From assembly GCA_012798455.1 (NCBI GenBank), contig JAAZNC010000034.1, positions 1 through 64,000 of the forward strand: 64,000 nucleotides of DNA. Direction: 5' to 3'. The notes below the pieces were generated by a model that was not told the origin of the DNA, made no database searches, and saw only the letters and a program-made list of their open reading frames with translations. Position 1 is the stretch's first letter. Each line of letters begins with the position of its first letter. Of this stretch, positions 1-64,000 are shown piece after piece. Made by a program: the position numbers and the translations under genes. Source of the stretch: Chloroflexota bacterium. GTDB lineage: Bacteria; Chloroflexota; Anaerolineae; Anaerolineales; Anaerolineaceae.

Positions 1-2
1 AA

Positions 3-1070
3 ATGAATAAAAAACTGTTTTTGGCTCTTTCTGTGCTTTTGATCGCAACCATGGCATTGACTGCCTGTGCGCCAAAAGAAGAAGCTGCACCTGCTGAAGA
101 AGCAGCTCCGGTAGAAGAAGGAGCGACACCAACTTTCAAGGTGGCTATGTTGACCGACCTCGGTGGTCTGGCAGCCAGTGAAGAAGTCAAGGGTTTCTCC
201 GATCTTGGTTGGGATGCTCTCAAACAGGCAGAAACTGAACTCGGCGTTGAGATCACCCTGCTGGAAGCCAAAGAATTGGCTGACCTGGAACCCAATCTGA
301 TCAAGATGGCTAACGAAGGTTACGATGTGGTCGTGGGCGTTGGCTATCTGTTCACCGATGCGATGAGCGCGGTTGCTCCCCAATTCCCCGACACCAAGTT
401 CATCATCGTCGACAGTGTAGTTGATGAACCCAATGTCGCTTCCTTGGTCTTCGCTGAAGAACAGGGTTCCTTCCTGGTTGGCGCCATTGCCGCTGGCATG
501 AGCCAGACTGGTACCATTGGCTTCATTGGTGGCATGGAATCAGCACTGATCGAGAAATTCGAAGCCGGCTACATCGCTGGCGCCCGCGCGATCAATCCTG
601 ATATCGTTGTGCTTTCCGGTTACACCGGCAACTTCACCGATGTTGCTGCCGGTAAAGAGCTCACACTGACTCAATACGGTCAGGGTGCCGATATCGTCTA
701 CGCAGCCGCTGGTTCTTGCGGTTTGGGCACCATCGAAGCTGCTGAACAAGAAGATCTCTACGCGATCGGTGTGGATACCAATCAAGACGGTATCGCTCCC
801 GGTTTTGTGTTGACCTCCATGCTCAAGCGCGTCGAAGTTGCCGTGTTCAACGCCATCAAGGGCGCTTATGAAGGCAATTTTGTCGCTGGCATTACCACCT
901 ACGATCTGGCAGCCGGTGGTGTTGGTTACAGCCCCATGGAATACACCAAAGACGTTGTACCAGCCGGCCTGCTTGACACAGTCAATGCACTTGCAGAACG
1001 CATTATCAGTGGCGAGATCGTTGTACCGACAACCGTCGAAGAAGCCAACGCATTTGTGCTTCCTGAATAA
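3..1070 (+). CDS. BMP family ABC transporter substrate-binding lipoprotein (nucleoside-type)
   Basis: 355-aa ORF; signal peptide with lipobox LTAC; BMP/Med-like sequence (FKVAMLTDLGG...); followed by matching ABC ATPase and two permeases. Confidence 0.9.
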   Translation: MNKKLFLALSVLLIATMALTACAPKEEAAPAEEAAPVEEGATPTFKVAMLTDLGGLAASEEVKGFSDLGWDALKQAETELGVEITLLEAKELADLEPNLIKMANEGYDVVVGVGYLFTDAMSAVAPQFPDTKFIIVDSVVDEPNVASLVFAEEQGSFLVGAIAAGMSQTGTIGFIGGMESALIEKFEAGYIAGARAINPDIVVLSGYTGNFTDVAAGKELTLTQYGQGADIVYAAAGSCGLGTIEAAEQEDLYAIGVDTNQDGIAPGFVLTSMLKRVEVAVFNAIKGAYEGNFVAGITTYDLAAGGVGYSPMEYTKDVVPAGLLDTVNALAERIISGEIVVPTTVEEANAFVLPE

Positions 1071-1083
1071 GTAGTTGAAACAA

Positions 1084-1114
1084 GCAAGGTGGGAGGGTTG
1101 CCCTCCCACCTTGC
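1084..1114 (+). other. Intercistronic stem-loop after the substrate-binding protein gene
   Basis: gcaaggtgggaggg-ttg-ccctcccaccttgc, 14-bp perfect inverted repeat with 3-nt loop, no strong U-tract. Confidence 0.8.
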
Positions 1115-1140
1115 AATTTATACCAGTTACTGGAGGAAGA

Positions 1141-2667
1141 ATGGCTTATATCCTTGAACTGCGCGATATCTGTAAGCATTTCGGTAATGTGCTCGCAAAT
1201 GACCATATCAATTTGAAGGTTGAAAAAGGAACTGTGCACAGCATTGTTGGTGAAAATGGCGCAGGAAAAACAACCTTGATGAATATTCTCTATGGGTTGT
1301 ACAAACAGACCGCGGGTGAAATTTTTGTTGATGGAAGCGAAGTCGATATTGAGAGTCCATCAGATGCGATCGATCTTGGCATCGGAATGATCCACCAGCA
1401 TTTTAAGCTCATCCCAGCTATGACCGTTGCAGAAAATGTAATGCTGGGAATAGAACCTACCAAGGGGAAAGTTTTTCTCGATCTAAAAAAAATCAACGGA
1501 TCAACGCTTGAAATTTCCAATAAATACGGTCTGGCAGTAAATCCAAAATCGATGGTTGCCGATATCTCTGTGGGTATTCGACAGAGGGTCGAAATTTTAA
1601 AAGCACTTTACCGGAATGCTAATGTCCTGATTCTCGACGAACCAACCGCACTACTGACACCTCAGGAATCGGAAGATTTGTTCCGCATCATCGAACGGTT
1701 GAAAAAAGACGGCAAAACGATTCTCTTTATTTCGCACAAATTAAAAGAAATCATGCAGATCTCCGATGTCATCACTGTTTTACGCGATGGGAAAGTTGTC
1801 GATACCGTCAAGAAAGCCAACACGGATGAAGTGCACCTCGCGCGTTTGATGGTTGGACGCGATGTGTTCTTGAAACCCGCTCCGAAAACCAAAAAGATCG
1901 GTGAACCAATTTTAAGAGTAGAAAACCTCTCTGCAGTCAATGAATATCATCACCCGGTTCTCACCAATGTGACGTTTGACGTATGCTCAGGCGAAATATT
2001 AGGAATCGCAGGAGTCGATGGGAACGGGCAAACCGAACTGGTGAGAGCTCTGATCGGTTTGCAGCCAATAACGCAAGGGAAAATCTCTTTGAAAGGTACC
2101 GAGATCACTCATTTATCGGTAAAAAAGATGCGCTCAGCCGGGATCGGCGTTATTCCTGAAGACCGGCTGCAGGAAGGATTGGTCGAAGATTTTAGCGTTG
2201 AAGAAAACCTGTTCCTTGGATTGCAACGAAATCAACCATTTTCGAATGGCAACAAGCTAGATTGGAACGCGGTTCATAAGAACGCTGACAGTCTTGTAAA
2301 AACCTTTGACATACGCACGCCAAATATCGAACATAAAGCTCACTTGCTATCGGGCGGAAACCAGCAAAAAATCATCGTGGCTCGCGAGATCTATCATGCG
2401 CCCGATACGATCATAGCCGCACAGCCCACCCGTGGGTTGGATATTGCCGCTACAGATTTCGTTCATGAGCAATTGATCAAACAACGCGATTCAGGGAAAG
2501 CTGTACTGCTGCTGTCCCTTTCATTGGATGAGATCATGCTGCTCTCAACACGCATTGCGGTCATTTATAAAGGCACGATCGTCGCGGTTGTCAACAAAGA
2601 CGCCGTCACCCCCGAAGACCTTGGTTTGATGATGTTGGGCGGATCTTACGAGCATATTTCCGCATAG
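1141..2667 (+). CDS. Nucleoside-type ABC transporter ATP-binding protein (two NBDs)
   Basis: Walker A GENGAGKTT, second half LSGGNQQK; start set at MAYILELRD with upstream ggagg rather than the ORF-track start at 1075. Confidence 0.92.
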   Translation: MAYILELRDICKHFGNVLANDHINLKVEKGTVHSIVGENGAGKTTLMNILYGLYKQTAGEIFVDGSEVDIESPSDAIDLGIGMIHQHFKLIPAMTVAENVMLGIEPTKGKVFLDLKKINGSTLEISNKYGLAVNPKSMVADISVGIRQRVEILKALYRNANVLILDEPTALLTPQESEDLFRIIERLKKDGKTILFISHKLKEIMQISDVITVLRDGKVVDTVKKANTDEVHLARLMVGRDVFLKPAPKTKKIGEPILRVENLSAVNEYHHPVLTNVTFDVCSGEILGIAGVDGNGQTELVRALIGLQPITQGKISLKGTEITHLSVKKMRSAGIGVIPEDRLQEGLVEDFSVEENLFLGLQRNQPFSNGNKLDWNAVHKNADSLVKTFDIRTPNIEHKAHLLSGGNQQKIIVAREIYHAPDTIIAAQPTRGLDIAATDFVHEQLIKQRDSGKAVLLLSLSLDEIMLLSTRIAVIYKGTIVAVVNKDAVTPEDLGLMMLGGSYEHISA

Positions 2668-2683
2668 ACGAAAGGAAACGACA

Positions 2684-3763
2684 ATGCTTGGTATTCGAAA
2701 ATTCTTTTTAAAACGACAGCCCGTTTTTATCACGATCATCGCAATAGTGCTGGCTTTTTTTGTGGTGGGTCTTATTCTGGCTGCGACTGGTCGGAATCCG
2801 TTCAATGCCGTCTACTATTTTGCGCGCGGTGCATTCGGAAATGTGATGAACACCACCGATACGATCTCCAGAGTTATCCCGCTGACCATCGCCGGTATCG
2901 CGTTTTTGGTTGGCGCGCAGAGTTCTGTTTTCAATGTGGGTATTGAAGGGCAGTTGCTGCTGGGGGCAATGGCTTCGGCGATTGTGGGTTACATCGTGAA
3001 ACTTCCCTTTTACCTTCACCTGCCCTTGATGCTTTTAGCGGGCGCCCTTGTGGGCGGACTGTATGGTTTGATCCCAGCCTGGTTGAAAACAAGACGCAAG
3101 GTGAACGAGATCCTGAGCACCATCATGCTCAATTACCCGGCTACCTACCTGACCCATTTTCTGGTATTGAAGGTCATTCCCATTGAAGGTGTTGTGCCAG
3201 CCACTCCCTTTATTGAAGATTCTGCCAGACTGCCCCTTCTCATTCCTGGGTCACAATTACACGCTGGGGTTTTCATCATGATTCTGGTTGTCATCTTTGC
3301 TTACTACCTGCTGTATAAGACCTCACTCGGTTATGAGATGCGTGCAGTTGGCTACAACCGGGTGGCAGCGCGTTTCCATGGTATTCCGGTGGAAAAGAGA
3401 ATGAACTTCGCATTCTTCTTGAGCGGCGCGCTGGCTGGTTTGGCTGGTGCTGTTGAGGTGGCGGGCGTTCACTATCGATTCCTCGATCAATTTTCCCCTG
3501 GGTATGGTTTCGATTCCATTACGGTGGCTCTGGTAGGGCTGCTAAATCCGTTTGGGGTGATCATCTCGGCGACCTTGTTCGGCGCCCTGAAGACAGGTAT
3601 TTTGGAAATGTCGGTGTACTCCGGAATTCCCCGCCAATTGACCACGCTCATTAACGGTATCGTTGTACTCTTTGTCGCAGCGAAAGATATTCTAGGTGGA
3701 TGGTATGCCAGAATTTTCCGCGGGAAAAACACCTATGAAGCAGAAAAGGAGATATCACAATGA
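2684..3763 (+). CDS. ABC transporter permease (nucleoside type)
   Basis: Hydrophobic; NVGIEGQLLLGAM motif typical of BMP-system permeases. Confidence 0.9.
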   Translation: MLGIRKFFLKRQPVFITIIAIVLAFFVVGLILAATGRNPFNAVYYFARGAFGNVMNTTDTISRVIPLTIAGIAFLVGAQSSVFNVGIEGQLLLGAMASAIVGYIVKLPFYLHLPLMLLAGALVGGLYGLIPAWLKTRRKVNEILSTIMLNYPATYLTHFLVLKVIPIEGVVPATPFIEDSARLPLLIPGSQLHAGVFIMILVVIFAYYLLYKTSLGYEMRAVGYNRVAARFHGIPVEKRMNFAFFLSGALAGLAGAVEVAGVHYRFLDQFSPGYGFDSITVALVGLLNPFGVIISATLFGALKTGILEMSVYSGIPRQLTTLINGIVVLFVAAKDILGGWYARIFRGKNTYEAEKEISQ

Positions 3764-4719
3764 ACTTGAATTGGGCTGATGCATTAAAAGCGATCTTCAC
3801 GTTAACCCTGCTTACATCAACCATTCGGGTTAGCATTTCGATTATATTGGCAGGGATGGGTGAGATGCTCACCGAACGGTCGGGGGTGTTGAACATTGGC
3901 GTGGAAGGAACCATGTTGATGGGTGCCCTGGCAGCCGCATTGGGTTCTTACTTCACCGGAAGCCCCTGGATCGGGCTAATCGCGGCGGGGTTGACGGGAA
4001 TGCTGATTGGGCTACTTTTTTCATTCATCGCCATCACGCTTCGCAGCAACCAATCCATCACCGGTCTGGCTATTTATCTGCTCTGTGTTGGTCTATCAGG
4101 ATATCTATTGCAGATTATTTTCGAACACGGTGGAAACTCGCCAAAAGTAAACACGTTACCAATGTTACACTTCGCTTTCCTCGAAAAGATCCCTCTCCTG
4201 AACGCTATTTTTAACGACCAATCGGCAATTGTGATCCCGGTATTATTACTGCCCATAATCATGTACGTGCTTTTCTACCGCACTCCATGGGGGTCGTGGT
4301 TGCGCGCGGCGGGCGAAAATCCGAAAGCGTTGGCAGTGGTCGGGAAGAACCCTGTGCGGATCCGCTATGTTGCCACCTTGTGCGGTTCCTTTCTGGCTGG
4401 GATAGGCGGCGCTTACCTTTCTATTTCTCAAACCTCTCTCTTTTCTGAGAATATGGTGGCGGGGCGTGGTTTCATCGCTCTTTCCGCCGTGATCTTTGGT
4501 GGGGTGAGACCATTCGGTGTGTTTCTGGCATGTGTATTCTTTGGTTTTATGGACGCGCTGCAAAAGACCTTGCAAACCGTGATCCCTGACACAATCATCC
4601 CACGTGAATTGTTTATGTCTCTTCCTTACCTGTTGACGCTTCTGGTGTTGGCGGGTTTCATCAAGAAAAGCGGCGGACCGGCTGATATCGGGAATCCTTA
4701 TCTCAAAGAGTCTCGGTAA
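3760..4719 (+). CDS. ABC transporter permease (nucleoside type)
   Basis: LNIGVEGTMLMGAL motif; ATGA overlap with the previous gene. Confidence 0.9.
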   Translation: MNLNWADALKAIFTLTLLTSTIRVSISIILAGMGEMLTERSGVLNIGVEGTMLMGALAAALGSYFTGSPWIGLIAAGLTGMLIGLLFSFIAITLRSNQSITGLAIYLLCVGLSGYLLQIIFEHGGNSPKVNTLPMLHFAFLEKIPLLNAIFNDQSAIVIPVLLLPIIMYVLFYRTPWGSWLRAAGENPKALAVVGKNPVRIRYVATLCGSFLAGIGGAYLSISQTSLFSENMVAGRGFIALSAVIFGGVRPFGVFLACVFFGFMDALQKTLQTVIPDTIIPRELFMSLPYLLTLLVLAGFIKKSGGPADIGNPYLKESR

Positions 4720-4742
4720 GTGACCGCTCGCTAACTTTTTGG

Positions 4743-4788
4743 AAAAAGCCCTGCAAGATTTCTCTCTCCTCCTTCTTGTGGGGCTTTT
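4743..4788 (+). terminator. Putative intercistronic terminator/attenuator
   Basis: aaaaagccc...gggcttttttac inverted repeat with T-run, between permease and nucleoside hydrolase. Confidence 0.6.
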
Positions 4789-4807
4789 TTACGCGAAAGG
4801 ATTAGAA

Positions 4808-5743
4808 ATGAAACGATTGGTTTTGGATACCGACCCCGGCATCGACGATGCCCTGACCATCCTTTATGCGCTTGCTTCACCGGAAGTGAAGATGGAAGCC
4901 ATTACGGTGGTGAATGGTAACTGCCCAATGGAGCAAGGGGTGATCAATGCACTCAGTGTGTTAGAACTGGCGGGCGCAACGCATATTCCGGTAGCCAGGG
5001 GTATGGACAAACCCCTGCTGTTGCCTGTGATTAATGCAGAAGTGACCCATGGAAAAAGTGGCTTGGGGTATGCGGAGCTGCCACCCCCGAAAGCCAGCCC
5101 AACGGAAAAACACGCGGTTGAATTGATCCGTGACCTGGTTTTGCAGGATCCAGGACAGATCAACATCGTCGCTATCGGACCATTGACAAATATTGCCATG
5201 GCAGTTCGTTTATATCCGCAGATCGTCGACGCGGTGCAACATCTGTACATTATGGGAGGTGCCATCAACCATTGTGGAAACATGACCCCGCAAGCGGAAT
5301 TCAATATCTATTGTGATCCGCACGCCGCTTCCATCGTGTTCCATTCTGGCATTCCATTCACTTTGGTACCTCTGGATGTGACCTATCAGACGTTGATGAC
5401 CAGGGATGATCTGAACATGTTTGCTCCACTACAAACCCCGCTCAGCGATTTTGTGATTAAAGCCTCCAGCTATGTCATGAAATACCTGTCGGAATCACAA
5501 GAGGTGATGGGCTGTGCGCTCAACGATCCGCTAGCGCTGGCAGCACTTTTTCAACCCAATTTGCTGGATATCAACCACTTGGTGCTGGACGTAGATACCA
5601 ATTATGGTGTGAGCATGGGTAAGACCTTTGCCGATTTCTATAATTATGAACAGAAACCCGAAAACGGATACGCAGCTCTCAACGTGCGTGCCAGGGATTT
5701 TGTAGAAATATTTATTGAACGAATGATTAAAATTTCTCAATGA
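4808..5743 (+). CDS. Inosine/uridine-preferring nucleoside hydrolase
   Basis: MKRLVLDTDPGIDDALTI N-terminal motif; DPHAA motif; internal start chosen. Confidence 0.93.
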   Translation: MKRLVLDTDPGIDDALTILYALASPEVKMEAITVVNGNCPMEQGVINALSVLELAGATHIPVARGMDKPLLLPVINAEVTHGKSGLGYAELPPPKASPTEKHAVELIRDLVLQDPGQINIVAIGPLTNIAMAVRLYPQIVDAVQHLYIMGGAINHCGNMTPQAEFNIYCDPHAASIVFHSGIPFTLVPLDVTYQTLMTRDDLNMFAPLQTPLSDFVIKASSYVMKYLSESQEVMGCALNDPLALAALFQPNLLDINHLVLDVDTNYGVSMGKTFADFYNYEQKPENGYAALNVRARDFVEIFIERMIKISQ

Positions 5744-5780
5744 TAAATGTAATATATTTCATGTGATTAAAATAATATCC

Positions 5781-5809
5781 TTGACAAATTATCATTTTTT
5801 TAGTATAGT
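5781..5809 (+). promoter_or_regulatory. Sigma70-type promoter
   Basis: TTGACA (5781-5786), 17-bp spacer, TATAGT (5804-5809). Confidence 0.75.
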
Positions 5810-5927
5810 TGCGCCCAATATGCAAAAACACAACCATGCTAAACGAACGAACAATATTAACAAGATCCTGATTGGAGGAGTTGTTCTCGTTGCTGAATGG
5901 TGGTGAATCAAATGCTGAAACAAGAGA

Positions 5928-5954
5928 GGCTTTCCAGGCAGGAAAGCCTTTTTT
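5928..5954 (+). terminator. Leader terminator (attenuator candidate) upstream of amino-acid ABC operon
   Basis: ggctttcc-aggca-ggaaagcc-tttttt, 8-bp stem plus U-tract, inside the 5' leader; outer pairing atgctga/tcagcat also possible. Confidence 0.7.
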
Positions 5955-6039
5955 ATTATCAGCATACAGGAGGTGTTTTGGAGGAAGGAATATTGGAAGT
6001 TTGCAGTATCGAGCAAAAAATTGTCAAAGGAGTTTTGAA

Positions 6040-6900
6040 ATGAAGAAAAATTATAGTTTTGTTTTTACCGCTCTGCTCATTGCAGCCATGCTATTGACAT
6101 CATGTGCGAAGGAAGAGGAAGTCAAAGCCGGTATGGAAGGACAGACATATGAATGCCTGGGTACCGCCGAAGATGCCCTCGTTGACCTGGATTGTCAGGA
6201 AGTAACCATTGCAGTTGAAAACGCCTATCTGCCCTTCAACTATATCTCATCTGAGACCGGTCAAGCTGGTGGTTGGGATTATGAAGTATGGCCGGCTATT
6301 TGCGAACTGCTGCACTGCCAACCGGTATTCGTTGAAACTGCCTGGGAGGGTATGATTCAATCAGTGGCTGATGGGCTAGTCGACACCGCCGGTGATGGCG
6401 TGACCATTTCAGAAGAACGTCTAAAACAAGTTGATTTTTCTGATGGTTATGTCAATGTGGAACAACGCTTGCTGGTAAAAAAGGGTGAGGATCGTTTCAC
6501 CAATATTGAAGAATTCGTTGCCGATCCTGACCTGATGCTTGGCACCCAAGCTGAAACCACTAACTATGAAACTGCTGTTCTCTATCTGTCTGAAGATCGC
6601 ATCAGTGCTTTCGAGCAGTTCCCGTTCGCCGTACAGGCTTTGATCGCGGGTGATGTGGATGCCGTTCTGATCGATGAAACCGCCGGCTTGGGTTATTTGG
6701 GCAGCAATGCAGAAGACCTTGAATTAATCGGTCCTTCTATTTCCAGTGACGAATTGGGTTTTCCCTTTGAAAAGGGCAGCGATCTGGTAGCACCGGTCAA
6801 TTTAGCCATTCAGGCTCTCAAAGATAATGGTTTCTTGAATGAAATCAATCTGAAGTATTTCGGTCCCGATTTCACCATCACCTACGACGATATTCAGTAG
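6040..6900 (+). CDS. Amino-acid ABC transporter substrate-binding lipoprotein
   Basis: MKKNYSFVFTALLIAAMLLTSCAKEE lipobox; family-3 SBP features; followed by polar amino-acid permease and ATPase. Confidence 0.88.
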   Translation: MKKNYSFVFTALLIAAMLLTSCAKEEEVKAGMEGQTYECLGTAEDALVDLDCQEVTIAVENAYLPFNYISSETGQAGGWDYEVWPAICELLHCQPVFVETAWEGMIQSVADGLVDTAGDGVTISEERLKQVDFSDGYVNVEQRLLVKKGEDRFTNIEEFVADPDLMLGTQAETTNYETAVLYLSEDRISAFEQFPFAVQALIAGDVDAVLIDETAGLGYLGSNAEDLELIGPSISSDELGFPFEKGSDLVAPVNLAIQALKDNGFLNEINLKYFGPDFTITYDDIQ

Positions 6901-6916
6901 GAATCGTGAAGAATAA

Positions 6917-6950
6917 TACCGCCGGGTCTTCATATAAAGACCTGGCGGTA
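6917..6950 (+). other. Intercistronic stem-loop after the substrate-binding protein gene
   Basis: taccgccgggtctt-catata-aagacctggcggta, 14-bp stem with one G-U. Confidence 0.8.
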
Positions 6951-6969
6951 ACCCAAAACGGAGAAGCAA

Positions 6970-7848
6970 ATGGCTATAAATGACCGATTATTAACTCAAA
7001 AAAATAAAAATGAGGTCCATACTGTTGATGAGATGGAACTGAAAAAGCAAGATTTTCCCTGGTGGATGGTGGCGATCGGATTGCTGATCTTGACCACGTT
7101 TGTACTGATCCAAATCAGCCCCGATTTCAAAGATGCATTCAATATCATCCGGGCTGGTTTGGGCGTTACCATCTCTACCACCCTCATCGCGTATTGTATT
7201 GCCTTGTTTATCGGATTGATCGTGGGGTTAGGACGCGTATCGGAGAGTGTTTTCTGGCGCAATCTTTCAACGATCTATGTCGAGATCATCCGTGGTGTAC
7301 CCTTGCTAGTGCTCATCTTCTTTATTGCTTTGGTTCTAATCCCAGCTATCACAAACCTCCTCAGTAATCTGGGCGTCTATCTTACGAGTGTTGGGTGGCA
7401 AGGTATTGGCGGTGTATTGGCTGCCATCGAAAATCGATCTGTCTCCATGAATTCCCGAGCGATCATTTCACTGGCGATTACTTATGGTGCTTTCTCAGCT
7501 GAGATATTCCGTGCTGGTATCCAATCTATCAACAAAGGACAAATGGAAGCAGCGCGATCGCAGGGGATGAGCCATTGGCAAGCCATGCGGTTTGTGATCT
7601 TACCACAAGCAATCCGAAATGTGTTACCCGCCTTAGGAAACGATCTCATTTCAATGCTGAAAGATTCTTCCCTTGTTTCTATTTTGGCAGTACGTGATAT
7701 TACCCAGATCGCCCGCTTATATGCGGGTCATTCTTTTAAATTTGCCCAGGCATATTCGATCCTCTGCATTTTATATTTGACCTTAACCCTGGTGCTTTCA
7801 CTTGTCATGAAATTTATCGAAGGGAAAATGCGCAATGAACGAAAATAA
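6970..7848 (+). CDS. Amino-acid ABC transporter permease (HisM/GlnP type)
   Basis: [37 protein letters not shown] signature. Confidence 0.93.
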
Positions 7849-8584
7849 TGCTCCTATGATCGAGATCAAGAATCTCTCAAAAAACTTTGGCGTGGTGGAA
7901 GCCGTTAATGATATCAGCTTGAAAGTATTTCCAAGACAGGTATTGGTCATCATTGGACCTTCCGGCTCGGGAAAATCTACCCTGCTGCGTACTATGAACT
8001 GGCTGGAATGCCCAACCGATGGAGAAGTGATTGTGGATGGGGTGTCCCTTTCTCATAACCAACATCACATGAACAGTATCCGCTCCAATATCGGTATGGT
8101 ATTTCAAAACTTCAACCTGTACGGGCATTTGACTGTGTTGGAGAATATCACACTGGCACTGCGCATTGTGAAGAAGATCAAGAAAGAAGAAGCCCAGAAA
8201 ATTGCCCGGCAGCAATTGACCAAGGTAGGAATTGCAGATAAGGCAGATTACTATCCCGCCCAACTATCTGGCGGGCAACAACAACGGGTTGCCATCGCGC
8301 GTGCCCTAGCCATGGAACCCAAGGTCATGCTTTTTGATGAACCTACCAGCGCCCTGGACCCCGAGATGATCAAAGAGGTTTTGGATGTGATGCTGCTGCT
8401 GGTGAAAGATGGTATGACTATGGTGATCGTGACTCATGAAATGGGTTTCGCCAAGGCTGCTGCGGATGAGGTAATCTTCATGGATATGGGCAGAATCGTA
8501 GAAAAAGCTGCACCAGATATCTTTTTCAGTAATCCAGCTTGCGAACGCACCAAACAATTCTTATCTCAGATACTATCTCATTGA
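7835..8584 (+). CDS. Amino-acid ABC transporter ATP-binding protein (GlnQ type)
   Basis: [36 protein letters not shown]. Confidence 0.95.
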
Positions 8585-8609
8585 TGTTAAGAATTGGGAG
8601 AGTGCCTTA

Positions 8610-8638
8610 TTGACTGGAATCGAAATATTTACTATAAT
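8610..8638 (+). promoter_or_regulatory. Sigma70-type promoter upstream of PEPCK/HPrK-like gene
   Basis: TTGACT - 17 bp - TATAAT. Confidence 0.7.
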
Positions 8639-8691
8639 ACGCCATCAGTTAATAGGACAATGTCTTATATTATGGGACATCGGAGTTAATC

Positions 8692-10452
8692 ATGCAAAAC
8701 GGTTCATTTCATTTTTACAAGGACAAAATCATTCTGCGGGTCAGGAACCGTGTCTGCAATAATTCCGAAGAACTCATCCAAAGCGAACTGTTCGAAAAGA
8801 TCCTGTGGCGTTTTTTGAAAGGGCTGGAAGAAAGTGAGTCGGTGCTGCTGACGGTATTTCCGGATTCGCGGGTCAGCCGTGAATCGATGGAAGTACTCAT
8901 CGAAACCTTTTATTATCTCTCACGACTGCCAGGTGATAAAACTGTGAAACTGGTAGAAGGATCTGAAGTTTTCTTAAAAGATCCGTTCTTGCTGAATGAA
9001 CTGGTCGAACAGTTCTATAATTACTGGCGACATCTGCATCGTTTGATCATCTGCGATTCGGTTTTTGACCGTTTCGATCAGAAACCTTATCGTACCTTCA
9101 ACGATTTGGTGGAGAGTTTGATGCATATTGTGCGCTCCACCTATCGCACTATTCAGGAGAATATCACCGGCAACCATCCCAAGATCTATCGCCAAGTCAG
9201 TGCTGGCGCGGAGATCGGGGCTATTGCACTGCCTTACCATATCAACTATGCTGCCGGATTGTATGATTCTCTGCAAGATATCTTTGTCATTCGCCAGGCA
9301 TTGATCTATCCCCCCATGATCTTCAAGACTCCCATGAACAAACGTACCGGGCAGTTCGAAGCGATCGATAAAAATCCGCTAACCGATCTGCATTTGCCAG
9401 CAAACGAATGGTTGTGTTATCCGGCGAAAGTGGGTGAACTGCTGATCATGGTTTACTTCTGCCTGGATTTCTTCGAATTGGGTTTTTCGTTATGTAATCT
9501 GTTCGAATTGGCGGATGAAGAAGACTTGAAGCGTAAACCGGATGCAATCTTCATCTATGGTGCTCCTCCTGAGGCAGCTCCGCATGTCAATGGAAATGAA
9601 ACTGTTTTCTACGAGGACAGAGAAAATGATTGTCTGATTGGAACTATCCCCTACAAAGATGAGTTCGGGTATTTTGGTTATCTGAAAAAGATGATCTTGA
9701 CCTTGCATAATATCAAACGCATGCGCAGTGGTTTCTTGCCTTTCCATGGTGCCATGGTGCGCATTACCCTACATGGCAGCGATTCTTTTTCTTTGGTGGT
9801 GATGGGAGATTCAGGTGCTGGTAAGTCAGAGACCATTGAAGCGCTACGCCGCATTCGTTCATCAGAGATAAAAGAGGTTCTGATCGTAGCAGATGATATG
9901 GGTTCCTTTGCACTCACACCAGACGGAAATGTGATCGGCTTTGGAACTGAAATGGGCGCTTTTGTGCGTCTGGATGACCTGCAGGCAGGCTATGCTTTTG
10001 GTCAGATGGACCGTACCATTATCATGAATCCTGACCAGGTCAATGCAAGAGTGGTATTGCCCGTCACCAGGTATGAATATCTCATCAAAGGTATTCCTGT
10101 GGATGCTGTTTTGTATGCTAATAATTACGAGATGGTGGATGAAGAGCATAAAGCTATTGAGAAATTTGCCACACCACAAGATGCGCTACGAGTGTTCCGG
10201 CGCGGGGCTGTGATGAGCAAGGGTACCACTACCACGACCGGTATCGTGGAGAATTACTTTGCCAATATCTTTGGACCGGTTCAATATCAGGATTTGCACG
10301 AACAGATCGCTGAAAAATATTTCAATGCTTTTTTTGAGGATGGTTTATTCGTCGGACAGCTACGCACGATGCTGGGCATTCACGGGCAGGAACAAAGCGG
10401 TCCCGAGCAGGCTGCCCTTGAATTGCTGGAGTTGATCCGCAATCGTTTATGA
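8692..10452 (+). CDS. PEP carboxykinase/HPr-kinase superfamily P-loop protein of unknown substrate
   Basis: VVMGDSGAGKSETIEALRRI P-loop after FLPFHGAMV; VADDMGSF and GTTTTTGIVENYFANIFGP motifs; long N-terminal extension. Confidence 0.6.
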   Translation: MQNGSFHFYKDKIILRVRNRVCNNSEELIQSELFEKILWRFLKGLEESESVLLTVFPDSRVSRESMEVLIETFYYLSRLPGDKTVKLVEGSEVFLKDPFLLNELVEQFYNYWRHLHRLIICDSVFDRFDQKPYRTFNDLVESLMHIVRSTYRTIQENITGNHPKIYRQVSAGAEIGAIALPYHINYAAGLYDSLQDIFVIRQALIYPPMIFKTPMNKRTGQFEAIDKNPLTDLHLPANEWLCYPAKVGELLIMVYFCLDFFELGFSLCNLFELADEEDLKRKPDAIFIYGAPPEAAPHVNGNETVFYEDRENDCLIGTIPYKDEFGYFGYLKKMILTLHNIKRMRSGFLPFHGAMVRITLHGSDSFSLVVMGDSGAGKSETIEALRRIRSSEIKEVLIVADDMGSFALTPDGNVIGFGTEMGAFVRLDDLQAGYAFGQMDRTIIMNPDQVNARVVLPVTRYEYLIKGIPVDAVLYANNYEMVDEEHKAIEKFATPQDALRVFRRGAVMSKGTTTTTGIVENYFANIFGPVQYQDLHEQIAEKYFNAFFEDGLFVGQLRTMLGIHGQEQSGPEQAALELLELIRNRL

Positions 10453-10545
10453 TACTTTTTGCATAGTGATGAAATTTTTCAGTGCAGATCATCATTAATT
10501 TGATAGAAATGTACAATCAACATATCCATATAATATGGAGCGCGT

Positions 10546-11286
10546 ATGATCAATGCAAGTTTTCGTTTTTATGCAGAGTTGAATGATCTGCTCCCCCATG
10601 AAAGAAGGGCAACTTCATTTGACCTGAAATTTCCGGTAGGGCAGACGGTAAAACATATGATTGAATCTTGCGGCGTTCCACACACAGAAATAGATATGAT
10701 CCTGGTTAATGGTAGTTCTGTTGGTTTTTCTTATCAATTACAACAGGGCGACCGGGTAAGCGTTTATCCCGTATTTGAGACATTGGATATCGCCTCAATC
10801 GGCAAACTTCACTCTGATCCGCTGCGGGTGTGTGCATTCGTGTTGGATTGCCACTTGGGTCGTTTGGCAGCTTATTTACGGTTACTGGGTCTGGATGTGT
10901 TATATCGCAATGATTACTCTGATGATGAACTGACAATGATCTCAGAGAGAGAGAAGAGAATCTGTGTCACACGAGATAGGGGATTATTGAAAAGAAAGCA
11001 GATCAGCCATGGCTGCTTGATCTATTCGCTTGCTCCCCGTGAACAAGCGCTGGAAGTAGTGCGACGATTTCAACTTGAAGCACAGTTGAAACCCTTCACG
11101 CGCTGTGTAAATTGTAATGGATTATTGCATGCGGTTGACAAGAAAGTGATTGCAGAACAATTATTGCCGGGGACGCGCAGTCACTACTATGACTTTGTAC
11201 AATGTATATGCTGTGGCAAGATTTATTGGAAGGGATCGCATTACCAGCGTTTGGTCGAATTTATTGAATCTATTACTAATAATTAG
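10546..11286 (+). CDS. ThiS/ubiquitin-like + Mut7-C RNase domain protein
   Basis: Beta-grasp N-terminus (ILVNGSSVGFSYQLQQGDRVSVYPVFE), Mut7-C core (FVLDCHLGRLAAYLRLLGLDVLYRND) and CxxC zinc ribbon. Confidence 0.8.
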   Translation: MINASFRFYAELNDLLPHERRATSFDLKFPVGQTVKHMIESCGVPHTEIDMILVNGSSVGFSYQLQQGDRVSVYPVFETLDIASIGKLHSDPLRVCAFVLDCHLGRLAAYLRLLGLDVLYRNDYSDDELTMISEREKRICVTRDRGLLKRKQISHGCLIYSLAPREQALEVVRRFQLEAQLKPFTRCVNCNGLLHAVDKKVIAEQLLPGTRSHYYDFVQCICCGKIYWKGSHYQRLVEFIESITNN

Positions 11287-11383
11287 ATCCCTCTTGTCAT
11301 TTCATAAAATCGTAGTATTATCCCTCTTCTGTTGTAACAATCATCCATATACTGTAAGATAAATTAATAGCTATAAGGAAACT

Positions 11384-14239
11384 GTGAACGAAGAACTAGA
11401 TATCGATCGAATGAAACTTGCCTCTTTGCGGGCAGGGGAAGTGTATACATTTTTGGGCTCAACTCCTGATGGATTGAATCGGCAGGAGATCATGGAAAGA
11501 CAGCAGCGCTATGGGGAAAACCTGTTACAAACTGAGAAACGTATACCACTGCTGATGAAGTTCGTTGCCAATTTCACTCATCTAATGGCGATTTTATTAT
11601 GGGTGGGTGGTATTGTGGCATTCATCGCGCACATGCCCGAACTGGCAGTAGCTGTTTGGTTGGTGAATATTATCAATGGGGCTTTCAGTTTTTGGCAGGA
11701 ATTTAGAGCCGAAAAAGCATCTGAAGAACTACGAAAATTACTTCCAACCTATACCCGGGTGTTGCGGGATGGGCAGGAAATCAAAATTCTAGCAGAGGAA
11801 CTTGTGCCGGGAGATGTGGTGCTTTTTGCGGAAGGGGAGAAGATTTCAGCGGATTGTCGCCTGGTCGAACAGGCAGCTTTCAGGGTTGACCAATCTACCC
11901 TGACAGGAGAATCACGCCCTGTCGGCAAGAGTGCTGATGCTTCAGTACTAACGGATATATCCGTGACCGAGCAGCCAAATTTGGTGTTTGCCGGGACGAG
12001 TGTGGCAGCTGGCACTGCCAAGGGCATTGTATATGCCACTGCCATGCATACTGAATTTGGCAAAATTGCCCATCTCACCCAAACCATGAAGGAAGAATTA
12101 AGTCCCTTACAGATCGAGATGCAGTCGATCACCAAAACGGTTTCGATGATCGCTGTATTGGTCGGGATTGTTTTCTTCATTCTGGCTTTTCTGCTGGCAC
12201 ATATCGACCTGGCAGAAAGTTTCATTTTTGGGTTGGGAATGATCGTTGCTTTTGTACCGGAAGGGTTACTGCCCACAGTGACCCTGGCGCTTGCAATGGG
12301 TACCCAACGCATGGCAAAACGCAATGCCCTGGTGAAGAAATTATCCGCGGTGGAAACATTGGGTTGCACTACTGTGATCTGTACCGATAAAACGGGCACA
12401 TTAACCCAGAATGAGATGACGGTACGCCGTCTGTGGGTGCCGGAATCTAAGCATGGGGCACAAGAAAAATGTGGCACATCCATCGCAGTGAGTGGAATCG
12501 GATATAACCCGTTGGGAGAGTTTCATTATCTCGATCGCAAAGATACCCCGGTTGAGATGAACTCGCTGAAAGAACTTTTACGAGCGATCCTTTTGTGCAA
12601 TAACGCCAGACTCATCTCCCCACAATCCAGTGAAACCAGCTGGCGCATCCTGGGTGATCCGACCGAAGCTGCTTTGAAAGTTGTGGCGGTTAAAGCAGGA
12701 ATAAGCGAAGATGACGAATTGATGCGGTTCCCCCGTATTTTGGAGAATCCATTTGATTCGCGTCGCAAACGCATGTCAACCATTCACCTCGACAAATCAA
12801 GCAGTCAGCGTGGCGCGTATTCCCGGAGTGCGCGGGTGGCTTTTGTCAAAGGCGCTCCGAAAGAATTATTAGAACTATGTACCCAGATCGATTGTTCTGG
12901 CAGTGCCATTCCATTGATACCTGAAATTAAAAAATCTGCCATGGAAGAAAATGATATCATGGCGCGTGATGGGCTGCGGGTGCTGGCTGTGGCAATCCGC
13001 TATCTGCCGAAAGAATTGGAAGGTCAACTGGCAGATGAAGTCGAACAGGACCTGACCTTTTTGGGCCTTGTGGCGATGATGGATCCACCACGTGAAGAGA
13101 TCAGTATGGCCGTTCAGAAATGTAATCAAGCCGGCATTCGGGTCATCATGATCACCGGTGATTATGGATTGACTGCCGAGAGCATCGCACGCAGAGTGGG
13201 CATTATCCATTCAGCTAATCCACGTATCATTACAGGGTTTGACCTGGAACGACTCTCTGATCAGGAATTGGAAGCTGCCTTTTCCCAAGAAGTGATCTTT
13301 GCCAGGGTCTCCCCCGAACATAAACTGCGGGTTGTCATGGCACTACAAGACCTGGGGAATATCGTGGCGGTGACAGGAGATGGCGTAAACGATGCTCCTG
13401 CCTTGAAGCGTGCTAATATCGGAGTTGCCATGGGAATTACCGGCAGTGATGTTGCCAAAGAAGCAGCAGACATGATTTTGATGGATGATAATTTTGCGTC
13501 CATTGTGAATGCAGTTGAGGAGGGGCGTGCTGTGTATGCCAATATCAAAAAATTTACTACATACATTTTCACTAGCAATACACCTGAGGCAGTGCCTTTC
13601 ATCTTATATGCATTTTCTGCAGCCCGCATTCCGCTAGCGTTGAATGTGATGCACATTCTGGCTGTTGATCTTGGTACAGATATCGTTCCGGCTTTAGCCT
13701 TGGGGGCTGAACCACCCGAACCGGGTACCATGCAACAGCCACCGCGCAATTTAGATGAACATATCATCACTCCAAGATTATTGCGACGCGCTTATTTCTT
13801 GCTGGGTCCACTGCAAAGTTTTGCAGTGATGGCAGCATTCTATTATTATTACTGGACCAATGGATATGCGGGACAATGGTTGAATCTGCCTGCCAATGGC
13901 GCTATCTACCACTCTGCCACTGCTATGGCACTAGCAGCTGTGGTGACTACTCAAATTGGCAATCTTTTTGCGCAACGAGCAGAAAATACTCCTATCACCA
14001 AGATGCCATTATTCAATAATAAATTGGTTTGGATCGGCATTTTTTCCGAGTTGCTTGTGATAGCAGCTATTGTTTATGTACCGCTGTTTCACCATTTTAT
14101 CGGGACGGCAAGCTTTTCTCTCCGCTACTGGCCATTTCTCTTCGTCTGGTCGCCCCTGTTAATGATCGCGGATGAGATTCGTAAAATAATCCAATGGAAG
14201 AAAACTCCCAAGGGAGCAAACCAAGGAGGTAACCGATGA
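11384..14239 (+). CDS. Cation-transporting P-type ATPase, P2 family with PEGLL (Na,K-ATPase-like) motif
   Basis: CTDKTGTLTQNEMTV phosphorylation motif; VAFVPEGLLPTVTLALAMG; TGDGVNDAPALK; GTG start. Confidence 0.93.
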   Translation: MNEELDIDRMKLASLRAGEVYTFLGSTPDGLNRQEIMERQQRYGENLLQTEKRIPLLMKFVANFTHLMAILLWVGGIVAFIAHMPELAVAVWLVNIINGAFSFWQEFRAEKASEELRKLLPTYTRVLRDGQEIKILAEELVPGDVVLFAEGEKISADCRLVEQAAFRVDQSTLTGESRPVGKSADASVLTDISVTEQPNLVFAGTSVAAGTAKGIVYATAMHTEFGKIAHLTQTMKEELSPLQIEMQSITKTVSMIAVLVGIVFFILAFLLAHIDLAESFIFGLGMIVAFVPEGLLPTVTLALAMGTQRMAKRNALVKKLSAVETLGCTTVICTDKTGTLTQNEMTVRRLWVPESKHGAQEKCGTSIAVSGIGYNPLGEFHYLDRKDTPVEMNSLKELLRAILLCNNARLISPQSSETSWRILGDPTEAALKVVAVKAGISEDDELMRFPRILENPFDSRRKRMSTIHLDKSSSQRGAYSRSARVAFVKGAPKELLELCTQIDCSGSAIPLIPEIKKSAMEENDIMARDGLRVLAVAIRYLPKELEGQLADEVEQDLTFLGLVAMMDPPREEISMAVQKCNQAGIRVIMITGDYGLTAESIARRVGIIHSANPRIITGFDLERLSDQELEAAFSQEVIFARVSPEHKLRVVMALQDLGNIVAVTGDGVNDAPALKRANIGVAMGITGSDVAKEAADMILMDDNFASIVNAVEEGRAVYANIKKFTTYIFTSNTPEAVPFILYAFSAARIPLALNVMHILAVDLGTDIVPALALGAEPPEPGTMQQPPRNLDEHIITPRLLRRAYFLLGPLQSFAVMAAFYYYYWTNGYAGQWLNLPANGAIYHSATAMALAAVVTTQIGNLFAQRAENTPITKMPLFNNKLVWIGIFSELLVIAAIVYVPLFHHFIGTASFSLRYWPFLFVWSPLLMIADEIRKIIQWKKTPKGANQGGNR

Positions 14240-14880
14240 AAGTGATTGTTATTGGATGTGGGAGACTGGGTTCGAACATTGCCCGGGAATTGGACCAGCG
14301 TGGTAATCATGTAATCGTGGTGGATAAAGATCCGGTTGCATTGGAAAATCTGGGTAAATCCTTTCACGGAAAATCCGTAGTTGGCATTGGTTTTGACCGG
14401 GACGTGCTGAAAGAGGCTGATATTAATATGTCCGATGCACTGGTGGCAGTCACTGCCAGTGATGAGGCCAATGTGGTCACAGCCCGCATGGCGAAGTTTG
14501 TATACCGTGTACCAAAGGTAGTGGCACGTGTTTATGACCCGAGGAAGGCGGAGATCTACCGGCGCCTGGGTATTCCTACCATTTCTCCGGTTTCCATCGC
14601 TGCTGCACGTATTTCTGAGATATTATCTTTTACCCAATTAAATACGGTGATGAGTATCGGTTCTGGTGATGTGATGATCACCGAAATAGAACTGACCTCT
14701 GCTTTTGAAGGAAAAAAGTTGGGTCAGTTAGAGATTCCCAATGCTGTGCACCCCATTTCTCTCACACGCGAAGGTAAGACTATGCTTGCTAATCCGAATC
14801 AGCAATTGCAAATGGGTGATGTGGTGCATTTGTCGGTGATAGCCGAAATGGCTGACCGGGTAAAAGAAATGTTGAAATAG
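14236..14880 (+). CDS. TrkA-like RCK (NAD-binding) protein
   Basis: MKVIVIGCGRLGSNIARELDQRG Rossmann motif, TrkA-C domain; ATGA overlap with the ATPase. Confidence 0.9.
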   Translation: MKVIVIGCGRLGSNIARELDQRGNHVIVVDKDPVALENLGKSFHGKSVVGIGFDRDVLKEADINMSDALVAVTASDEANVVTARMAKFVYRVPKVVARVYDPRKAEIYRRLGIPTISPVSIAAARISEILSFTQLNTVMSIGSGDVMITEIELTSAFEGKKLGQLEIPNAVHPISLTREGKTMLANPNQQLQMGDVVHLSVIAEMADRVKEMLK

Positions 14881-14894
14881 GACAGGAGGTTCCC

Positions 14895-15557
14895 ATGAAA
14901 GTATTAATCATTGGCGGTGGGAAAGTCGGAACATACTTGGCATCTCATTTGCTTTCAGCAGAGCATGAGGTGATGGTGATCGAACAACGGCGTGAGGAAA
15001 TTGAACGCCTTCATTGCGAACTCGGGGCAGAACATGTGCTGCTGGGCAGCGGTACGGACCCGGTGGTGCTTGAAGCGGCGGGTATTCGCAAGGTGCCGGT
15101 GATAGCCGCAGTAACGGGTAGTGATGAAACTAATCTGGTAGTAACCAGTCTTTCTCGTTTTGAATTCAATGTTGCGCGCACCATAGCCCGGGTGAACAAC
15201 CCCAAGAATGATTGGATGTTCACGGAGGATATGGGAGTGGATGTGGCATTGAACCAGGCAGATCTGATGGTGCATTTGATATTGGAAGAGATGTCAATGG
15301 GTGACATGATGACACTTCTAAAACTACGCCGCGGGAAATTTTCCATTGTAGAAGAAAAACTTACCCCGACCAGCAGCCTTGTTGGAAAGCGTCTAGACCA
15401 GGCAAAATTACCACAGGACAGTGTAATCCTGGCTGTGTTGCGTAAGGATGATATTCTCATCCCGCACGGTTCTCTGGTTCTGCAAGCGAGTGATGAAGTG
15501 ATTGCGCTGGTGCATGCTGCCCAGATAGATCAATTAGAAAAAATGCTGAGTATGTAG
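14895..15557 (+). CDS. TrkA-like RCK (NAD-binding) protein
   Basis: MKVLIIGGGKVGTYLASHLL Rossmann motif, TrkA-C domain. Confidence 0.9.
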   Translation: MKVLIIGGGKVGTYLASHLLSAEHEVMVIEQRREEIERLHCELGAEHVLLGSGTDPVVLEAAGIRKVPVIAAVTGSDETNLVVTSLSRFEFNVARTIARVNNPKNDWMFTEDMGVDVALNQADLMVHLILEEMSMGDMMTLLKLRRGKFSIVEEKLTPTSSLVGKRLDQAKLPQDSVILAVLRKDDILIPHGSLVLQASDEVIALVHAAQIDQLEKMLSM

Positions 15558-15742
15558 CAGGTAATGAATTAAGCCGACCCGTTTTTGACAAAGTATTAAG
15601 AAGAAAACGGGTTGCTTGTGTTTAAAATCGAGTGTGTTTAAATCAGTCCATAGGCGCATGAATTAGAGCGAAGAATAGAATAGGATATTATATGGATCTG
15701 GTATGTAATTATATGAAAGATAATTGAAGACAGGTAAAAAAA

Positions 15743-16897
15743 ATGAGTACTGCACAACGAATTGGGATAGTTCTGTTACTGGTTGTAGTGGCAGGATTAA
15801 GCGGCTTTCTAGGTGCCTACATCGGCGGCGCGGTGATATTGAAAGCAAGTGAAACGAACATGATCACGGCTACTGCCACTTCCACGACCGAAGAAGCACA
15901 GGTGGTCAATAAGAACATCATTGTTACCACATCCGAGATCGATACGATCATTACGCAGGTTGTGGAACAGATCGAACCGGCAGTGGTGACGGTGATCGGT
16001 ACCATCCCTGGTACCCAATCGGTCTTCGGCAGGACCGCTGATGCACAGGTGAGCGGCAGTGGTTTTATTGTATCCGATGAAGGGTATATCATAACCAATA
16101 ATCATGTCATTACGGATGCTGATGCAAATTCCCTGTATGTTGTGTTGAGCGACGGCACAGAATTGACTGCACAATTGGTGAGCCGGGATATCTATGCCGA
16201 TCTGGCAGTGTTAAAGGTGGAGGGTAGTATGCCTGCAGTTGCTTCTCTGGGAGATTCGGAAGATCTGAAACCTGGTGAAACGGTGATCGCCATCGGCTCC
16301 CCTCTGGGTACCTTCCGCAACAGCGTTACAGTGGGGGTGATCAGTGCTACCGGGCGCACATTGGATACTGGTGAAGGCTATAATATGGAAAATCTTATCC
16401 AAACCGATGCAGCGATTAACAGTGGCAATTCCGGCGGACCGCTGGTGAATCTGGCAGGAGAGGTGATCGGTGTGAATACGCTGGTAGTGCGCGGTAGCAA
16501 TAGTTACAGCAATACTATCGCCGAAGGATTGGGTTTTGCTATTCCATCAGATACGGTGGAATTGATCAGCAATCAGATCATCCGTCAAGGCTATTTTGCA
16601 CGCCCGTATTTGGGCGTAGGGGTACAGAATGTCAATTCTTCGATCGCAAAGCGGTATAATTTACCAGTTGACTGGGGTGGTTATGTTACGGAAGTAGCAA
16701 CCGGAAGCCCCGCTGCCAAAGCTGGCTTGCATGTACAAGATATCATAACGCGCATCGGTGATATCGATATCACGGAGAAAACCACATACCTGAATGCATT
16801 GTTTGCTTATCAGGCGGGTGATGAGGTAGTGATTGAATTCTACCGAAATAATCAAAAAATGAGTGCAAGTGTGGTGTTGGCAGAGGCTACCTACTAG
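15743..16897 (+). CDS. HtrA/DegP-like trypsin-like serine protease with PDZ domain
   Basis: NNHVI, DLAVLKV, TDAAINSGNSGGPLVN catalytic motifs; PDZ-like C-terminus; N-terminal TM. Confidence 0.93.
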   Translation: MSTAQRIGIVLLLVVVAGLSGFLGAYIGGAVILKASETNMITATATSTTEEAQVVNKNIIVTTSEIDTIITQVVEQIEPAVVTVIGTIPGTQSVFGRTADAQVSGSGFIVSDEGYIITNNHVITDADANSLYVVLSDGTELTAQLVSRDIYADLAVLKVEGSMPAVASLGDSEDLKPGETVIAIGSPLGTFRNSVTVGVISATGRTLDTGEGYNMENLIQTDAAINSGNSGGPLVNLAGEVIGVNTLVVRGSNSYSNTIAEGLGFAIPSDTVELISNQIIRQGYFARPYLGVGVQNVNSSIAKRYNLPVDWGGYVTEVATGSPAAKAGLHVQDIITRIGDIDITEKTTYLNALFAYQAGDEVVIEFYRNNQKMSASVVLAEATY

Positions 16898-16925
16898 ATC
16901 AACAGAAAGTTGAGAATTTATCCAA

Positions 16926-17741
16926 TTGAAGTCCGATATACACTTGGTCTGTTTTGACGTTGATCATACGTTGCTGACAGATCAGCAGGAATTAACAGAT
17001 AAGACCAAACAAACCATATTTGATCTGCAAGCGCGCGGTATCAAAGTTATTGTGGCAACGGGAAAAAACCTAGCTGCGGTACAGCCTCTTGTAGACGAAC
17101 TTGGTATGGATGATCCTTTGATTTTTGTCAATGGTTGCTTAGTGCAGTACCGGGATGGTCGGGTAATGCTGCATGAGGAACTGCGTCCCGATCTGACTAG
17201 GCGCGTGCTTGAATTGGGAGACAGGCAGCGAATGGATATGATGCTGTATTTTGTCAATGATACAGTGGTCAAAGCCGGCGGTATTTTTAATAGTGCCTTG
17301 GATAAGTATGGCGGTCCTGCTCCAAGAGTAGTTGAGAAATGGCAAGATCTGGGTAAGGAACTAGACCATGTTTTAAAAATTGTCTTTATTCATAGTGATG
17401 ATCATCGTTACCTAGAAGAAATGAATGAGGTTTTAAGAAAAGAGATCCCGCAAGGTATTGATCTTTGTTTTTCATTACCTATTCTACTGGAGATACACCC
17501 GGCGGGTGTCAGCAAGGGAGCGGCGCTCAAGAAGGTGGCACTTACGCTGGATATTCCTATGAAATCAATCATCGCATTCGGTGATGGAGAAAACGATCTT
17601 GAAATGATCCAATATGCAGGTATAGGAGTAGCACTTGGGAATGCCACTCCTACATTGAAAGCTGCTGCAGCCTATGTGATCCCCTCGAATAATGAAGAAG
17701 GACCGGCAGATTTTCTTATCGAATATCTCAATTTGCACTGA
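16926..17741 (+). CDS. HAD-superfamily Cof-type phosphatase
   Basis: CFDVDHTLLTD and FGDGENDLEMIQYAGIGVALGNA motifs; TTG start. Confidence 0.9.
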   Translation: MKSDIHLVCFDVDHTLLTDQQELTDKTKQTIFDLQARGIKVIVATGKNLAAVQPLVDELGMDDPLIFVNGCLVQYRDGRVMLHEELRPDLTRRVLELGDRQRMDMMLYFVNDTVVKAGGIFNSALDKYGGPAPRVVEKWQDLGKELDHVLKIVFIHSDDHRYLEEMNEVLRKEIPQGIDLCFSLPILLEIHPAGVSKGAALKKVALTLDIPMKSIIAFGDGENDLEMIQYAGIGVALGNATPTLKAAAAYVIPSNNEEGPADFLIEYLNLH

Positions 17742-18660
17742 TCACGGGTGCCGGTTTCTGCTTGGGAAAACCGAATAATATGATCAGTGCACCCACGATC
17801 AAAAAGGGAATTGAACCGATCACTCCCGTTGGGTAAGGACCGAGGAGGGTGGGTGGGCTCTGGATCAAGAACAGCACCCCCAATGAGGCGATCCCATTTA
17901 GCGCACCGTGAGCGATATTGGCTGGCCAGACGCTCTCTGTTTTCATGGAGAGCCATGCGAAGAAGATACCTACCAAAATAGTGAACCAAATCATTGCTAT
18001 CGGTCCGAGAATAGGGCTGCCGGGATAATCAAAGCCATAGTTATAACCCATTAGAATGACTGGCCAGTGCCAAACACCCCAAATAATACCCTGTAAAATG
18101 ATAGCTTTTCTTTTCCCAAGGGGGAGCAATTTAGGCAGCAGGTAACCCCGCCAGCCGAATTCTTCCCCGAAGGTGCTGATAAGATTCAAGATGGGTGAAA
18201 TCAGGATCGCGTAACCGATTTGCATAACAATGAGGGAATTGATAGCGGAAGTGTTGGCATCCCCACCGCTGAGGGCAAGTTGTGACCGCAATACAGAGAA
18301 ATCAGCATCGTAATAATTAGGGAACAATGCAAAGAAAAGCGCCGTACCCAGCAGTACCAGAATGGGAGTGCCTACCCAGGCCGCCAGAACATAACGCCAG
18401 TCTTTACGCATATTGAGCTTGAGAAAGAGATCGCTTTTTCCTTCCTTGGTGATGAAACGAGTGAGGATATTGGCGATGGCGGGACCCCACATATAGGCGC
18501 TGGCAAGCAATATATAAGCCAATGAGATCGAACCGCTCTCAATCACGATGAGGCTGTTGGTCAGTCCCCCGGTCAGGTAAATGACCAGCCCGGTGATCCA
18601 GGAAATACCAAATGCAAAAATTAAAAACAGGGTTAATCTTTTCTTAGTAATATTATCCAT
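17728..18660 (-). CDS. CPBP family intramembrane metalloprotease
   Basis: FGEEFGWRGYLLPKL (EExxxR), IWGVWHWPVIL motif; multi-TM. Confidence 0.9.
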   Translation of the reverse strand: MDNITKKRLTLFLIFAFGISWITGLVIYLTGGLTNSLIVIESGSISLAYILLASAYMWGPAIANILTRFITKEGKSDLFLKLNMRKDWRYVLAAWVGTPILVLLGTALFFALFPNYYDADFSVLRSQLALSGGDANTSAINSLIVMQIGYAILISPILNLISTFGEEFGWRGYLLPKLLPLGKRKAIILQGIIWGVWHWPVILMGYNYGFDYPGSPILGPIAMIWFTILVGIFFAWLSMKTESVWPANIAHGALNGIASLGVLFLIQSPPTLLGPYPTGVIGSIPFLIVGALIILFGFPKQKPAPVISAN

Positions 18661-18690
18661 TTATCGATTCCTTTTCTTTTTTAATTATGG

Positions 18691-19563
18691 TCATACATTA
18701 ATACCGAAAACTCTGCGAATAACATCCCCAATGACAAAGGAAAACAGCGCTACACCCAGGCTGATGGTGGACATCTCAAGAAAGCGCTTCTTAAAATCAA
18801 AGTCTTTGGCAACTGAGATATAGAAGTTGAAGATTGCAATCACCAAGATAGCATTGGCGATTGTCCACAGCAGGGCAACAATGAAATTAGAAATGACCAG
18901 GTAAGGGAAGATCAAGATAGCCACCGTGAGAATATATGCAAAGCCAGTATAAATGGCAGAACGTAGTGGAACCTTTTCATCCTCTTCTGATTTAGAAGAT
19001 AGATATTCTGAAGCTGCCATTGAAAAAGAGGCGGCAATGCCGGTGATCAACCCTGCTAGCGCAATTATCTTGGTGTCTTGAAAGGCAAAGGTCAGACCTG
19101 CCAGAGAACCGGTCAGTTCTACCAGGGCATCATTCAATCCCAGAACGACCGAGCCGGCGTACTTAAGGCTTTCTTCATCCAACATCTCCAGTAATTCATC
19201 TTCGTGTTTTTCTTCTTCATCCAGGATCTCTTTGGCTTCCGGGATTGAGCCGATCAATGCTGCATAATTCTCCTGTGCTTTTTCTTCCCCACGTTCCATC
19301 AATTTAATGCCAAAAGTTAACCCCAAGACTTTGGATAACCAATAATAAAAATTGATGCGCAATTTGTTGGGAGTGGTATCTTTTTCGGTATAACGCTTCC
19401 AGATTTGATAGTGCTTCATTTCATCTTGGGCGATATTTTTGATCACAGTTGCATTGTGCTTGTCTTTTACCGCTTTAGCCAGTTTGAGGTAGGTGTAGTG
19501 CCCGTCAAGCTCTTCTTTTTGCAGTTTCAAGATGCGTTTTTTTTGTTCGCTTGTGATGGTCAT
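18691..19563 (-). CDS. Ferritin-like (rubrerythrin-type) domain fused to VIT1/CCC1 transporter domain
   Basis: N-terminal DGHYTYLKLAKAVKDKHNATVIKNIAQDEMKHYQIW; C-terminal GLNDALVELTGSLAGLTFA VIT1 signature. Confidence 0.9.
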   Translation of the reverse strand: MTITSEQKKRILKLQKEELDGHYTYLKLAKAVKDKHNATVIKNIAQDEMKHYQIWKRYTEKDTTPNKLRINFYYWLSKVLGLTFGIKLMERGEEKAQENYAALIGSIPEAKEILDEEEKHEDELLEMLDEESLKYAGSVVLGLNDALVELTGSLAGLTFAFQDTKIIALAGLITGIAASFSMAASEYLSSKSEEDEKVPLRSAIYTGFAYILTVAILIFPYLVISNFIVALLWTIANAILVIAIFNFYISVAKDFDFKKRFLEMSTISLGVALFSFVIGDVIRRVFGINV

Positions 19564-19972
19564 GATATGGATAACCTCCTTTTTGTATTGTTATGTTTTG
19601 AATTTTACCCTTTTATAGAGAATTGCCATCTTGTATTTTTATTAACGTGGATATAAACCATGTGATCTCACCTTCAGCGATTTTTAGGCAAGTAGTGAAA
19701 TTGGAGAGCTATCATCTTTTTACCCGTTTATAGACCACTTGTAATATCTGTGATCGGAACGGATGCACCGGATATTATGTTCTTCTTGATAATTGAAGTT
19801 AACTGAAGCAAATTGCTATTTTGAACTAATCAAGATTAGTATTAATATATCTGATAACAAACTATATAAACTAGATTACAAATATTGAGGTTTATCTTTA
19901 TAATTATTGTTTAGACATACTGTTTTCCAGCAGTTCAGTGGAACTCTGAAGAATGTTTTGTGGAAAAATTGA

Positions 19973-19997
19973 GGGCGTTTCAACCTCACAAACGCCC
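19973..19997. terminator. Putative hairpin/terminator in the 530-bp intergenic region
   Basis: gggcgttt-caacctcac-aaacgccc followed by ttcattt. Confidence 0.45.
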
Positions 19998-20092
19998 TTC
20001 ATTTAGTGCATATGGGATTTTATACTGATAGCCATGAACTTCCAAAACACGGTATTTCGTATCGTCGTTAATAATAAGTGGAATGAAAATGA

Positions 20093-20374
20093 ATGGAAAT
20101 TAAAAATCGCACCCGCCTGATTATGATCGTTTTAATTCGTGTATTTCTTACACTGGGGATTGTAATGGTATTATTTTTGGGCATGTGGGTCGGCTATTTT
20201 ACAATTCCGCTTATTATCATTGTTGTTTTTTCAATTATTTTGGCAATTTCTGATATCGGTATTCTATTCACTCTACGCGAAAAAAACGGAAAGGAAACGA
20301 AAAAAACAAAGCGTCGAGGGAATGGTTATGAGTTTATTGATGAAATAAACATTGATGAAGAACATGAAAAGTAA
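20093..20374 (+). CDS. Small two-TM membrane protein, first gene of polysaccharide operon
   Basis: 93-aa hydrophobic ORF whose 3' end overlaps the start of the GT2 gene. Confidence 0.55.
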   Translation: MEIKNRTRLIMIVLIRVFLTLGIVMVLFLGMWVGYFTIPLIIIVVFSIILAISDIGILFTLREKNGKETKKTKRRGNGYEFIDEINIDEEHEK

Positions 20375-23300
20375 GGAAATTCCGTATCTGCAACTTTCTA
20401 CAAATTTTTGCCCGCAGAATATCTATCCGGGCATTCCGGAATCCGTTTCGCAAAAATATGGTGTAGTTCCATTGTGGATGGGACACGAGAACTATGTGGT
20501 TGGCGTCGCAGATCGTCAATTTAGATATAAAACTTCGATCGAACGTCTAATAGAACATCCAATTAAGCTGTTCTTATTACCATATTCGACCATTCAATAT
20601 CTTCAATACCTTCTCTATGGAGATCATTATAGACTGAATATTCAGAAAGGTGTTTCTGAACTCTATCACTGTCTAAATGGGAATCCAGCAAATCGTGATG
20701 AGATGAACTCCCGCGACCATGTTGAGAAGAATCATGTGAATGAGAAACTTCTCAGACATAACCTTACGTTTACAGAAAAAGCCAACCTGGAATGTTTAGG
20801 AATTGACTACCAAATACCGCACTTTGATCTCAATGCGACTCGAATCGATACTGCGCTAGCCCCATTAATTCCATTGGAGACTGCCAGGCGATATCACGTC
20901 ATTCCATTATGGTGGCTTGGGAAGTGTTTATTTATCGGATGCAACAGTGCTACAATATCGGAAGATTTTCCCCATCTGGAAGAACTTTTTCCATTTAACT
21001 ATCAATTGATCTTGTGTACGGAAAGGCAATGGAAACTTGCCTTTCGCAGTATTTACCTTGAGGGACAAAAGGAAAAAACAATCTCCGAGCAAGATCTAAT
21101 TATTTATTATCAACGCCATTTTTCGCTGGATGCCGGTAATTTGCAGCGTGCCAAGATTTATAGCAATCAGTACAAAACTGATTTGACCCATGCGTTGCTC
21201 GAATTAAAGATCATTTCACCAGCTATGGCATTACAAGCGCGGTCAGTATTGATGGGTGTACCCAGAGTTGAGTTGATCCAAAAATCACCCTCTGAAAGTG
21301 CGAAGTTGCTCCCAGTAGAAATTGCTGAATTGCTGGATGTGGTTATTCTTGAGCAAAATGGGAAAACCATTTCAGTAGCCGGCGATGAGATCACCCGTGA
21401 AAAAATAGATGTGGTTCATTCCATTACAGGTTATGAGGTGAAGCCTTATCTGGTCGATTCGGATCATTTGCAGATCTGGTTAAAACAGATCCGTTCAATG
21501 CAAACTAACGAAACGATTACTGGATATGAACTTTCTTTAAGAGAAATCTTATCATCACTTGGGATGCTAACTGAAAAGCAGATGAATGAAGTGGAGAAAG
21601 AATCTGCAGATGATGATGTGAGTTTTAGCAAACGACTGCTTGCACTGGGTTATTTGAGTGATGCTGATCTGGCAATGTTATTCAGCCTTCAAACTGGCAC
21701 ACCTTCTGCTGTTTTAGACCATGCTAATTTGAAGCAGGATTATTTGAATGAATATTCGCAAGAATTTGTGCAGAAACATTCCTTGATCCCTCTATATGAA
21801 TCTGAAACCGCAATATGGGTTGCAACCACAGACCCATTCAATGGAGATGGATTTCAACAAATAGAACAATCCAGAAATAAACCGGTCATCCCCATCATTG
21901 CCCCAACTGGAGTGGTCGAGGCGATCATTGAGCAAACTTGGGGTGCTCACAAACCTGTCATTATTGGTGATGCATATCCATTTATCCAAAAATTGATCAG
22001 ATTCGATTTTCTTACGCAAACCCAGGCTAATGAAATGATTCGTCTAATTAAGGAAGAACGGCAGTCATTTGATGAAGCTTTTATGAATGCCACTTTTTTT
22101 GATGCACGGCAAACAAATCGGATACTGGCAAATGTTTTTTCGATCCCAATACTGGATATTTCCCTAGTGGAAGAATTGCGCGAACAATTCGACGGTTTAG
22201 GAAACAAGACAACTCGCCCGTTTTACAGTGACCCCATTGATCCAAAGATTGCTACTCTGGTTGATAATGTGTTTGCTAGTGAACATACTATGCTACCCAT
22301 TCGAAAAGAAGAACAGCATGTTCTTGTGGCATTTGCAGACCCCATGACAGTCCAGAATCTCAAATTCTTTGAAGATCATCTAGGGGTACCTATTTCACCG
22401 GTACTGGCCATCCGTTCTGATTTGAAAGACGCAATTTCTCGATCGTTGGGGCGCAAAAACATTGGTACCTATTTAATGGAAAACGGGTATATCAGTCGCA
22501 GACAGCTGAATGATGCGTTGGAATTATCTCAACGCACAGGGGTTCGACTTGGTCAAGCTTTACTGACCAAACAGTACGTTCGTGAGGTACAGATCTATGA
22601 AGTTCTTGCAAAGCAAACCGGATTTGAATTTATTGATCTAAAAAACACGGAGATCCAGGAAGAAGCTGTCCGGCTGATTGATCCGGATATTGAACGTGAG
22701 TTAGGAATTCTTCCAATTCAGGTGAATGGTTCCGAACTAACGTTAGCCATTGTTGATCCAATCGATAGACGCAATATCGCAAAAGCGGAAGAGTTAACCA
22801 AGAAAAAAGCGCATCCTGTGATAGTTTCTGAAGAAGGCTTCGAGTTTGCACTTGAACATATCTATAAATCCGATTACACCACCACCAGTACATCCAATTT
22901 GCTAAAACGATCTCCTAGAGAGTCAGCCTTTCGTGTTCTAAGTAAAGGGCAAGCTATTTTCTTCTCTGTTGTGTTCTTTCTTTCATTAATTTGGATGATC
23001 CTGGATTTTACTTCCTTTGCGATCATCATTAATGAACTGGTCACCATTTTTTATATCGGTTTTTCTGGTTATAAGTTCTATCTTGTATATAATGCTATGA
23101 ACCATGATTGTGAGGTTCCTGTTTCAAAGGCGGAACTTGATGCACTTGATCCCGTGCAATTACCAATTTATACTCTACTGGTGCCGGTTTATAAAGAAGC
23201 AGAAGTCCTGCCGGACTTGATGAAATCATTAACTCAATTGGATTATCCAAACACAAAACTGGACATTAAGATACTTTTGGAAGAGGATGATATCGAAACC

Positions 23301-24323
23301 ATCCAACGTTTCTATGATCTGGATTTACCCCCGCATTTCAAAGCCACCATCGTTCCGGGATCACAGCCCAAAACAAAACCAAAAGCCTGCAACTATGGGC
23401 TGATTCATGCCAAGGGAGAATATATTGTAATCTTCGATGCAGAGGACCGTCCGGACCATGATCAACTCAAGAAAGCGGTTGTGGCATTTGAAAAATCTGA
23501 TTCAAATGTGGTTTGTATTCAGGCTAAACTGAATTATTACAACCGCACACAGAATCTACTCACCCAATGGTTCACCTCGGAATATTCAATGTGGTTCGAT
23601 CTTTTTTTGCCTGGCCTGGATGCTTCGGAAGCCCCCATTCCCTTGGGTGGTACCTCTAATCATTTCAAGCGTCGTGCCTTGGCAGAGGTGGGCGCTTGGG
23701 ATCCACATAATGTAACCGAGGATGCTGACCTGGGGATGCGATTGTATAAGCGCGGCTACCATACTCGTACGATCGATTCGACGACCTATGAAGAAGCTAA
23801 TAGCAGGGTGAATAACTGGCTACGCCAGCGTTCGCGCTGGATCAAAGGTTATATTCAAACCTGGTTGGTGCACATGCGTGATCCTCTGAAATTAGCGCGA
23901 GAGGTGGGCATAAAAGGTTTTATCAGCTTCCAGTTCGTTACCGGTGGCACTTTTTTCGCAGCCCTGGCAAACCCGATCTTATGGACGATTACCACGGTGT
24001 GGTTTTTAACCCAATGGGCATTTATCCAGGAAACATTTCCAGGTATGATCTTTTATTTGAGTTCGCTTAGTTTGTATTTGGGAAACTTCGTATTTACTTA
24101 TATGAATGTGGCGGGAGCCATGCGGCGCAAACATTATGACAATGTGCGTTATGCATTGTTGAGCCCCGTATACTGGGGTTTAATGAGTATTGGAGCATGG
24201 AAAGGCTTTTTGCAATTGATCACCAAGCCACATTATTGGGAAAAGACCATCCATGGCTACAGTGAGGAAAAGGGATTCAATCTTGAAGAAGAAATCATCA
24301 AGGAGGAAGAAAATGCTTCCTGA
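20355..24323 (+). CDS. Multi-MshEN (GspE N-terminal-like) domain GT2 polysaccharide synthase
   Basis: C-terminal GT2 motifs FDAEDRP, TEDADLGMRLYKRG, RQRSRWIKG and several TMs; N-terminal ~860 aa of tandem MshEN-like repeats, the last with NIGTYLMENGYISRRQLNDALELSQ/RLGQALLTKQYVREVQIYEVLAKQ. Confidence 0.85.
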   Translation: MKNMKSKEIPYLQLSTNFCPQNIYPGIPESVSQKYGVVPLWMGHENYVVGVADRQFRYKTSIERLIEHPIKLFLLPYSTIQYLQYLLYGDHYRLNIQKGVSELYHCLNGNPANRDEMNSRDHVEKNHVNEKLLRHNLTFTEKANLECLGIDYQIPHFDLNATRIDTALAPLIPLETARRYHVIPLWWLGKCLFIGCNSATISEDFPHLEELFPFNYQLILCTERQWKLAFRSIYLEGQKEKTISEQDLIIYYQRHFSLDAGNLQRAKIYSNQYKTDLTHALLELKIISPAMALQARSVLMGVPRVELIQKSPSESAKLLPVEIAELLDVVILEQNGKTISVAGDEITREKIDVVHSITGYEVKPYLVDSDHLQIWLKQIRSMQTNETITGYELSLREILSSLGMLTEKQMNEVEKESADDDVSFSKRLLALGYLSDADLAMLFSLQTGTPSAVLDHANLKQDYLNEYSQEFVQKHSLIPLYESETAIWVATTDPFNGDGFQQIEQSRNKPVIPIIAPTGVVEAIIEQTWGAHKPVIIGDAYPFIQKLIRFDFLTQTQANEMIRLIKEERQSFDEAFMNATFFDARQTNRILANVFSIPILDISLVEELREQFDGLGNKTTRPFYSDPIDPKIATLVDNVFASEHTMLPIRKEEQHVLVAFADPMTVQNLKFFEDHLGVPISPVLAIRSDLKDAISRSLGRKNIGTYLMENGYISRRQLNDALELSQRTGVRLGQALLTKQYVREVQIYEVLAKQTGFEFIDLKNTEIQEEAVRLIDPDIERELGILPIQVNGSELTLAIVDPIDRRNIAKAEELTKKKAHPVIVSEEGFEFALEHIYKSDYTTTSTSNLLKRSPRESAFRVLSKGQAIFFSVVFFLSLIWMILDFTSFAIIINELVTIFYIGFSGYKFYLVYNAMNHDCEVPVSKAELDALDPVQLPIYTLLVPVYKEAEVLPDLMKSLTQLDYPNTKLDIKILLEEDDIETIQRFYDLDLPPHFKATIVPGSQPKTKPKACNYGLIHAKGEYIVIFDAEDRPDHDQLKKAVVAFEKSDSNVVCIQAKLNYYNRTQNLLTQWFTSEYSMWFDLFLPGLDASEAPIPLGGTSNHFKRRALAEVGAWDPHNVTEDADLGMRLYKRGYHTRTIDSTTYEEANSRVNNWLRQRSRWIKGYIQTWLVHMRDPLKLAREVGIKGFISFQFVTGGTFFAALANPILWTITTVWFLTQWAFIQETFPGMIFYLSSLSLYLGNFVFTYMNVAGAMRRKHYDNVRYALLSPVYWGLMSIGAWKGFLQLITKPHYWEKTIHGYSEEKGFNLEEEIIKEEENAS

Positions 24324-26007
24324 AAGCAAGGTTGTTGACCCGGCACCTATTTCCCCTCCTATTTACACACCTCGAGAAAAGAACCACTTCTATATCAAGG
24401 AAGGTATTCGGAAATTATTTTCTCATCCTTCCACGCATATCTTCATGATATCTTTTTTGATCTATGCGTTGATCGGCATTTATGGCACATTGGCATACGA
24501 TATAGCTGATTATGAAGGTTTATCGAGAATCTCTCAGTCATTTGCAGCTGTTTTTGGACGCGATCCGCACCTTTCAGCCATTGGCTATATCTGGCCTCCT
24601 CTGCCGGCTGTATCGGATATTCCGTTCATTTTACTTCTGCATCCTTTCGACCTGGATATTTTATCGGGTAGTCTAATGAGTGCCTTTTATGCTGGTTTCG
24701 CTATGACCCAGCTTGATAATATTTTGCGTCGCTTTTCTCTGGAGAAGAAATGGCGCACTGTTTGGATGATTTTATTTGGTATCCAGCCACTGGTGTTGCA
24801 TAATGCTTCTTTGGGGATGTCGGAAACCCCCTTCATTGGATTTTTACTATTTTCATTTAATGGATATCTGGTTTGGAGACAGGAGAAAAAAAACCACGGA
24901 ATCATGATAGCTGCCATCGGCGCATGGTTAGCAATTTACTGTCGTTATGAAGCGCTGGCATGGACGGTTGCTATGGCGGCAGGGATCGCTTGGATATGGC
25001 TTTTCGAGAGAGGAAAGACATCACCAGAAAAATTGGAAGCGGAGTTGCTGACCTATCTGGTTCCACCCGCATACGGATTCATGTTCTGGATCTTTCTAAA
25101 CTGGACAATTATGGGAAACCCGATCTACTTCTTAGTGGGTCCCGGGGCAACAGCCAACACCCCTGATACTGCCCAGACCCTTGGACCAGATCAGATCTGG
25201 TATTATGCAATGAACTCTGTCAGTGGTTCCATGCGTCTATTGTTCACTGAAATAACTTTTGTAGGACCGCTGCTGGTTGCTGCAACATTGCTCTTACTGT
25301 TAATTATTTTTGTTAAAAAGCGTTGGATTGATTTTGACTTCATCATGCTGGGTTGGTCAATCATTCTTTTTACATTCTTAATCGGATACCGTGGTTATTT
25401 GCCTGCTTTCAGTCGATATTTTATCTGGCTCATTCCGGGCGGTATTATTGTGATGGGAGCGGTTCATTCAAGATTAGAGAAAAAATGGCAGCGCACGATC
25501 ATTAACCTGTTACTTGTTGTCTTTCTGGCATTTCCTGTATATAACCAGGTTAATAAGAAATGGGCTCTGATCCAGGAGCCAATGCCACAAAAACTGCTGT
25601 TGTCCTGGATCATTGCTGGTGAGCAGCAATCTGTGTCTTATGAGAACTCCTCCCTGGCTGAAATGCAGATGATAGCCAATTACCTAAATGAGCAACCTGA
25701 AGATACAATTACAATTGTAGATCATTCAATTTCCATGTCATTGGCATTGATGGTGGAGCATCCTAAAAATCTGGTGATGACAACCGATATGGATTTCTTT
25801 GATATTTTACGGAATCCTATTGGAAAGGCAGATCAGATACTGGTGCCGTATCCTACTTTTGATGCTCGTGGACGTTCACAGGTGTTGAAGTATTATCCGG
25901 GTATTTATGAGGGCTTTGAGATGTGGACACATTTTAAAACTGAATTCCCATCACCATTACCCTGGAGGCTTTACGAGATTGTTGATTCTGATCAGATCGA
26001 GAATTAA
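24313..26007 (+). CDS. GT-C-like polytopic membrane protein of polysaccharide operon
   Basis: Multi-TM; GRDPHLSAIGYIWPPLP loop reminiscent of GT-C transferases; overlaps the GT2 gene. Confidence 0.65.
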   Translation: MLPESKVVDPAPISPPIYTPREKNHFYIKEGIRKLFSHPSTHIFMISFLIYALIGIYGTLAYDIADYEGLSRISQSFAAVFGRDPHLSAIGYIWPPLPAVSDIPFILLLHPFDLDILSGSLMSAFYAGFAMTQLDNILRRFSLEKKWRTVWMILFGIQPLVLHNASLGMSETPFIGFLLFSFNGYLVWRQEKKNHGIMIAAIGAWLAIYCRYEALAWTVAMAAGIAWIWLFERGKTSPEKLEAELLTYLVPPAYGFMFWIFLNWTIMGNPIYFLVGPGATANTPDTAQTLGPDQIWYYAMNSVSGSMRLLFTEITFVGPLLVAATLLLLLIIFVKKRWIDFDFIMLGWSIILFTFLIGYRGYLPAFSRYFIWLIPGGIIVMGAVHSRLEKKWQRTIINLLLVVFLAFPVYNQVNKKWALIQEPMPQKLLLSWIIAGEQQSVSYENSSLAEMQMIANYLNEQPEDTITIVDHSISMSLALMVEHPKNLVMTTDMDFFDILRNPIGKADQILVPYPTFDARGRSQVLKYYPGIYEGFEMWTHFKTEFPSPLPWRLYEIVDSDQIEN

Positions 26008-26012
26008 GGAGA

Positions 26013-28211
26013 GTGCATATGTTGAAGACAAAAGGAAAGCAAATTTGGATCAGTATCTTAATCATATTGACATCTTTAATGTTATTCGCAGGGATACCTC
26101 AATCCAAAGTGAATGAACAGAGTAGTATTTTTACCTTCGAAGATCTGGGGATATTACTGACAGATGATTCATTTAAAGGGATCAATGCTGTTCATGAATA
26201 TGGTTTTGTTTACCCCTCTATCTGGGAACCTCAAGCTGGCAGTGAACTAACCCTTGTTTTCAGCCATGCAAAGGCATTGAGTGAAAAATCATCATTTGTG
26301 CTGGAACTCAATGGATCACAAATTGCCAGCATGGAACTCAATGGTGAGAATAGTGATCATGGTGAGTTGCACGTGCAGATACCCCAGCAGTTATGGGTGG
26401 AGGGATACAACCGCGTCACGTTGACATTCTACCTGGGGTTTGAAGGATTTGATTGTATGAATTTGGACGATGAGCTGTTATGGTTCACAGTGCACACTAC
26501 TTCAAATTTCGTTCTAAATTACCAGGATAAAAAAGCGGATCCAATTTTGAATAAATTCCCATTGCCTTTTGTATTGGATTCTGGCATTCTGGAAAATGAC
26601 GTGACTTTTATTCTACCAGATGAGCCGACATCTGCTGAAACCAATGCGGCAGCTCTGATAAGCGCAAAATTAGGGCAATATGCGAGCTGGCGTACGTTGA
26701 ACGTTCATTTTGCAGATCAACGTGATGCTTTAACCACTCCTGATGCGCTAATAGGAAATATCATTCTGGTCGGGCAGGCTAACCACCTTGCTCTGCTTGA
26801 TAATATGGATGTGCCGTGGAAAATTGAGAATGGTTCCATCATGGATATAGGCGGTGATCCATATCCTGAGAATGCCGGTATTTTATGGACGGGACGATTT
26901 CTTGATAATGATTACAAATCTGTATTGGTGATAACTGGCAATACGAATGAATCCCTCATAAAAGCCGCAAAAGCCCTTACCATGGATTCGATCGTTGAGC
27001 AGTTACCAGGTAGCCTGGCATTGGTTGAACAAGTACCTGCTTCAATATCAGCACAAACAACCTATACCCCTACTTTTACTCTTGCCAAGTACCAGTATCA
27101 AGATAATACCTCGTGGGGAACATCCGAACAACAAATTGCATATACTTTGCCGTTTGCTACCTCATGGAAAGTGATCAATGATGTGATCTTGAATTTGCAT
27201 TTTTCTCATTCAGATTTTGGGGATTCAAATAAATCGTATATTACGATCTTGATGAATGGTACACCAGCGGATACTATCCAATTAACCATAGATAATGCAG
27301 ATGATGCCTGGCAGGAAGTTGTTATTCCTGCCCGTCTGTTTGATTTTGGAGATAATATTTTGACCATAGTCAGCAACATTAATAATCCCGAGGGTGATCG
27401 TGATGCTCGTTACGCTTGTTTGGATGTGGATCCGACTGCATCTTGGATTGTTGTGTTCGCTGATTCGGAAATGACAGTTCCGTTAGGACCATCCAGCGAT
27501 GCTCTTTCGATTAATGAATTTCCTTATGCTTTCATTGGAAAATCCGATCTATCAGATTTTGGTTTTATTCTTCCAGACGAGACGAATAAAACAATTGATG
27601 AAATGGTCATCCGCTTGAGTGGTTTTCTTGGTCATTATTTGAATGGAGAAGGGATTGGTTTGCACGTGTATAATCCTGCTGAATTAGCCGGAGTTAAAGA
27701 AAAACCCACCCACTTGATCATGATCGGTTTGCCCACCCAAAATAGCGAAATTGCAAAACTTAATGAACGCCTCCCCCAACCTTTTGAAGAAGGCACAAAT
27801 AATCCTATGGCATTGAATGATGTTGTTCAGGTAAATCCCAATTTTGCCGATATTGGTTATTTGCAGGCATTATTAGATCTCGAAGGCAATCCCATACTAG
27901 TCGCCACCGGAACTTCGGATAAAGGAATCGGTTGGGCAGTGGATGCTTTGATGGATACTACCAACATCAAGAATCTCTATGGTGATCTGGCGCTCACCCG
28001 AGCAGAGGGATCCATTTCATCTGCGTTAATTCAAAAAACCGAGGACCTTGTTCCAGCAACGCAGGATATGCCAATTGAAACCTCCCAACCTGGTGATCAT
28101 CTTTACCTGTGGATCGGTGCCGGGTTTGGATTGATAGCTGTGCTACTGGTTGTTGCAAAAATAATAGAAGAACTGGTAAAGAATAAGAAATCGAGGAAAC
28201 ATGATGAATAA
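26013..28211 (+). CDS. BcsB-like cellulose synthase regulatory/periplasmic subunit
   Basis: Signal peptide, large extracytoplasmic region with repeated jelly-roll-like halves (FVLELNGSQIASMELN; ILMNGTPADTIQLT), single C-terminal TM; located downstream of the GT2. Confidence 0.75.
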   Translation: MHMLKTKGKQIWISILIILTSLMLFAGIPQSKVNEQSSIFTFEDLGILLTDDSFKGINAVHEYGFVYPSIWEPQAGSELTLVFSHAKALSEKSSFVLELNGSQIASMELNGENSDHGELHVQIPQQLWVEGYNRVTLTFYLGFEGFDCMNLDDELLWFTVHTTSNFVLNYQDKKADPILNKFPLPFVLDSGILENDVTFILPDEPTSAETNAAALISAKLGQYASWRTLNVHFADQRDALTTPDALIGNIILVGQANHLALLDNMDVPWKIENGSIMDIGGDPYPENAGILWTGRFLDNDYKSVLVITGNTNESLIKAAKALTMDSIVEQLPGSLALVEQVPASISAQTTYTPTFTLAKYQYQDNTSWGTSEQQIAYTLPFATSWKVINDVILNLHFSHSDFGDSNKSYITILMNGTPADTIQLTIDNADDAWQEVVIPARLFDFGDNILTIVSNINNPEGDRDARYACLDVDPTASWIVVFADSEMTVPLGPSSDALSINEFPYAFIGKSDLSDFGFILPDETNKTIDEMVIRLSGFLGHYLNGEGIGLHVYNPAELAGVKEKPTHLIMIGLPTQNSEIAKLNERLPQPFEEGTNNPMALNDVVQVNPNFADIGYLQALLDLEGNPILVATGTSDKGIGWAVDALMDTTNIKNLYGDLALTRAEGSISSALIQKTEDLVPATQDMPIETSQPGDHLYLWIGAGFGLIAVLLVVAKIIEELVKNKKSRKHDE

Positions 28212-29091
28212 AATCATCTCCAAAAACAAGCTGTCTATTTTAATTGCATTGCTGGGATTGGTATTAATTGCAGGTGCTGCTAGTCTGGTTTACCTGGACC
28301 AGCAAACTTTCATTATCGCCTTGTCGATGTTGGGGTTTTTAATGGTATTGACCATTCTTCAATTCGGCAAGTGGATCAATTGGGTGATGCTGTTATTGAG
28401 TATAGGTGCTTATGGATGGATTCAGTACACGTCACAATCTTCACTACTGGGTGCTGTGGTTCTTTCTGGTGTGTATGCTGCGTCAGCTCTGCTGGCTTTG
28501 CTGTTCTCTCATGCGATAAACCGTGAGACGGACTATATTCTCAATCAATACTCCTCCAGCAATGTTCTCATTGAAGAGTTGACTGTGCATGATTCATTGG
28601 GATTAATCAAATGGCATGTCTTCAAACAATTCCTGAGCGAGGAATTTATCCGTTCAAGGCGGTCGAAGAAAAGTGTCAGTGTTCTGATGATGCGTTTGTT
28701 GAATTATCAAGACTATGTGTCGAATGGAAATAAAAAGCAAGCAGAAGATTTGATGACGGAAATTGCCAGGATTAGTTCGACAATATTAAGGACCCTTGAT
28801 AAAGTGTCAAGACGTGACCAGAATACGCTCGGGGCAATTCTCCCCGAGACCTCACAAGACGAGGCAAAAATTGCTGCATCGAGGGTGATCAACGGAATTA
28901 TGCAAAAAGCCAACGCGGCGGTATATATTGGTATTTCTACTTTCCCCGAGGATGCAGTGAACGTTGACAAACTAATCTCAAGAGCTGAAGCGGCGCTTGA
29001 ATTTGCCATTACATCTGAAAGGGAACAGATATCATATGCACAATTAAATGCGGACTCAGGCGCATATTCGCCAGTATCTCGCTTGCACTAG
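28204..29091 (+). CDS. Membrane protein with degenerate GGDEF domain
   Basis: N-terminal TMs; GGDEF-fold C-terminus (HDSLGLIKWHVFKQFL...DKVSRRDQNTLGAILPETSQDEAKIAASRV...GISTFPEDAVNVDKLISRAEAAL) with RRDQN in place of GGDEF. Confidence 0.8.
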   Translation: MNKIISKNKLSILIALLGLVLIAGAASLVYLDQQTFIIALSMLGFLMVLTILQFGKWINWVMLLLSIGAYGWIQYTSQSSLLGAVVLSGVYAASALLALLFSHAINRETDYILNQYSSSNVLIEELTVHDSLGLIKWHVFKQFLSEEFIRSRRSKKSVSVLMMRLLNYQDYVSNGNKKQAEDLMTEIARISSTILRTLDKVSRRDQNTLGAILPETSQDEAKIAASRVINGIMQKANAAVYIGISTFPEDAVNVDKLISRAEAALEFAITSEREQISYAQLNADSGAYSPVSRLH

Positions 29092-29103
29092 ATTGTATAA
29101 CAG

Positions 29104-29155
29104 AAAACAACGACGAGAATATCTATAAGAGTATTTTCGTCGTTGTTTTTCTTCT
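29104..29155 (+). terminator. Rho-independent terminator of polysaccharide operon
   Basis: aaaacaacgacgagaatat / gtattttcgtcgttgtttt 19-bp stem (two G-U) followed by T-rich tract. Confidence 0.85.
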
Positions 29156-29237
29156 TCTTTACTATTCGACCTGGTGAAACGACTATAATAATAGTGGTTC
29201 AACCACAACTTTATTATTACTGAGTAGAGGAATTGGA

Positions 29238-29552
29238 ATGAAAGAGAAGCATTTGTTTTATCAGTTGAATCGCTGTACGGGCTGCCAATTATGCGTGATG
29301 GCATGTTCCCTGGCGCGCGAGGGGGTATGTGGGGAAAAAGAATCATTGATCTCTATCTTGACGCACCCGCAATTTGGCACCTCACAACCGCTGGTTGATC
29401 AATCTTGCATGTGGGAAGAATGTGATGCGCGCTGTGTGGAGGTGTGTTCTCCAGCAGTGCTGCACCTGGTTGCACAAGAGGATTGGGGCAGATTGATGGC
29501 GAACCCAGATTGGAATCCAGTGCCCATTGTGGTGGGGGGAAAACACTCATGA
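29238..29552 (+). CDS. 4Fe-4S cluster-binding ferredoxin-like protein, partner of AOR
   Basis: CTGCQLCVMAC and CMWEECDARCVEVC clusters; ATGA overlap with the AOR gene. Confidence 0.85.
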   Translation: MKEKHLFYQLNRCTGCQLCVMACSLAREGVCGEKESLISILTHPQFGTSQPLVDQSCMWEECDARCVEVCSPAVLHLVAQEDWGRLMANPDWNPVPIVVGGKHS

Positions 29553-31420
29553 ACAGAGGATATTGTGATAAGGTTGCCCGTATTGATCTGACGAGGCACA
29601 TCGTTTTGATTGAACCTCTAAATGAGAAGTTGAAAGAGCGTTATATTGGCGGGCGCGGTTTTATCGCCCGCTGGTTGGTGGATGAGGTACCAGCTGATCT
29701 GCACCCGTTCGATCCACAAGCGTTGCTGGTAATTGCCACTGGACCACTGATCGGTACCATTGTGCCCACTTCCTCCCGCACTGAAATCGGAGCAGTGGCA
29801 CCAGAAACCGGAATATTTTCGATTGGCAGTGTGGGAGGTAGTTTGGGGACGAAGTTGAAACGAGCTGGCTTGGATGCACTGGTTATCACTGGACGATCGG
29901 AAACACCGGTATACATTTTGATCAGCGATGAAAATATCGAGATCAAAGATGCCAGTTGGTATTGGGGAAAAGATGTCTTTGAAACCGAACATGCTATGCG
30001 AATCGATAACCATGAATCGCGTTTATCCATAGCTTCTATCGCTCCATCTGGAGAAGCGGGTGTTGCTATATCGACTATCATGGTAGACCGAGTACGTTCA
30101 GCCGGACGGGGCGGTTTGGGGGCGGTGATGGGCAGCAAGAACCTCAAAGCGGTAGCGGTCTATGGCTCTGGTAGTGTTCCGATCTACGATCCGCTATCTT
30201 TTTGGAAAGAATGCCAGACACTGCAAAAAGCTGCGACAAAGAAGTACTTTGCCAGCCGCTGGAAATCAGGCACTTATGGTGCTCTAACACGTTATAACAA
30301 AGCCGGTGCATTGACCACTTATAATGCTCAAAAAACCGCCTTTGAGTTTATCGATCAGATCAGCGCTGAATGTTACAACGAGAATTTCAAGATCGGTATG
30401 CGGGCTTGTATTGGTTGTTCCATGCCGTGCTGGTCCATCTATACGGTGCAGACTGGAAAATTCAAGAATCTGTATAGCGATAGTGTGAATGCATCGACTT
30501 TCAAAGAATTGGGAGCGCGCTGCGGAATGCATGAGATGGATGCAATTTTACGTGCCCATGATGATCTCAACCGCTTTGGATTGGATACCATTTCCACGCC
30601 GGCGGTCATTTCTTTTGCCATGGAATGTTATCAGCGCGGTATTATCACTTCCCGGGATTGCGATGGACTGGAATTATCCTGGGGCAATACAGACGCGATC
30701 ATTCCGCTGATTGAATGGATCGGTAAAAACCAGGGATTTGGTGCGCAGCTTGCCAGAGGTGTGCGGGCTTGTGCAAAGGAATGGGGTGCAGATGCTAACA
30801 GCTATGCCCTACATGTCAAAGGACTGGAGACAGTGGCAACGGATCCACGTGGACAACCATCCTGGGGATTGGGATACGCCACTTCCAGTCGCGGAGCCTG
30901 CCACATGCGTGCCTATGGCAATTTCGAATACGGTGGGATGGATGATGCCAGCATGATCCGCATTTCGGGCACCACTGCTATCGGGGAGCGCTTTGGCACG
31001 ACTGGTAAGGGAAAAGCCGGAGCATTTTTGGAAGATATGCATGCCTTTGGCGATTCGCTGGGTACCTGTAAGTTTATGACGCGCGCCGACCTGGGATTCC
31101 CGGAAGCGCTGGTTGGTGTTTTGAATACTGCTACCGGAGCGAGTTACAGTGCCGATTCTTTGTATAATGTGGGCGAAAGAATCTCCAATCTTGAGAGAAT
31201 CGCAAATCTACAGCGTGGCATTACCCCTGCGGATGATACATTGCCGGAACGCTATTTGAAGGAAGCAGTTCCCGAAGGACCCGCTAAAGGAAAAATTTGT
31301 GACCTGGAACCCATGTTGAGAGAGTATTACCAGCATCGCCAGTGGAATTGGGAGGATGGTTATCCCTCGCCGGATAAATTAGAACAGGTTGGGTTGGATA
31401 GGGAAGGGAATGATATATGA
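29549..31420 (+). CDS. Aldehyde:ferredoxin oxidoreductase family (tungsten/molybdopterin) protein
   Basis: ERYIGGRGFIARWL N-terminal motif, GAVMGSKNLKAVAVYG, RACIGCSMPC Fe-S motif. Confidence 0.92.
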   Translation: MNRGYCDKVARIDLTRHIVLIEPLNEKLKERYIGGRGFIARWLVDEVPADLHPFDPQALLVIATGPLIGTIVPTSSRTEIGAVAPETGIFSIGSVGGSLGTKLKRAGLDALVITGRSETPVYILISDENIEIKDASWYWGKDVFETEHAMRIDNHESRLSIASIAPSGEAGVAISTIMVDRVRSAGRGGLGAVMGSKNLKAVAVYGSGSVPIYDPLSFWKECQTLQKAATKKYFASRWKSGTYGALTRYNKAGALTTYNAQKTAFEFIDQISAECYNENFKIGMRACIGCSMPCWSIYTVQTGKFKNLYSDSVNASTFKELGARCGMHEMDAILRAHDDLNRFGLDTISTPAVISFAMECYQRGIITSRDCDGLELSWGNTDAIIPLIEWIGKNQGFGAQLARGVRACAKEWGADANSYALHVKGLETVATDPRGQPSWGLGYATSSRGACHMRAYGNFEYGGMDDASMIRISGTTAIGERFGTTGKGKAGAFLEDMHAFGDSLGTCKFMTRADLGFPEALVGVLNTATGASYSADSLYNVGERISNLERIANLQRGITPADDTLPERYLKEAVPEGPAKGKICDLEPMLREYYQHRQWNWEDGYPSPDKLEQVGLDREGNDI

Positions 31421-31959
31421 GAGAAGCAAGGTCTCTAGGAAGATCAGTTGCACCACTGGCTGACTATGCCCGCCAGGGAGCCACGCAGATCGCCATCATT
31501 GTGCCAGATGTGGAAAAGACAGCCGCTCATTACATGCACCTCTTTGGAATAGGTCCATGGCATTTCTATACCTATAAGAAACCTTTGTTGAAGCACATGA
31601 CCTACTATGGGAAGCCAGCCAATTATGTCATGCGTATTGCGCTATCCTATTTTGGACCTACCCGTATTGAATTGATCCAATCAATAGCTGGGGAATCCAT
31701 ATATACAGATTTTGTGCGCGAACACGGTTATGGAGTACACCATATTGGATTGGTCGTGGCAGATATGGATAGAGCTCTGCAGGATGCGACTTCTGCCGGA
31801 TTGACCATGACCATGGATGGTGCGGGGTTTGGATTGAGCGGGGACGGACATTTTGCGTATTTGAATACCGAGAAAGAACTGGGTGTGACCATCGAGTTCA
31901 TTGAAAATCCCCAGAATCGAGTGCTACCCGAAAAGATCTTCCCTGATATGCAAAATTGA
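31417..31959 (+). CDS. VOC family (glyoxalase/epimerase-like) protein
   Basis: QIAIIVPDVEKTAAHYMHLFGIGPWHFY; HHIGLVVADMDRAL; ATGA overlap with AOR. Confidence 0.88.
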   Translation: MREARSLGRSVAPLADYARQGATQIAIIVPDVEKTAAHYMHLFGIGPWHFYTYKKPLLKHMTYYGKPANYVMRIALSYFGPTRIELIQSIAGESIYTDFVREHGYGVHHIGLVVADMDRALQDATSAGLTMTMDGAGFGLSGDGHFAYLNTEKELGVTIEFIENPQNRVLPEKIFPDMQN

Positions 31960-31978
31960 GATGATTGCAAAGGAGGGC

Positions 31979-32010
31979 GGGGTCAGGAAACATCCTGACT
32001 CCTTTTTCTT
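31979..32010 (+). terminator. Rho-independent terminator
   Basis: ggggtcagga-aaca-tcctgactcc-tttttcttt. Confidence 0.8.
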
Positions 32011-32086
32011 TATACTCGAGAGCTCGCCGAACTTCCCATTTGCACGCCGCTTTTGATATACTAGGAAGAATTATCGGGAGGACGCT

Positions 32087-33205
32087 ATGCATTATCGGCG
32101 GATAATCATTAAGATCGGCACGTCTACGCTTACTGGCGGTTCGCGCGCACTGTATTATCCCCGAATTGTGGCGCTTGCGCGTCAGGTCAAAACGCTGCAA
32201 GAACAGTGCTGTCAGACTGTGCTGGTTTCTTCGGGCGCCATTGCTGCTGGTAAAGAGGCGCTCAATTTTCCCAACCTCGGTAAACATATTCCCGCCAAAC
32301 AGATGCTGGCAGCCATCGGGCAACCGCGCTTGATGGCGATCTACGAGCAGATCTTTTCTATGTATGGCATTCATGTAGGTCAGGTGTTGCTCACCCGCAC
32401 CGATATCACCAACCGCAAGAGCTATATCAATGCACGCGGTACGCTGGAAACCTTGCTTGAAAACAATGTACTACCGATCGTCAATGAGAATGACACCACT
32501 GCCACTGACGAGATTGGCATAGGTGATAATGATAATCTATCTGCACTGGTGGCGACCATGCTGGAAGCGGATTTGCTGCTTTTATTGACCGATATTGATG
32601 GATTGTATGATGGCAATCCGGCGGATAAATGCTCCAGGCTTATCAAAGAGATCAGAGAAGCAGAGATACCTCCAATCGTTTGGGACGCGGTTGGCGGTTC
32701 CAACTCTGGGTTGGGAACAGGTGGCATGCTGACCAAATTGCAGGCGGCTGAAGTGGCACGCCGTAGCGGTACTACTGTGGTCATCGCACACGGGGAAAAT
32801 GAGAATATCCTGCAGCAGATCATGGATGGAGATACACCCGGTACATGGATCTACCCGCTGGAGGATAAAATGGAAAGCCGCAAACGCTATTTACTGGCGA
32901 GTGCTCAGAAAGGAGTGGGGGTGGTAATTGACGAAGGAGCTTTGAAAGCTTTGCAAAAAGGGGGCAGTTTGCTGCCGGTGGGTGTGAAAACAGTGCGTGG
33001 AGAATTCCAGCGCGGTGATGTAATCTATGTACTTGACCAGAGCGGTAAGTCTTGTGCATTGGGGCGCTGCACCTATGCGGCAGATGAGATTGCACGTGTC
33101 AAAGGGATGCACACCAGTCAGATCGAGTCGGTGTTGGGATATTTATATGCCGAAGAGATGATCCATCATGATGATCTGGTATTTCTGAAAGGCAAAGGAG
33201 GGTAA
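32087..33205 (+). CDS. proB: Glutamate 5-kinase
   Basis: IIIKIGTSTLTGG; NENDTTATDEIGIGDNDNLSALVA; C-terminal PUA domain; followed by proA. Confidence 0.96.
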   Translation: MHYRRIIIKIGTSTLTGGSRALYYPRIVALARQVKTLQEQCCQTVLVSSGAIAAGKEALNFPNLGKHIPAKQMLAAIGQPRLMAIYEQIFSMYGIHVGQVLLTRTDITNRKSYINARGTLETLLENNVLPIVNENDTTATDEIGIGDNDNLSALVATMLEADLLLLLTDIDGLYDGNPADKCSRLIKEIREAEIPPIVWDAVGGSNSGLGTGGMLTKLQAAEVARRSGTTVVIAHGENENILQQIMDGDTPGTWIYPLEDKMESRKRYLLASAQKGVGVVIDEGALKALQKGGSLLPVGVKTVRGEFQRGDVIYVLDQSGKSCALGRCTYAADEIARVKGMHTSQIESVLGYLYAEEMIHHDDLVFLKGKGG

Positions 33206-33207
33206 GT

Positions 33208-34470
33208 ATGACATCAGTCCTTGAAATATGCCAGCAAGCAAAAACAGCATCGCATGCCTTATCTAAATCTACTTCTCAACAGCGTAATCAAGTCTTACTC
33301 ACTCTGGTCGATATTTTACAAAATAGGCAAGCTCGTATCCTGGAACAGAATCTGGCAGATTGTGAAGAAGTGCGATCAAAAGGACTGAATCCTGCCTTGT
33401 TGGAACGGCTCAAACTTGATGAGAAACGCATCGCTGCCATGGCAGACGGTGTACAGGTGGTAGCCGCCTTGCCGGACCCACTCGATCAACGGTGCGGTCA
33501 AAAAGAGCTACCCAACGGACTGCATATCTATAAGCAGCATGTCCCGCTGGGAGTACTGGCGGTGATCTATGAATCACGCCCTAATGTGACCATTGATGTG
33601 GCTGCTCTGGCGATCAAATCGGGCAACGCGGTCATCTTGCGTGGGGGAAAAGAGACTTTACGGACCAATGCCGTTTTGGTGGATTGCGTGCAGACAGCAA
33701 TGCAAAAAATTGATATTCCCAGTGCTGCGGTACAGTTTATCAATGATCCGGATCACTCATTGGTGGAAGAGTTATTGGGAATGTATCCCTATGTGGATAT
33801 GCTCATCCCGCGGGGTGGGGCAGATTTACACCGCTACTGCCGTGAACACAGCCGCATCCCGGTCATCACAGGTGGTATCGGCATCTGTCATCTATTTATC
33901 GATGAGAGCGCCGATCAATCCCGTGCACTGGAGGTGATCGCCAACGCCAAAATACAGCGTCCTACCGTTTGTAATGCATTAGATACTGTAATTGTGCATG
34001 AAAGGATCGCGGCTGCTTTTCTATCGCTCCTGATCGACCGCACAAAAAAAGAAAAAGTGACCCTGCACATCCCCTCCGACCTGTTGCAGATATTAATGAT
34101 CGATTCATGGGAGTATATACAACAAATATCTGAAGGTGATTATGATAAGGAGTGGCTTTCGCTGGATCTGAGCGTGAAAGTAGTGCGGAATGTGGATGAA
34201 GCCATTACATTTATTGGAAAACACAGCACTGGTCATTCTGACGGCATCTTGACGGAAAATGATGCCAATGCCGCTCATTTCCTGCGGATGGTCGATTCGG
34301 CGGTGGTATATGTGAATGCCAGCACCCGTTTTACGGATGGTGCGGAGTTGGGCTTAGGCGCGGAGGTGGCGATTTCTACCCAGCGCTTGCATGCGCGCGG
34401 TCCTATGGCGCTGCAAGAATTAACTACTTATAAATGGGTGGTGAAAGGAAATTACCATACCCGTGTTTGA
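33208..34470 (+). CDS. proA: Glutamate-5-semialdehyde dehydrogenase
   Basis: VPLGVLAVIYESRPNVTIDVAALAIKSGNAVILRGGKE; QRPTVCNALDTVIVH catalytic Cys region. Confidence 0.97.
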   Translation: MTSVLEICQQAKTASHALSKSTSQQRNQVLLTLVDILQNRQARILEQNLADCEEVRSKGLNPALLERLKLDEKRIAAMADGVQVVAALPDPLDQRCGQKELPNGLHIYKQHVPLGVLAVIYESRPNVTIDVAALAIKSGNAVILRGGKETLRTNAVLVDCVQTAMQKIDIPSAAVQFINDPDHSLVEELLGMYPYVDMLIPRGGADLHRYCREHSRIPVITGGIGICHLFIDESADQSRALEVIANAKIQRPTVCNALDTVIVHERIAAAFLSLLIDRTKKEKVTLHIPSDLLQILMIDSWEYIQQISEGDYDKEWLSLDLSVKVVRNVDEAITFIGKHSTGHSDGILTENDANAAHFLRMVDSAVVYVNASTRFTDGAELGLGAEVAISTQRLHARGPMALQELTTYKWVVKGNYHTRV

Positions 34471-34478
34471 TCAACAAG

Positions 34479-34509
34479 AAAGCCGCCACAATAATGTGAC
34501 GGCTTTTTC
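34479..34509 (+). terminator. Rho-independent terminator after proBA
   Basis: aaagccgccac-aataat-gtgacggcttttt. Confidence 0.8.
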
Positions 34510-34543
34510 TTTATAACATTAATATTGCTTAGAATGAATTACT

Positions 34544-34714
34544 TTAGAAACCTTTAAGAGCGTTTCCAAGCCACAGCAGGACGAAACCTGCGGCTACCAA
34601 CCAGAATTCATAACCGCCGATGAGAGGGAGGGCAACAAAATTGCCGATGATCCCAAGGACGCCTAGGATGGTTGAGAGCCAAAAAACGAGTTTGGTGGGA
34701 GGACTGAGTTTCAT
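34544..34714 (-). CDS. Small (56-aa) two-TM membrane protein
   Basis: Manual translation MKLSPPTKLVFWLSTILGVLGIIGNFVALPLIGGYEFWLVAAGFVLLWLGNALKGF*, preceded by aaggag; below the ORF-track cutoff. Confidence 0.65.
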   Translation of the reverse strand: MKLSPPTKLVFWLSTILGVLGIIGNFVALPLIGGYEFWLVAAGFVLLWLGNALKGF

Positions 34715-34819
34715 GATTTTCTCCTTTCTTTAGTTTCTATACTTAATATAACGAGAAAATCATGTAAAAGTTGCATTTATTCGGACATTGACGAATTGTT
34801 AATAAAGCAAAAAAGTTCC

Positions 34820-34975
34820 TTATTCGGCGTTTTTAATGGTGATTTCCACTTCCTTAACAACTTCCACACCTCGTAGTGCTTTTAACATGCCTAGAATGGT
34901 TTGGGTGATGATCTCTGCCGGAAATTGGGTCAGAGAGATTTCTTCGCCATTCACTTTGATCTGAATCTCGCTCAT
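34820..34975 (-). CDS. Small (51-aa) conserved-looking protein
   Basis: Manual translation MSEIQIKVNGEEISLTQFPAEIITQTILGMLKALRGVEVVKEVEITIKNAE*, preceded by aaaaggag, directly downstream of the MobB-like gene. Confidence 0.65.
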   Translation of the reverse strand: MSEIQIKVNGEEISLTQFPAEIITQTILGMLKALRGVEVVKEVEITIKNAE

Positions 34976-34988
34976 TTTGATCTCCTTT

Positions 34989-35435
34989 TCATTTGAGCTT
35001 TTTTTGTCTTATTTTTTGGTAGAGGTCTTCAAAATTGCCATCATAAGTAGAAATGGTGTTAGTTCGGAGATCTATCTCTCCCAGACGGATCTTAGGAATC
35101 CAATCTTCCAGTGCGCCTTCCACGAAGATGAAATCATAGTTGTTTTGCTGCAGCATGTGGTTGATGATCTGGCGAGTTGAAAGCGGTTTTTTAATCAAGA
35201 AGGTCGTCTCGTTGGTGGATGAGAATGCCACCGTTTCAGCTCCAGCCTGACCATAAAGGAAGGTATCTTTTCCTTCGGTATCCAGGTCGATAGCTTGATT
35301 GGACACCTTTACGACACCAACATGCTGCCCTTCTGCGGTTAAATGATTGACAATGTGGCGGATCAAATAAGTCTTACCAACGCCTGAATGCCCATAAAAA
35401 CCTAAAATGAAGGGTTTGGGTTGAATTTTATTCAC
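34989..35435 (-). CDS. MobB-like molybdopterin-guanine dinucleotide biosynthesis GTPase
   Basis: FILGFYGHSGVGKTYLIRHIVNHLTAEGQHVGVVK; GAETVAFSS. Confidence 0.85.
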   Translation of the reverse strand: MNKIQPKPFILGFYGHSGVGKTYLIRHIVNHLTAEGQHVGVVKVSNQAIDLDTEGKDTFLYGQAGAETVAFSSTNETTFLIKKPLSTRQIINHMLQQNNYDFIFVEGALEDWIPKIRLGEIDLRTNTISTYDGNFEDLYQKIRQKKLK

Positions 35436-35505
35436 CTTCTTATTGTAGCGGAAAAATACTGGATTAGGGATTTAAATTTGAACCTGCATTAGTATTGGTT
35501 GGTAT

Positions 35506-35940
35506 CTATGCATTACCCATAATCTTTATACAATAAGTGCGTTCTTGTGGTCCATCCAGTTCCACAAAATAAATATTTTGTCTTCCCCCTGTGATTATTT
35601 TCCCGTCATTGAGTGGGAAGAAAACTTCGAATCCCAGTAAAGCACTACGTAAATGGCAGGGAGCATTGATCGCCATCTGCCCATCGCTGTGAAGATAACG
35701 CGCATGATGATATGAATATTCATCGGGGACCAGACGCTGGATCAATTCTTTAAGATCACTTTCAATATCGGGTAGTCCTTCGTTTACGGTGATTGCTGAA
35801 GTCGTATGTTTGGACAGGATGAATACCATCCCATCCTTTATTCCCGAGTCTTTTACCTTGCTGTGAACGGTATTCGAAATATTGATGATCTCCGTTTCCT
35901 GTTCTGTGATAATGTGTATTTCTTCATAATAGGTCTTCAT
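35506..35940 (-). CDS. YjbQ/UPF0047 family protein
   Basis: SKHTTSAITVNEGLPDIESDLKELI; GGRQNIYFVELDGPQERT signature. Confidence 0.9.
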   Translation of the reverse strand: MKTYYEEIHIITEQETEIINISNTVHSKVKDSGIKDGMVFILSKHTTSAITVNEGLPDIESDLKELIQRLVPDEYSYHHARYLHSDGQMAINAPCHLRSALLGFEVFFPLNDGKIITGGRQNIYFVELDGPQERTYCIKIMGNA

Positions 35941-35942
35941 AA

Positions 35943-36794
35943 TTAATCTCCGGTTAATAATTTTAAAGGAGTGTTGAGAAAGGCGTTATCGGTAAACTCC
36001 TGACTGAATGCCAGAGAATTGAATCCACGAACAGCTCGGCGCATATCTTGCCGTGGATAATTGCTGCCGTATATCGTTTTACGGATTAGATTCCTTTCAA
36101 AGACGTTTTTACCGATGGTGGTACCTATAACGTGTTGGAGGCATTCTTGAGGGGTTCCACTATAAACGACTGATGTATCAAGATATACATTTTCGTATTT
36201 GATTGCTAGCATAATGGCTTCTTCTACCCAAGGCCAACCAAGATGCGCGATCACAATATTGGTATTTGGATGTTTCTGAATGGTTTCTTCCAGATCGCCA
36301 GGATGGGCAAGTTTAGATAATCCATGCGGCGCCCAACTGAGGCCGCAGTGGATCAGAACAGGCACTTTTAATGAACTGCACAATTGAAAAATGGGATCAA
36401 TTTTATTCTCATCGAGCAGAGAAAAATGCTGGAGGGCTGGATCGAGTTTCAATCCCTTTAACCCCAGTTCCTTTATAGCAAATTCAAGATCTTGACACGC
36501 TGTTTTTGAATTTGGATCCACCGAGGCAAACCCAAGGAATCGCTTGTTCTTTTTGACCAGTTGTGCAACGACTTCATTAGAGGGTATTTTGCAGCTGAAT
36601 GCGGATGAACAATCGATTGGCAGTAGTACACATTGATCAATCCCCGCAGCGTCCATCTCTAGTATGAACACTCGTAGAGGTTGGGCGGGAAACAGCAATC
36701 CGAATACGTTTTGAATTGCATCAGAAAGTGCGGGGTCGTTTTCTTGAATTTCCCTAATCATCATTGGGTGGGTGTGAAAATCTATTTTCATCAT
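35943..36794 (-). CDS. Metal-dependent TIM-barrel amidohydrolase
   Basis: MKIDFHTHP; GLKLDPALQHF; VIAHLGWPWVEEAI. Confidence 0.88.
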   Translation of the reverse strand: MMKIDFHTHPMMIREIQENDPALSDAIQNVFGLLFPAQPLRVFILEMDAAGIDQCVLLPIDCSSAFSCKIPSNEVVAQLVKKNKRFLGFASVDPNSKTACQDLEFAIKELGLKGLKLDPALQHFSLLDENKIDPIFQLCSSLKVPVLIHCGLSWAPHGLSKLAHPGDLEETIQKHPNTNIVIAHLGWPWVEEAIMLAIKYENVYLDTSVVYSGTPQECLQHVIGTTIGKNVFERNLIRKTIYGSNYPRQDMRRAVRGFNSLAFSQEFTDNAFLNTPLKLLTGD

Positions 36795-36798
36795 GACC

Positions 36799-37794
36799 TC
36801 ATTTAAAATTAAATTGGATGGATGTTGATTTTTCCACGAGTTCTACTACATTTTGTAAAGACGGAAAGCGATCTTTTGTTTTAGAAATATAGAGTGCCGA
36901 GGTTGCTGTACCGAAAGCCAAACATAAATCTAATGGCCAGTTTTGCATCCTGCTGAAAACAAAACCGGCATTAAAAACATCTCCAGCTCCTACTGCATCG
37001 ATTACTTTTACTGAATGAGCGGGAGTATAGATTGTGACTTCATTTGTCTTGGCTAAACTCCCTTGAACACCCATTTTAATAATGACGCTTTTGGCTCCAT
37101 CATTCAGTAAGGCACTCGCTGCTTTTTCAGGATCTTTTTCAGAAGTAATGGCATGCGCTTCATCCAGGTTGGGAATGAAATAATCGACATGTTGGAGGGA
37201 TTTACGGAGATTGTAGATCGTTTTATCTTGCCAACCTTGTGGGTCCCAACCGGTATCTAGAAATGTGATCTTTCCCATTGCTTGAGCCTGCGCGAGAGTG
37301 TATTGAGCATCACTGAGTTCTAATCCCGGTAGAAAAAAAATACCCATCAGGAAGAAAAAATCCGATTCTTTAATACACTCATGATGTCTGGTCAGTAGAC
37401 TTCCATTAAAAGCAACCAGCGAACTGGGGTCAGAGACGAAAGCGCGTTCACCATCGTTTCGCACGATTGCCACCGTGATGCCGGTCTTTCCGTCTTCAAC
37501 TATCTCAACCTCATCAATGTTTGCGCCGCTGTTTGCCAGATCATTGATGATTTTTTCCCCATAGATATCATTTCCCACATTTCCAATAATTTTTATTGAA
37601 ATGTTGAATTTTCGTAAAGCGAATGCGGTATAAGCTGTTTGACCGGATGAAACGATACTGTAATTATTTCCGAGTACTTCCTGTCCCCAAAGGGGCAGAT
37701 TGGGAACGTTTCTAATGATCATATCAATGTTGAGATTCCCTGCTAAACAACCACTAGGAAGATGTTCCGTATTGAGGTCAATTATTTTTTTCAT
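36799..37794 (-). CDS. PfkB family carbohydrate kinase
   Basis: C-terminal DAVGAGDVFNAGFVFS signature. Confidence 0.93.
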   Translation of the reverse strand: MKKIIDLNTEHLPSGCLAGNLNIDMIIRNVPNLPLWGQEVLGNNYSIVSSGQTAYTAFALRKFNISIKIIGNVGNDIYGEKIINDLANSGANIDEVEIVEDGKTGITVAIVRNDGERAFVSDPSSLVAFNGSLLTRHHECIKESDFFFLMGIFFLPGLELSDAQYTLAQAQAMGKITFLDTGWDPQGWQDKTIYNLRKSLQHVDYFIPNLDEAHAITSEKDPEKAASALLNDGAKSVIIKMGVQGSLAKTNEVTIYTPAHSVKVIDAVGAGDVFNAGFVFSRMQNWPLDLCLAFGTATSALYISKTKDRFPSLQNVVELVEKSTSIQFNFK

Positions 37795-37854
37795 TTTAGT
37801 TCATCATAGTAATTAATGATTAGGATGTCAATATGTGTAAATATAATTACTAAT

Positions 37855-37874
37855 ATGTTAATATCATAACATAA
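37855..37874. promoter_or_regulatory. Putative DeoR-family operator in divergent intergenic region
   Basis: Perfect inverted repeat TATGTTA-atatca-TAACATA. Confidence 0.5.
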
Positions 37875-37889
37875 AAACGTTAAAAATAT

Positions 37890-37918
37890 TGACAAAAGAA
37901 ATAAAAAGTAATAATATG
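37890..37918 (+). promoter_or_regulatory. Sigma70-type promoter of the deoR-type operon
   Basis: TTGACA - 17 bp - TAATAT. Confidence 0.65.
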
Positions 37919-37943
37919 TAACTAAACAGACATGGAAAAGAAT

Positions 37944-38726
37944 ATGTTAAGAGCTGAACGGCAAGCAAAAATATTGCAGATTATTAGAGAAAAAGGCTCT
38001 ATTTCGAGTGAAGAGCTTATTGAGCTATTCGATGTTTCTCACGTAACGATCCGTCGTGATCTGGTAGCATTAGCTAGCCAAAAATTGATCGTTCTTGAAC
38101 ACGGGGGCGCCACCAGCATCGATTATTTGGAGGGAAAACCCGAACCGCTGTATGACACCAAACTTTATGTTCACTCAGACAAAAAGACGGCAATTGCCAG
38201 AGAAGCGGTAAAACTCATCAAGGATGGGGATATTCTCGTCCTTGATTCGGGGACGACCAATTATCGTCTCGCGCAGCAGTTAAAAACGGAAAAATTTAGT
38301 GCTTTAACTGTCATTACCAGTGACATCATGGTTGCCAAAGATTTAAGCTCACATTCACGCATTGCTGTGATCATTTTGGGCGGTATTGTTAGGAAATCAT
38401 ATTACAACGCCTATGGACCATTCACTGAAATGATCCTTGGAAATTTGAAGGCAAATAAATTATTTCTTGGGTTCGATGGGGCGAGCATGCGTCGTGGATT
38501 CTCAAATAATGTTCTGGAAGAAGTGTCCGTCAAACAAAAAATGATGGAAATTAGCGACGAAACGATCGCGTTGGGTGATTCAACTAAATATGGTGTGGAT
38601 GCACCATATGCGATTTGTGGTTGGGAAAAGATCCAGCGCGTAATCACTGATGCTGCTATTGACCCACAATTTATTTCGTTCTTTACGGAACATGGATTGT
38701 CGTATCAACTCGCAACAGAAGAATAA
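37944..38726 (+). CDS. DeoR/GlpR family transcriptional regulator
   Basis: MLRAERQAKILQIIREKGSISSEELIELFDVSHVTIRRDL; start chosen at the second Met because the predicted promoter lies too close to 37932. Confidence 0.93.
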   Translation: MLRAERQAKILQIIREKGSISSEELIELFDVSHVTIRRDLVALASQKLIVLEHGGATSIDYLEGKPEPLYDTKLYVHSDKKTAIAREAVKLIKDGDILVLDSGTTNYRLAQQLKTEKFSALTVITSDIMVAKDLSSHSRIAVIILGGIVRKSYYNAYGPFTEMILGNLKANKLFLGFDGASMRRGFSNNVLEEVSVKQKMMEISDETIALGDSTKYGVDAPYAICGWEKIQRVITDAAIDPQFISFFTEHGLSYQLATEE

Positions 38727-38751
38727 CCAAACACTGAGGATTATAATAATC

Positions 38752-39939
38752 ATGGAGCAAATCGCAGATTTCAAGTTCGATATTCCCACCCGAATAGAGT
38801 TTGGAAATCAGGTTTTCAAAAAACTAGGCAAATTGTGCCGCGGGTATGGAAACAAAGCATTAGTCATTTCATATAAAGATAGAAGTCTACACGCATTCGT
38901 TGAAGAATGCGTGTTTTTATTAAAGGCAGAAAATATTGCAACATGCCTTTTTGAAGAGGTTGAAGCGAATCCCACCCATACCCTAATTAATAAGGGCGCA
39001 GAGCTTGCTTGTTCAGAAGGTTGTGATTTTGTAATTGGATTGGGCGGGGGAAGCGCCATCGATACTGCCAAGGCTGTTTCAGTTGCAACGGTAGAGAAGA
39101 TTGATATCTGGGAGATCGTAGAGGGAAAGGAATTGACTCAAACGCCACTTCCATTAGTGGCAATTCCTACTACATCCGGGACCGGATCAGAGGTTACTCA
39201 ATATGCGGTCATCAGTAATCGTGAATTAAAAAGGAAAGAGGGCTTTGGGAAAAAGGAATTTTATCCGCACTTATCTTTGCTCGACCCATATCTGACGGTT
39301 GGAATGCCATCTTCTATCACAGCTGCCACTGGATTGGATGCACTGACCCATGCCATTGAAGCTTATACGACTCGTTTGGCTAACCCATTAAGTGATCTGC
39401 TGGCGGAAAAAGCGATTCAACTGGTGGCAGATAATCTGCGTACGGCGGTGTATTCCGGACAAAACATGCAGTCACGCTACAACATGATGCTAGCAAGCAT
39501 GCTAGCAGGAATGGCGATTACTCACGCTGACACTTCCCTGGCGCATGTCATCGGTGAAGCAATTGGAGCAGTGTTCAATACCAATCACGGGCTCACTGTC
39601 GCACTCACATTGCCTGCGGTGATGGAATACAACTGTTTTACTAATCTTGATAAATTTGCAAACATCTCTGCTTTGATGGGTGAGGCAGTTAACCACCTTG
39701 CTCCGCGCGATGCTGCTTTGCTGGCGTCTTCTGCAGTACGGAAACTGATTGGGGATGTCAATGTTCCGACTTGTTTGGCGGAGATGGGAGTGAAAAGAGA
39801 TGAAACGGTGCTTGATCTATGTAGCCGTCCTGGCTGGGATGCAACAAATCTTCGTTCCGCGAAGAGGGCGGATTTTCAGGACTTGATTGAAGGAAGTTTA
39901 TCTCCGGAATTGTCTTACTGGAAGATAACAACAAAATAG
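38752..39939 (+). CDS. Iron-containing alcohol dehydrogenase
   Basis: FVIGLGGGSAIDTAKAVS; PTTSGTGSEVT; GLDALTHAIEAY; NHGLTVALTLPAVM. Confidence 0.93.
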   Translation: MEQIADFKFDIPTRIEFGNQVFKKLGKLCRGYGNKALVISYKDRSLHAFVEECVFLLKAENIATCLFEEVEANPTHTLINKGAELACSEGCDFVIGLGGGSAIDTAKAVSVATVEKIDIWEIVEGKELTQTPLPLVAIPTTSGTGSEVTQYAVISNRELKRKEGFGKKEFYPHLSLLDPYLTVGMPSSITAATGLDALTHAIEAYTTRLANPLSDLLAEKAIQLVADNLRTAVYSGQNMQSRYNMMLASMLAGMAITHADTSLAHVIGEAIGAVFNTNHGLTVALTLPAVMEYNCFTNLDKFANISALMGEAVNHLAPRDAALLASSAVRKLIGDVNVPTCLAEMGVKRDETVLDLCSRPGWDATNLRSAKRADFQDLIEGSLSPELSYWKITTK

Positions 39940-39951
39940 AAGAGGAAGATC

Positions 39952-40965
39952 ATGAAAGCTGCTGTTTTGTATTCTGCAGGGGATATACGCGTAGAAGAAA
40001 AGCCTATCCCTCAACCGAAATCCGGTGAGGTCTTGATCAAGATACATGCTTGCGGGGTTTGTGGAACAGATGATGCTCTTAACAAAGGCGAATACCCTGC
40101 AAATTATCCGGTGATTATAGGGCATGAGTTCTCTGGAGAGATCATTGAAGTTGGCGAATCGGTCACGGCATTTAAGGTAGGTGATAGAGTGACAGTAGAC
40201 CCAAATCGCACCTGCCATAAGTGTTATTTTTGCCGGAGTGGTTTGGAGCATTTATGCGATAACTTGCAATCAATGGGTGTGCACATTGATGGCGCAGATG
40301 CGGAATACTGCGTGATGCTTGAGAGCAATATTTATAAGATCGGGGATGCAATATCATATGAAGAAGCGGCGTTTTGCGAACCTTTAGCCTGTGCTATCCA
40401 CGGTACGGACTTGGCAAAAATAAAAGTAGGTGATGCTGTGTTGATCATCGGAGCTGGTGGCATGGGGAATCTTATAACACAATGCGTGAAAAATTCCGGT
40501 GCTTCAACCATCATTGTCAGTGAGCCGATTGCAAAGCGTCGAGACCTTGCTCTGTCAAATGGGGCTACCCATGTTGTTGATCCATTGAACACGAACCTGC
40601 TAACCGAAATTAAGAAAATTCGACCCATGGGGATGGATGTGGTTTTTGAGGTTGCGGGAATTTCGAGAGAACAAGCTGCTTGTCCTTCTTATACGCGAAA
40701 AGGTGGAACGATCGTCTTTTTTGGATGCAGTCCTAAAGACAAGTTTATTCAGATCAATCCTTTTGACATTAATGAGAATGAACAAAGAATCCTGGGTTCT
40801 TTCAATAATCAATTTGCAACCGGGAGAGCGGTGGATATGTTGGTGAACAAGAAGATCAGGGTAGATAACCTGATCTCGCATCGTTTCGCTCTTGATAATT
40901 ATCTGGATGTTTTCAGTGTCTTCGGAACAAAAGACTCTGTGAAACTAATGGTCCTTATGGACTGA
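39952..40965 (+). CDS. Zinc-dependent alcohol dehydrogenase (MDR family)
   Basis: CGVCGTDDALNKGEYPANYPVIIGHEFSGEI; GDRVTVDPNRTCHKCYFCRSGLEHLC. Confidence 0.94.
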   Translation: MKAAVLYSAGDIRVEEKPIPQPKSGEVLIKIHACGVCGTDDALNKGEYPANYPVIIGHEFSGEIIEVGESVTAFKVGDRVTVDPNRTCHKCYFCRSGLEHLCDNLQSMGVHIDGADAEYCVMLESNIYKIGDAISYEEAAFCEPLACAIHGTDLAKIKVGDAVLIIGAGGMGNLITQCVKNSGASTIIVSEPIAKRRDLALSNGATHVVDPLNTNLLTEIKKIRPMGMDVVFEVAGISREQAACPSYTRKGGTIVFFGCSPKDKFIQINPFDINENEQRILGSFNNQFATGRAVDMLVNKKIRVDNLISHRFALDNYLDVFSVFGTKDSVKLMVLMD

Positions 40966-40992
40966 ATGAAATTATTTCAAATCTTAGGAGTA

Positions 40993-42051
40993 ATGATGGA
41001 TATTGAAACTTTTGAAAAACAAGCTTTGCAAAGCCTCCTTTTCACCGCCCCAGTTCTCGGCGATGATATGGGACGTTTCCTTAAAGAAAAATCAACGATG
41101 ATTAAGGAGTTGGCAACACAAGCAATCGATGAGAGCGTGGAGCATATTTATTGGGTGGGAGCAGGAAATTCAAGAGTCAACTTATTGTCAGGTAAAGAAT
41201 TGATGGATCGATTTACAAATATACCCAGTGATTGTTATTGTTCTTATGAATTTATGTGGCGTTCGCCTGAGCGATTAGGAAAGAACGCCTGGGTGTTTTT
41301 GGCATCTTTTTCAGGCGCAACGGAAGACACGGTAGAGGCTCTACGATATGCAAAAAATAGAGGAGCCAAGACCATCGCTTTTGTGGATAAGGCGAATTCC
41401 CTCATGGGAAGAGAAGCAGATATCGTGATCGATTACACATCCAAAGGATTATACATTCTTCCATTGGCGGGTTCCTTTTTATTCGTACTCGAATTGGCAA
41501 AGAAGTTGGGTAATTCTAAAGCAGCCGCTCTTATCAAAGGATTGAATGAGATTCCGGCTTTATTGAAAAAACAATATGTAGAAGAAAAAACACTCGCGAA
41601 AGAATCGGCAGAAAAATTCCGTGGGCAAGAAATGATCTATACCCTTGGAACGGGACCATTATATGGTTTGGCATATAAGTTTGGGTTAACTGTTTTCATG
41701 GAGAATATGCGTGTGAATGGTTCTTTTATGGAAACGGCAGAATTTCGCCATGGACCAGCCGAAATGTTCGATCGTCATAAACCTGCTTTTGTGATTTTGG
41801 TAGGTACGGATGAATCGCGTCCTGTTTCTGAACGGGTAATCAAATTGATTGAACATGAAAACTCTCCTCTCCTAATTTTCGACGCAAAGAAATACCATGT
41901 AGATCCTTTGTTGGAACCGTTTGTCTTGATGATTCCCTTGCAGTGGTTCGCCATCTATTCAGCTTATATCCGGGGCATCTATGATCTGGATGAAAGAGTT
42001 TTGATGGGACATGGCATTATGGGGAAAGGTTCAGGAGTTACTTGGCCATAA
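40993..42051 (+). CDS. SIS-domain sugar isomerase/deaminase-like protein
   Basis: IYWVGAGNSRVNLLSGKEL; ASFSGATEDTVEALRYA; EFRHGPAEMFDRH. Confidence 0.88.
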   Translation: MMDIETFEKQALQSLLFTAPVLGDDMGRFLKEKSTMIKELATQAIDESVEHIYWVGAGNSRVNLLSGKELMDRFTNIPSDCYCSYEFMWRSPERLGKNAWVFLASFSGATEDTVEALRYAKNRGAKTIAFVDKANSLMGREADIVIDYTSKGLYILPLAGSFLFVLELAKKLGNSKAAALIKGLNEIPALLKKQYVEEKTLAKESAEKFRGQEMIYTLGTGPLYGLAYKFGLTVFMENMRVNGSFMETAEFRHGPAEMFDRHKPAFVILVGTDESRPVSERVIKLIEHENSPLLIFDAKKYHVDPLLEPFVLMIPLQWFAIYSAYIRGIYDLDERVLMGHGIMGKGSGVTWP

Positions 42052-42080
42052 GCAACTCGTGATGATTAGATGAGAAAACA

Positions 42081-44407
42081 ATGAAAGAATACAACGATAC
42101 GATTCGATTGGGATGCACAAAAAAGTCTGTTTGCGTGGGATTCGATGAATATGCGATTCCTTATATCAGTGCACAAACCGATTACGATGCTTGGTTCACC
42201 CTTGGTTTTTTGCAGGGAAAAAACCGCACTTTTCAGCTTGAATATTATAAACGGCAGGCAAATGGGGAGCTTGCTGAAGCATTTGGTGAAAAATTCATTC
42301 CTGCTGACAAACTCATGCGTACGATCGGGCTATCGCGTATCGCAAAAAAATATTTATCTCATCTGGATGATGATGTCTATGAAATGTTGAATGCTTTCAG
42401 TAATGGTATCAATTATGGCATCGACTATCGTGATCAATATCCTGAAAATGAGTTTGAAATCCTCAATTTTGCGCCATCCAAATATTCTATTCAGATGTTC
42501 TTTCTATTCAATTATTTCTTGCTTTCTCGTTGACCCACTGGCTCGGAAAATTGACCCGATTTCTGATTCTACAAAAAGAATCAGCGGAAGTGGTGAATAA
42601 GTTAGATCCGCCTTTTGCAGCCTGGAATTACTTGATCAAACCAGTGGGTGAAAAGGCAGAAGTGGATGATGGAGAACTTTATCGCGAATTGGTAGAGGTA
42701 AAAAAAACACTGAATAAAAAGGGCGCATCCAATAACTGGTGTGTATCTGCCGATCGTTCGACCAGCGGTTTTCCGATTGTGGCAAATGACCCGCATTTAG
42801 GAGCTGATATACCGGCTCCGTGGTATTTTGCCAATGTAAAAGGAGAAACGTTTCATATCTGTGGAGCATGTTATCCCGGTTCCCCTGTGTTCTTCTCGGG
42901 TCACAATGGGTCTGTGGCATGGAGCATGACGGCTGCCTTTATTGATAATGTAGATCTCTATTTGGAAAAACTGGATGAGCGGGGTTCCGCAACACTTACG
43001 GATGGGAAATATATTCCATGCGATGTGCTGGAAGAAGAGATCCGGGTCAAGGGCAAGGATCCGATCGAATTGAAAATCTTGGAAACCAAACATGGACCAC
43101 TCTTGAATTCGGCTTTTTCATTTAGTGATGATCCGCTTTTATCCTTCTGCGCCAGTTGGGCAACCCCAAAACCGATCCGTGGCTTTTTCTGTATCCAACA
43201 TTGTAAAGATGTGAAAGAGGTGAAAAAGGAGTTTGAGTATTGGTCTCTTACCTCTACCAACCTGGTTATGTCAGATGTGCAAGGCAATATCTGTTGGCAG
43301 TTGTGTGGTGAAATTCCGATCAGAAGAAAAACAAAAGGGATGTTGCCAATGCCAGGTTGGGATTCGGCATATGATTGGGAGTTCGATCCGCTTCCTTTTA
43401 GCGAGAATCCTTATATCTTGAATCCGGAAGAGGGATTTATAGCAACTGCCAACAATCGACACTCTAAGATGAAAGATGAACCTTATACCGGTAGAGATTT
43501 TATTGATGGATACCGGCATGCCCGGATAATTAATTTGCTAAAAACCAAGCAGAAGTGGTCCGTATCTGATTTCATAACTATGCAGCAAGATCAGTATTCC
43601 ACAGTATGGGAACAGATTCGTGGAAAGGTCCTTGCGATTTCACCGCAAAATCATGCAGTAGAAGAGGCACTTCAGATATTGGGTGATTGGGATGGTTTTA
43701 TGCGCTCTGATTCAACTGCCACCTTGATCCATGAATTTTTCATTGCGGAATTGACCCCAAAGATCATCCGTGAAATAGCTCCTGGTAGTGTAACTATGAT
43801 CTACGATACTTATAATCCAGCGATTGGGTCAGCCTGTTTTGCCATGAGCCGCATCAGCCAGATCGTTCAATTCATTAATGATCAACCAGGGGATATGTTT
43901 GAGGGAAACTGGCAGAAATTGCTCCATGATGCTCTTGAGGTTGCAATGCAAAAAATAATGGAGGACCTTGGTACAGATGTATCACATTGGCAGTGGGGAA
44001 CGTATCGTCCACTTGTTTTGCGACATCCCCTAGTGCGCAATCTGGATGATTTCAGAGCAGAAGAATGCTGCAAACGGTGGAATCTTGGTCCAATTCCATG
44101 GGGCGGGAATGAACAAACCCTATCAGTAGCAGCGGGAAGCATATTGAATCCGAAGATTGCTCCTGATTTTATTCCGAATCTGCGCAGCGTGATTGAGGTT
44201 GGGAATTGGGATTGTAATAATTTCGCGCTGGCTGGTGGTCAATCGGAAAATCCATACTCACCACATTATCATGATCTGTTCGACGAATGGAAGAATGGGA
44301 AAGGAATCACTATTGCGTGGTCGAAATCCAAAGTTGCTGAGATGGTCAAAGAAAATCTTTTGATTCGATCCAATAATCATACATTAAAGGAAATGATTGA
44401 TGACTAA
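42081..44407 (+). pseudogene. Penicillin acylase-like Ntn hydrolase interrupted by a frameshift
   Basis: ORF 42081-42533 encodes the N-terminal part and ORF 42530-44407 the rest (GASNNWCVSADRSTSGFPIVANDPHLGADIPAPWY); homology-like text continues across a -1 frame change near 42500-42530. Confidence 0.8.
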
Positions 44408-45395
44408 ATTGTCAGATCGAAAAGATCTACATATCGGTTCAAAATTTATTATAAAAGAAGAGTTAGTGAAGCATGGTATTGCTGCTTTACCTATCATCAT
44501 AGTTTTATTAGCATCTTTAATTATTGGATTGAGGGTCCCAAATTTTCTGACCGCAAGAAATGTGATCAATATTTTAGAGCAGTCGAGTGCGATTGGGTTA
44601 ATGGCTATCGGACTGTCTTTTGTTTTTATTGTTGGTGGAATGGATATATCGATTGCTGCGAATATGGGATTGAGTGGGATTGTCGGTGCGGTATTGATGC
44701 GGATAGGGCTACCCCCTGCACTTGCTTGTGTTGTTATGATATTGGCTGGTACATTGATTGGTATGATCAATGGCTTTGCAGTTGCGTATTTAGGAATGAT
44801 CCCGTTTGTTGTTACACTTTCAATGATGTATGTGGCTGCTGGTGCGTCAGTTTATCTTACTGAGGCGACCAGCATTTCAGGTCTCCCTGAGATATTTGTC
44901 AATACCATCATGATGCGAATTTGGAAAATTCCCTTGCCTGTCATTGTGGTTGTTATTTTCTCAATTACGGCTACCAAATTCATGCGCTCAAGTTATTTGG
45001 GCAGATGGGTTTACGCAGTTGGGACAAACATCAAGGCTGCAGAAATTGCGGGTATACCCGTGCGAGGGGTTAAGTTCTGGGCGTATGCATTAGCAGGTTC
45101 ATTTGCGGGATTAACAGCGATTCTTAATACGGCTCGTTTAGCATCCGCATCTGCCACAATGGGTACTTCAGTGATTGTATTGGATGTGGCAAGTTCTGCT
45201 GTTGTGGGTGGGGTGAGTATGTATGGGGGTGTGGGCACTCCACTGGGAGCAGTGATTGGGGCTTTGCTCATAACTCTCATTAGCAACAGCATGAATATGA
45301 TTGGTGTATCTTATTACCTTACCTTAGTAGTCAAAGGGTTTGTGATTATTGCGTTTATCGGATTTGATTATTGGATTAGGAGAGGAAATGAATAA
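44397..45395 (+). CDS. Sugar ABC transporter permease (RbsC/AraH type)
   Basis: Multi-TM; ALAGSFAGLTAILNTARLASASATMG; VGGVSMYGGVGTPLGAVIGALLI. Confidence 0.92.
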   Translation: MMTKLSDRKDLHIGSKFIIKEELVKHGIAALPIIIVLLASLIIGLRVPNFLTARNVINILEQSSAIGLMAIGLSFVFIVGGMDISIAANMGLSGIVGAVLMRIGLPPALACVVMILAGTLIGMINGFAVAYLGMIPFVVTLSMMYVAAGASVYLTEATSISGLPEIFVNTIMMRIWKIPLPVIVVVIFSITATKFMRSSYLGRWVYAVGTNIKAAEIAGIPVRGVKFWAYALAGSFAGLTAILNTARLASASATMGTSVIVLDVASSAVVGGVSMYGGVGTPLGAVIGALLITLISNSMNMIGVSYYLTLVVKGFVIIAFIGFDYWIRRGNE

Positions 45396-46908
45396 TTCAC
45401 ACTTCAAACTCTCTATGCAGAATATAGTCAAAGAATTTCCAGGAGTGAAAGCTCTTGATAAAGTTAATTTTGAGATTGAACAGGGGAAGATTATGGCATT
45501 GATTGGTGCGAATGGTGCCGGAAAAAGTACGTTAATGAATATTTTGGGGGGAATCCATCAGCAAGATACCGGAGAGATTCTAATTAATGGAAAAATAATC
45601 ACAATTAAAGATCCTCTCGATGCTTCAAAAAAGGGAATTGCTTTTGTTCATCAAGAATTGACTGCGCTTTCAAAACTGCGAATCATGGATAATATGTTGA
45701 TTAATGATTATCCAACCAAACTGGGATTGATCGATGATTCAGAAGCCAAAGTAATATGTAAAAAAATCCTAAAAAGGATAGGTAGCGATCTGGCTCCAGA
45801 AGACTTAATGGAAGATATTGGACCTGGCGATCAGCAAATGATCGAGATTGCCAGAGCTTTAGTACATAAACCCAAACTTATTCTGTTCGATGAACCCACT
45901 TCCTCATTATCGAAAAAAGAAAAAGACAATCTATTTAAAGTCATAAAGAAACTGAGAGAAGATGGCGTTGCTGTTGTATACATTACTCATTTACTAGATG
46001 AAATATATGGATTATGTGATGAAGTTATGGTGATGCGAAATGGTAGGGTTGTCAGTTCGGGTTTAATTGATGAATTTCCGAAAGACAGAATTATCTGTGA
46101 TTTATCTGGAGAAGATGGACGAAAAAAGAATGTGACTAAGAAGTCATTCATAGTAAAAGACGATGTAGTTCTCGTAGTAGAAGATTTAAATCGCAGTGGG
46201 ATCTTGCATGATATCAATCTTAGCCTTAATAAAGGAGAGGTTCTGGGGATATGGGGATTAATGGGATCCGGTCGCACTGAATTGGTGCGTGCATTAGTGG
46301 GGTTGGACCCCATAGAATCTGGAACTATTTATTCTATTTGTGATGGTCATAAAAAACAGATTGCCCCCCATGATCTAAGGCAATTGGTCGGTTTGGTAAC
46401 TGAGGACCGCCGCAATGAAGGGCTTTTTCAACCGATGACAGTTGCTATCAACTTATCTATTGCGAATCTAAAGGCTTTTCTTGGAAAATCAGGAGTTTTT
46501 ATTGATAGAAAGAAAGAAAAAAATGAAGTCGAGAAAACCATAAAAAAATTAAACATTGTTGTTTCCAGCCAATCTCAACAAGTAAGAACGCTAAGTGGTG
46601 GAAATCAACAAAAAGTGATCTTGGGAAGGTGGTTACAGCGTAATCCAGAGTTATTTTTCCTTGACGAACCAATAAAAGGCATTGATGTCAATGCGAAGGC
46701 TGAGGTAAAGAACATTATTCACGAGTTAACGATCAGCGGAAAGTCTATTCTGATTATTTCTTCTGAAATTGAAGAGTTACTTGGTTTCTGTGATCGGTAT
46801 TTAGTGATGAACAGGGGAAGTATAACCGCGGAATTTCCACATACAGCTACCAAGGAGCAATTAATGGAAGCATCGCTAAGTGCAAGAGAAAAGGGGATTA
46901 TGCAATGA
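45388..46908 (+). CDS. Sugar ABC transporter ATP-binding protein (RbsA/MglA type)
   Basis: IGANGAGKSTLMNIL; second half LSGGNQQKVILGRWL; EDRRNEGLF. Confidence 0.94.
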   Translation: MNNSHFKLSMQNIVKEFPGVKALDKVNFEIEQGKIMALIGANGAGKSTLMNILGGIHQQDTGEILINGKIITIKDPLDASKKGIAFVHQELTALSKLRIMDNMLINDYPTKLGLIDDSEAKVICKKILKRIGSDLAPEDLMEDIGPGDQQMIEIARALVHKPKLILFDEPTSSLSKKEKDNLFKVIKKLREDGVAVVYITHLLDEIYGLCDEVMVMRNGRVVSSGLIDEFPKDRIICDLSGEDGRKKNVTKKSFIVKDDVVLVVEDLNRSGILHDINLSLNKGEVLGIWGLMGSGRTELVRALVGLDPIESGTIYSICDGHKKQIAPHDLRQLVGLVTEDRRNEGLFQPMTVAINLSIANLKAFLGKSGVFIDRKKEKNEVEKTIKKLNIVVSSQSQQVRTLSGGNQQKVILGRWLQRNPELFFLDEPIKGIDVNAKAEVKNIIHELTISGKSILIISSEIEELLGFCDRYLVMNRGSITAEFPHTATKEQLMEASLSAREKGIMQ

Positions 46909-47870
46909 AGAATACAAACATATTAATTAACCGTTTACTTAAATATGGATTGTATTTTGCATTACTAATCATCATTGTATTTTTTGCTTATATTGCTCCG
47001 AGTTTTATCACAGCCAATAACTTCATTGATATGTTACATACCTTAGCCCCAAATCTAATAATGATCTCAGGATTGACTTTTGTTGTCCTAACCGGTGCGA
47101 TCGATTTTTCAGTAGGCTCGATTGCATTTTTGGCTGCTTCCATTGGCACTTACTTGATGGTTGTTCAGAAAGTTCCGCTGATAATAACTTTGCCAGTGAT
47201 TGTGTTAAGTGCAATGATCGCAGGATTCCTAAATGGGATCATTGTTGAAGTAATCAAAGTAAACCCATTGATCACAACTTTCGGCACAATGCTGGCATAT
47301 CGTGGATTGGGCTACATGATTGGAGGTGCAAAATATACTCCTATTCCTGAATCTTTAGCGCAACTACATAATGTCAAAATTGGATTTTTATATATGGATA
47401 CCGCAGTGGCAATTTTGATTGTTGTAATTCTTTATTTGATCCAATATAGAACGGTATTTGGAAGGCACTTGATGGCAGTGGGGAATGATCGTGAGAACGC
47501 AAAAAAATTGGGTGTAAAAACTTCATCTATAAGTATTAGAGCTTTTGTTATTTCGGGTTTTTTCGCTGGTTTTGGGAGCATTTTTTATATGATACAAGGT
47601 GGATATATGACACCTAGAATGGGGCAGGGACTGGAATTTACTGGGATTGCAATAGTAGTGATTGGTGGGATTAGTCTTTTTGGTGGAGAAGGATCAATCT
47701 TAGGTTTACTGACCGGGATCTTTACATTTTATATTGTGGAAAATGGGCTCCAGCATATAGGTGTGTCACCGTATATCTATCCCTTTCTACGTGGCGGTAT
47801 CATATTCCTTGCAATGTATGCGGATTCATTGAAAACGAAATTTCATTCTTTACGGAAAATCCGGACATAG
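46905..47870 (+). CDS. Sugar ABC transporter permease (RbsC type)
   Basis: VVLTGAIDFSVGSIAFLAA; VIGGISLFGGEGSILG. Confidence 0.93.
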   Translation: MKNTNILINRLLKYGLYFALLIIIVFFAYIAPSFITANNFIDMLHTLAPNLIMISGLTFVVLTGAIDFSVGSIAFLAASIGTYLMVVQKVPLIITLPVIVLSAMIAGFLNGIIVEVIKVNPLITTFGTMLAYRGLGYMIGGAKYTPIPESLAQLHNVKIGFLYMDTAVAILIVVILYLIQYRTVFGRHLMAVGNDRENAKKLGVKTSSISIRAFVISGFFAGFGSIFYMIQGGYMTPRMGQGLEFTGIAIVVIGGISLFGGEGSILGLLTGIFTFYIVENGLQHIGVSPYIYPFLRGGIIFLAMYADSLKTKFHSLRKIRT

Positions 47871-47947
47871 AAAAAAGGAGGTGTGTATCAATCGTTTATT
47901 TAATAGAGAAGTTGTAATTAAAAATAGAAAGATATAGAGAGGAAGAA

Positions 47948-49003
47948 ATGCGTAAAAATAGAATCAAAATATTTACCGGTCTCCTGATTTTCGTTCTTGT
48001 CTTTGTTGCATGCACTACTGCAGCAGCTGAAACATCTGGAGCAGATGAAACGGTATCAGAAGAGCCAACCGCGAAAAGTGAAATAACGATAGGATTATCG
48101 TGGAATCGCAAAGACCTACAATTGATCGAAGCCTGGGAAGACTATATGGCTTTGCACGCTAAAGCTCTAGAAGACGAAAAAGGAGTAACGATCAATTGGG
48201 TTATCAATGTCGCTGATGGCGATGTGACTCGTCAGGCATCCAATATTGAAGACCTGATCAGTCAGGGTGTCGATGTGATAATTGCTCGGGCGGAAGATGG
48301 AGCAGCCATTTGTGCTTCTTATAATGCCGCAAAAGAAGCCGGAATTCCTTTTATCACTTTTGATCGAGAGGCACAAGGTTGCACAGTAGATGCACATGTT
48401 GGTGCTGATTCATTTAATCAGGCGGTTTCTGCCGGTGAAGCTTTCGCTGACCTGTTAGAAGCGAATGGTGTGAAAGGCAAATGCATTGAATTGCTTGGTG
48501 ACTTGCGAGATCAGAATGCAGTCAATCGCTCTGAAGGTTGGGCTAAGGTTGAAGCAGAACGTGGCGCATGGGAGACTGTGCTTCAAGTTCCCACAGAATA
48601 CAATCCCGATATTTTCATCTCGGGCACAAAAAATGGTTTTGCATCCAATCCTGATGTGAACTGTATGTTTATTGTTACTGATGCCGGTTGGGGACTGGTA
48701 CAGAATGCACTCGATGAAATTGGCAAGCTGGCTAAAACCGGAGAAGAAGGACATATTTGGATTGCATCACAGGACGTTGACATTCCAGGATACCAGGGTT
48801 TGATGGAAGGTTACATGGATGTTAGCACTTCTTATGATGCATATTATCATGCCCTCGAAGTGGTAAAAGCAGCCTATACATTGGCGATGGGTGAATCATT
48901 GGAAAATAATATTATTTTGGTGCCTGGACGTGTAGTTACTAGCGAGAACGTCCGTGACACTACAGATTTATGGGCACGCGATTACGGGGATTATCAAGAA
49001 TAG
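47948..49003 (+). CDS. Sugar ABC transporter substrate-binding protein (periplasmic-binding family 1/RbsB type)
   Basis: Lipobox FVACTTAA; ASNIEDLISQGVDVIIARAEDGAAICASYNAAKEAGIPFITFDR. Confidence 0.92.
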   Translation: MRKNRIKIFTGLLIFVLVFVACTTAAAETSGADETVSEEPTAKSEITIGLSWNRKDLQLIEAWEDYMALHAKALEDEKGVTINWVINVADGDVTRQASNIEDLISQGVDVIIARAEDGAAICASYNAAKEAGIPFITFDREAQGCTVDAHVGADSFNQAVSAGEAFADLLEANGVKGKCIELLGDLRDQNAVNRSEGWAKVEAERGAWETVLQVPTEYNPDIFISGTKNGFASNPDVNCMFIVTDAGWGLVQNALDEIGKLAKTGEEGHIWIASQDVDIPGYQGLMEGYMDVSTSYDAYYHALEVVKAAYTLAMGESLENNIILVPGRVVTSENVRDTTDLWARDYGDYQE

Positions 49004-49019
49004 TTCGAAGGGATGCCGA

Positions 49020-49055
49020 GGGGTACAACCTATATGGGTTGTACCCCCCTATTTC
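49020..49055. terminator. Bidirectional terminator between convergent operons
   Basis: ggggtacaacc-tatat-gggttgtacccc followed by cctatttcatttt. Confidence 0.75.
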
Positions 49056-49066
49056 ATTTTACTCCA

Positions 49067-49813
49067 TTATACATAGAATATTCTATCGCTGTACTGTTTG
49101 AGTAATGCGGTGTTATGCTCAGTACCCCCATCCACGTTCGCAGCAATGAATACCGGTGGTGTGATCCCTTTTTCCAGCAATTTTTCTATGGTTGCTGTTG
49201 TCAGGCAGTGCATAATGGCTATGCTGGTGATCCCTGAAGCGGGGGTGAATTTGGTTTTCAATCCTTCAATTGAAAGCATAGCATCCCCCTTATCGACTTT
49301 ATTATCAATGACAACATCGGCAAATTCAAACATTTTCTTTCCCGAAGAATGGCGGGACCCCACGCCTTGCGTATATTTTTGGGAGGTGATGCCGACGACC
49401 TTGATGCCTCTCTCTTTGGCAATTTGAGCCATTTCAATGGGAACTGCATTGCGCCCGGAAACGGAGATGATGATGAGAACGTCTCCTGATTGGATGGGCT
49501 GATTATCAAGGATGATCTTGGCGTATCCGCTCATTTTTTCCATGGCTGATGTCATGGTATTGGGATGAACATCCAGGTGTGCGATGCCAGGTGCATAGAT
49601 GGGATTCATCAACATCAACCCGCCGGCTCGATAAACCACATCCTGAATGGGCAGCGAGGAATGGGTACACCCAAACCCAAAAAGTCGGTTACCTTTTTCG
49701 ATTGCATCTGCCATCAATGAGGCGGCTTTGTCGATGGCAGTTTCTTCTTCGTTATTGATCTTGTTCAGGAGTTCAATTACCCCTTCAATATATTTTCGAG
49801 TCAAAGTTGACAT
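49067..49813 (-). CDS. SIS-domain containing protein
   Basis: GNRLFGFGCTHSSLPIQDVVYRAGGLMLMNPI; VLIIISVSGRNAVPIEMAQIAKERG. Confidence 0.88.
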   Translation of the reverse strand: MSTLTRKYIEGVIELLNKINNEEETAIDKAASLMADAIEKGNRLFGFGCTHSSLPIQDVVYRAGGLMLMNPIYAPGIAHLDVHPNTMTSAMEKMSGYAKIILDNQPIQSGDVLIIISVSGRNAVPIEMAQIAKERGIKVVGITSQKYTQGVGSRHSSGKKMFEFADVVIDNKVDKGDAMLSIEGLKTKFTPASGITSIAIMHCLTTATIEKLLEKGITPPVFIAANVDGGTEHNTALLKQYSDRIFYV

Positions 49814-49816
49814 GTG

Positions 49817-50992
49817 TTACTCTCCGATTGGATTTTGTATTTGAAATTTGAATTCTCCACCTACCATGGTGGCAATGACATGATAGGTAGAGTCGAAAAA
49901 AGTCAGATCGGCATCATTCCCTACCCTGATAAATCCTTTCCTATCCGATATCCCCATAGCTGTAGCGGGAGTACTGGTTGCCATCTTGAGCACGGATTGA
50001 AAATCTAGTTTTGTAAATTCTATTGTATTGCGAATTGCCTGATCCAGTGTGAGCGTACTACCTGCTAAGCTTCCATTGGCAATCCTGGCTGCACCATCAG
50101 CAACCCTGACTGCCTGACCACCCAACTCATATTCTCCGTCTGGTAGACCTGTGGCACGCATGGCATCCGTAATGAGAATAACACAGTCGATTCCTTTAAC
50201 TGCAATGGTCAATTCGACTATTGCTGGATGAAGGTGAATACCATCGGCAATGACCTGAGCGTAAATGCGTGGATCATATAAAATGCCTCCAACAGTACCT
50301 GGTTCTCTATGATGTAATCCTGACATTCCGTTGAAGAGGTGAGTGGCTTGTTTAACGCCGAGATTTGCGGCGTGGAGCACCTGATCGAGAGTGGCGTTAC
50401 TGTGACCGATTGCCAATTCAACTTTGTTCTCAACGCAGAAATGGATCAAATCATCCGATCCATCCAATTCAGGTGCAAAGGTCAGTAACTTCACAATGCC
50501 TTTTTCGATCCATGTCATATATTCTTCTGGCTGTGGGCTTCTTAAAAATTTTGGATTTTGAGCCCCCTTATATTTCATATTGATATACGGTCCCTCAATA
50601 TGTGCTCCTAGAAGATTTGCACCTGACAGCATATCTTCACAATGCAGGATATTATCTAAGGCTAGGTTGATATTTTCCTGGGGATTGGAGACAGTGGTGG
50701 CATGGAAGGATGTAACACCATGCTGTACGAGAAAAATACTCATCGTTTCAAGTGCTTCTGGAGTGGCATCCATCGTGTCGGATCCCATGCACCCATGGAT
50801 GTGAATATCAATCAATCCCGGGGTGACTAATAAATCCCTGGCATTGATCACGCGCTCATTATGGGACATGCATCTTAAATCGTTGTTTGACGGATTGATA
50901 CTAATAATCTTTCCATCTTTGATATCGATTTCTTGATTTGCCAGAAACTCACCGGGTGTGAGAATATCGGCATGAACTATTTTTATTTTCAT
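49817..50992 (-). CDS. nagA: N-acetylglucosamine/galactosamine-6-phosphate deacetylase
   Basis: PGLIDIHIHGCMGSDTMDATPEAL; GAHIEGPYINMKYKGAQ; LFNGMSGLHHREPGTVG. Confidence 0.92.
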   Translation of the reverse strand: MKIKIVHADILTPGEFLANQEIDIKDGKIISINPSNNDLRCMSHNERVINARDLLVTPGLIDIHIHGCMGSDTMDATPEALETMSIFLVQHGVTSFHATTVSNPQENINLALDNILHCEDMLSGANLLGAHIEGPYINMKYKGAQNPKFLRSPQPEEYMTWIEKGIVKLLTFAPELDGSDDLIHFCVENKVELAIGHSNATLDQVLHAANLGVKQATHLFNGMSGLHHREPGTVGGILYDPRIYAQVIADGIHLHPAIVELTIAVKGIDCVILITDAMRATGLPDGEYELGGQAVRVADGAARIANGSLAGSTLTLDQAIRNTIEFTKLDFQSVLKMATSTPATAMGISDRKGFIRVGNDADLTFFDSTYHVIATMVGGEFKFQIQNPIGE

Positions 50993-51010
50993 CGTTTGCT
51001 TAATAAAAAG

Positions 51011-51032
51011 AGGGGAGGGTCACCCCTCCCCT
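51011..51032 (-). other. Intercistronic stem-loop between PTS IIC and NagA genes
   Basis: aggggaggg-tcac-ccctcccct, 9-bp perfect stem. Confidence 0.7.
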
Positions 51033-51041
51033 TACATACAT

Positions 51042-52358
51042 TTAGAAACCGAATATCTTTGCAATTCCCCATATGACAATGCCAGGTACGATTGCGTCGG
51101 GGACAGTAAAACCTAGACCAACTGCGCCGAGCCCGGAGAGATCTCCGAACACCTGGAATTTGTAGGCAAAACTGATAAGAAACCAGCCTACGAAACTCCA
51201 CAGGAAACCACCCAGCCATGCACCTTTACGACCACCAGTTGCATTTCCAAAGATGGCGCCAGCACCACTCGCGAAGAAAGCAGCGATCATGCTAGGGAGT
51301 GGAACAGGCCAGCCGATCAGTGCCAGTATAACCATGCTGGCTACCTGCCCGATGGTACCGGAGATTAGCCCGAAGATCAGTGCGTTAGGAGCATAGGGAT
51401 AGATGACCGGGCAATCTAGAGCGGGTTTCGCACCGGGAATGAGCTTCTCGGCAATACCCTTAAAGGCAGGTGTGATCTCGGCAATCAACATACGTACCCC
51501 TTGCAACAGCACCAGCACACCGGCAGTAAAGTTTAGAGCGGTCAAAAGAGTAAAGACAATCCAATTTTGTCCCCCACTGATGTTCTCGGCGAAACCGGTT
51601 GTCCCAATTTGCCCGAGAGCCAAACCCGCACCAATGAAAGCAACCAGTAGCATGATGAGTGAAATTGAGACCGACATGTCGCGTAAGAAGTTGAAGGATT
51701 CTTTGATCTTGACGTTTTCAGAAGAATCTTCAGGTTTCCCGACCAGCTTACCAGCCCATGCCCCCAGCATATTTAGCAGTGTTTGACCATGACCAAATGC
51801 GATCTCATCACTGCCGGTGATCTTGCGCATGATGGGCTGTGCTAGGGCAGGTGCGAAGGTCATATAGAATCCATCCAAGACCGATGCTAGTGCTACAACG
51901 ACTGGGGTAGAGAAACCAAACGAGTGGAATAGGATGGCGAATGCACCCGCGTGAACCCAGATCATGTGGCCGGTCAGGTAAATATAACGATATTTCGTAA
52001 CTCGTGATACCAGGACATGGACTATGTATCCAAAGAGCATTGTCCAGGCAATTTCAGCACCAACATTCATCAAGTTGGTATTTTGGACTGCTCCCACCAC
52101 AGCTTCATCATAGGTTACAAAGGTTTCAAAACCTCCTGATGGGATCCCGTATTCAAAAAATTGTTGAATCGGGGTCAGTGCATTGATAAGGGCGGTGATA
52201 CCGATCCCAAGGATCAACTGCCCTAAAATAGTCTTCAACGTGCCTTTAAAGACATCCCCGGCAGTCTTTTTCTGCAACAGCAAACCGACCATAGCAATAA
52301 AGCCAAGAACGATCGCGGGGAGTGTGATCAAAGACAGAATTGTATCAAATATAGCCAT
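51042..52358 (-). CDS. PTS ascorbate/galactitol-type (UlaA-like) IIC transporter
   Basis: LQKKTAGDVFKGTLKTILGQLILGIG; TGHMIWVHAGAFAILFHSF; KLIPGAKPALDCPVIYPYAPNALIFG. Confidence 0.88.
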   Translation of the reverse strand: MAIFDTILSLITLPAIVLGFIAMVGLLLQKKTAGDVFKGTLKTILGQLILGIGITALINALTPIQQFFEYGIPSGGFETFVTYDEAVVGAVQNTNLMNVGAEIAWTMLFGYIVHVLVSRVTKYRYIYLTGHMIWVHAGAFAILFHSFGFSTPVVVALASVLDGFYMTFAPALAQPIMRKITGSDEIAFGHGQTLLNMLGAWAGKLVGKPEDSSENVKIKESFNFLRDMSVSISLIMLLVAFIGAGLALGQIGTTGFAENISGGQNWIVFTLLTALNFTAGVLVLLQGVRMLIAEITPAFKGIAEKLIPGAKPALDCPVIYPYAPNALIFGLISGTIGQVASMVILALIGWPVPLPSMIAAFFASGAGAIFGNATGGRKGAWLGGFLWSFVGWFLISFAYKFQVFGDLSGLGAVGLGFTVPDAIVPGIVIWGIAKIFGF

Positions 52359-52437
52359 TTCATCCTCCTAAAGATTTGTTTTGGTAAAAAAACGACCAAT
52401 GAAAATGAATAATTCGATCAGTAGAAAACCTCCTTTC

Positions 52438-52713
52438 TTATGAGAGCTCTCTTATTGCTTGCAAGACTTTTTCTTTAATTTCCGCTTTATCAACCAAATT
52501 TTTTATTAAAATTATCTTGGCGGGATAATCCTTTAAATGGGATTCCATATCCACCGGCGCGACAACGATATCTGCTTTATTGCCTTTGAACGATCCAAGA
52601 TCCCACGGACTAGTTTCAGCCTTGATCCCTTCAGCCTTGAGGATATCGTCAATAAATAGCTTGAGCATCATACTTGTTCCAAACCCCATTCCGCAAAGTG
52701 TTGCTATAACCAT
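52438..52713 (-). CDS. PTS IIB component (UlaB/GatB-like)
   Basis: ATLCGMGFGTSMMLKLFIDDIL, phosphocysteine loop; adjacent to IIA and IIC. Confidence 0.87.
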   Translation of the reverse strand: MVIATLCGMGFGTSMMLKLFIDDILKAEGIKAETSPWDLGSFKGNKADIVVAPVDMESHLKDYPAKIILIKNLVDKAEIKEKVLQAIRELS

Positions 52714-52720
52714 TTTTCCT

Positions 52721-53182
52721 CTACTTTCTGTTATCAATATAGGAAAATATTGAATTTTTTAACGAGAGTGAATTTGTGTTCTCGCGCAGTACCCTTAAAA
52801 AATTTGATTCTGATAAATAACCTGCTAATTCTGCCAGTGCATCGATATGACTTTTTTTGTCATTCGCTGCCAGAGCGAATGCTAAATCAACCGGATCATT
52901 GGTTGAATGTCCAAAGCAAATAGGGTGTTTCAAAGTCACTAGCGCAAGACTGGATCTGATTACTCCATTTTCAGGACGTGCATGTAATAAAGCGATTCCT
53001 GGTGCAATGACGCAGTATGGTCCTAGGTCTTCCATTACTTTTCTCATGGCTTCTATGTACTGTGGTAGTACGGTCCCAGCCGAAACAAGCAGCCCCCCCG
53101 CTTTTTCAATAACTTGATCTCTTGATAAGAGATCAAGTTTTGCCACAATTGCATCCGAAACCAACAGATCTTTTAAATTCAT
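52721..53182 (-). CDS. PTS IIA component (mannitol/ascorbate type)
   Basis: CVIAPGIALLHARPENGVIRSSLALVTLKHPICFGH phosphohistidine region. Confidence 0.9.
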   Translation of the reverse strand: MNLKDLLVSDAIVAKLDLLSRDQVIEKAGGLLVSAGTVLPQYIEAMRKVMEDLGPYCVIAPGIALLHARPENGVIRSSLALVTLKHPICFGHSTNDPVDLAFALAANDKKSHIDALAELAGYLSESNFLRVLRENTNSLSLKNSIFSYIDNRK

Positions 53183-53194
53183 TCAATTTGCTCT

Positions 53195-54232
53195 TTACAA
53201 CTCAACAACTGCGGTCAGATTTTCAGGTTTATCGGGATTCAAGCCCTTTGAAATACTGCGTTCGTAGGCAATGAGTTGGATCAGTGGTAGATATAGTGGG
53301 TATGATAATATTTGAGGAATATCCTTTTCCCAGGAGAATGAAAAATCCAACTCCTTGGCACCGTGGTTTAGATTGCCAACTCCTAGAGTTCTTCCCCCCA
53401 ATTTTTTCATGTCGTGAAAAACCGGCATTTCAAAATTGAGCGAATGTGGGTCTGTGAATCCTACAATAAGGGAATTTTCATTTACCATCGACATCGGACC
53501 ATGGCGAAATTCGAGAAAATGGAATGCCTCGGAATAACTTAATGACATTTCTTTCATCTTTAACATTACTTCCTGTGCTAAACCATACTGTGGGCCGTTT
53601 CCAAGAAAGAAAAATCGCTCCAACACTGGATTGTTTCCAATCTCAAATGCATTTTCCTGATAATGGTCGAGCAATGTCTGCGCGCTATGACCGACGAGCT
53701 TGATCTGCTCGTCAGAAATATTTCTTGTCCCCATTAGAATAATTGGCCACATCATATTGGTGAATGAGCGAGTTTGTGCAATGCTGTGTTCCATCCCGCT
53801 TGAAGTAACAATGGCGGCAGGTGCCATTCTGGCGAGCGGGCTGTCAGCATAACAGGTAATGGCTAACGCATCTCCCTTCTTCGAACGAATGAAAAGATCC
53901 AGGGCATGTAAGGTTTCTGTCGTCTTGCCAGAACGGGACACGGAAATTAATAACGTTCGCTGATAAGGGTTTGTCCAGCTTTCCCCCGAATACCATAGTT
54001 CAGATCCTGGCAATGATCTACATGGTATTCCCAGAGTATTTTGCAGGAAACGTGCAGCCCATATCGACAAATAGTATGTGGAACCACAACCGGTAATGAT
54101 CACCTGGTCATAATCTTGGAGAACTGGTAATTTATTTCCCCAATCTTTTTTTAAGAATGAAAGAGTTTCAACCCATGAATAAGGTTGCGATAAGATTTCT
54201 TCTCTGGTGTATTTGCCTTGCGTTTCTTGCAT
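53195..54232 (-). CDS. AgaS/GlmS-like SIS-domain ketose-aldose isomerase
   Basis: VIITGCGSTYYLSIWAARFLQ; LISVSRSGKTTETLHALDL; FLEFRHGPMSMV. Confidence 0.85.
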   Translation of the reverse strand: MQETQGKYTREEILSQPYSWVETLSFLKKDWGNKLPVLQDYDQVIITGCGSTYYLSIWAARFLQNTLGIPCRSLPGSELWYSGESWTNPYQRTLLISVSRSGKTTETLHALDLFIRSKKGDALAITCYADSPLARMAPAAIVTSSGMEHSIAQTRSFTNMMWPIILMGTRNISDEQIKLVGHSAQTLLDHYQENAFEIGNNPVLERFFFLGNGPQYGLAQEVMLKMKEMSLSYSEAFHFLEFRHGPMSMVNENSLIVGFTDPHSLNFEMPVFHDMKKLGGRTLGVGNLNHGAKELDFSFSWEKDIPQILSYPLYLPLIQLIAYERSISKGLNPDKPENLTAVVEL

Positions 54233-54251
54233 AAATCATTTCTCCTTGTTG

Positions 54252-55019
54252 TTATACTTGAATAACCTCTATATCCTGTGATCGAATTGCTTGGACTAAT
54301 TCAGGATGTGCATTGTCAGTTGTAACGATGATTTTTGCTGCGGTGATGGGTGCAGTGCGGCTGGTGGATACATGGCCAATCTTGGTGTGGTCGGCGACAA
54401 TGATGACATTGTCGCTGATACCTAAGATCTTTCGATCCGTCATGAGTTCTTGAGGATCCTCACTAGTAAGTCCAAAATGAGGGTGCACCCCCCGCATTCC
54501 AACGATCACTTTATCTACCCGCAGATCCTCAATGACTCTTTCTGCAAAATGTCCGATCATGGATTGTTCTTCTCTGCGCAGGAACCCCCCAATGCCGATG
54601 ATAGGCATTTTCCCATAGATGCTCAATTCATTGATGATGGTAATGGCATTGGTTAATACAGTGATATCATCCCGCTCATGCAATTCTTTTGCAACATATA
54701 ACGTAGTAGTGCCTGAACCAAGGAAGATCACTTCTTTTTCCTCGATCATTGGCGCTACTGCTTTCGCAATGCGGACCTTTTCCTCTTTCAATAATTCCAT
54801 CCTCTTTATAGTGGGAAGTTCGGAATAGGTTGCTGATCGTATGGGCAAAAGAGCTCCACCGTGAGTCCTCTTTAAAAGATTGTTTTTCTCGATCTCATAC
54901 AGATCTCTGCGAATGGTCATTTTAGAGACGTCAAATAACGTGGCTAATTCGTTCACATTGACACTGCCTTTTTGATCTAGCTCTTTTATAATCATCTGCT
55001 GTCTTTCTTCTTTCAACAT
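54252..55019 (-). CDS. DeoR/GlpR family transcriptional regulator
   Basis: MLKEERQQMIIKELDQKGSVNVNELATLFDVSKMTIRRDL. Confidence 0.94.
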   Translation of the reverse strand: MLKEERQQMIIKELDQKGSVNVNELATLFDVSKMTIRRDLYEIEKNNLLKRTHGGALLPIRSATYSELPTIKRMELLKEEKVRIAKAVAPMIEEKEVIFLGSGTTTLYVAKELHERDDITVLTNAITIINELSIYGKMPIIGIGGFLRREEQSMIGHFAERVIEDLRVDKVIVGMRGVHPHFGLTSEDPQELMTDRKILGISDNVIIVADHTKIGHVSTSRTAPITAAKIIVTTDNAHPELVQAIRSQDIEVIQV

Positions 55020-55091
55020 AGCATCCCTTTCATCTTATGTTGTTATTTGTTATTACGTCAATTAATAGCACATAAAAGCACAATAATAATG

Positions 55092-55107
55092 ATCGAATAT
55101 GTTCGAT
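55092..55107. promoter_or_regulatory. Putative DeoR-family operator
   Basis: Perfect inverted repeat ATCGAA-tatg-TTCGAT in the divergent regulator/aldolase intergenic region. Confidence 0.45.
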
Positions 55108-55220
55108 AAGAGGGAATTAATTTGAAAATCGTGGAAAATACATATGTCATACAAAAACGAACAGAACATTGATAATGAAAAGCAATATATTTTGTGTTAC
55201 ATGAGGAAAATAAAAGAACA

Positions 55221-56198
55221 ATGAAAACTCTTTCTATTGGAAAGATAAGGGGATTACAGCAATGTTCTACAGCTGACGGAAAATTTGCAATCCTGGCACT
55301 GGACCATCGCAATAACATGCGCAGGCTGCTCCATCCAGAAAGCGAAGATTTAACCACTGCGATTGAGATTATTGAATTCAAATATCAAGTTGTATCAGCA
55401 TTGAGAAATATACCCAGCGCATATCTTCTGGATCCACTTTTTGGCGCAGCCCAATGTATTTCTTCTGGTATTCTTCCAGGCGGCGGCGGATTATTAGTGG
55501 CACTTGAAGCGACAGGCTATACTGGTGATCAAGTAGCCCGACAGAGTAAAATTCTATCAAATTGGAGTGTAAATAAAATCAAAAGGATGGGTGCAAATGG
55601 TGTGAAATTGTTGGTTTATTACCATCCTGAAGCAAAAACACATCATGATATCGAATCTCTTGTTGGGAAAGTTGCCGAAGATTGCATAGAAGCGGATATC
55701 CCGTTTTTCCTCGAAATCTTAACATATTCCCTTGATCCAAACAGCAGCACATTGATGAATGATGAACGTTATGAAGTCATCATCGAATCTGCAAAGCGCT
55801 TGACTGCTCTTGGTCCCGATGTATTAAAAGCGGAATTTCCTATGGATGTTCAACAGGAAGATGATCAAGAAAAATGGCAAAAGGCATGTGAGGGATTAAC
55901 ACAAGCGAGTCAGGTTCCTTGGATTTTACTTTCAGCTTCAGTGGATTTTGAAATGTTCCTACGGCAAGTGGAAATTGCTTGCCGGGCGAATGCCTCGGGT
56001 GTGGCGGTTGGTAGAGCTGTTTGGAAAGAGGCAACTGACCTACGAGATGTCGAACGCTTGCACTTTCTCCAAAGCACTGCCAGAGCAAGAATGCAAAGGA
56101 TTAATCAAATAGTTGTGGACCAAGCAAAGCCGTGGGCATCCTATTTTGATCCAGTCTGTGCGAATGATTGCTGGTATAAGAATTATCCTGGATCGTAA
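55221..56198 (+). CDS. Class I aldolase, LacD/YihT-like (tagatose-1,6-bisphosphate aldolase family)
   Basis: KFAILALDHRNNMRRLL; GANGVKLLVYYHPEA (candidate Schiff-base Lys); FFLEILTY. Confidence 0.85.
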   Translation: MKTLSIGKIRGLQQCSTADGKFAILALDHRNNMRRLLHPESEDLTTAIEIIEFKYQVVSALRNIPSAYLLDPLFGAAQCISSGILPGGGGLLVALEATGYTGDQVARQSKILSNWSVNKIKRMGANGVKLLVYYHPEAKTHHDIESLVGKVAEDCIEADIPFFLEILTYSLDPNSSTLMNDERYEVIIESAKRLTALGPDVLKAEFPMDVQQEDDQEKWQKACEGLTQASQVPWILLSASVDFEMFLRQVEIACRANASGVAVGRAVWKEATDLRDVERLHFLQSTARARMQRINQIVVDQAKPWASYFDPVCANDCWYKNYPGS

Positions 56199-56203
56199 TA
56201 CTA

Positions 56204-57499
56204 ATGGAATATAACACTTTCGCATGTGGCAGCATCATACAGAATAAAATTGAAGAGCATAAATCTGGAAAAAAAGCTGGTGTCTATTCTATTTGTTCAA
56301 CCAACCGGTCAGTTTTGCTAGCTGCAATGCAAATGCTTCGAAATTTACCGGAACCATTGTTGATCGAATCTACTTGCAATCAAGTTAATCAATATGGTGG
56401 GTATACAGGAATGACGCCATGTGATTTTTCCTTATATGTTAAAAGTCTGGCAGATGAGTCAGATTTTCCTGTAGAACGAATCATTCTGGGAGGCGATCAC
56501 CTGGGACCAAACCCTTGGAAAAATGAAACTCATGCAGAGGCAATGAAAAAAGCTGAACAGTTGATCTTTGATTGTGTGACAGCGGGTTATCAGAAAATCC
56601 ATCTTGATACTTCTATGTCTTGTAGAGATGATTCTGAATTGACTAAAGAGGAAATCGCAGAAAGAGCCACACGGTTATGCTTTCAATCAGAAATGAAAAC
56701 CTCGAACCGATTACCAGTATATGTGATAGGAACAGAAGTACCGATTCCGGGCGGATTGACAGCCGGCCATGACGAAAAAGCACATATTTCGAATGTCCAG
56801 GATGTAGAAGAAACCATCAGTATCTTTCGGAAGACCTTTATGAAATACGGATTACAGAGGGCATGGGATAGAACAATTGCAATTGTGGTCTCTCCTGGAG
56901 TGGAGTTTGGGGACAGAGAAATTTTCCAGTATAGTCGATTCCAAAACAGAGCACTTCGAGATTTCATCGAAACAATACCTACCCTCGTTTATGAAGCGCA
57001 TTCTACTGATTACCAACCCCCATCATTATTGCGTCAAATGGTGGAGGATCATTTTGCCATTTTGAAGGTCGGTCCTGCTTTGACATTTGCTTACCGCGAG
57101 GCGTTGTTTAATCTGGCTGCGATTGAGAAAGAAATACCAAATATTGATCAGAATTTACGGTCTAATTTAATAGAAGTTTTACTGCATACCATGCATGCTC
57201 AACCGACCCATTGGAACGAGCATTACCAGGGCACACCTCAGGAAATTGATTTTTCATTAAAGTACAGCTTTAATGATCGGGCTCGATATTATTGGGGACA
57301 ATCATCTATAAAAAGTGCTGTTGAAAAATTAATTGGAAACCTGCAAAATACCCCCATCCCATTAGCATTGATAAGTCAATATTTCTCTGTCTTCTTTAGA
57401 AAAGTACAGGAGGGGAGTATCCAACCCGTTTCGAAAGATTTAATTCAAGCCAGCATTATGCGAGTGCTAGAAAATTATCAGTTTGCCTGTCATATTTAA
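56204..57499 (+). CDS. GatZ/KbaZ-like D-tagatose-bisphosphate aldolase non-catalytic-subunit family protein
   Basis: GVYSICSTNRSVLLAAM; ESTCNQVNQYGGYTGMTPCDF; LGGDHLGPNPWKNE; HLDTSMSC. Confidence 0.92.
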   Translation: MEYNTFACGSIIQNKIEEHKSGKKAGVYSICSTNRSVLLAAMQMLRNLPEPLLIESTCNQVNQYGGYTGMTPCDFSLYVKSLADESDFPVERIILGGDHLGPNPWKNETHAEAMKKAEQLIFDCVTAGYQKIHLDTSMSCRDDSELTKEEIAERATRLCFQSEMKTSNRLPVYVIGTEVPIPGGLTAGHDEKAHISNVQDVEETISIFRKTFMKYGLQRAWDRTIAIVVSPGVEFGDREIFQYSRFQNRALRDFIETIPTLVYEAHSTDYQPPSLLRQMVEDHFAILKVGPALTFAYREALFNLAAIEKEIPNIDQNLRSNLIEVLLHTMHAQPTHWNEHYQGTPQEIDFSLKYSFNDRARYYWGQSSIKSAVEKLIGNLQNTPIPLALISQYFSVFFRKVQEGSIQPVSKDLIQASIMRVLENYQFACHI

Positions 57500-57505
57500 A
57501 GTTCT

Positions 57506-58120
57506 CTACAAAATTTCTTCATCATCCAGAATGATATCCAAACTGTGTAGCAGGGATATCGCTTCGGGAAGGGTGAATCTGGTTTTGTGCAAGGTATTGA
57601 CTACCGCATTGATATCGTAGTTCCTGGCATCCCGAAAGTCGGTTTCTGTGAGATCGGTGTGAAAAAAGTGCGCTTTTATGAGATCAGTGCGTCGTAGGTC
57701 AGCCCGGCTCAGATCTGCTTCACCAAATTTGACCTCCTGCAACATACAATCCATGAATTTGGTGTTTTCGAGCAGGCAGCCGAAGAAATTGCAATAATTA
57801 AGATTGCATGCGATGAAATGCAGAGGAGGTTTTAATGCTTTCTTCTGCCATGTCAAACGTGTCCAATCGATCCCAACCAGACGTGATTTACGAAATATAG
57901 TGTTTTGGGATTGACAATGCTCCAATTTTGCCAGGCTGAGATCACATTGTTCAAATGAACAGTCCCTAAAATAGCAGGATTGCAGATCGGTCTCTACCAT
58001 CTGACAGGAATGAAAGGAGCATTGCGTGAAATTGCGGTCTTTAATCGCAATTCCGCTGAAATCTTTCCCGTTAAAATCAAACTCGAACAATTCTCGACCA
58101 GCAGGAAATTCATCACCCAT
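57506..58120 (-). CDS. Pentapeptide-repeat protein
   Basis: Tandem A(D/N)LxX repeats: ADLSRADLRRTDLIKAHFFHTDLTETDFRDA. Confidence 0.9.
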   Translation of the reverse strand: MGDEFPAGRELFEFDFNGKDFSGIAIKDRNFTQCSFHSCQMVETDLQSCYFRDCSFEQCDLSLAKLEHCQSQNTIFRKSRLVGIDWTRLTWQKKALKPPLHFIACNLNYCNFFGCLLENTKFMDCMLQEVKFGEADLSRADLRRTDLIKAHFFHTDLTETDFRDARNYDINAVVNTLHKTRFTLPEAISLLHSLDIILDDEEIL

Positions 58121-58146
58121 CCTTCCATTGTATATGAATTTGCCCG

Positions 58147-58692
58147 CTAAACCAGTTTTTCCTGATATTTCTTTCTGAATTTAGCGAGTTTGGGCGAGAT
58201 TACGAACTGGCAGTAGGGCTGCAGCTTATTACGAAAATAGTAATCTTTGTGATATTCCTCTGCCGGGTAGAATTGCTCCAGTGGTATGATCTCTGTTATG
58301 ATGGGGGTAGAAAATTTTCTTTCTTTTTCCAGATCGGCAAGCATGCCCTGTGCTTGCTTTTTTTGTTTTTCATTTAAGTAAAGAATGATAGAGCGATACT
58401 GACTGCCGATATCGTTACCCTGACGGTTAGGCGTGGTAGGATCATGGGTTTGCCAGAATATTTCCAGTAAGTCTTGATAAGTGATCACACTCGTGTCAAA
58501 TTCGATCTTCACTACTTCGGCGTGTCCGGTGGTATCACTGCATACCTGCTGGTAAGTGGGGTCGGGAGTGTGCCCGCCCGCATACCCAGGCGTGACTGAT
58601 TTGACTCCCTCTAACTGGCTGAAAATAGCCTCTGCACACCAAAAGCAGCCACTACCGAAAACTGCCGTTTGCATCGAATCGTTATTTTTCAT
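58147..58692 (-). CDS. msrA: Peptide-methionine (S)-S-oxide reductase
   Basis: AVFGSGCFWCAEAIFSQLEGVKSVTPGYAGG; QYRSIILY. Confidence 0.97.
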   Translation of the reverse strand: MKNNDSMQTAVFGSGCFWCAEAIFSQLEGVKSVTPGYAGGHTPDPTYQQVCSDTTGHAEVVKIEFDTSVITYQDLLEIFWQTHDPTTPNRQGNDIGSQYRSIILYLNEKQKKQAQGMLADLEKERKFSTPIITEIIPLEQFYPAEEYHKDYYFRNKLQPYCQFVISPKLAKFRKKYQEKLV

Positions 58693-59050
58693 CGGGTATG
58701 AACCTCATTGAGATTGAATTCACACAGTAACGTGTGTTTTTTGGCGTAAAACCTTCTCCTTTGAAAACATGTCCTAAATGGGCACCGCAGGCAGTACATT
58801 GAATCTCGGTGCGGTAGCCATCTGCATCGGGAAGTTCTTTCATGGCACCCGGGACGGCATCATCAAAGCTAGGCCAGCCGCAGCCGGCATCAAACTTGTT
58901 GTTGGAGCGGTAAAGCAGGGCGCCGCACTGGCGGCAGGTATAGGTTCCTTTTTCAAAAAAGTCATCGTATTTTCCACTGAAAGGGCGCTCGGTGCCTTTG
59001 TGCAAGATAACATATTTTTCTTCAGGTGTAAGAGGTTCCATTTTCGTCAT
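58682..59050 (-). CDS. msrB: Peptide-methionine (R)-S-oxide reductase
   Basis: TERPFSGKYDDFFEKGTYTCRQCGALLYRS; CGWPSF; RYCVNSISMRF. Confidence 0.97.
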   Translation of the reverse strand: MTKMEPLTPEEKYVILHKGTERPFSGKYDDFFEKGTYTCRQCGALLYRSNNKFDAGCGWPSFDDAVPGAMKELPDADGYRTEIQCTACGAHLGHVFKGEGFTPKNTRYCVNSISMRFIPDEK

Positions 59051-59167
59051 AATAACCTCACTTTTCTATTGACTTACAGTGTATATAGGAATAGCGGATG
59101 ATGTTGTTAGCAAAGTGTTAATCCCATAGTCAATTACTTTGTTGTACAATCCCCCTTCTCAAAGTTT

Positions 59168-59234
59168 GTGCTATCTGATAAGATAAGCACCGTTCTTCAT
59201 CAGAAAACCTCGGCGCAATAAAGCCGGGTTTTTT
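59168..59234 (+). promoter_or_regulatory. Structured leader with terminator-like hairpin upstream of typA
   Basis: Hairpin gtgctatct-gata-agataagcac (59168-59190), then aaaacctcggc-gcaataaa-gccgggtttttt (59204-59234) ~20 nt before the start codon. Confidence 0.55.
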
Positions 59235-59254
59235 AATGGAAAAGAAGGATTCAA

Positions 59255-61114
59255 ATGCTTAAAGAAAGAACAGATCTAAGAAATATTGCCATCATCGCGC
59301 ATGTCGATCATGGAAAGACCACCCTGGTAGATGGATTATTGCGTCAAGCGCACACTTTTCGCGAGAATCAGCAGGTCGCTGAGCGTGTGATGGATTCCAA
59401 TGACCTTGAGCGTGAACGCGGCATTACCATTCTGGCGAAGAATACTGCCGTCTCCATTTTTGACCCCGAAACCAAGCAGCAGGTTAAGATCAATATTGTG
59501 GATACTCCAGGGCATGCCGATTTCGGTGGTGAGGTTGAACGGGTCATGAATATGGTAGATGGGGTGTTGTTGCTGGTAGATGCGGCAGAGGGTCCCATGC
59601 CACAAACCCGTTTTGTCTTGAAAAAAGCTCTTGAAATGGGGCATAAGGCTATTGTGGTCATCAATAAAGTGGATCGCAAGGATGCTGAGCCGGAACGTGC
59701 TCTCAACCAAACCTTTGATCTTTTTATTGATCTGGGTGCCAGTGATGAGCAGGCTGATTTTCCTGTTATTTATGCCAGTGCAACAGTTGCCCGAGCTGGA
59801 CTCACGCCCAAATTAAGCCCTGATTTACAACCTTTGTTTTCAACTATTCTGCGCTATATTCCTGCACCCATGGTGGATATGGATGCGCCATATCGCATGC
59901 TGGTCACCAATCTGGGTTACGATGATTACCGCGGTGTGACTGCCATGGGACGCATTTATGCAGGAAAAATTCATGTTGGGCAAGATCTAACCCGTATATC
60001 GCTGAATGGGGAAATGATCAAGGAATGCGCTCAGTATTTATATATTCACAAAGGATTGGAACGCATCGAGATGGAAGAAGCCAGTGCCGGGGAGATCATC
60101 ACGCTGGCTGGGCTGGAAGGTATTGCCATTGGCGAAACGCTCACCGATCCCGAATACCCCGATCCGTTGCCTCCCATTCGGGTGGAAGAACCGACCGTGC
60201 GCATGACCTTTGGTGTGAATACCTCTCCCTTTGCTGGTAAAGAAGGAAAATGGGGCACCTCCCGCAAGATCCGCGAGCGCTTATTTACCGAGTTGCGCAC
60301 CAATGTGGCTCTGCGTGTTGAAGAAACAGAGAGCACTGATTCGTTCTTGGTATCAGGACGTGGTGAACTGCACCTGGCGATCCTGATCGAAACCATGCGC
60401 CGTGAAGGATATGAATTTCAAGTATCACGTCCTGAAGTAATTTTCCATAAAGCGAAAGATGGTTCCTTGTTGGAACCGTATGAAGAGGTTTACATCGAAA
60501 CCAGCGCTGACACGGTAGGCGCAGTAGTGGAAATGCTTGGTAAGCGCCATGGCAACATGAAGGATATGCGCGAAAATACTGATGGCACCGTTCGTATCGT
60601 CTATGTTGTGCCAACCCGTGGATTATTGGGATTTCGCTACCAATTCCTGACTGCTACACGGGGGCTGGGTGTGATGAACACCCTTTTCCATGGCTATGAC
60701 GTTATCACCGGCAACCTCATCACGCGCTATACCGGTTCTCTGGTGGCATGGGAAAGCGGTGTTACCAGCACCTATGGATTGAAGAATGCCGAGGAACGCG
60801 GTACCCTTTTTTTAGGTGCCGGAGTGGATGTTTATGAGGGCATGGTGATCGGTGAATATGCCCGTCCGGGTGACCTGACCATTAACGTATGCAAACAGAA
60901 ACACCTCACCAATATGCGTTCTTCCAATAAAGATATTGAGATTAGATTGACCCCGCCGCGCGAGATGAGTCTGGATGAAGCCATCGAATACCTGGCGGAT
61001 GATGAACTGCTGGAAGTGACACCGCAGGCATATCGCATCCGCAAGCGTATTTTGGATAGTGAGGAACGCGGTAAATTGGTTAAGAATTCCAAGAAGGCGT
61101 TAGACGAAGAATAA
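59255..61114 (+). CDS. typA: Translational GTPase TypA/BipA
   Basis: [59 protein letters not shown]. Confidence 0.98.
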
Positions 61115-61129
61115 GGTAAGATAGCGATA

Positions 61130-61165
61130 AAAAAGAGCGATGAAAATACTCATCGCTCTTTTTGC
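61130..61165. terminator. Rho-independent terminator between typA and the heliorhodopsin gene
   Basis: aaaaagagcgatga-aaatac-tcatcgctcttttt, 14-bp perfect stem with A/T flanks, probably bidirectional. Confidence 0.88.
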
Positions 61166-61182
61166 TTTGGTTATCATTTGGT

Positions 61183-61965
61183 TTATATGGGTGCCAGAGT
61201 TCCGGCAAAGATCTGCCAGGCCAAGGCAGTTTTCGCCACCAAGCTCAAGATGATGTAAACCCGCTCCCCGTACAGGTAGTCTTTCCAGTGTCCCACTTTC
61301 TTATATTGCAGCACCATGTTGATGGCAAAGCTGTTGAAGAAGACGAAGATGGTGGGGATGATGGCATAGACGAACGCCGGTGGTTTGGTATCCGAGGAGG
61401 AAAGGGCACTCAGGAAATAGATCACGATCACGATCCAGGGGATGATACCAGCGATGCTCCCGTAAACAAAAGCATGCCAGTCGGTCTTTTCGGTGGTCTG
61501 ATTGTGACGTTCCATCATGATTCCGGAAAAATTCATCATGGCGTTGATGCCGAACATCAAGATCATACTTCCCATATCCCAGATGCCCACCAGCATCCCG
61601 ATCAACACGATCATCAAGGATGAACTGAGTGCATACTCGTAAAACCTGACTGGGTTCATGCCCTTTTTCAGGTTTTTCACGTAAGCGGGATATCCAAAAG
61701 TTGCCAAGTAGAAATGTGCCACTGCTGAGATCAGCAAGAAAATTGCCACTGCCGGACCAAAAGGCAGTTCATAGAGCAGGCTTGGATCAGGGGTGAGGGT
61801 TAAGGTGGTGGTATCAAATTTCAGAAAATTAGTAAAAATAGGATAAGTTGTATCATTGCTTACCACCCACATAAAGATACCTTGGGTGAGATGCAGAAAA
61901 CCCATAATGATGTTAAATCGGCGCAACTTTTGGAATGTCCTTTCGTCAGTTTTTTCCGTGTTCAT
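61183..61965 (-). CDS. Heliorhodopsin
   Basis: 260 aa, 7 TM; LRRFNIIMGFLHLTQGIFM; RFYEYALSSSLMIVLIGMLVGIWD (candidate Glu counterion); FFNSFAINMVLQYKKVGHWKDYLYGERVYIILSLVAKTALAWQIFAGTL (retinal Lys, SxxxK). Start at MNTEKTDERTFQ rather than 62106. Confidence 0.9.
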   Translation of the reverse strand: MNTEKTDERTFQKLRRFNIIMGFLHLTQGIFMWVVSNDTTYPIFTNFLKFDTTTLTLTPDPSLLYELPFGPAVAIFLLISAVAHFYLATFGYPAYVKNLKKGMNPVRFYEYALSSSLMIVLIGMLVGIWDMGSMILMFGINAMMNFSGIMMERHNQTTEKTDWHAFVYGSIAGIIPWIVIVIYFLSALSSSDTKPPAFVYAIIPTIFVFFNSFAINMVLQYKKVGHWKDYLYGERVYIILSLVAKTALAWQIFAGTLAPI

Positions 61966-62229
61966 TTTTCTCCTATTCTTTTCTTCAAATCTATAATATT
62001 CCTCTGGAAAATACAAGTATGCATCGTCTTTAGATTGAAAAATACCTCGAAAGTTAAAGAGCATCATACTTGGATTTCTTATTATCAGAAAATGGTGATA
62101 TGACATAGGTAATGCCCCTCAATTACGAAAGTGAGAGTACTTTTATGATTGTGAGTAATCTTGATTTTAAGTGGTTGGTCGTACAATTATCATGCTTGAT
62201 CAGCATAAATTAACTGGTGAGATAAAAAA

Positions 62230-63090
62230 ATGAAAATAGTCACAGATTCCGGAACCGATTCGCGTTGTATTAATACGAACAATTATGAAATTCACGAAGT
62301 ATCCCTTAAAGTGAATATTGGGGAGAAAGTCTATCTTGATGGTCAGGGGCAAGATCTAGATCAATTCTATCAATCGATGGAAACGAGCGAAATTTTACCA
62401 AAGACTTCGCAACCCTCTGCAGGAGAATTTGCAGATCTCTATCGTAAATTGTCCAAAGAAGATAAAGAAATCCTATCCATCCATATTTCTTCTGGATTGA
62501 GTGGCACGGTGAATTCAGCCAAAGCAGCTGTTGCCATGGTGCCAGAAGCCAATGTGACCATAGTCGATACCAAAACCCTTTCTGTGGGGGCTGGCTGGCA
62601 GGTGATCGAAGCTGCCAAAGCAGCGGCAGCAGGTTGGAGCAAAGAACAGATCGTGCCTTACCTGAAACGCATTGCGGATGCCACCCGCACTATTTATACA
62701 TTGAAGGAACTGAAATATCTTATCAATGGCGGGCGTATCAGCCATATGAAAGGACTGATTGCTTCCATCCTGAATATTAAACCCCTCATTGGTGTGGATA
62801 ATGAAAAAGGCAATTATACTCAATTGGGACAATCACGTTCCTTCAAACTGGCTTTGCAGGGATTGGTCAACCTGGTTGGCAAAACCATCTCGCCAAGTGA
62901 AAAAATGGTTGCCCAAATTGTCCATGCAGATAATACTGAAGGTGCAGAATCGTTGAAAGAACAGTTGGATTCCGTGTTCAAAACCGTATGGTATCCGATC
63001 AGCCAGCTTTCGCTGGTGTTGGGCGCTCACACCGGTTCCAGCCTGGTAGGGGTTTGCTATGCACCCGCCGCGGTCTTTGAAGGATTATAA
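62230..63090 (+). CDS. DegV family fatty-acid-binding protein
   Basis: MKIVTDSGTD; LPKTSQPSAGEFADLY; ISSGLSGTVNSA; LKELKYLINGGRISHMKG. Confidence 0.95.
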   Translation: MKIVTDSGTDSRCINTNNYEIHEVSLKVNIGEKVYLDGQGQDLDQFYQSMETSEILPKTSQPSAGEFADLYRKLSKEDKEILSIHISSGLSGTVNSAKAAVAMVPEANVTIVDTKTLSVGAGWQVIEAAKAAAAGWSKEQIVPYLKRIADATRTIYTLKELKYLINGGRISHMKGLIASILNIKPLIGVDNEKGNYTQLGQSRSFKLALQGLVNLVGKTISPSEKMVAQIVHADNTEGAESLKEQLDSVFKTVWYPISQLSLVLGAHTGSSLVGVCYAPAAVFEGL

Positions 63091-63121
63091 GACAAGATAA
63101 TCTAAAAAAAATTGATAAAAT

Positions 63122-63155
63122 GGTATATGTCGCGCTACGGCATATACCTATTTTG
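63122..63155 (+). terminator. Hairpin/terminator after degV-family gene
   Basis: ggtatatg-tcgcgctacgg-catatacc-tattttgattt. Confidence 0.55.
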
Positions 63156-63176
63156 ATTTAAGAGAGCAGGAGTGAA

Positions 63177-63542
63177 ATGAAAAAGAATCAACGGATAGCT
63201 CTTGTTTTGCGCTATTTGCTCATTCTGAATGCGTTGATCTGGGTCTTACTGGCAATCTTCACCGTGGTTCAACGCTATAAGAATGGATCGATTTCGCCTT
63301 TTACTATTTTGCTTATTGGCATGATGATCGGGAATGGCTTGGTGTTTGGGTGGTGCTCCTGGCGTTTGTCAATGAGAAGTTACCAGATTATCTATATTGC
63401 CTGGCTTGTTTTGAACATCATTCTCACATTTACCGACCAATTTGGTGCATTGGATCTGATAACGTTAATTCTGGATACTCTTATTCTCAGCTTGCTGTTA
63501 TTTTGGATGAGATATGGGCATATTCAAATAGAAGAATCCTGA
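63177..63542 (+). CDS. Hypothetical membrane protein (four predicted TMs)
   Basis: 121-aa hydrophobic ORF with upstream gcaggag. Confidence 0.65.
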   Translation: MKKNQRIALVLRYLLILNALIWVLLAIFTVVQRYKNGSISPFTILLIGMMIGNGLVFGWCSWRLSMRSYQIIYIAWLVLNIILTFTDQFGALDLITLILDTLILSLLLFWMRYGHIQIEES

Positions 63543-63758
63543 ATCAGAATCTCTGGATGTGCTGAATTACCATATGCCAGTGCCGGGCATTTTGATGTGA
63601 TTTCTTTGTAATTCTTACTATCTTCCCTATCCTGTTGGTGAAGTGGTGTAGATTACTGAAAGTCGACCCCAAACAGTTCAAATTTCTTCTAAGTGATGAA
63701 TTTATCCTTGTGATCATCAACAAAATTAATATTAATTTCATGAGATTGTTGCAAGAAC

Positions 63759-63796
63759 AAAAACGGGTTGCTTGGTCAAAGCAACCCGTTTTTATC
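63759..63796. terminator. Bidirectional terminator
   Basis: aaaaacgggttgctt-ggtc-aaagcaacccgttttt. Confidence 0.85.
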
Positions 63797-63812
63797 ATCT
63801 CGATTTACTGAA

Positions 63813-64000
63813 CTAAGCATTGATCAAGGATTTTGCCAGATCAACTGCAATTGATGAATTCTGAGCATATCCATCTGCCCCAATTTTTTGAGCATAGTGT
63901 TCATTCAGTGGAGCACCGCCAACCATGATCTTTACCTGATCGCGCAACCCTGCCTGCTTAATAGCCTCTATGATCTCAGACATCTGAGGCATGGTGGTGG
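63813..64000 (-). CDS. Corrinoid (B12-binding) methyltransferase-cognate protein, C-terminal fragment running off the window
   Basis: Manual reverse translation ...MPQMSEIIEAIKQAGLRDQVKIMVGGAPLNEHYAQKIGADGYAQNSSIAVDLAKSLINA*; GGAPxxxxYAxxIGADGYA is typical of corrinoid proteins. Confidence 0.8.
   Translation of the reverse strand, partial: TTMPQMSEIIEAIKQAGLRDQVKIMVGGAPLNEHYAQKIGADGYAQNSSIAVDLAKSLINA

Follow-up and report, generated by a model that had tools for sequence, protein, structure and literature searches.

A candidate c-di-GMP-gated exopolysaccharide operon of Chloroflexota with a stacked-MshEN glycosyltransferase and two predicted sensors

Introduction

What does a membrane glycosyltransferase that carries a long stack of MshEN modules make, and how could c-di-GMP control it? 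The question is raised by an operon of five plus-strand genes, followed by a strong stem-loop, in an Anaerolineaceae bacterium of the Chloroflexota, a phylum abundant in sludge, sediment and biofilms. The operon lies in the 64,000-nucleotide stretch of contig JAAZNC010000034.1 analysed here ("the window"). The initial annotation read it as a c-di-GMP-gated glycan system with MshEN in place of PilZ. That reading fits our evidence, and the architecture recurs across Chloroflexota, but the proposed multi-MshEN gate has come down to one predicted binder and five modules that lack the motif. Our search of the open-access literature found no paper pairing Chloroflexota or Chloroflexi with MshEN and c-di-GMP, and nothing on Anaerolineae with c-di-GMP and cellulose synthase.

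Results

The operon runs from a small membrane protein through the MshEN stack-GT2 synthase, a GT-C glycosyltransferase and BcsB to a degenerate GGDEF membrane protein:

20093..20374, + strand: small membrane protein, 93 aa, with a hydrophobic stretch (ORF)
20352..24323, + strand: GspE-N/MshEN stack-GT2 membrane synthase, 1323 aa (Pfam MshEN 2.2e-57, Glyco_trans_2_3 1.5e-26)
24253..26007, + strand: GT-C fold membrane glycosyltransferase, 584 aa (AlphaFold2, Foldseek; homologues in nearly all loci)
26013..28211, + strand: BcsB-like protein, 732 aa, with an N-terminal signal-like helix and a C-terminal membrane helix (Pfam, solved chains, hydropathy)
28201..29091, + strand: degenerate GGDEF membrane protein, PssE-like, 296 aa (Pfam GGDEF 3.5e-13; profile match to solved GGDEF domains)
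29103..29150, + strand: terminator-like stem-loop (20 pairs, MFE -24.7 kcal/mol, z -4.23 against shuffles)

The synthase starts at TTG 20352 or ATG 20355 and overlaps the first gene by 23 nt (20 nt counted from the ATG). Its overlap with the GT-C gene is 71 nt, which may be shorter if GT-C begins at an internal Met; a 5-nt gap without overlap separates GT-C from BcsB, and BcsB overlaps the GGDEF gene by 11 nt. This agrees with the layout first described, five co-directional and mostly overlapping reading frames closed by a single strong terminator. The 93-aa protein is present in most stacked loci, with homologues at 82-51% in three congeners and, by HMM, in L103-L106, L108, L109 and L112. Within the window, no GEMM or other Rfam riboswitch was found near the operon at gathering thresholds, and no polymer-specific enzyme was found adjoining it. 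The host genome has 13 GGDEF matches, 6 EAL matches and 4 GEMM-I riboswitches (outside the window), and the synthase is the only MshEN protein found there.

The catalytic part of the synthase is the membrane GT2 domain that had been proposed:

23169..23849, + strand: GT2 catalytic domain (Pfam; motifs conserved in alignments)

DAED lies at 23436, TED at 23715 and QRSRW at 23826, and FDAED, TED and QRSRW are common to the aligned relatives. The reported absence of PilZ also held: there is none in the synthase and none was detected anywhere in the genome. The curated models for CelA (TIGR03030, 74.6 bits, cut-off 699.1), the PNAG synthase PgaC/IcaA (59.8 bits, cut-off 422.3) and NfrB (NF008411, 120.8 bits, cut-off 1170) all stayed below threshold. 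The GT2 sequence does not name the glycan: its scores with the cellulose, XrtG-type and PNAG models are similar and far under the cut-offs. A divergent bacterial cellulose synthase is extremely unlikely: Bcs models do match both GT2 and BcsB, but the CelA score is far too low and nearly equalled by the PNAG and XrtG-type models, PilZ is missing, and a GT-C protein is added.

Both partner assignments of the initial annotation stand. The BcsB-like protein matches Pfam BcsB (2.1e-49) and solved BcsB chains (2.9e-07), its helices being placed by hydropathy. For the 584-aa protein there is no Pfam support, and the GT-C assignment comes from its AlphaFold2 model (pLDDT 76.6), which Foldseek aligns with the oligosaccharyltransferase STT3 and with ALG12 and ArnT (E 4e-06 to 7e-04, TM about 0.5). 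Pairs of GT2 and GT-C enzymes are found in lipid and protein glycosylation pathways, and the related GT2 cores of Patescibacteria belong to multi-glycosyltransferase proteins. One could accordingly imagine that the product of the two enzymes here is a short glycan or a glycolipid used in glycosylating the cell wall or proteins, with no exported polymer. We consider this very unlikely, since QxxRW and the presence of BcsB are in keeping with processive, synthase-dependent export, and the operon has no flippase or ligase gene. The Patescibacteria relatives (L041-L055) were themselves ruled out as members of the system as far as they were checked: blastp found no BcsB or GGDEF homologues in these loci, and the three proteins scanned were multi-glycosyltransferase proteins without MshEN. 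A Bathyarchaeota MAG locus (L040), with a weak MshEN lacking the motif and with partner genes not found, was also set aside.

The N-terminal region of the synthase is divided as follows:

20439..20618, + strand: module 1, alpha/beta GspE-N half only, residues 30-89 (AlphaFold2 secondary structure; missed by Pfam in the window protein)
20652..22448, + strand: modules 2-5, MshEN fold without the binding motif, residues about 101-236, 246-386, 396-530 and 541-699 (Pfam, AlphaFold2 model, motif test)
22461..22862, + strand: module 6, MshEN domain, complete and closest to the membrane (phmmer hits in the PDB: MshE, PilF)
22458..22616, + strand: predicted c-di-GMP-binding tandem 24-residue motif of module 6, residues 703-755 (consensus match 21/22; NF053729)

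The proposed tandem stack N-terminal to GT2 is real in its fold, and its number is amended to six: Pfam detects five MshEN stretches over cut-off, whereas the secondary structure of the AlphaFold2 model gives six alpha/beta GspE-N modules. Six Pfam stretches are scored in the relatives L103, L104 and L109. Structure prediction confirms the fold, as Foldseek ranks MshE with c-di-GMP (5htl, TM 0.84 by target) first for the whole model. The binding motif occurs only in the last module, where RLG...Q agrees with 21 of 22 consensus positions, against a maximum of 17 in 200 shuffles, and NCBIfam NF053729 scores 60.9 bits (cut-off 38). In modules 1-5 of the window protein the RLG glycines are lost and the best match is 16/22, ruling out a count in which every module binds c-di-GMP. 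Judging from these motifs, plausibly only the last of the six can bind it. Because Gln replaces Gly at position 10 of its motif II, the affinity of module 6 is uncertain. The last motif matches at 20-21/22 in the window and stacked Anaerolineaceae relatives, where no other module exceeds 18/22, and at 18 or more in other Chloroflexota relatives.

The last gene carries the second candidate sensor:

28789..28800, + strand: I-site RxxD, here RTLD, residues 197-200 (alignment)
28816..28830, + strand: former GGDEF active-site motif, now DQNTL (GGDEF absent in every homologue read)

The predicted GGDEF fold was borne out, and the description is amended to a catalytically degenerate protein that keeps its I-site. 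R197 and D200 are invariant in all 14 aligned sequences, with exact RxxD spacing in 10 and one extra residue (RxxxD) in the other 4. In Listeria, PssE has likewise lost the active site and kept the I-site; it binds c-di-GMP (Kd 0.79 uM), is essential for EPS, and is encoded at the end of the pss operon (PMC4125290). The 296-aa protein is thus not incidental by this analogy: it appears to be a PssE-type I-site receptor, and the operon therefore predicts two sensors.

Two single-sensor schemes need to be weighed against two sensors. If only the last MshEN module sensed c-di-GMP, the GGDEF protein would be structural and its RxxD a relic of the fold. Single-MshEN relatives do manage without the GGDEF protein, and several lineages combine the shifted RxxxD with a shortened active-site hairpin. 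Yet Arg and Asp are invariant although the active site drifted freely, and PssE, which shares this signature, does bind c-di-GMP, so that we regard this scheme as rather unlikely. Conversely, c-di-GMP might act only through the GGDEF protein, as in Pss, leaving the whole MshEN stack, last module included, as a non-sensing scaffold. The receptor described for Listeria is PssE, five of the six modules have lost the motif, and motif II of the sixth deviates at one position. This, however, seems quite unlikely to us. All Chloroflexota relatives conserve the last-module motif, even those with a single MshEN and no GGDEF gene, and this speaks for binding having been kept; XpsE, in which c-di-GMP binding is lost, has several changed positions (PMC5013675).

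Of 20 other Chloroflexota loci with the stacked GT2, 17 also have BcsB, GT-C and the degenerate GGDEF protein; in the stacked locus L105, BcsB and the GGDEF gene are absent from the 17 kb read. The stacked enzymes form one clade, and their association with the GGDEF gene falls on one branch of the tree, which rules out many independent events in favor of one. In relatives with one or two MshEN modules the GGDEF gene is missing, but GT-C is usually still there and BcsB often is. Single-MshEN relatives of the GT2 also occur in Geobacillus and Hyphomicrobiales, so neither this genome nor its phylum is alone in having an N-terminal MshEN on such a GT2. The Geobacillus stearothermophilus plasmid pEF60063-1 has an operon of a GMP/PMI-like (GDP-mannose enzyme-like) gene, BcsB, single-MshEN GT2 and GT39. 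Loci L039 and L056 hold GH113 and a PgaB-like deacetylase. There are thus weak hints, from the GDP-mannose enzyme beside the Geobacillus relative and from these two loci, that the glycan may be of mannose or N-acetylhexosamine type.

Discussion

Based on our findings, we propose that the operon encodes a c-di-GMP-gated, synthase-dependent exopolysaccharide system of the Bcs/Pss/Nfr kind with two predicted sensors, a reading to which we give a probability of about 0.7. Most likely, this five-gene machine, conserved across much of the Chloroflexota, makes and exports a sugar polymer when c-di-GMP rises. The domains, active-site motifs, operon conservation and retention or loss of motifs are established by sequence or fold, and on them we infer the activity, the export, the order of events, both sensing steps and the branching role of GT-C. 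The machine would sit in the cytoplasmic membrane and be switched by c-di-GMP. GT2 would polymerise a nucleotide sugar and pass the chain out through the helices with which it spans the membrane. The chain would be received and guided by BcsB, anchored on the outer side, where GT-C could also decorate it with side sugars taken from polyprenyl-phosphate sugars. The last MshEN module, adjoining the first membrane helices of the synthase, would read c-di-GMP, and the I-site of the degenerate GGDEF protein would provide a second reading. The other five GspE-N modules, predicted not to bind, may act as a rigid arm or offer a docking surface, possibly to the GGDEF protein. Since the stack and the receptor gene appear together on one tree branch, we tentatively raise a dual-input gate, in which the synthase fires only when c-di-GMP occupies both the last MshEN, next to the membrane, and the PssE-like I-site protein, and the five modules dock the second receptor; this stricter form is a speculation that may well prove wrong.

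Among known systems, NfrB and Bcs were the original points of comparison. Pss of Listeria monocytogenes is, judged by analogy, a closer characterised analogue than either. In pssA-E, PssC is a GT2, PssD is BcsB-like and PssE is the degenerate GGDEF I-site receptor (PMC4125290). As here, the host is monoderm, a GT2 without PilZ adjoins a BcsB-like protein, and the operon ends in a degenerate GGDEF protein whose RxxD lies five residues before the lost motif (RTLD, then DQNTL, in our protein). Unlike our operon, Pss is described there without MshEN or GT-C, and the likeness concerns PssC, PssD and PssE.

NfrB of the Escherichia coli NfrB-NfrA system shares a GT2 with DxD, TED and QxxRW plus MshEN, and its MshEN binds c-di-GMP and is needed for function, showing that MshEN can gate a GT2 (PMC8669469, PMC8669472). 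NfrB, however, has one C-terminal MshEN rather than six N-terminal modules, and its operon includes the outer-membrane NfrA and lacks BcsB, GT-C and GGDEF genes; no outer-membrane TPR protein like NfrA is found among our operon genes or their immediate neighbours. BcsA-BcsB likewise pairs a processive GT2 (DxD, TED, QxxRW) with BcsB, but BcsA has a C-terminal PilZ, and Bcs has no MshEN, GT-C or degenerate GGDEF protein. The stack itself recalls PilF of Thermus thermophilus, with tandem GspE-N/MshEN modules not all of which bind c-di-GMP, binding by module 6 here being predicted; PilF is a traffic ATPase with three consecutive GSPII domains, whereas here six modules sit on a glycosyltransferase (PMC11731258, PMC12002112). 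The pEF60063-1 operon resembles ours in having a GT2 core of 42% identity, an N-terminal MshEN whose motif is intact, and BcsB and GT-C neighbours, and differs in its one MshEN module, its GDP-mannose enzyme-like gene and the lack of a degenerate GGDEF gene nearby.

MshEN, the receptor type of NfrB, and the I-site GGDEF protein, that of PssE, are known from different systems and would here be joined in one machine. The conserved operon poses the question of why five sensor-like modules are retained without the sensor motif, and it offers a testable candidate for a c-di-GMP-controlled matrix polymer of the Chloroflexota.

Operon architecture and protein folds

The five ORFs of the initial annotation, with their gene order, overlaps and downstream stem-loop, were all borne out. 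The host genome is a 2.68-Mb draft whose named close relatives are Anaerolineaceae bacterium (UBA4781), Pelolinea sp. and Chloroflexi bacterium, which places the host in the Anaerolineaceae of the phylum Chloroflexota. The flanks look unrelated to the operon:

Upstream: CAAX-protease-like gene; VIT1-like gene
20093-29091 (+): operon encoding 93-aa membrane protein, 1323-aa MshEN-GT2, 584-aa GT-C, 732-aa BcsB-like and 296-aa GGDEF-like proteins
Downstream: ferredoxin-like protein; large oxidoreductase-like ORF and gamma-glutamyl kinase-like ORF (both assigned by eye)

In the 1323-aa protein Pfam finds GT2 and five stretches of MshEN (2.2e-57), and it agrees with the earlier BcsB-like (2.1e-49) and GGDEF-fold (3.5e-13) assignments. 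The 584-aa protein gives no Pfam match; its AlphaFold2 model (pLDDT 76.6) has a GT-C fold matching STT3, ALG12 and ArnT, as had been proposed. The GT2 motifs DAED, TED and QxxRW, also named before, are present and invariant in 11 of 11 aligned sequences.

c-di-GMP motif in the MshEN stack

Modelled with AlphaFold2 (pLDDT 80.6), residues 1-906 contain the MshEN fold expected there, and the secondary structure reads as six alpha/beta GspE-N modules; Pfam alone gives five, the first module having no match. The best solved match of this model is MshE with c-di-GMP (5htl, TM 0.84 by target). In three relatives (L103, L104, L109), Pfam itself finds six MshEN matches each.

MshEN binds c-di-GMP through two 24-residue motifs spaced five residues apart (PMC5013675). 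We scored 22 consensus positions and compared the scores with 200 shuffles: residues 703-755 reach 21/22, the next-best stretch of the protein 16 and the best shuffle 17, the one remaining deviation being Gln instead of Gly at motif II position 10. With the NCBIfam c-di-GMP motif model, 704-755 is the sole stretch that scores above the cut-off. In the stacked Anaerolineaceae relatives the last module scores 20-21/22 and every other module at most 18; in all proteins read from the wider phylum, both RLG glycines survive in the last module. L104 and L110 each retain them in one additional module, so the upper stack has generally, though not entirely, lost the motif. The long N-terminal MshEN stacking suggested earlier is upheld, with six modules, but in this protein the predicted c-di-GMP-binding motif is confined to the last module. 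A precedent for such division of labour among tandem modules is Thermus PilF, in which one of three GSPII modules is non-binding (PMC11731258, PMC12002112).

A degenerate GGDEF protein

The 296-aa protein, the predicted second c-di-GMP sensor of the operon, has DQNTL in place of the cyclase GGDEF, with RTLD five residues upstream. Of 14 aligned sequences none retains the active site and all keep R197 and D200 (with one residue inserted between them in four), and the R228 position, which we take to be the place of the third I-site residue of PleD, is always Arg or Lys. Listeria PssE carries the same signature of lost GGDEF motif (DKDDA) plus RxxD and binds c-di-GMP (Kd 0.79 uM). It is essential for EPS, and its gene is the last of the pss operon, after the GT2 and BcsB-like genes (PMC4125290).

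The host genome holds 13 GGDEF matches, 6 EAL matches, two of which may come from a single broken gene, as well as 4 GEMM-I riboswitches. It has no PilZ match, consistent with the PilZ absence noted initially, and no MshEN protein other than the operon synthase. At G000:C20:4266-7829 of this genome, two of the riboswitches lie beside EAL-domain genes, one of these genes being apparently broken into two frames.

Conservation within Chloroflexota

The GT2, in any form, occurs in 16/298 class genomes and 59/399 phylum genomes (E<=1e-60). Three congeners have all five genes in the same order. The neighbourhood search for MshEN-GT2, BcsB and GT-C recovered the set, together with the degenerate GGDEF gene, in the stretches read at 17 of 20 other stacked loci, a sample that includes the near copies L060 and L061; the exceptions are L105 and, at contig ends, L039 and L111. 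The small membrane protein gene is found in most stacked loci. Gene order varies, and at several distant loci there are two or three genes for GT-C. None of the ten short relatives, with one or two MshEN each, has a homologue of the GGDEF protein close by. GT-C is present in all except L120; BcsB is clear in four, and in three others a neighbour is weakly BcsB-like.

In our tree a single branch (support 100/100; 100/97 with the GT2 domain alone) separates the stacked enzymes from the rest, so the stack and the GGDEF gene were probably acquired once. As one event, their association cannot be counted as repeated evidence.

In the variant at L062 and L064 the MshEN portion is shorter, with two MshEN in L062, and what precedes it is a response-regulator-like gene (with REC and wHTH in L062), not a GGDEF gene. 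A BcsB-like ORF of L060 (14692-18330, 1212 aa) is extended by about 500 residues at its N-terminus, and the corresponding region of L061 is split into two ORFs.

Placement among known systems and possible product

We place the operon as a predicted synthase-dependent, c-di-GMP-controlled exopolysaccharide system in kind, and a variant not described before. The earlier proposal of a different glycan system is upheld relative to Bcs, since PilZ and a match over the CelA cut-off are lacking, and to Nfr, whose domain order and NfrA are not found, but the features of Listeria Pss that we compared are present. That comparison covered the GT2 (PssC), BcsB-like (PssD) and PssE features of the PssA-E set, so we do not file the operon as a Pss system. 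By analogy, it would work most like Listeria Pss with an added Nfr-like MshEN gate.

The host may have precursors for polymers of mannose or ManNAc, as weakly suggested by UDP-GlcNAc 2-epimerase-like genes and by one gene that resembles mannose-1-phosphate guanylyltransferase but scores below the curated cut-off. In two relatives (L039 4417-8675, L056 5422-9772) the GT2 has two such neighbours: a GH113-like glycosidase (Pfam, for L039; a related ORF in L056) and a PgaB/IcaB-like polysaccharide deacetylase, which is large and has cadherin-like domains.

Relatives outside Chloroflexota

A tblastn search of plasmid records detected single-MshEN relatives in Hyphomicrobiales bacterium (motif 22/22), in Pseudorhodobacter (weaker, 17/22) and on a plasmid of Geobacillus stearothermophilus (42% identity, 21/22); thus, the N-terminal MshEN-GT2 arrangement is not confined to Chloroflexota. 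In the sequences covered, no six-module stack was seen outside the phylum. Patescibacteria (L041-L055; Levy-, Davies-, Gottesmanbacteria and others) share the GT2 core at 45-52% identity in mostly large proteins, three of which, when scanned, had no MshEN and were GT2-GT2 or GT2-GT2-GT4. The Geobacillus locus reads:

CP128455.1 (L121; plasmid typed as conjugative), 3630-10367: GDP-mannose enzyme-like gene, BcsB, single-MshEN GT2, GT39

The first of these genes, mannose-1-phosphate guanylyltransferase/isomerase-like, hints at a mannose-based product. The Geobacillus operon, in a culturable thermophile, offers a tractable relative.
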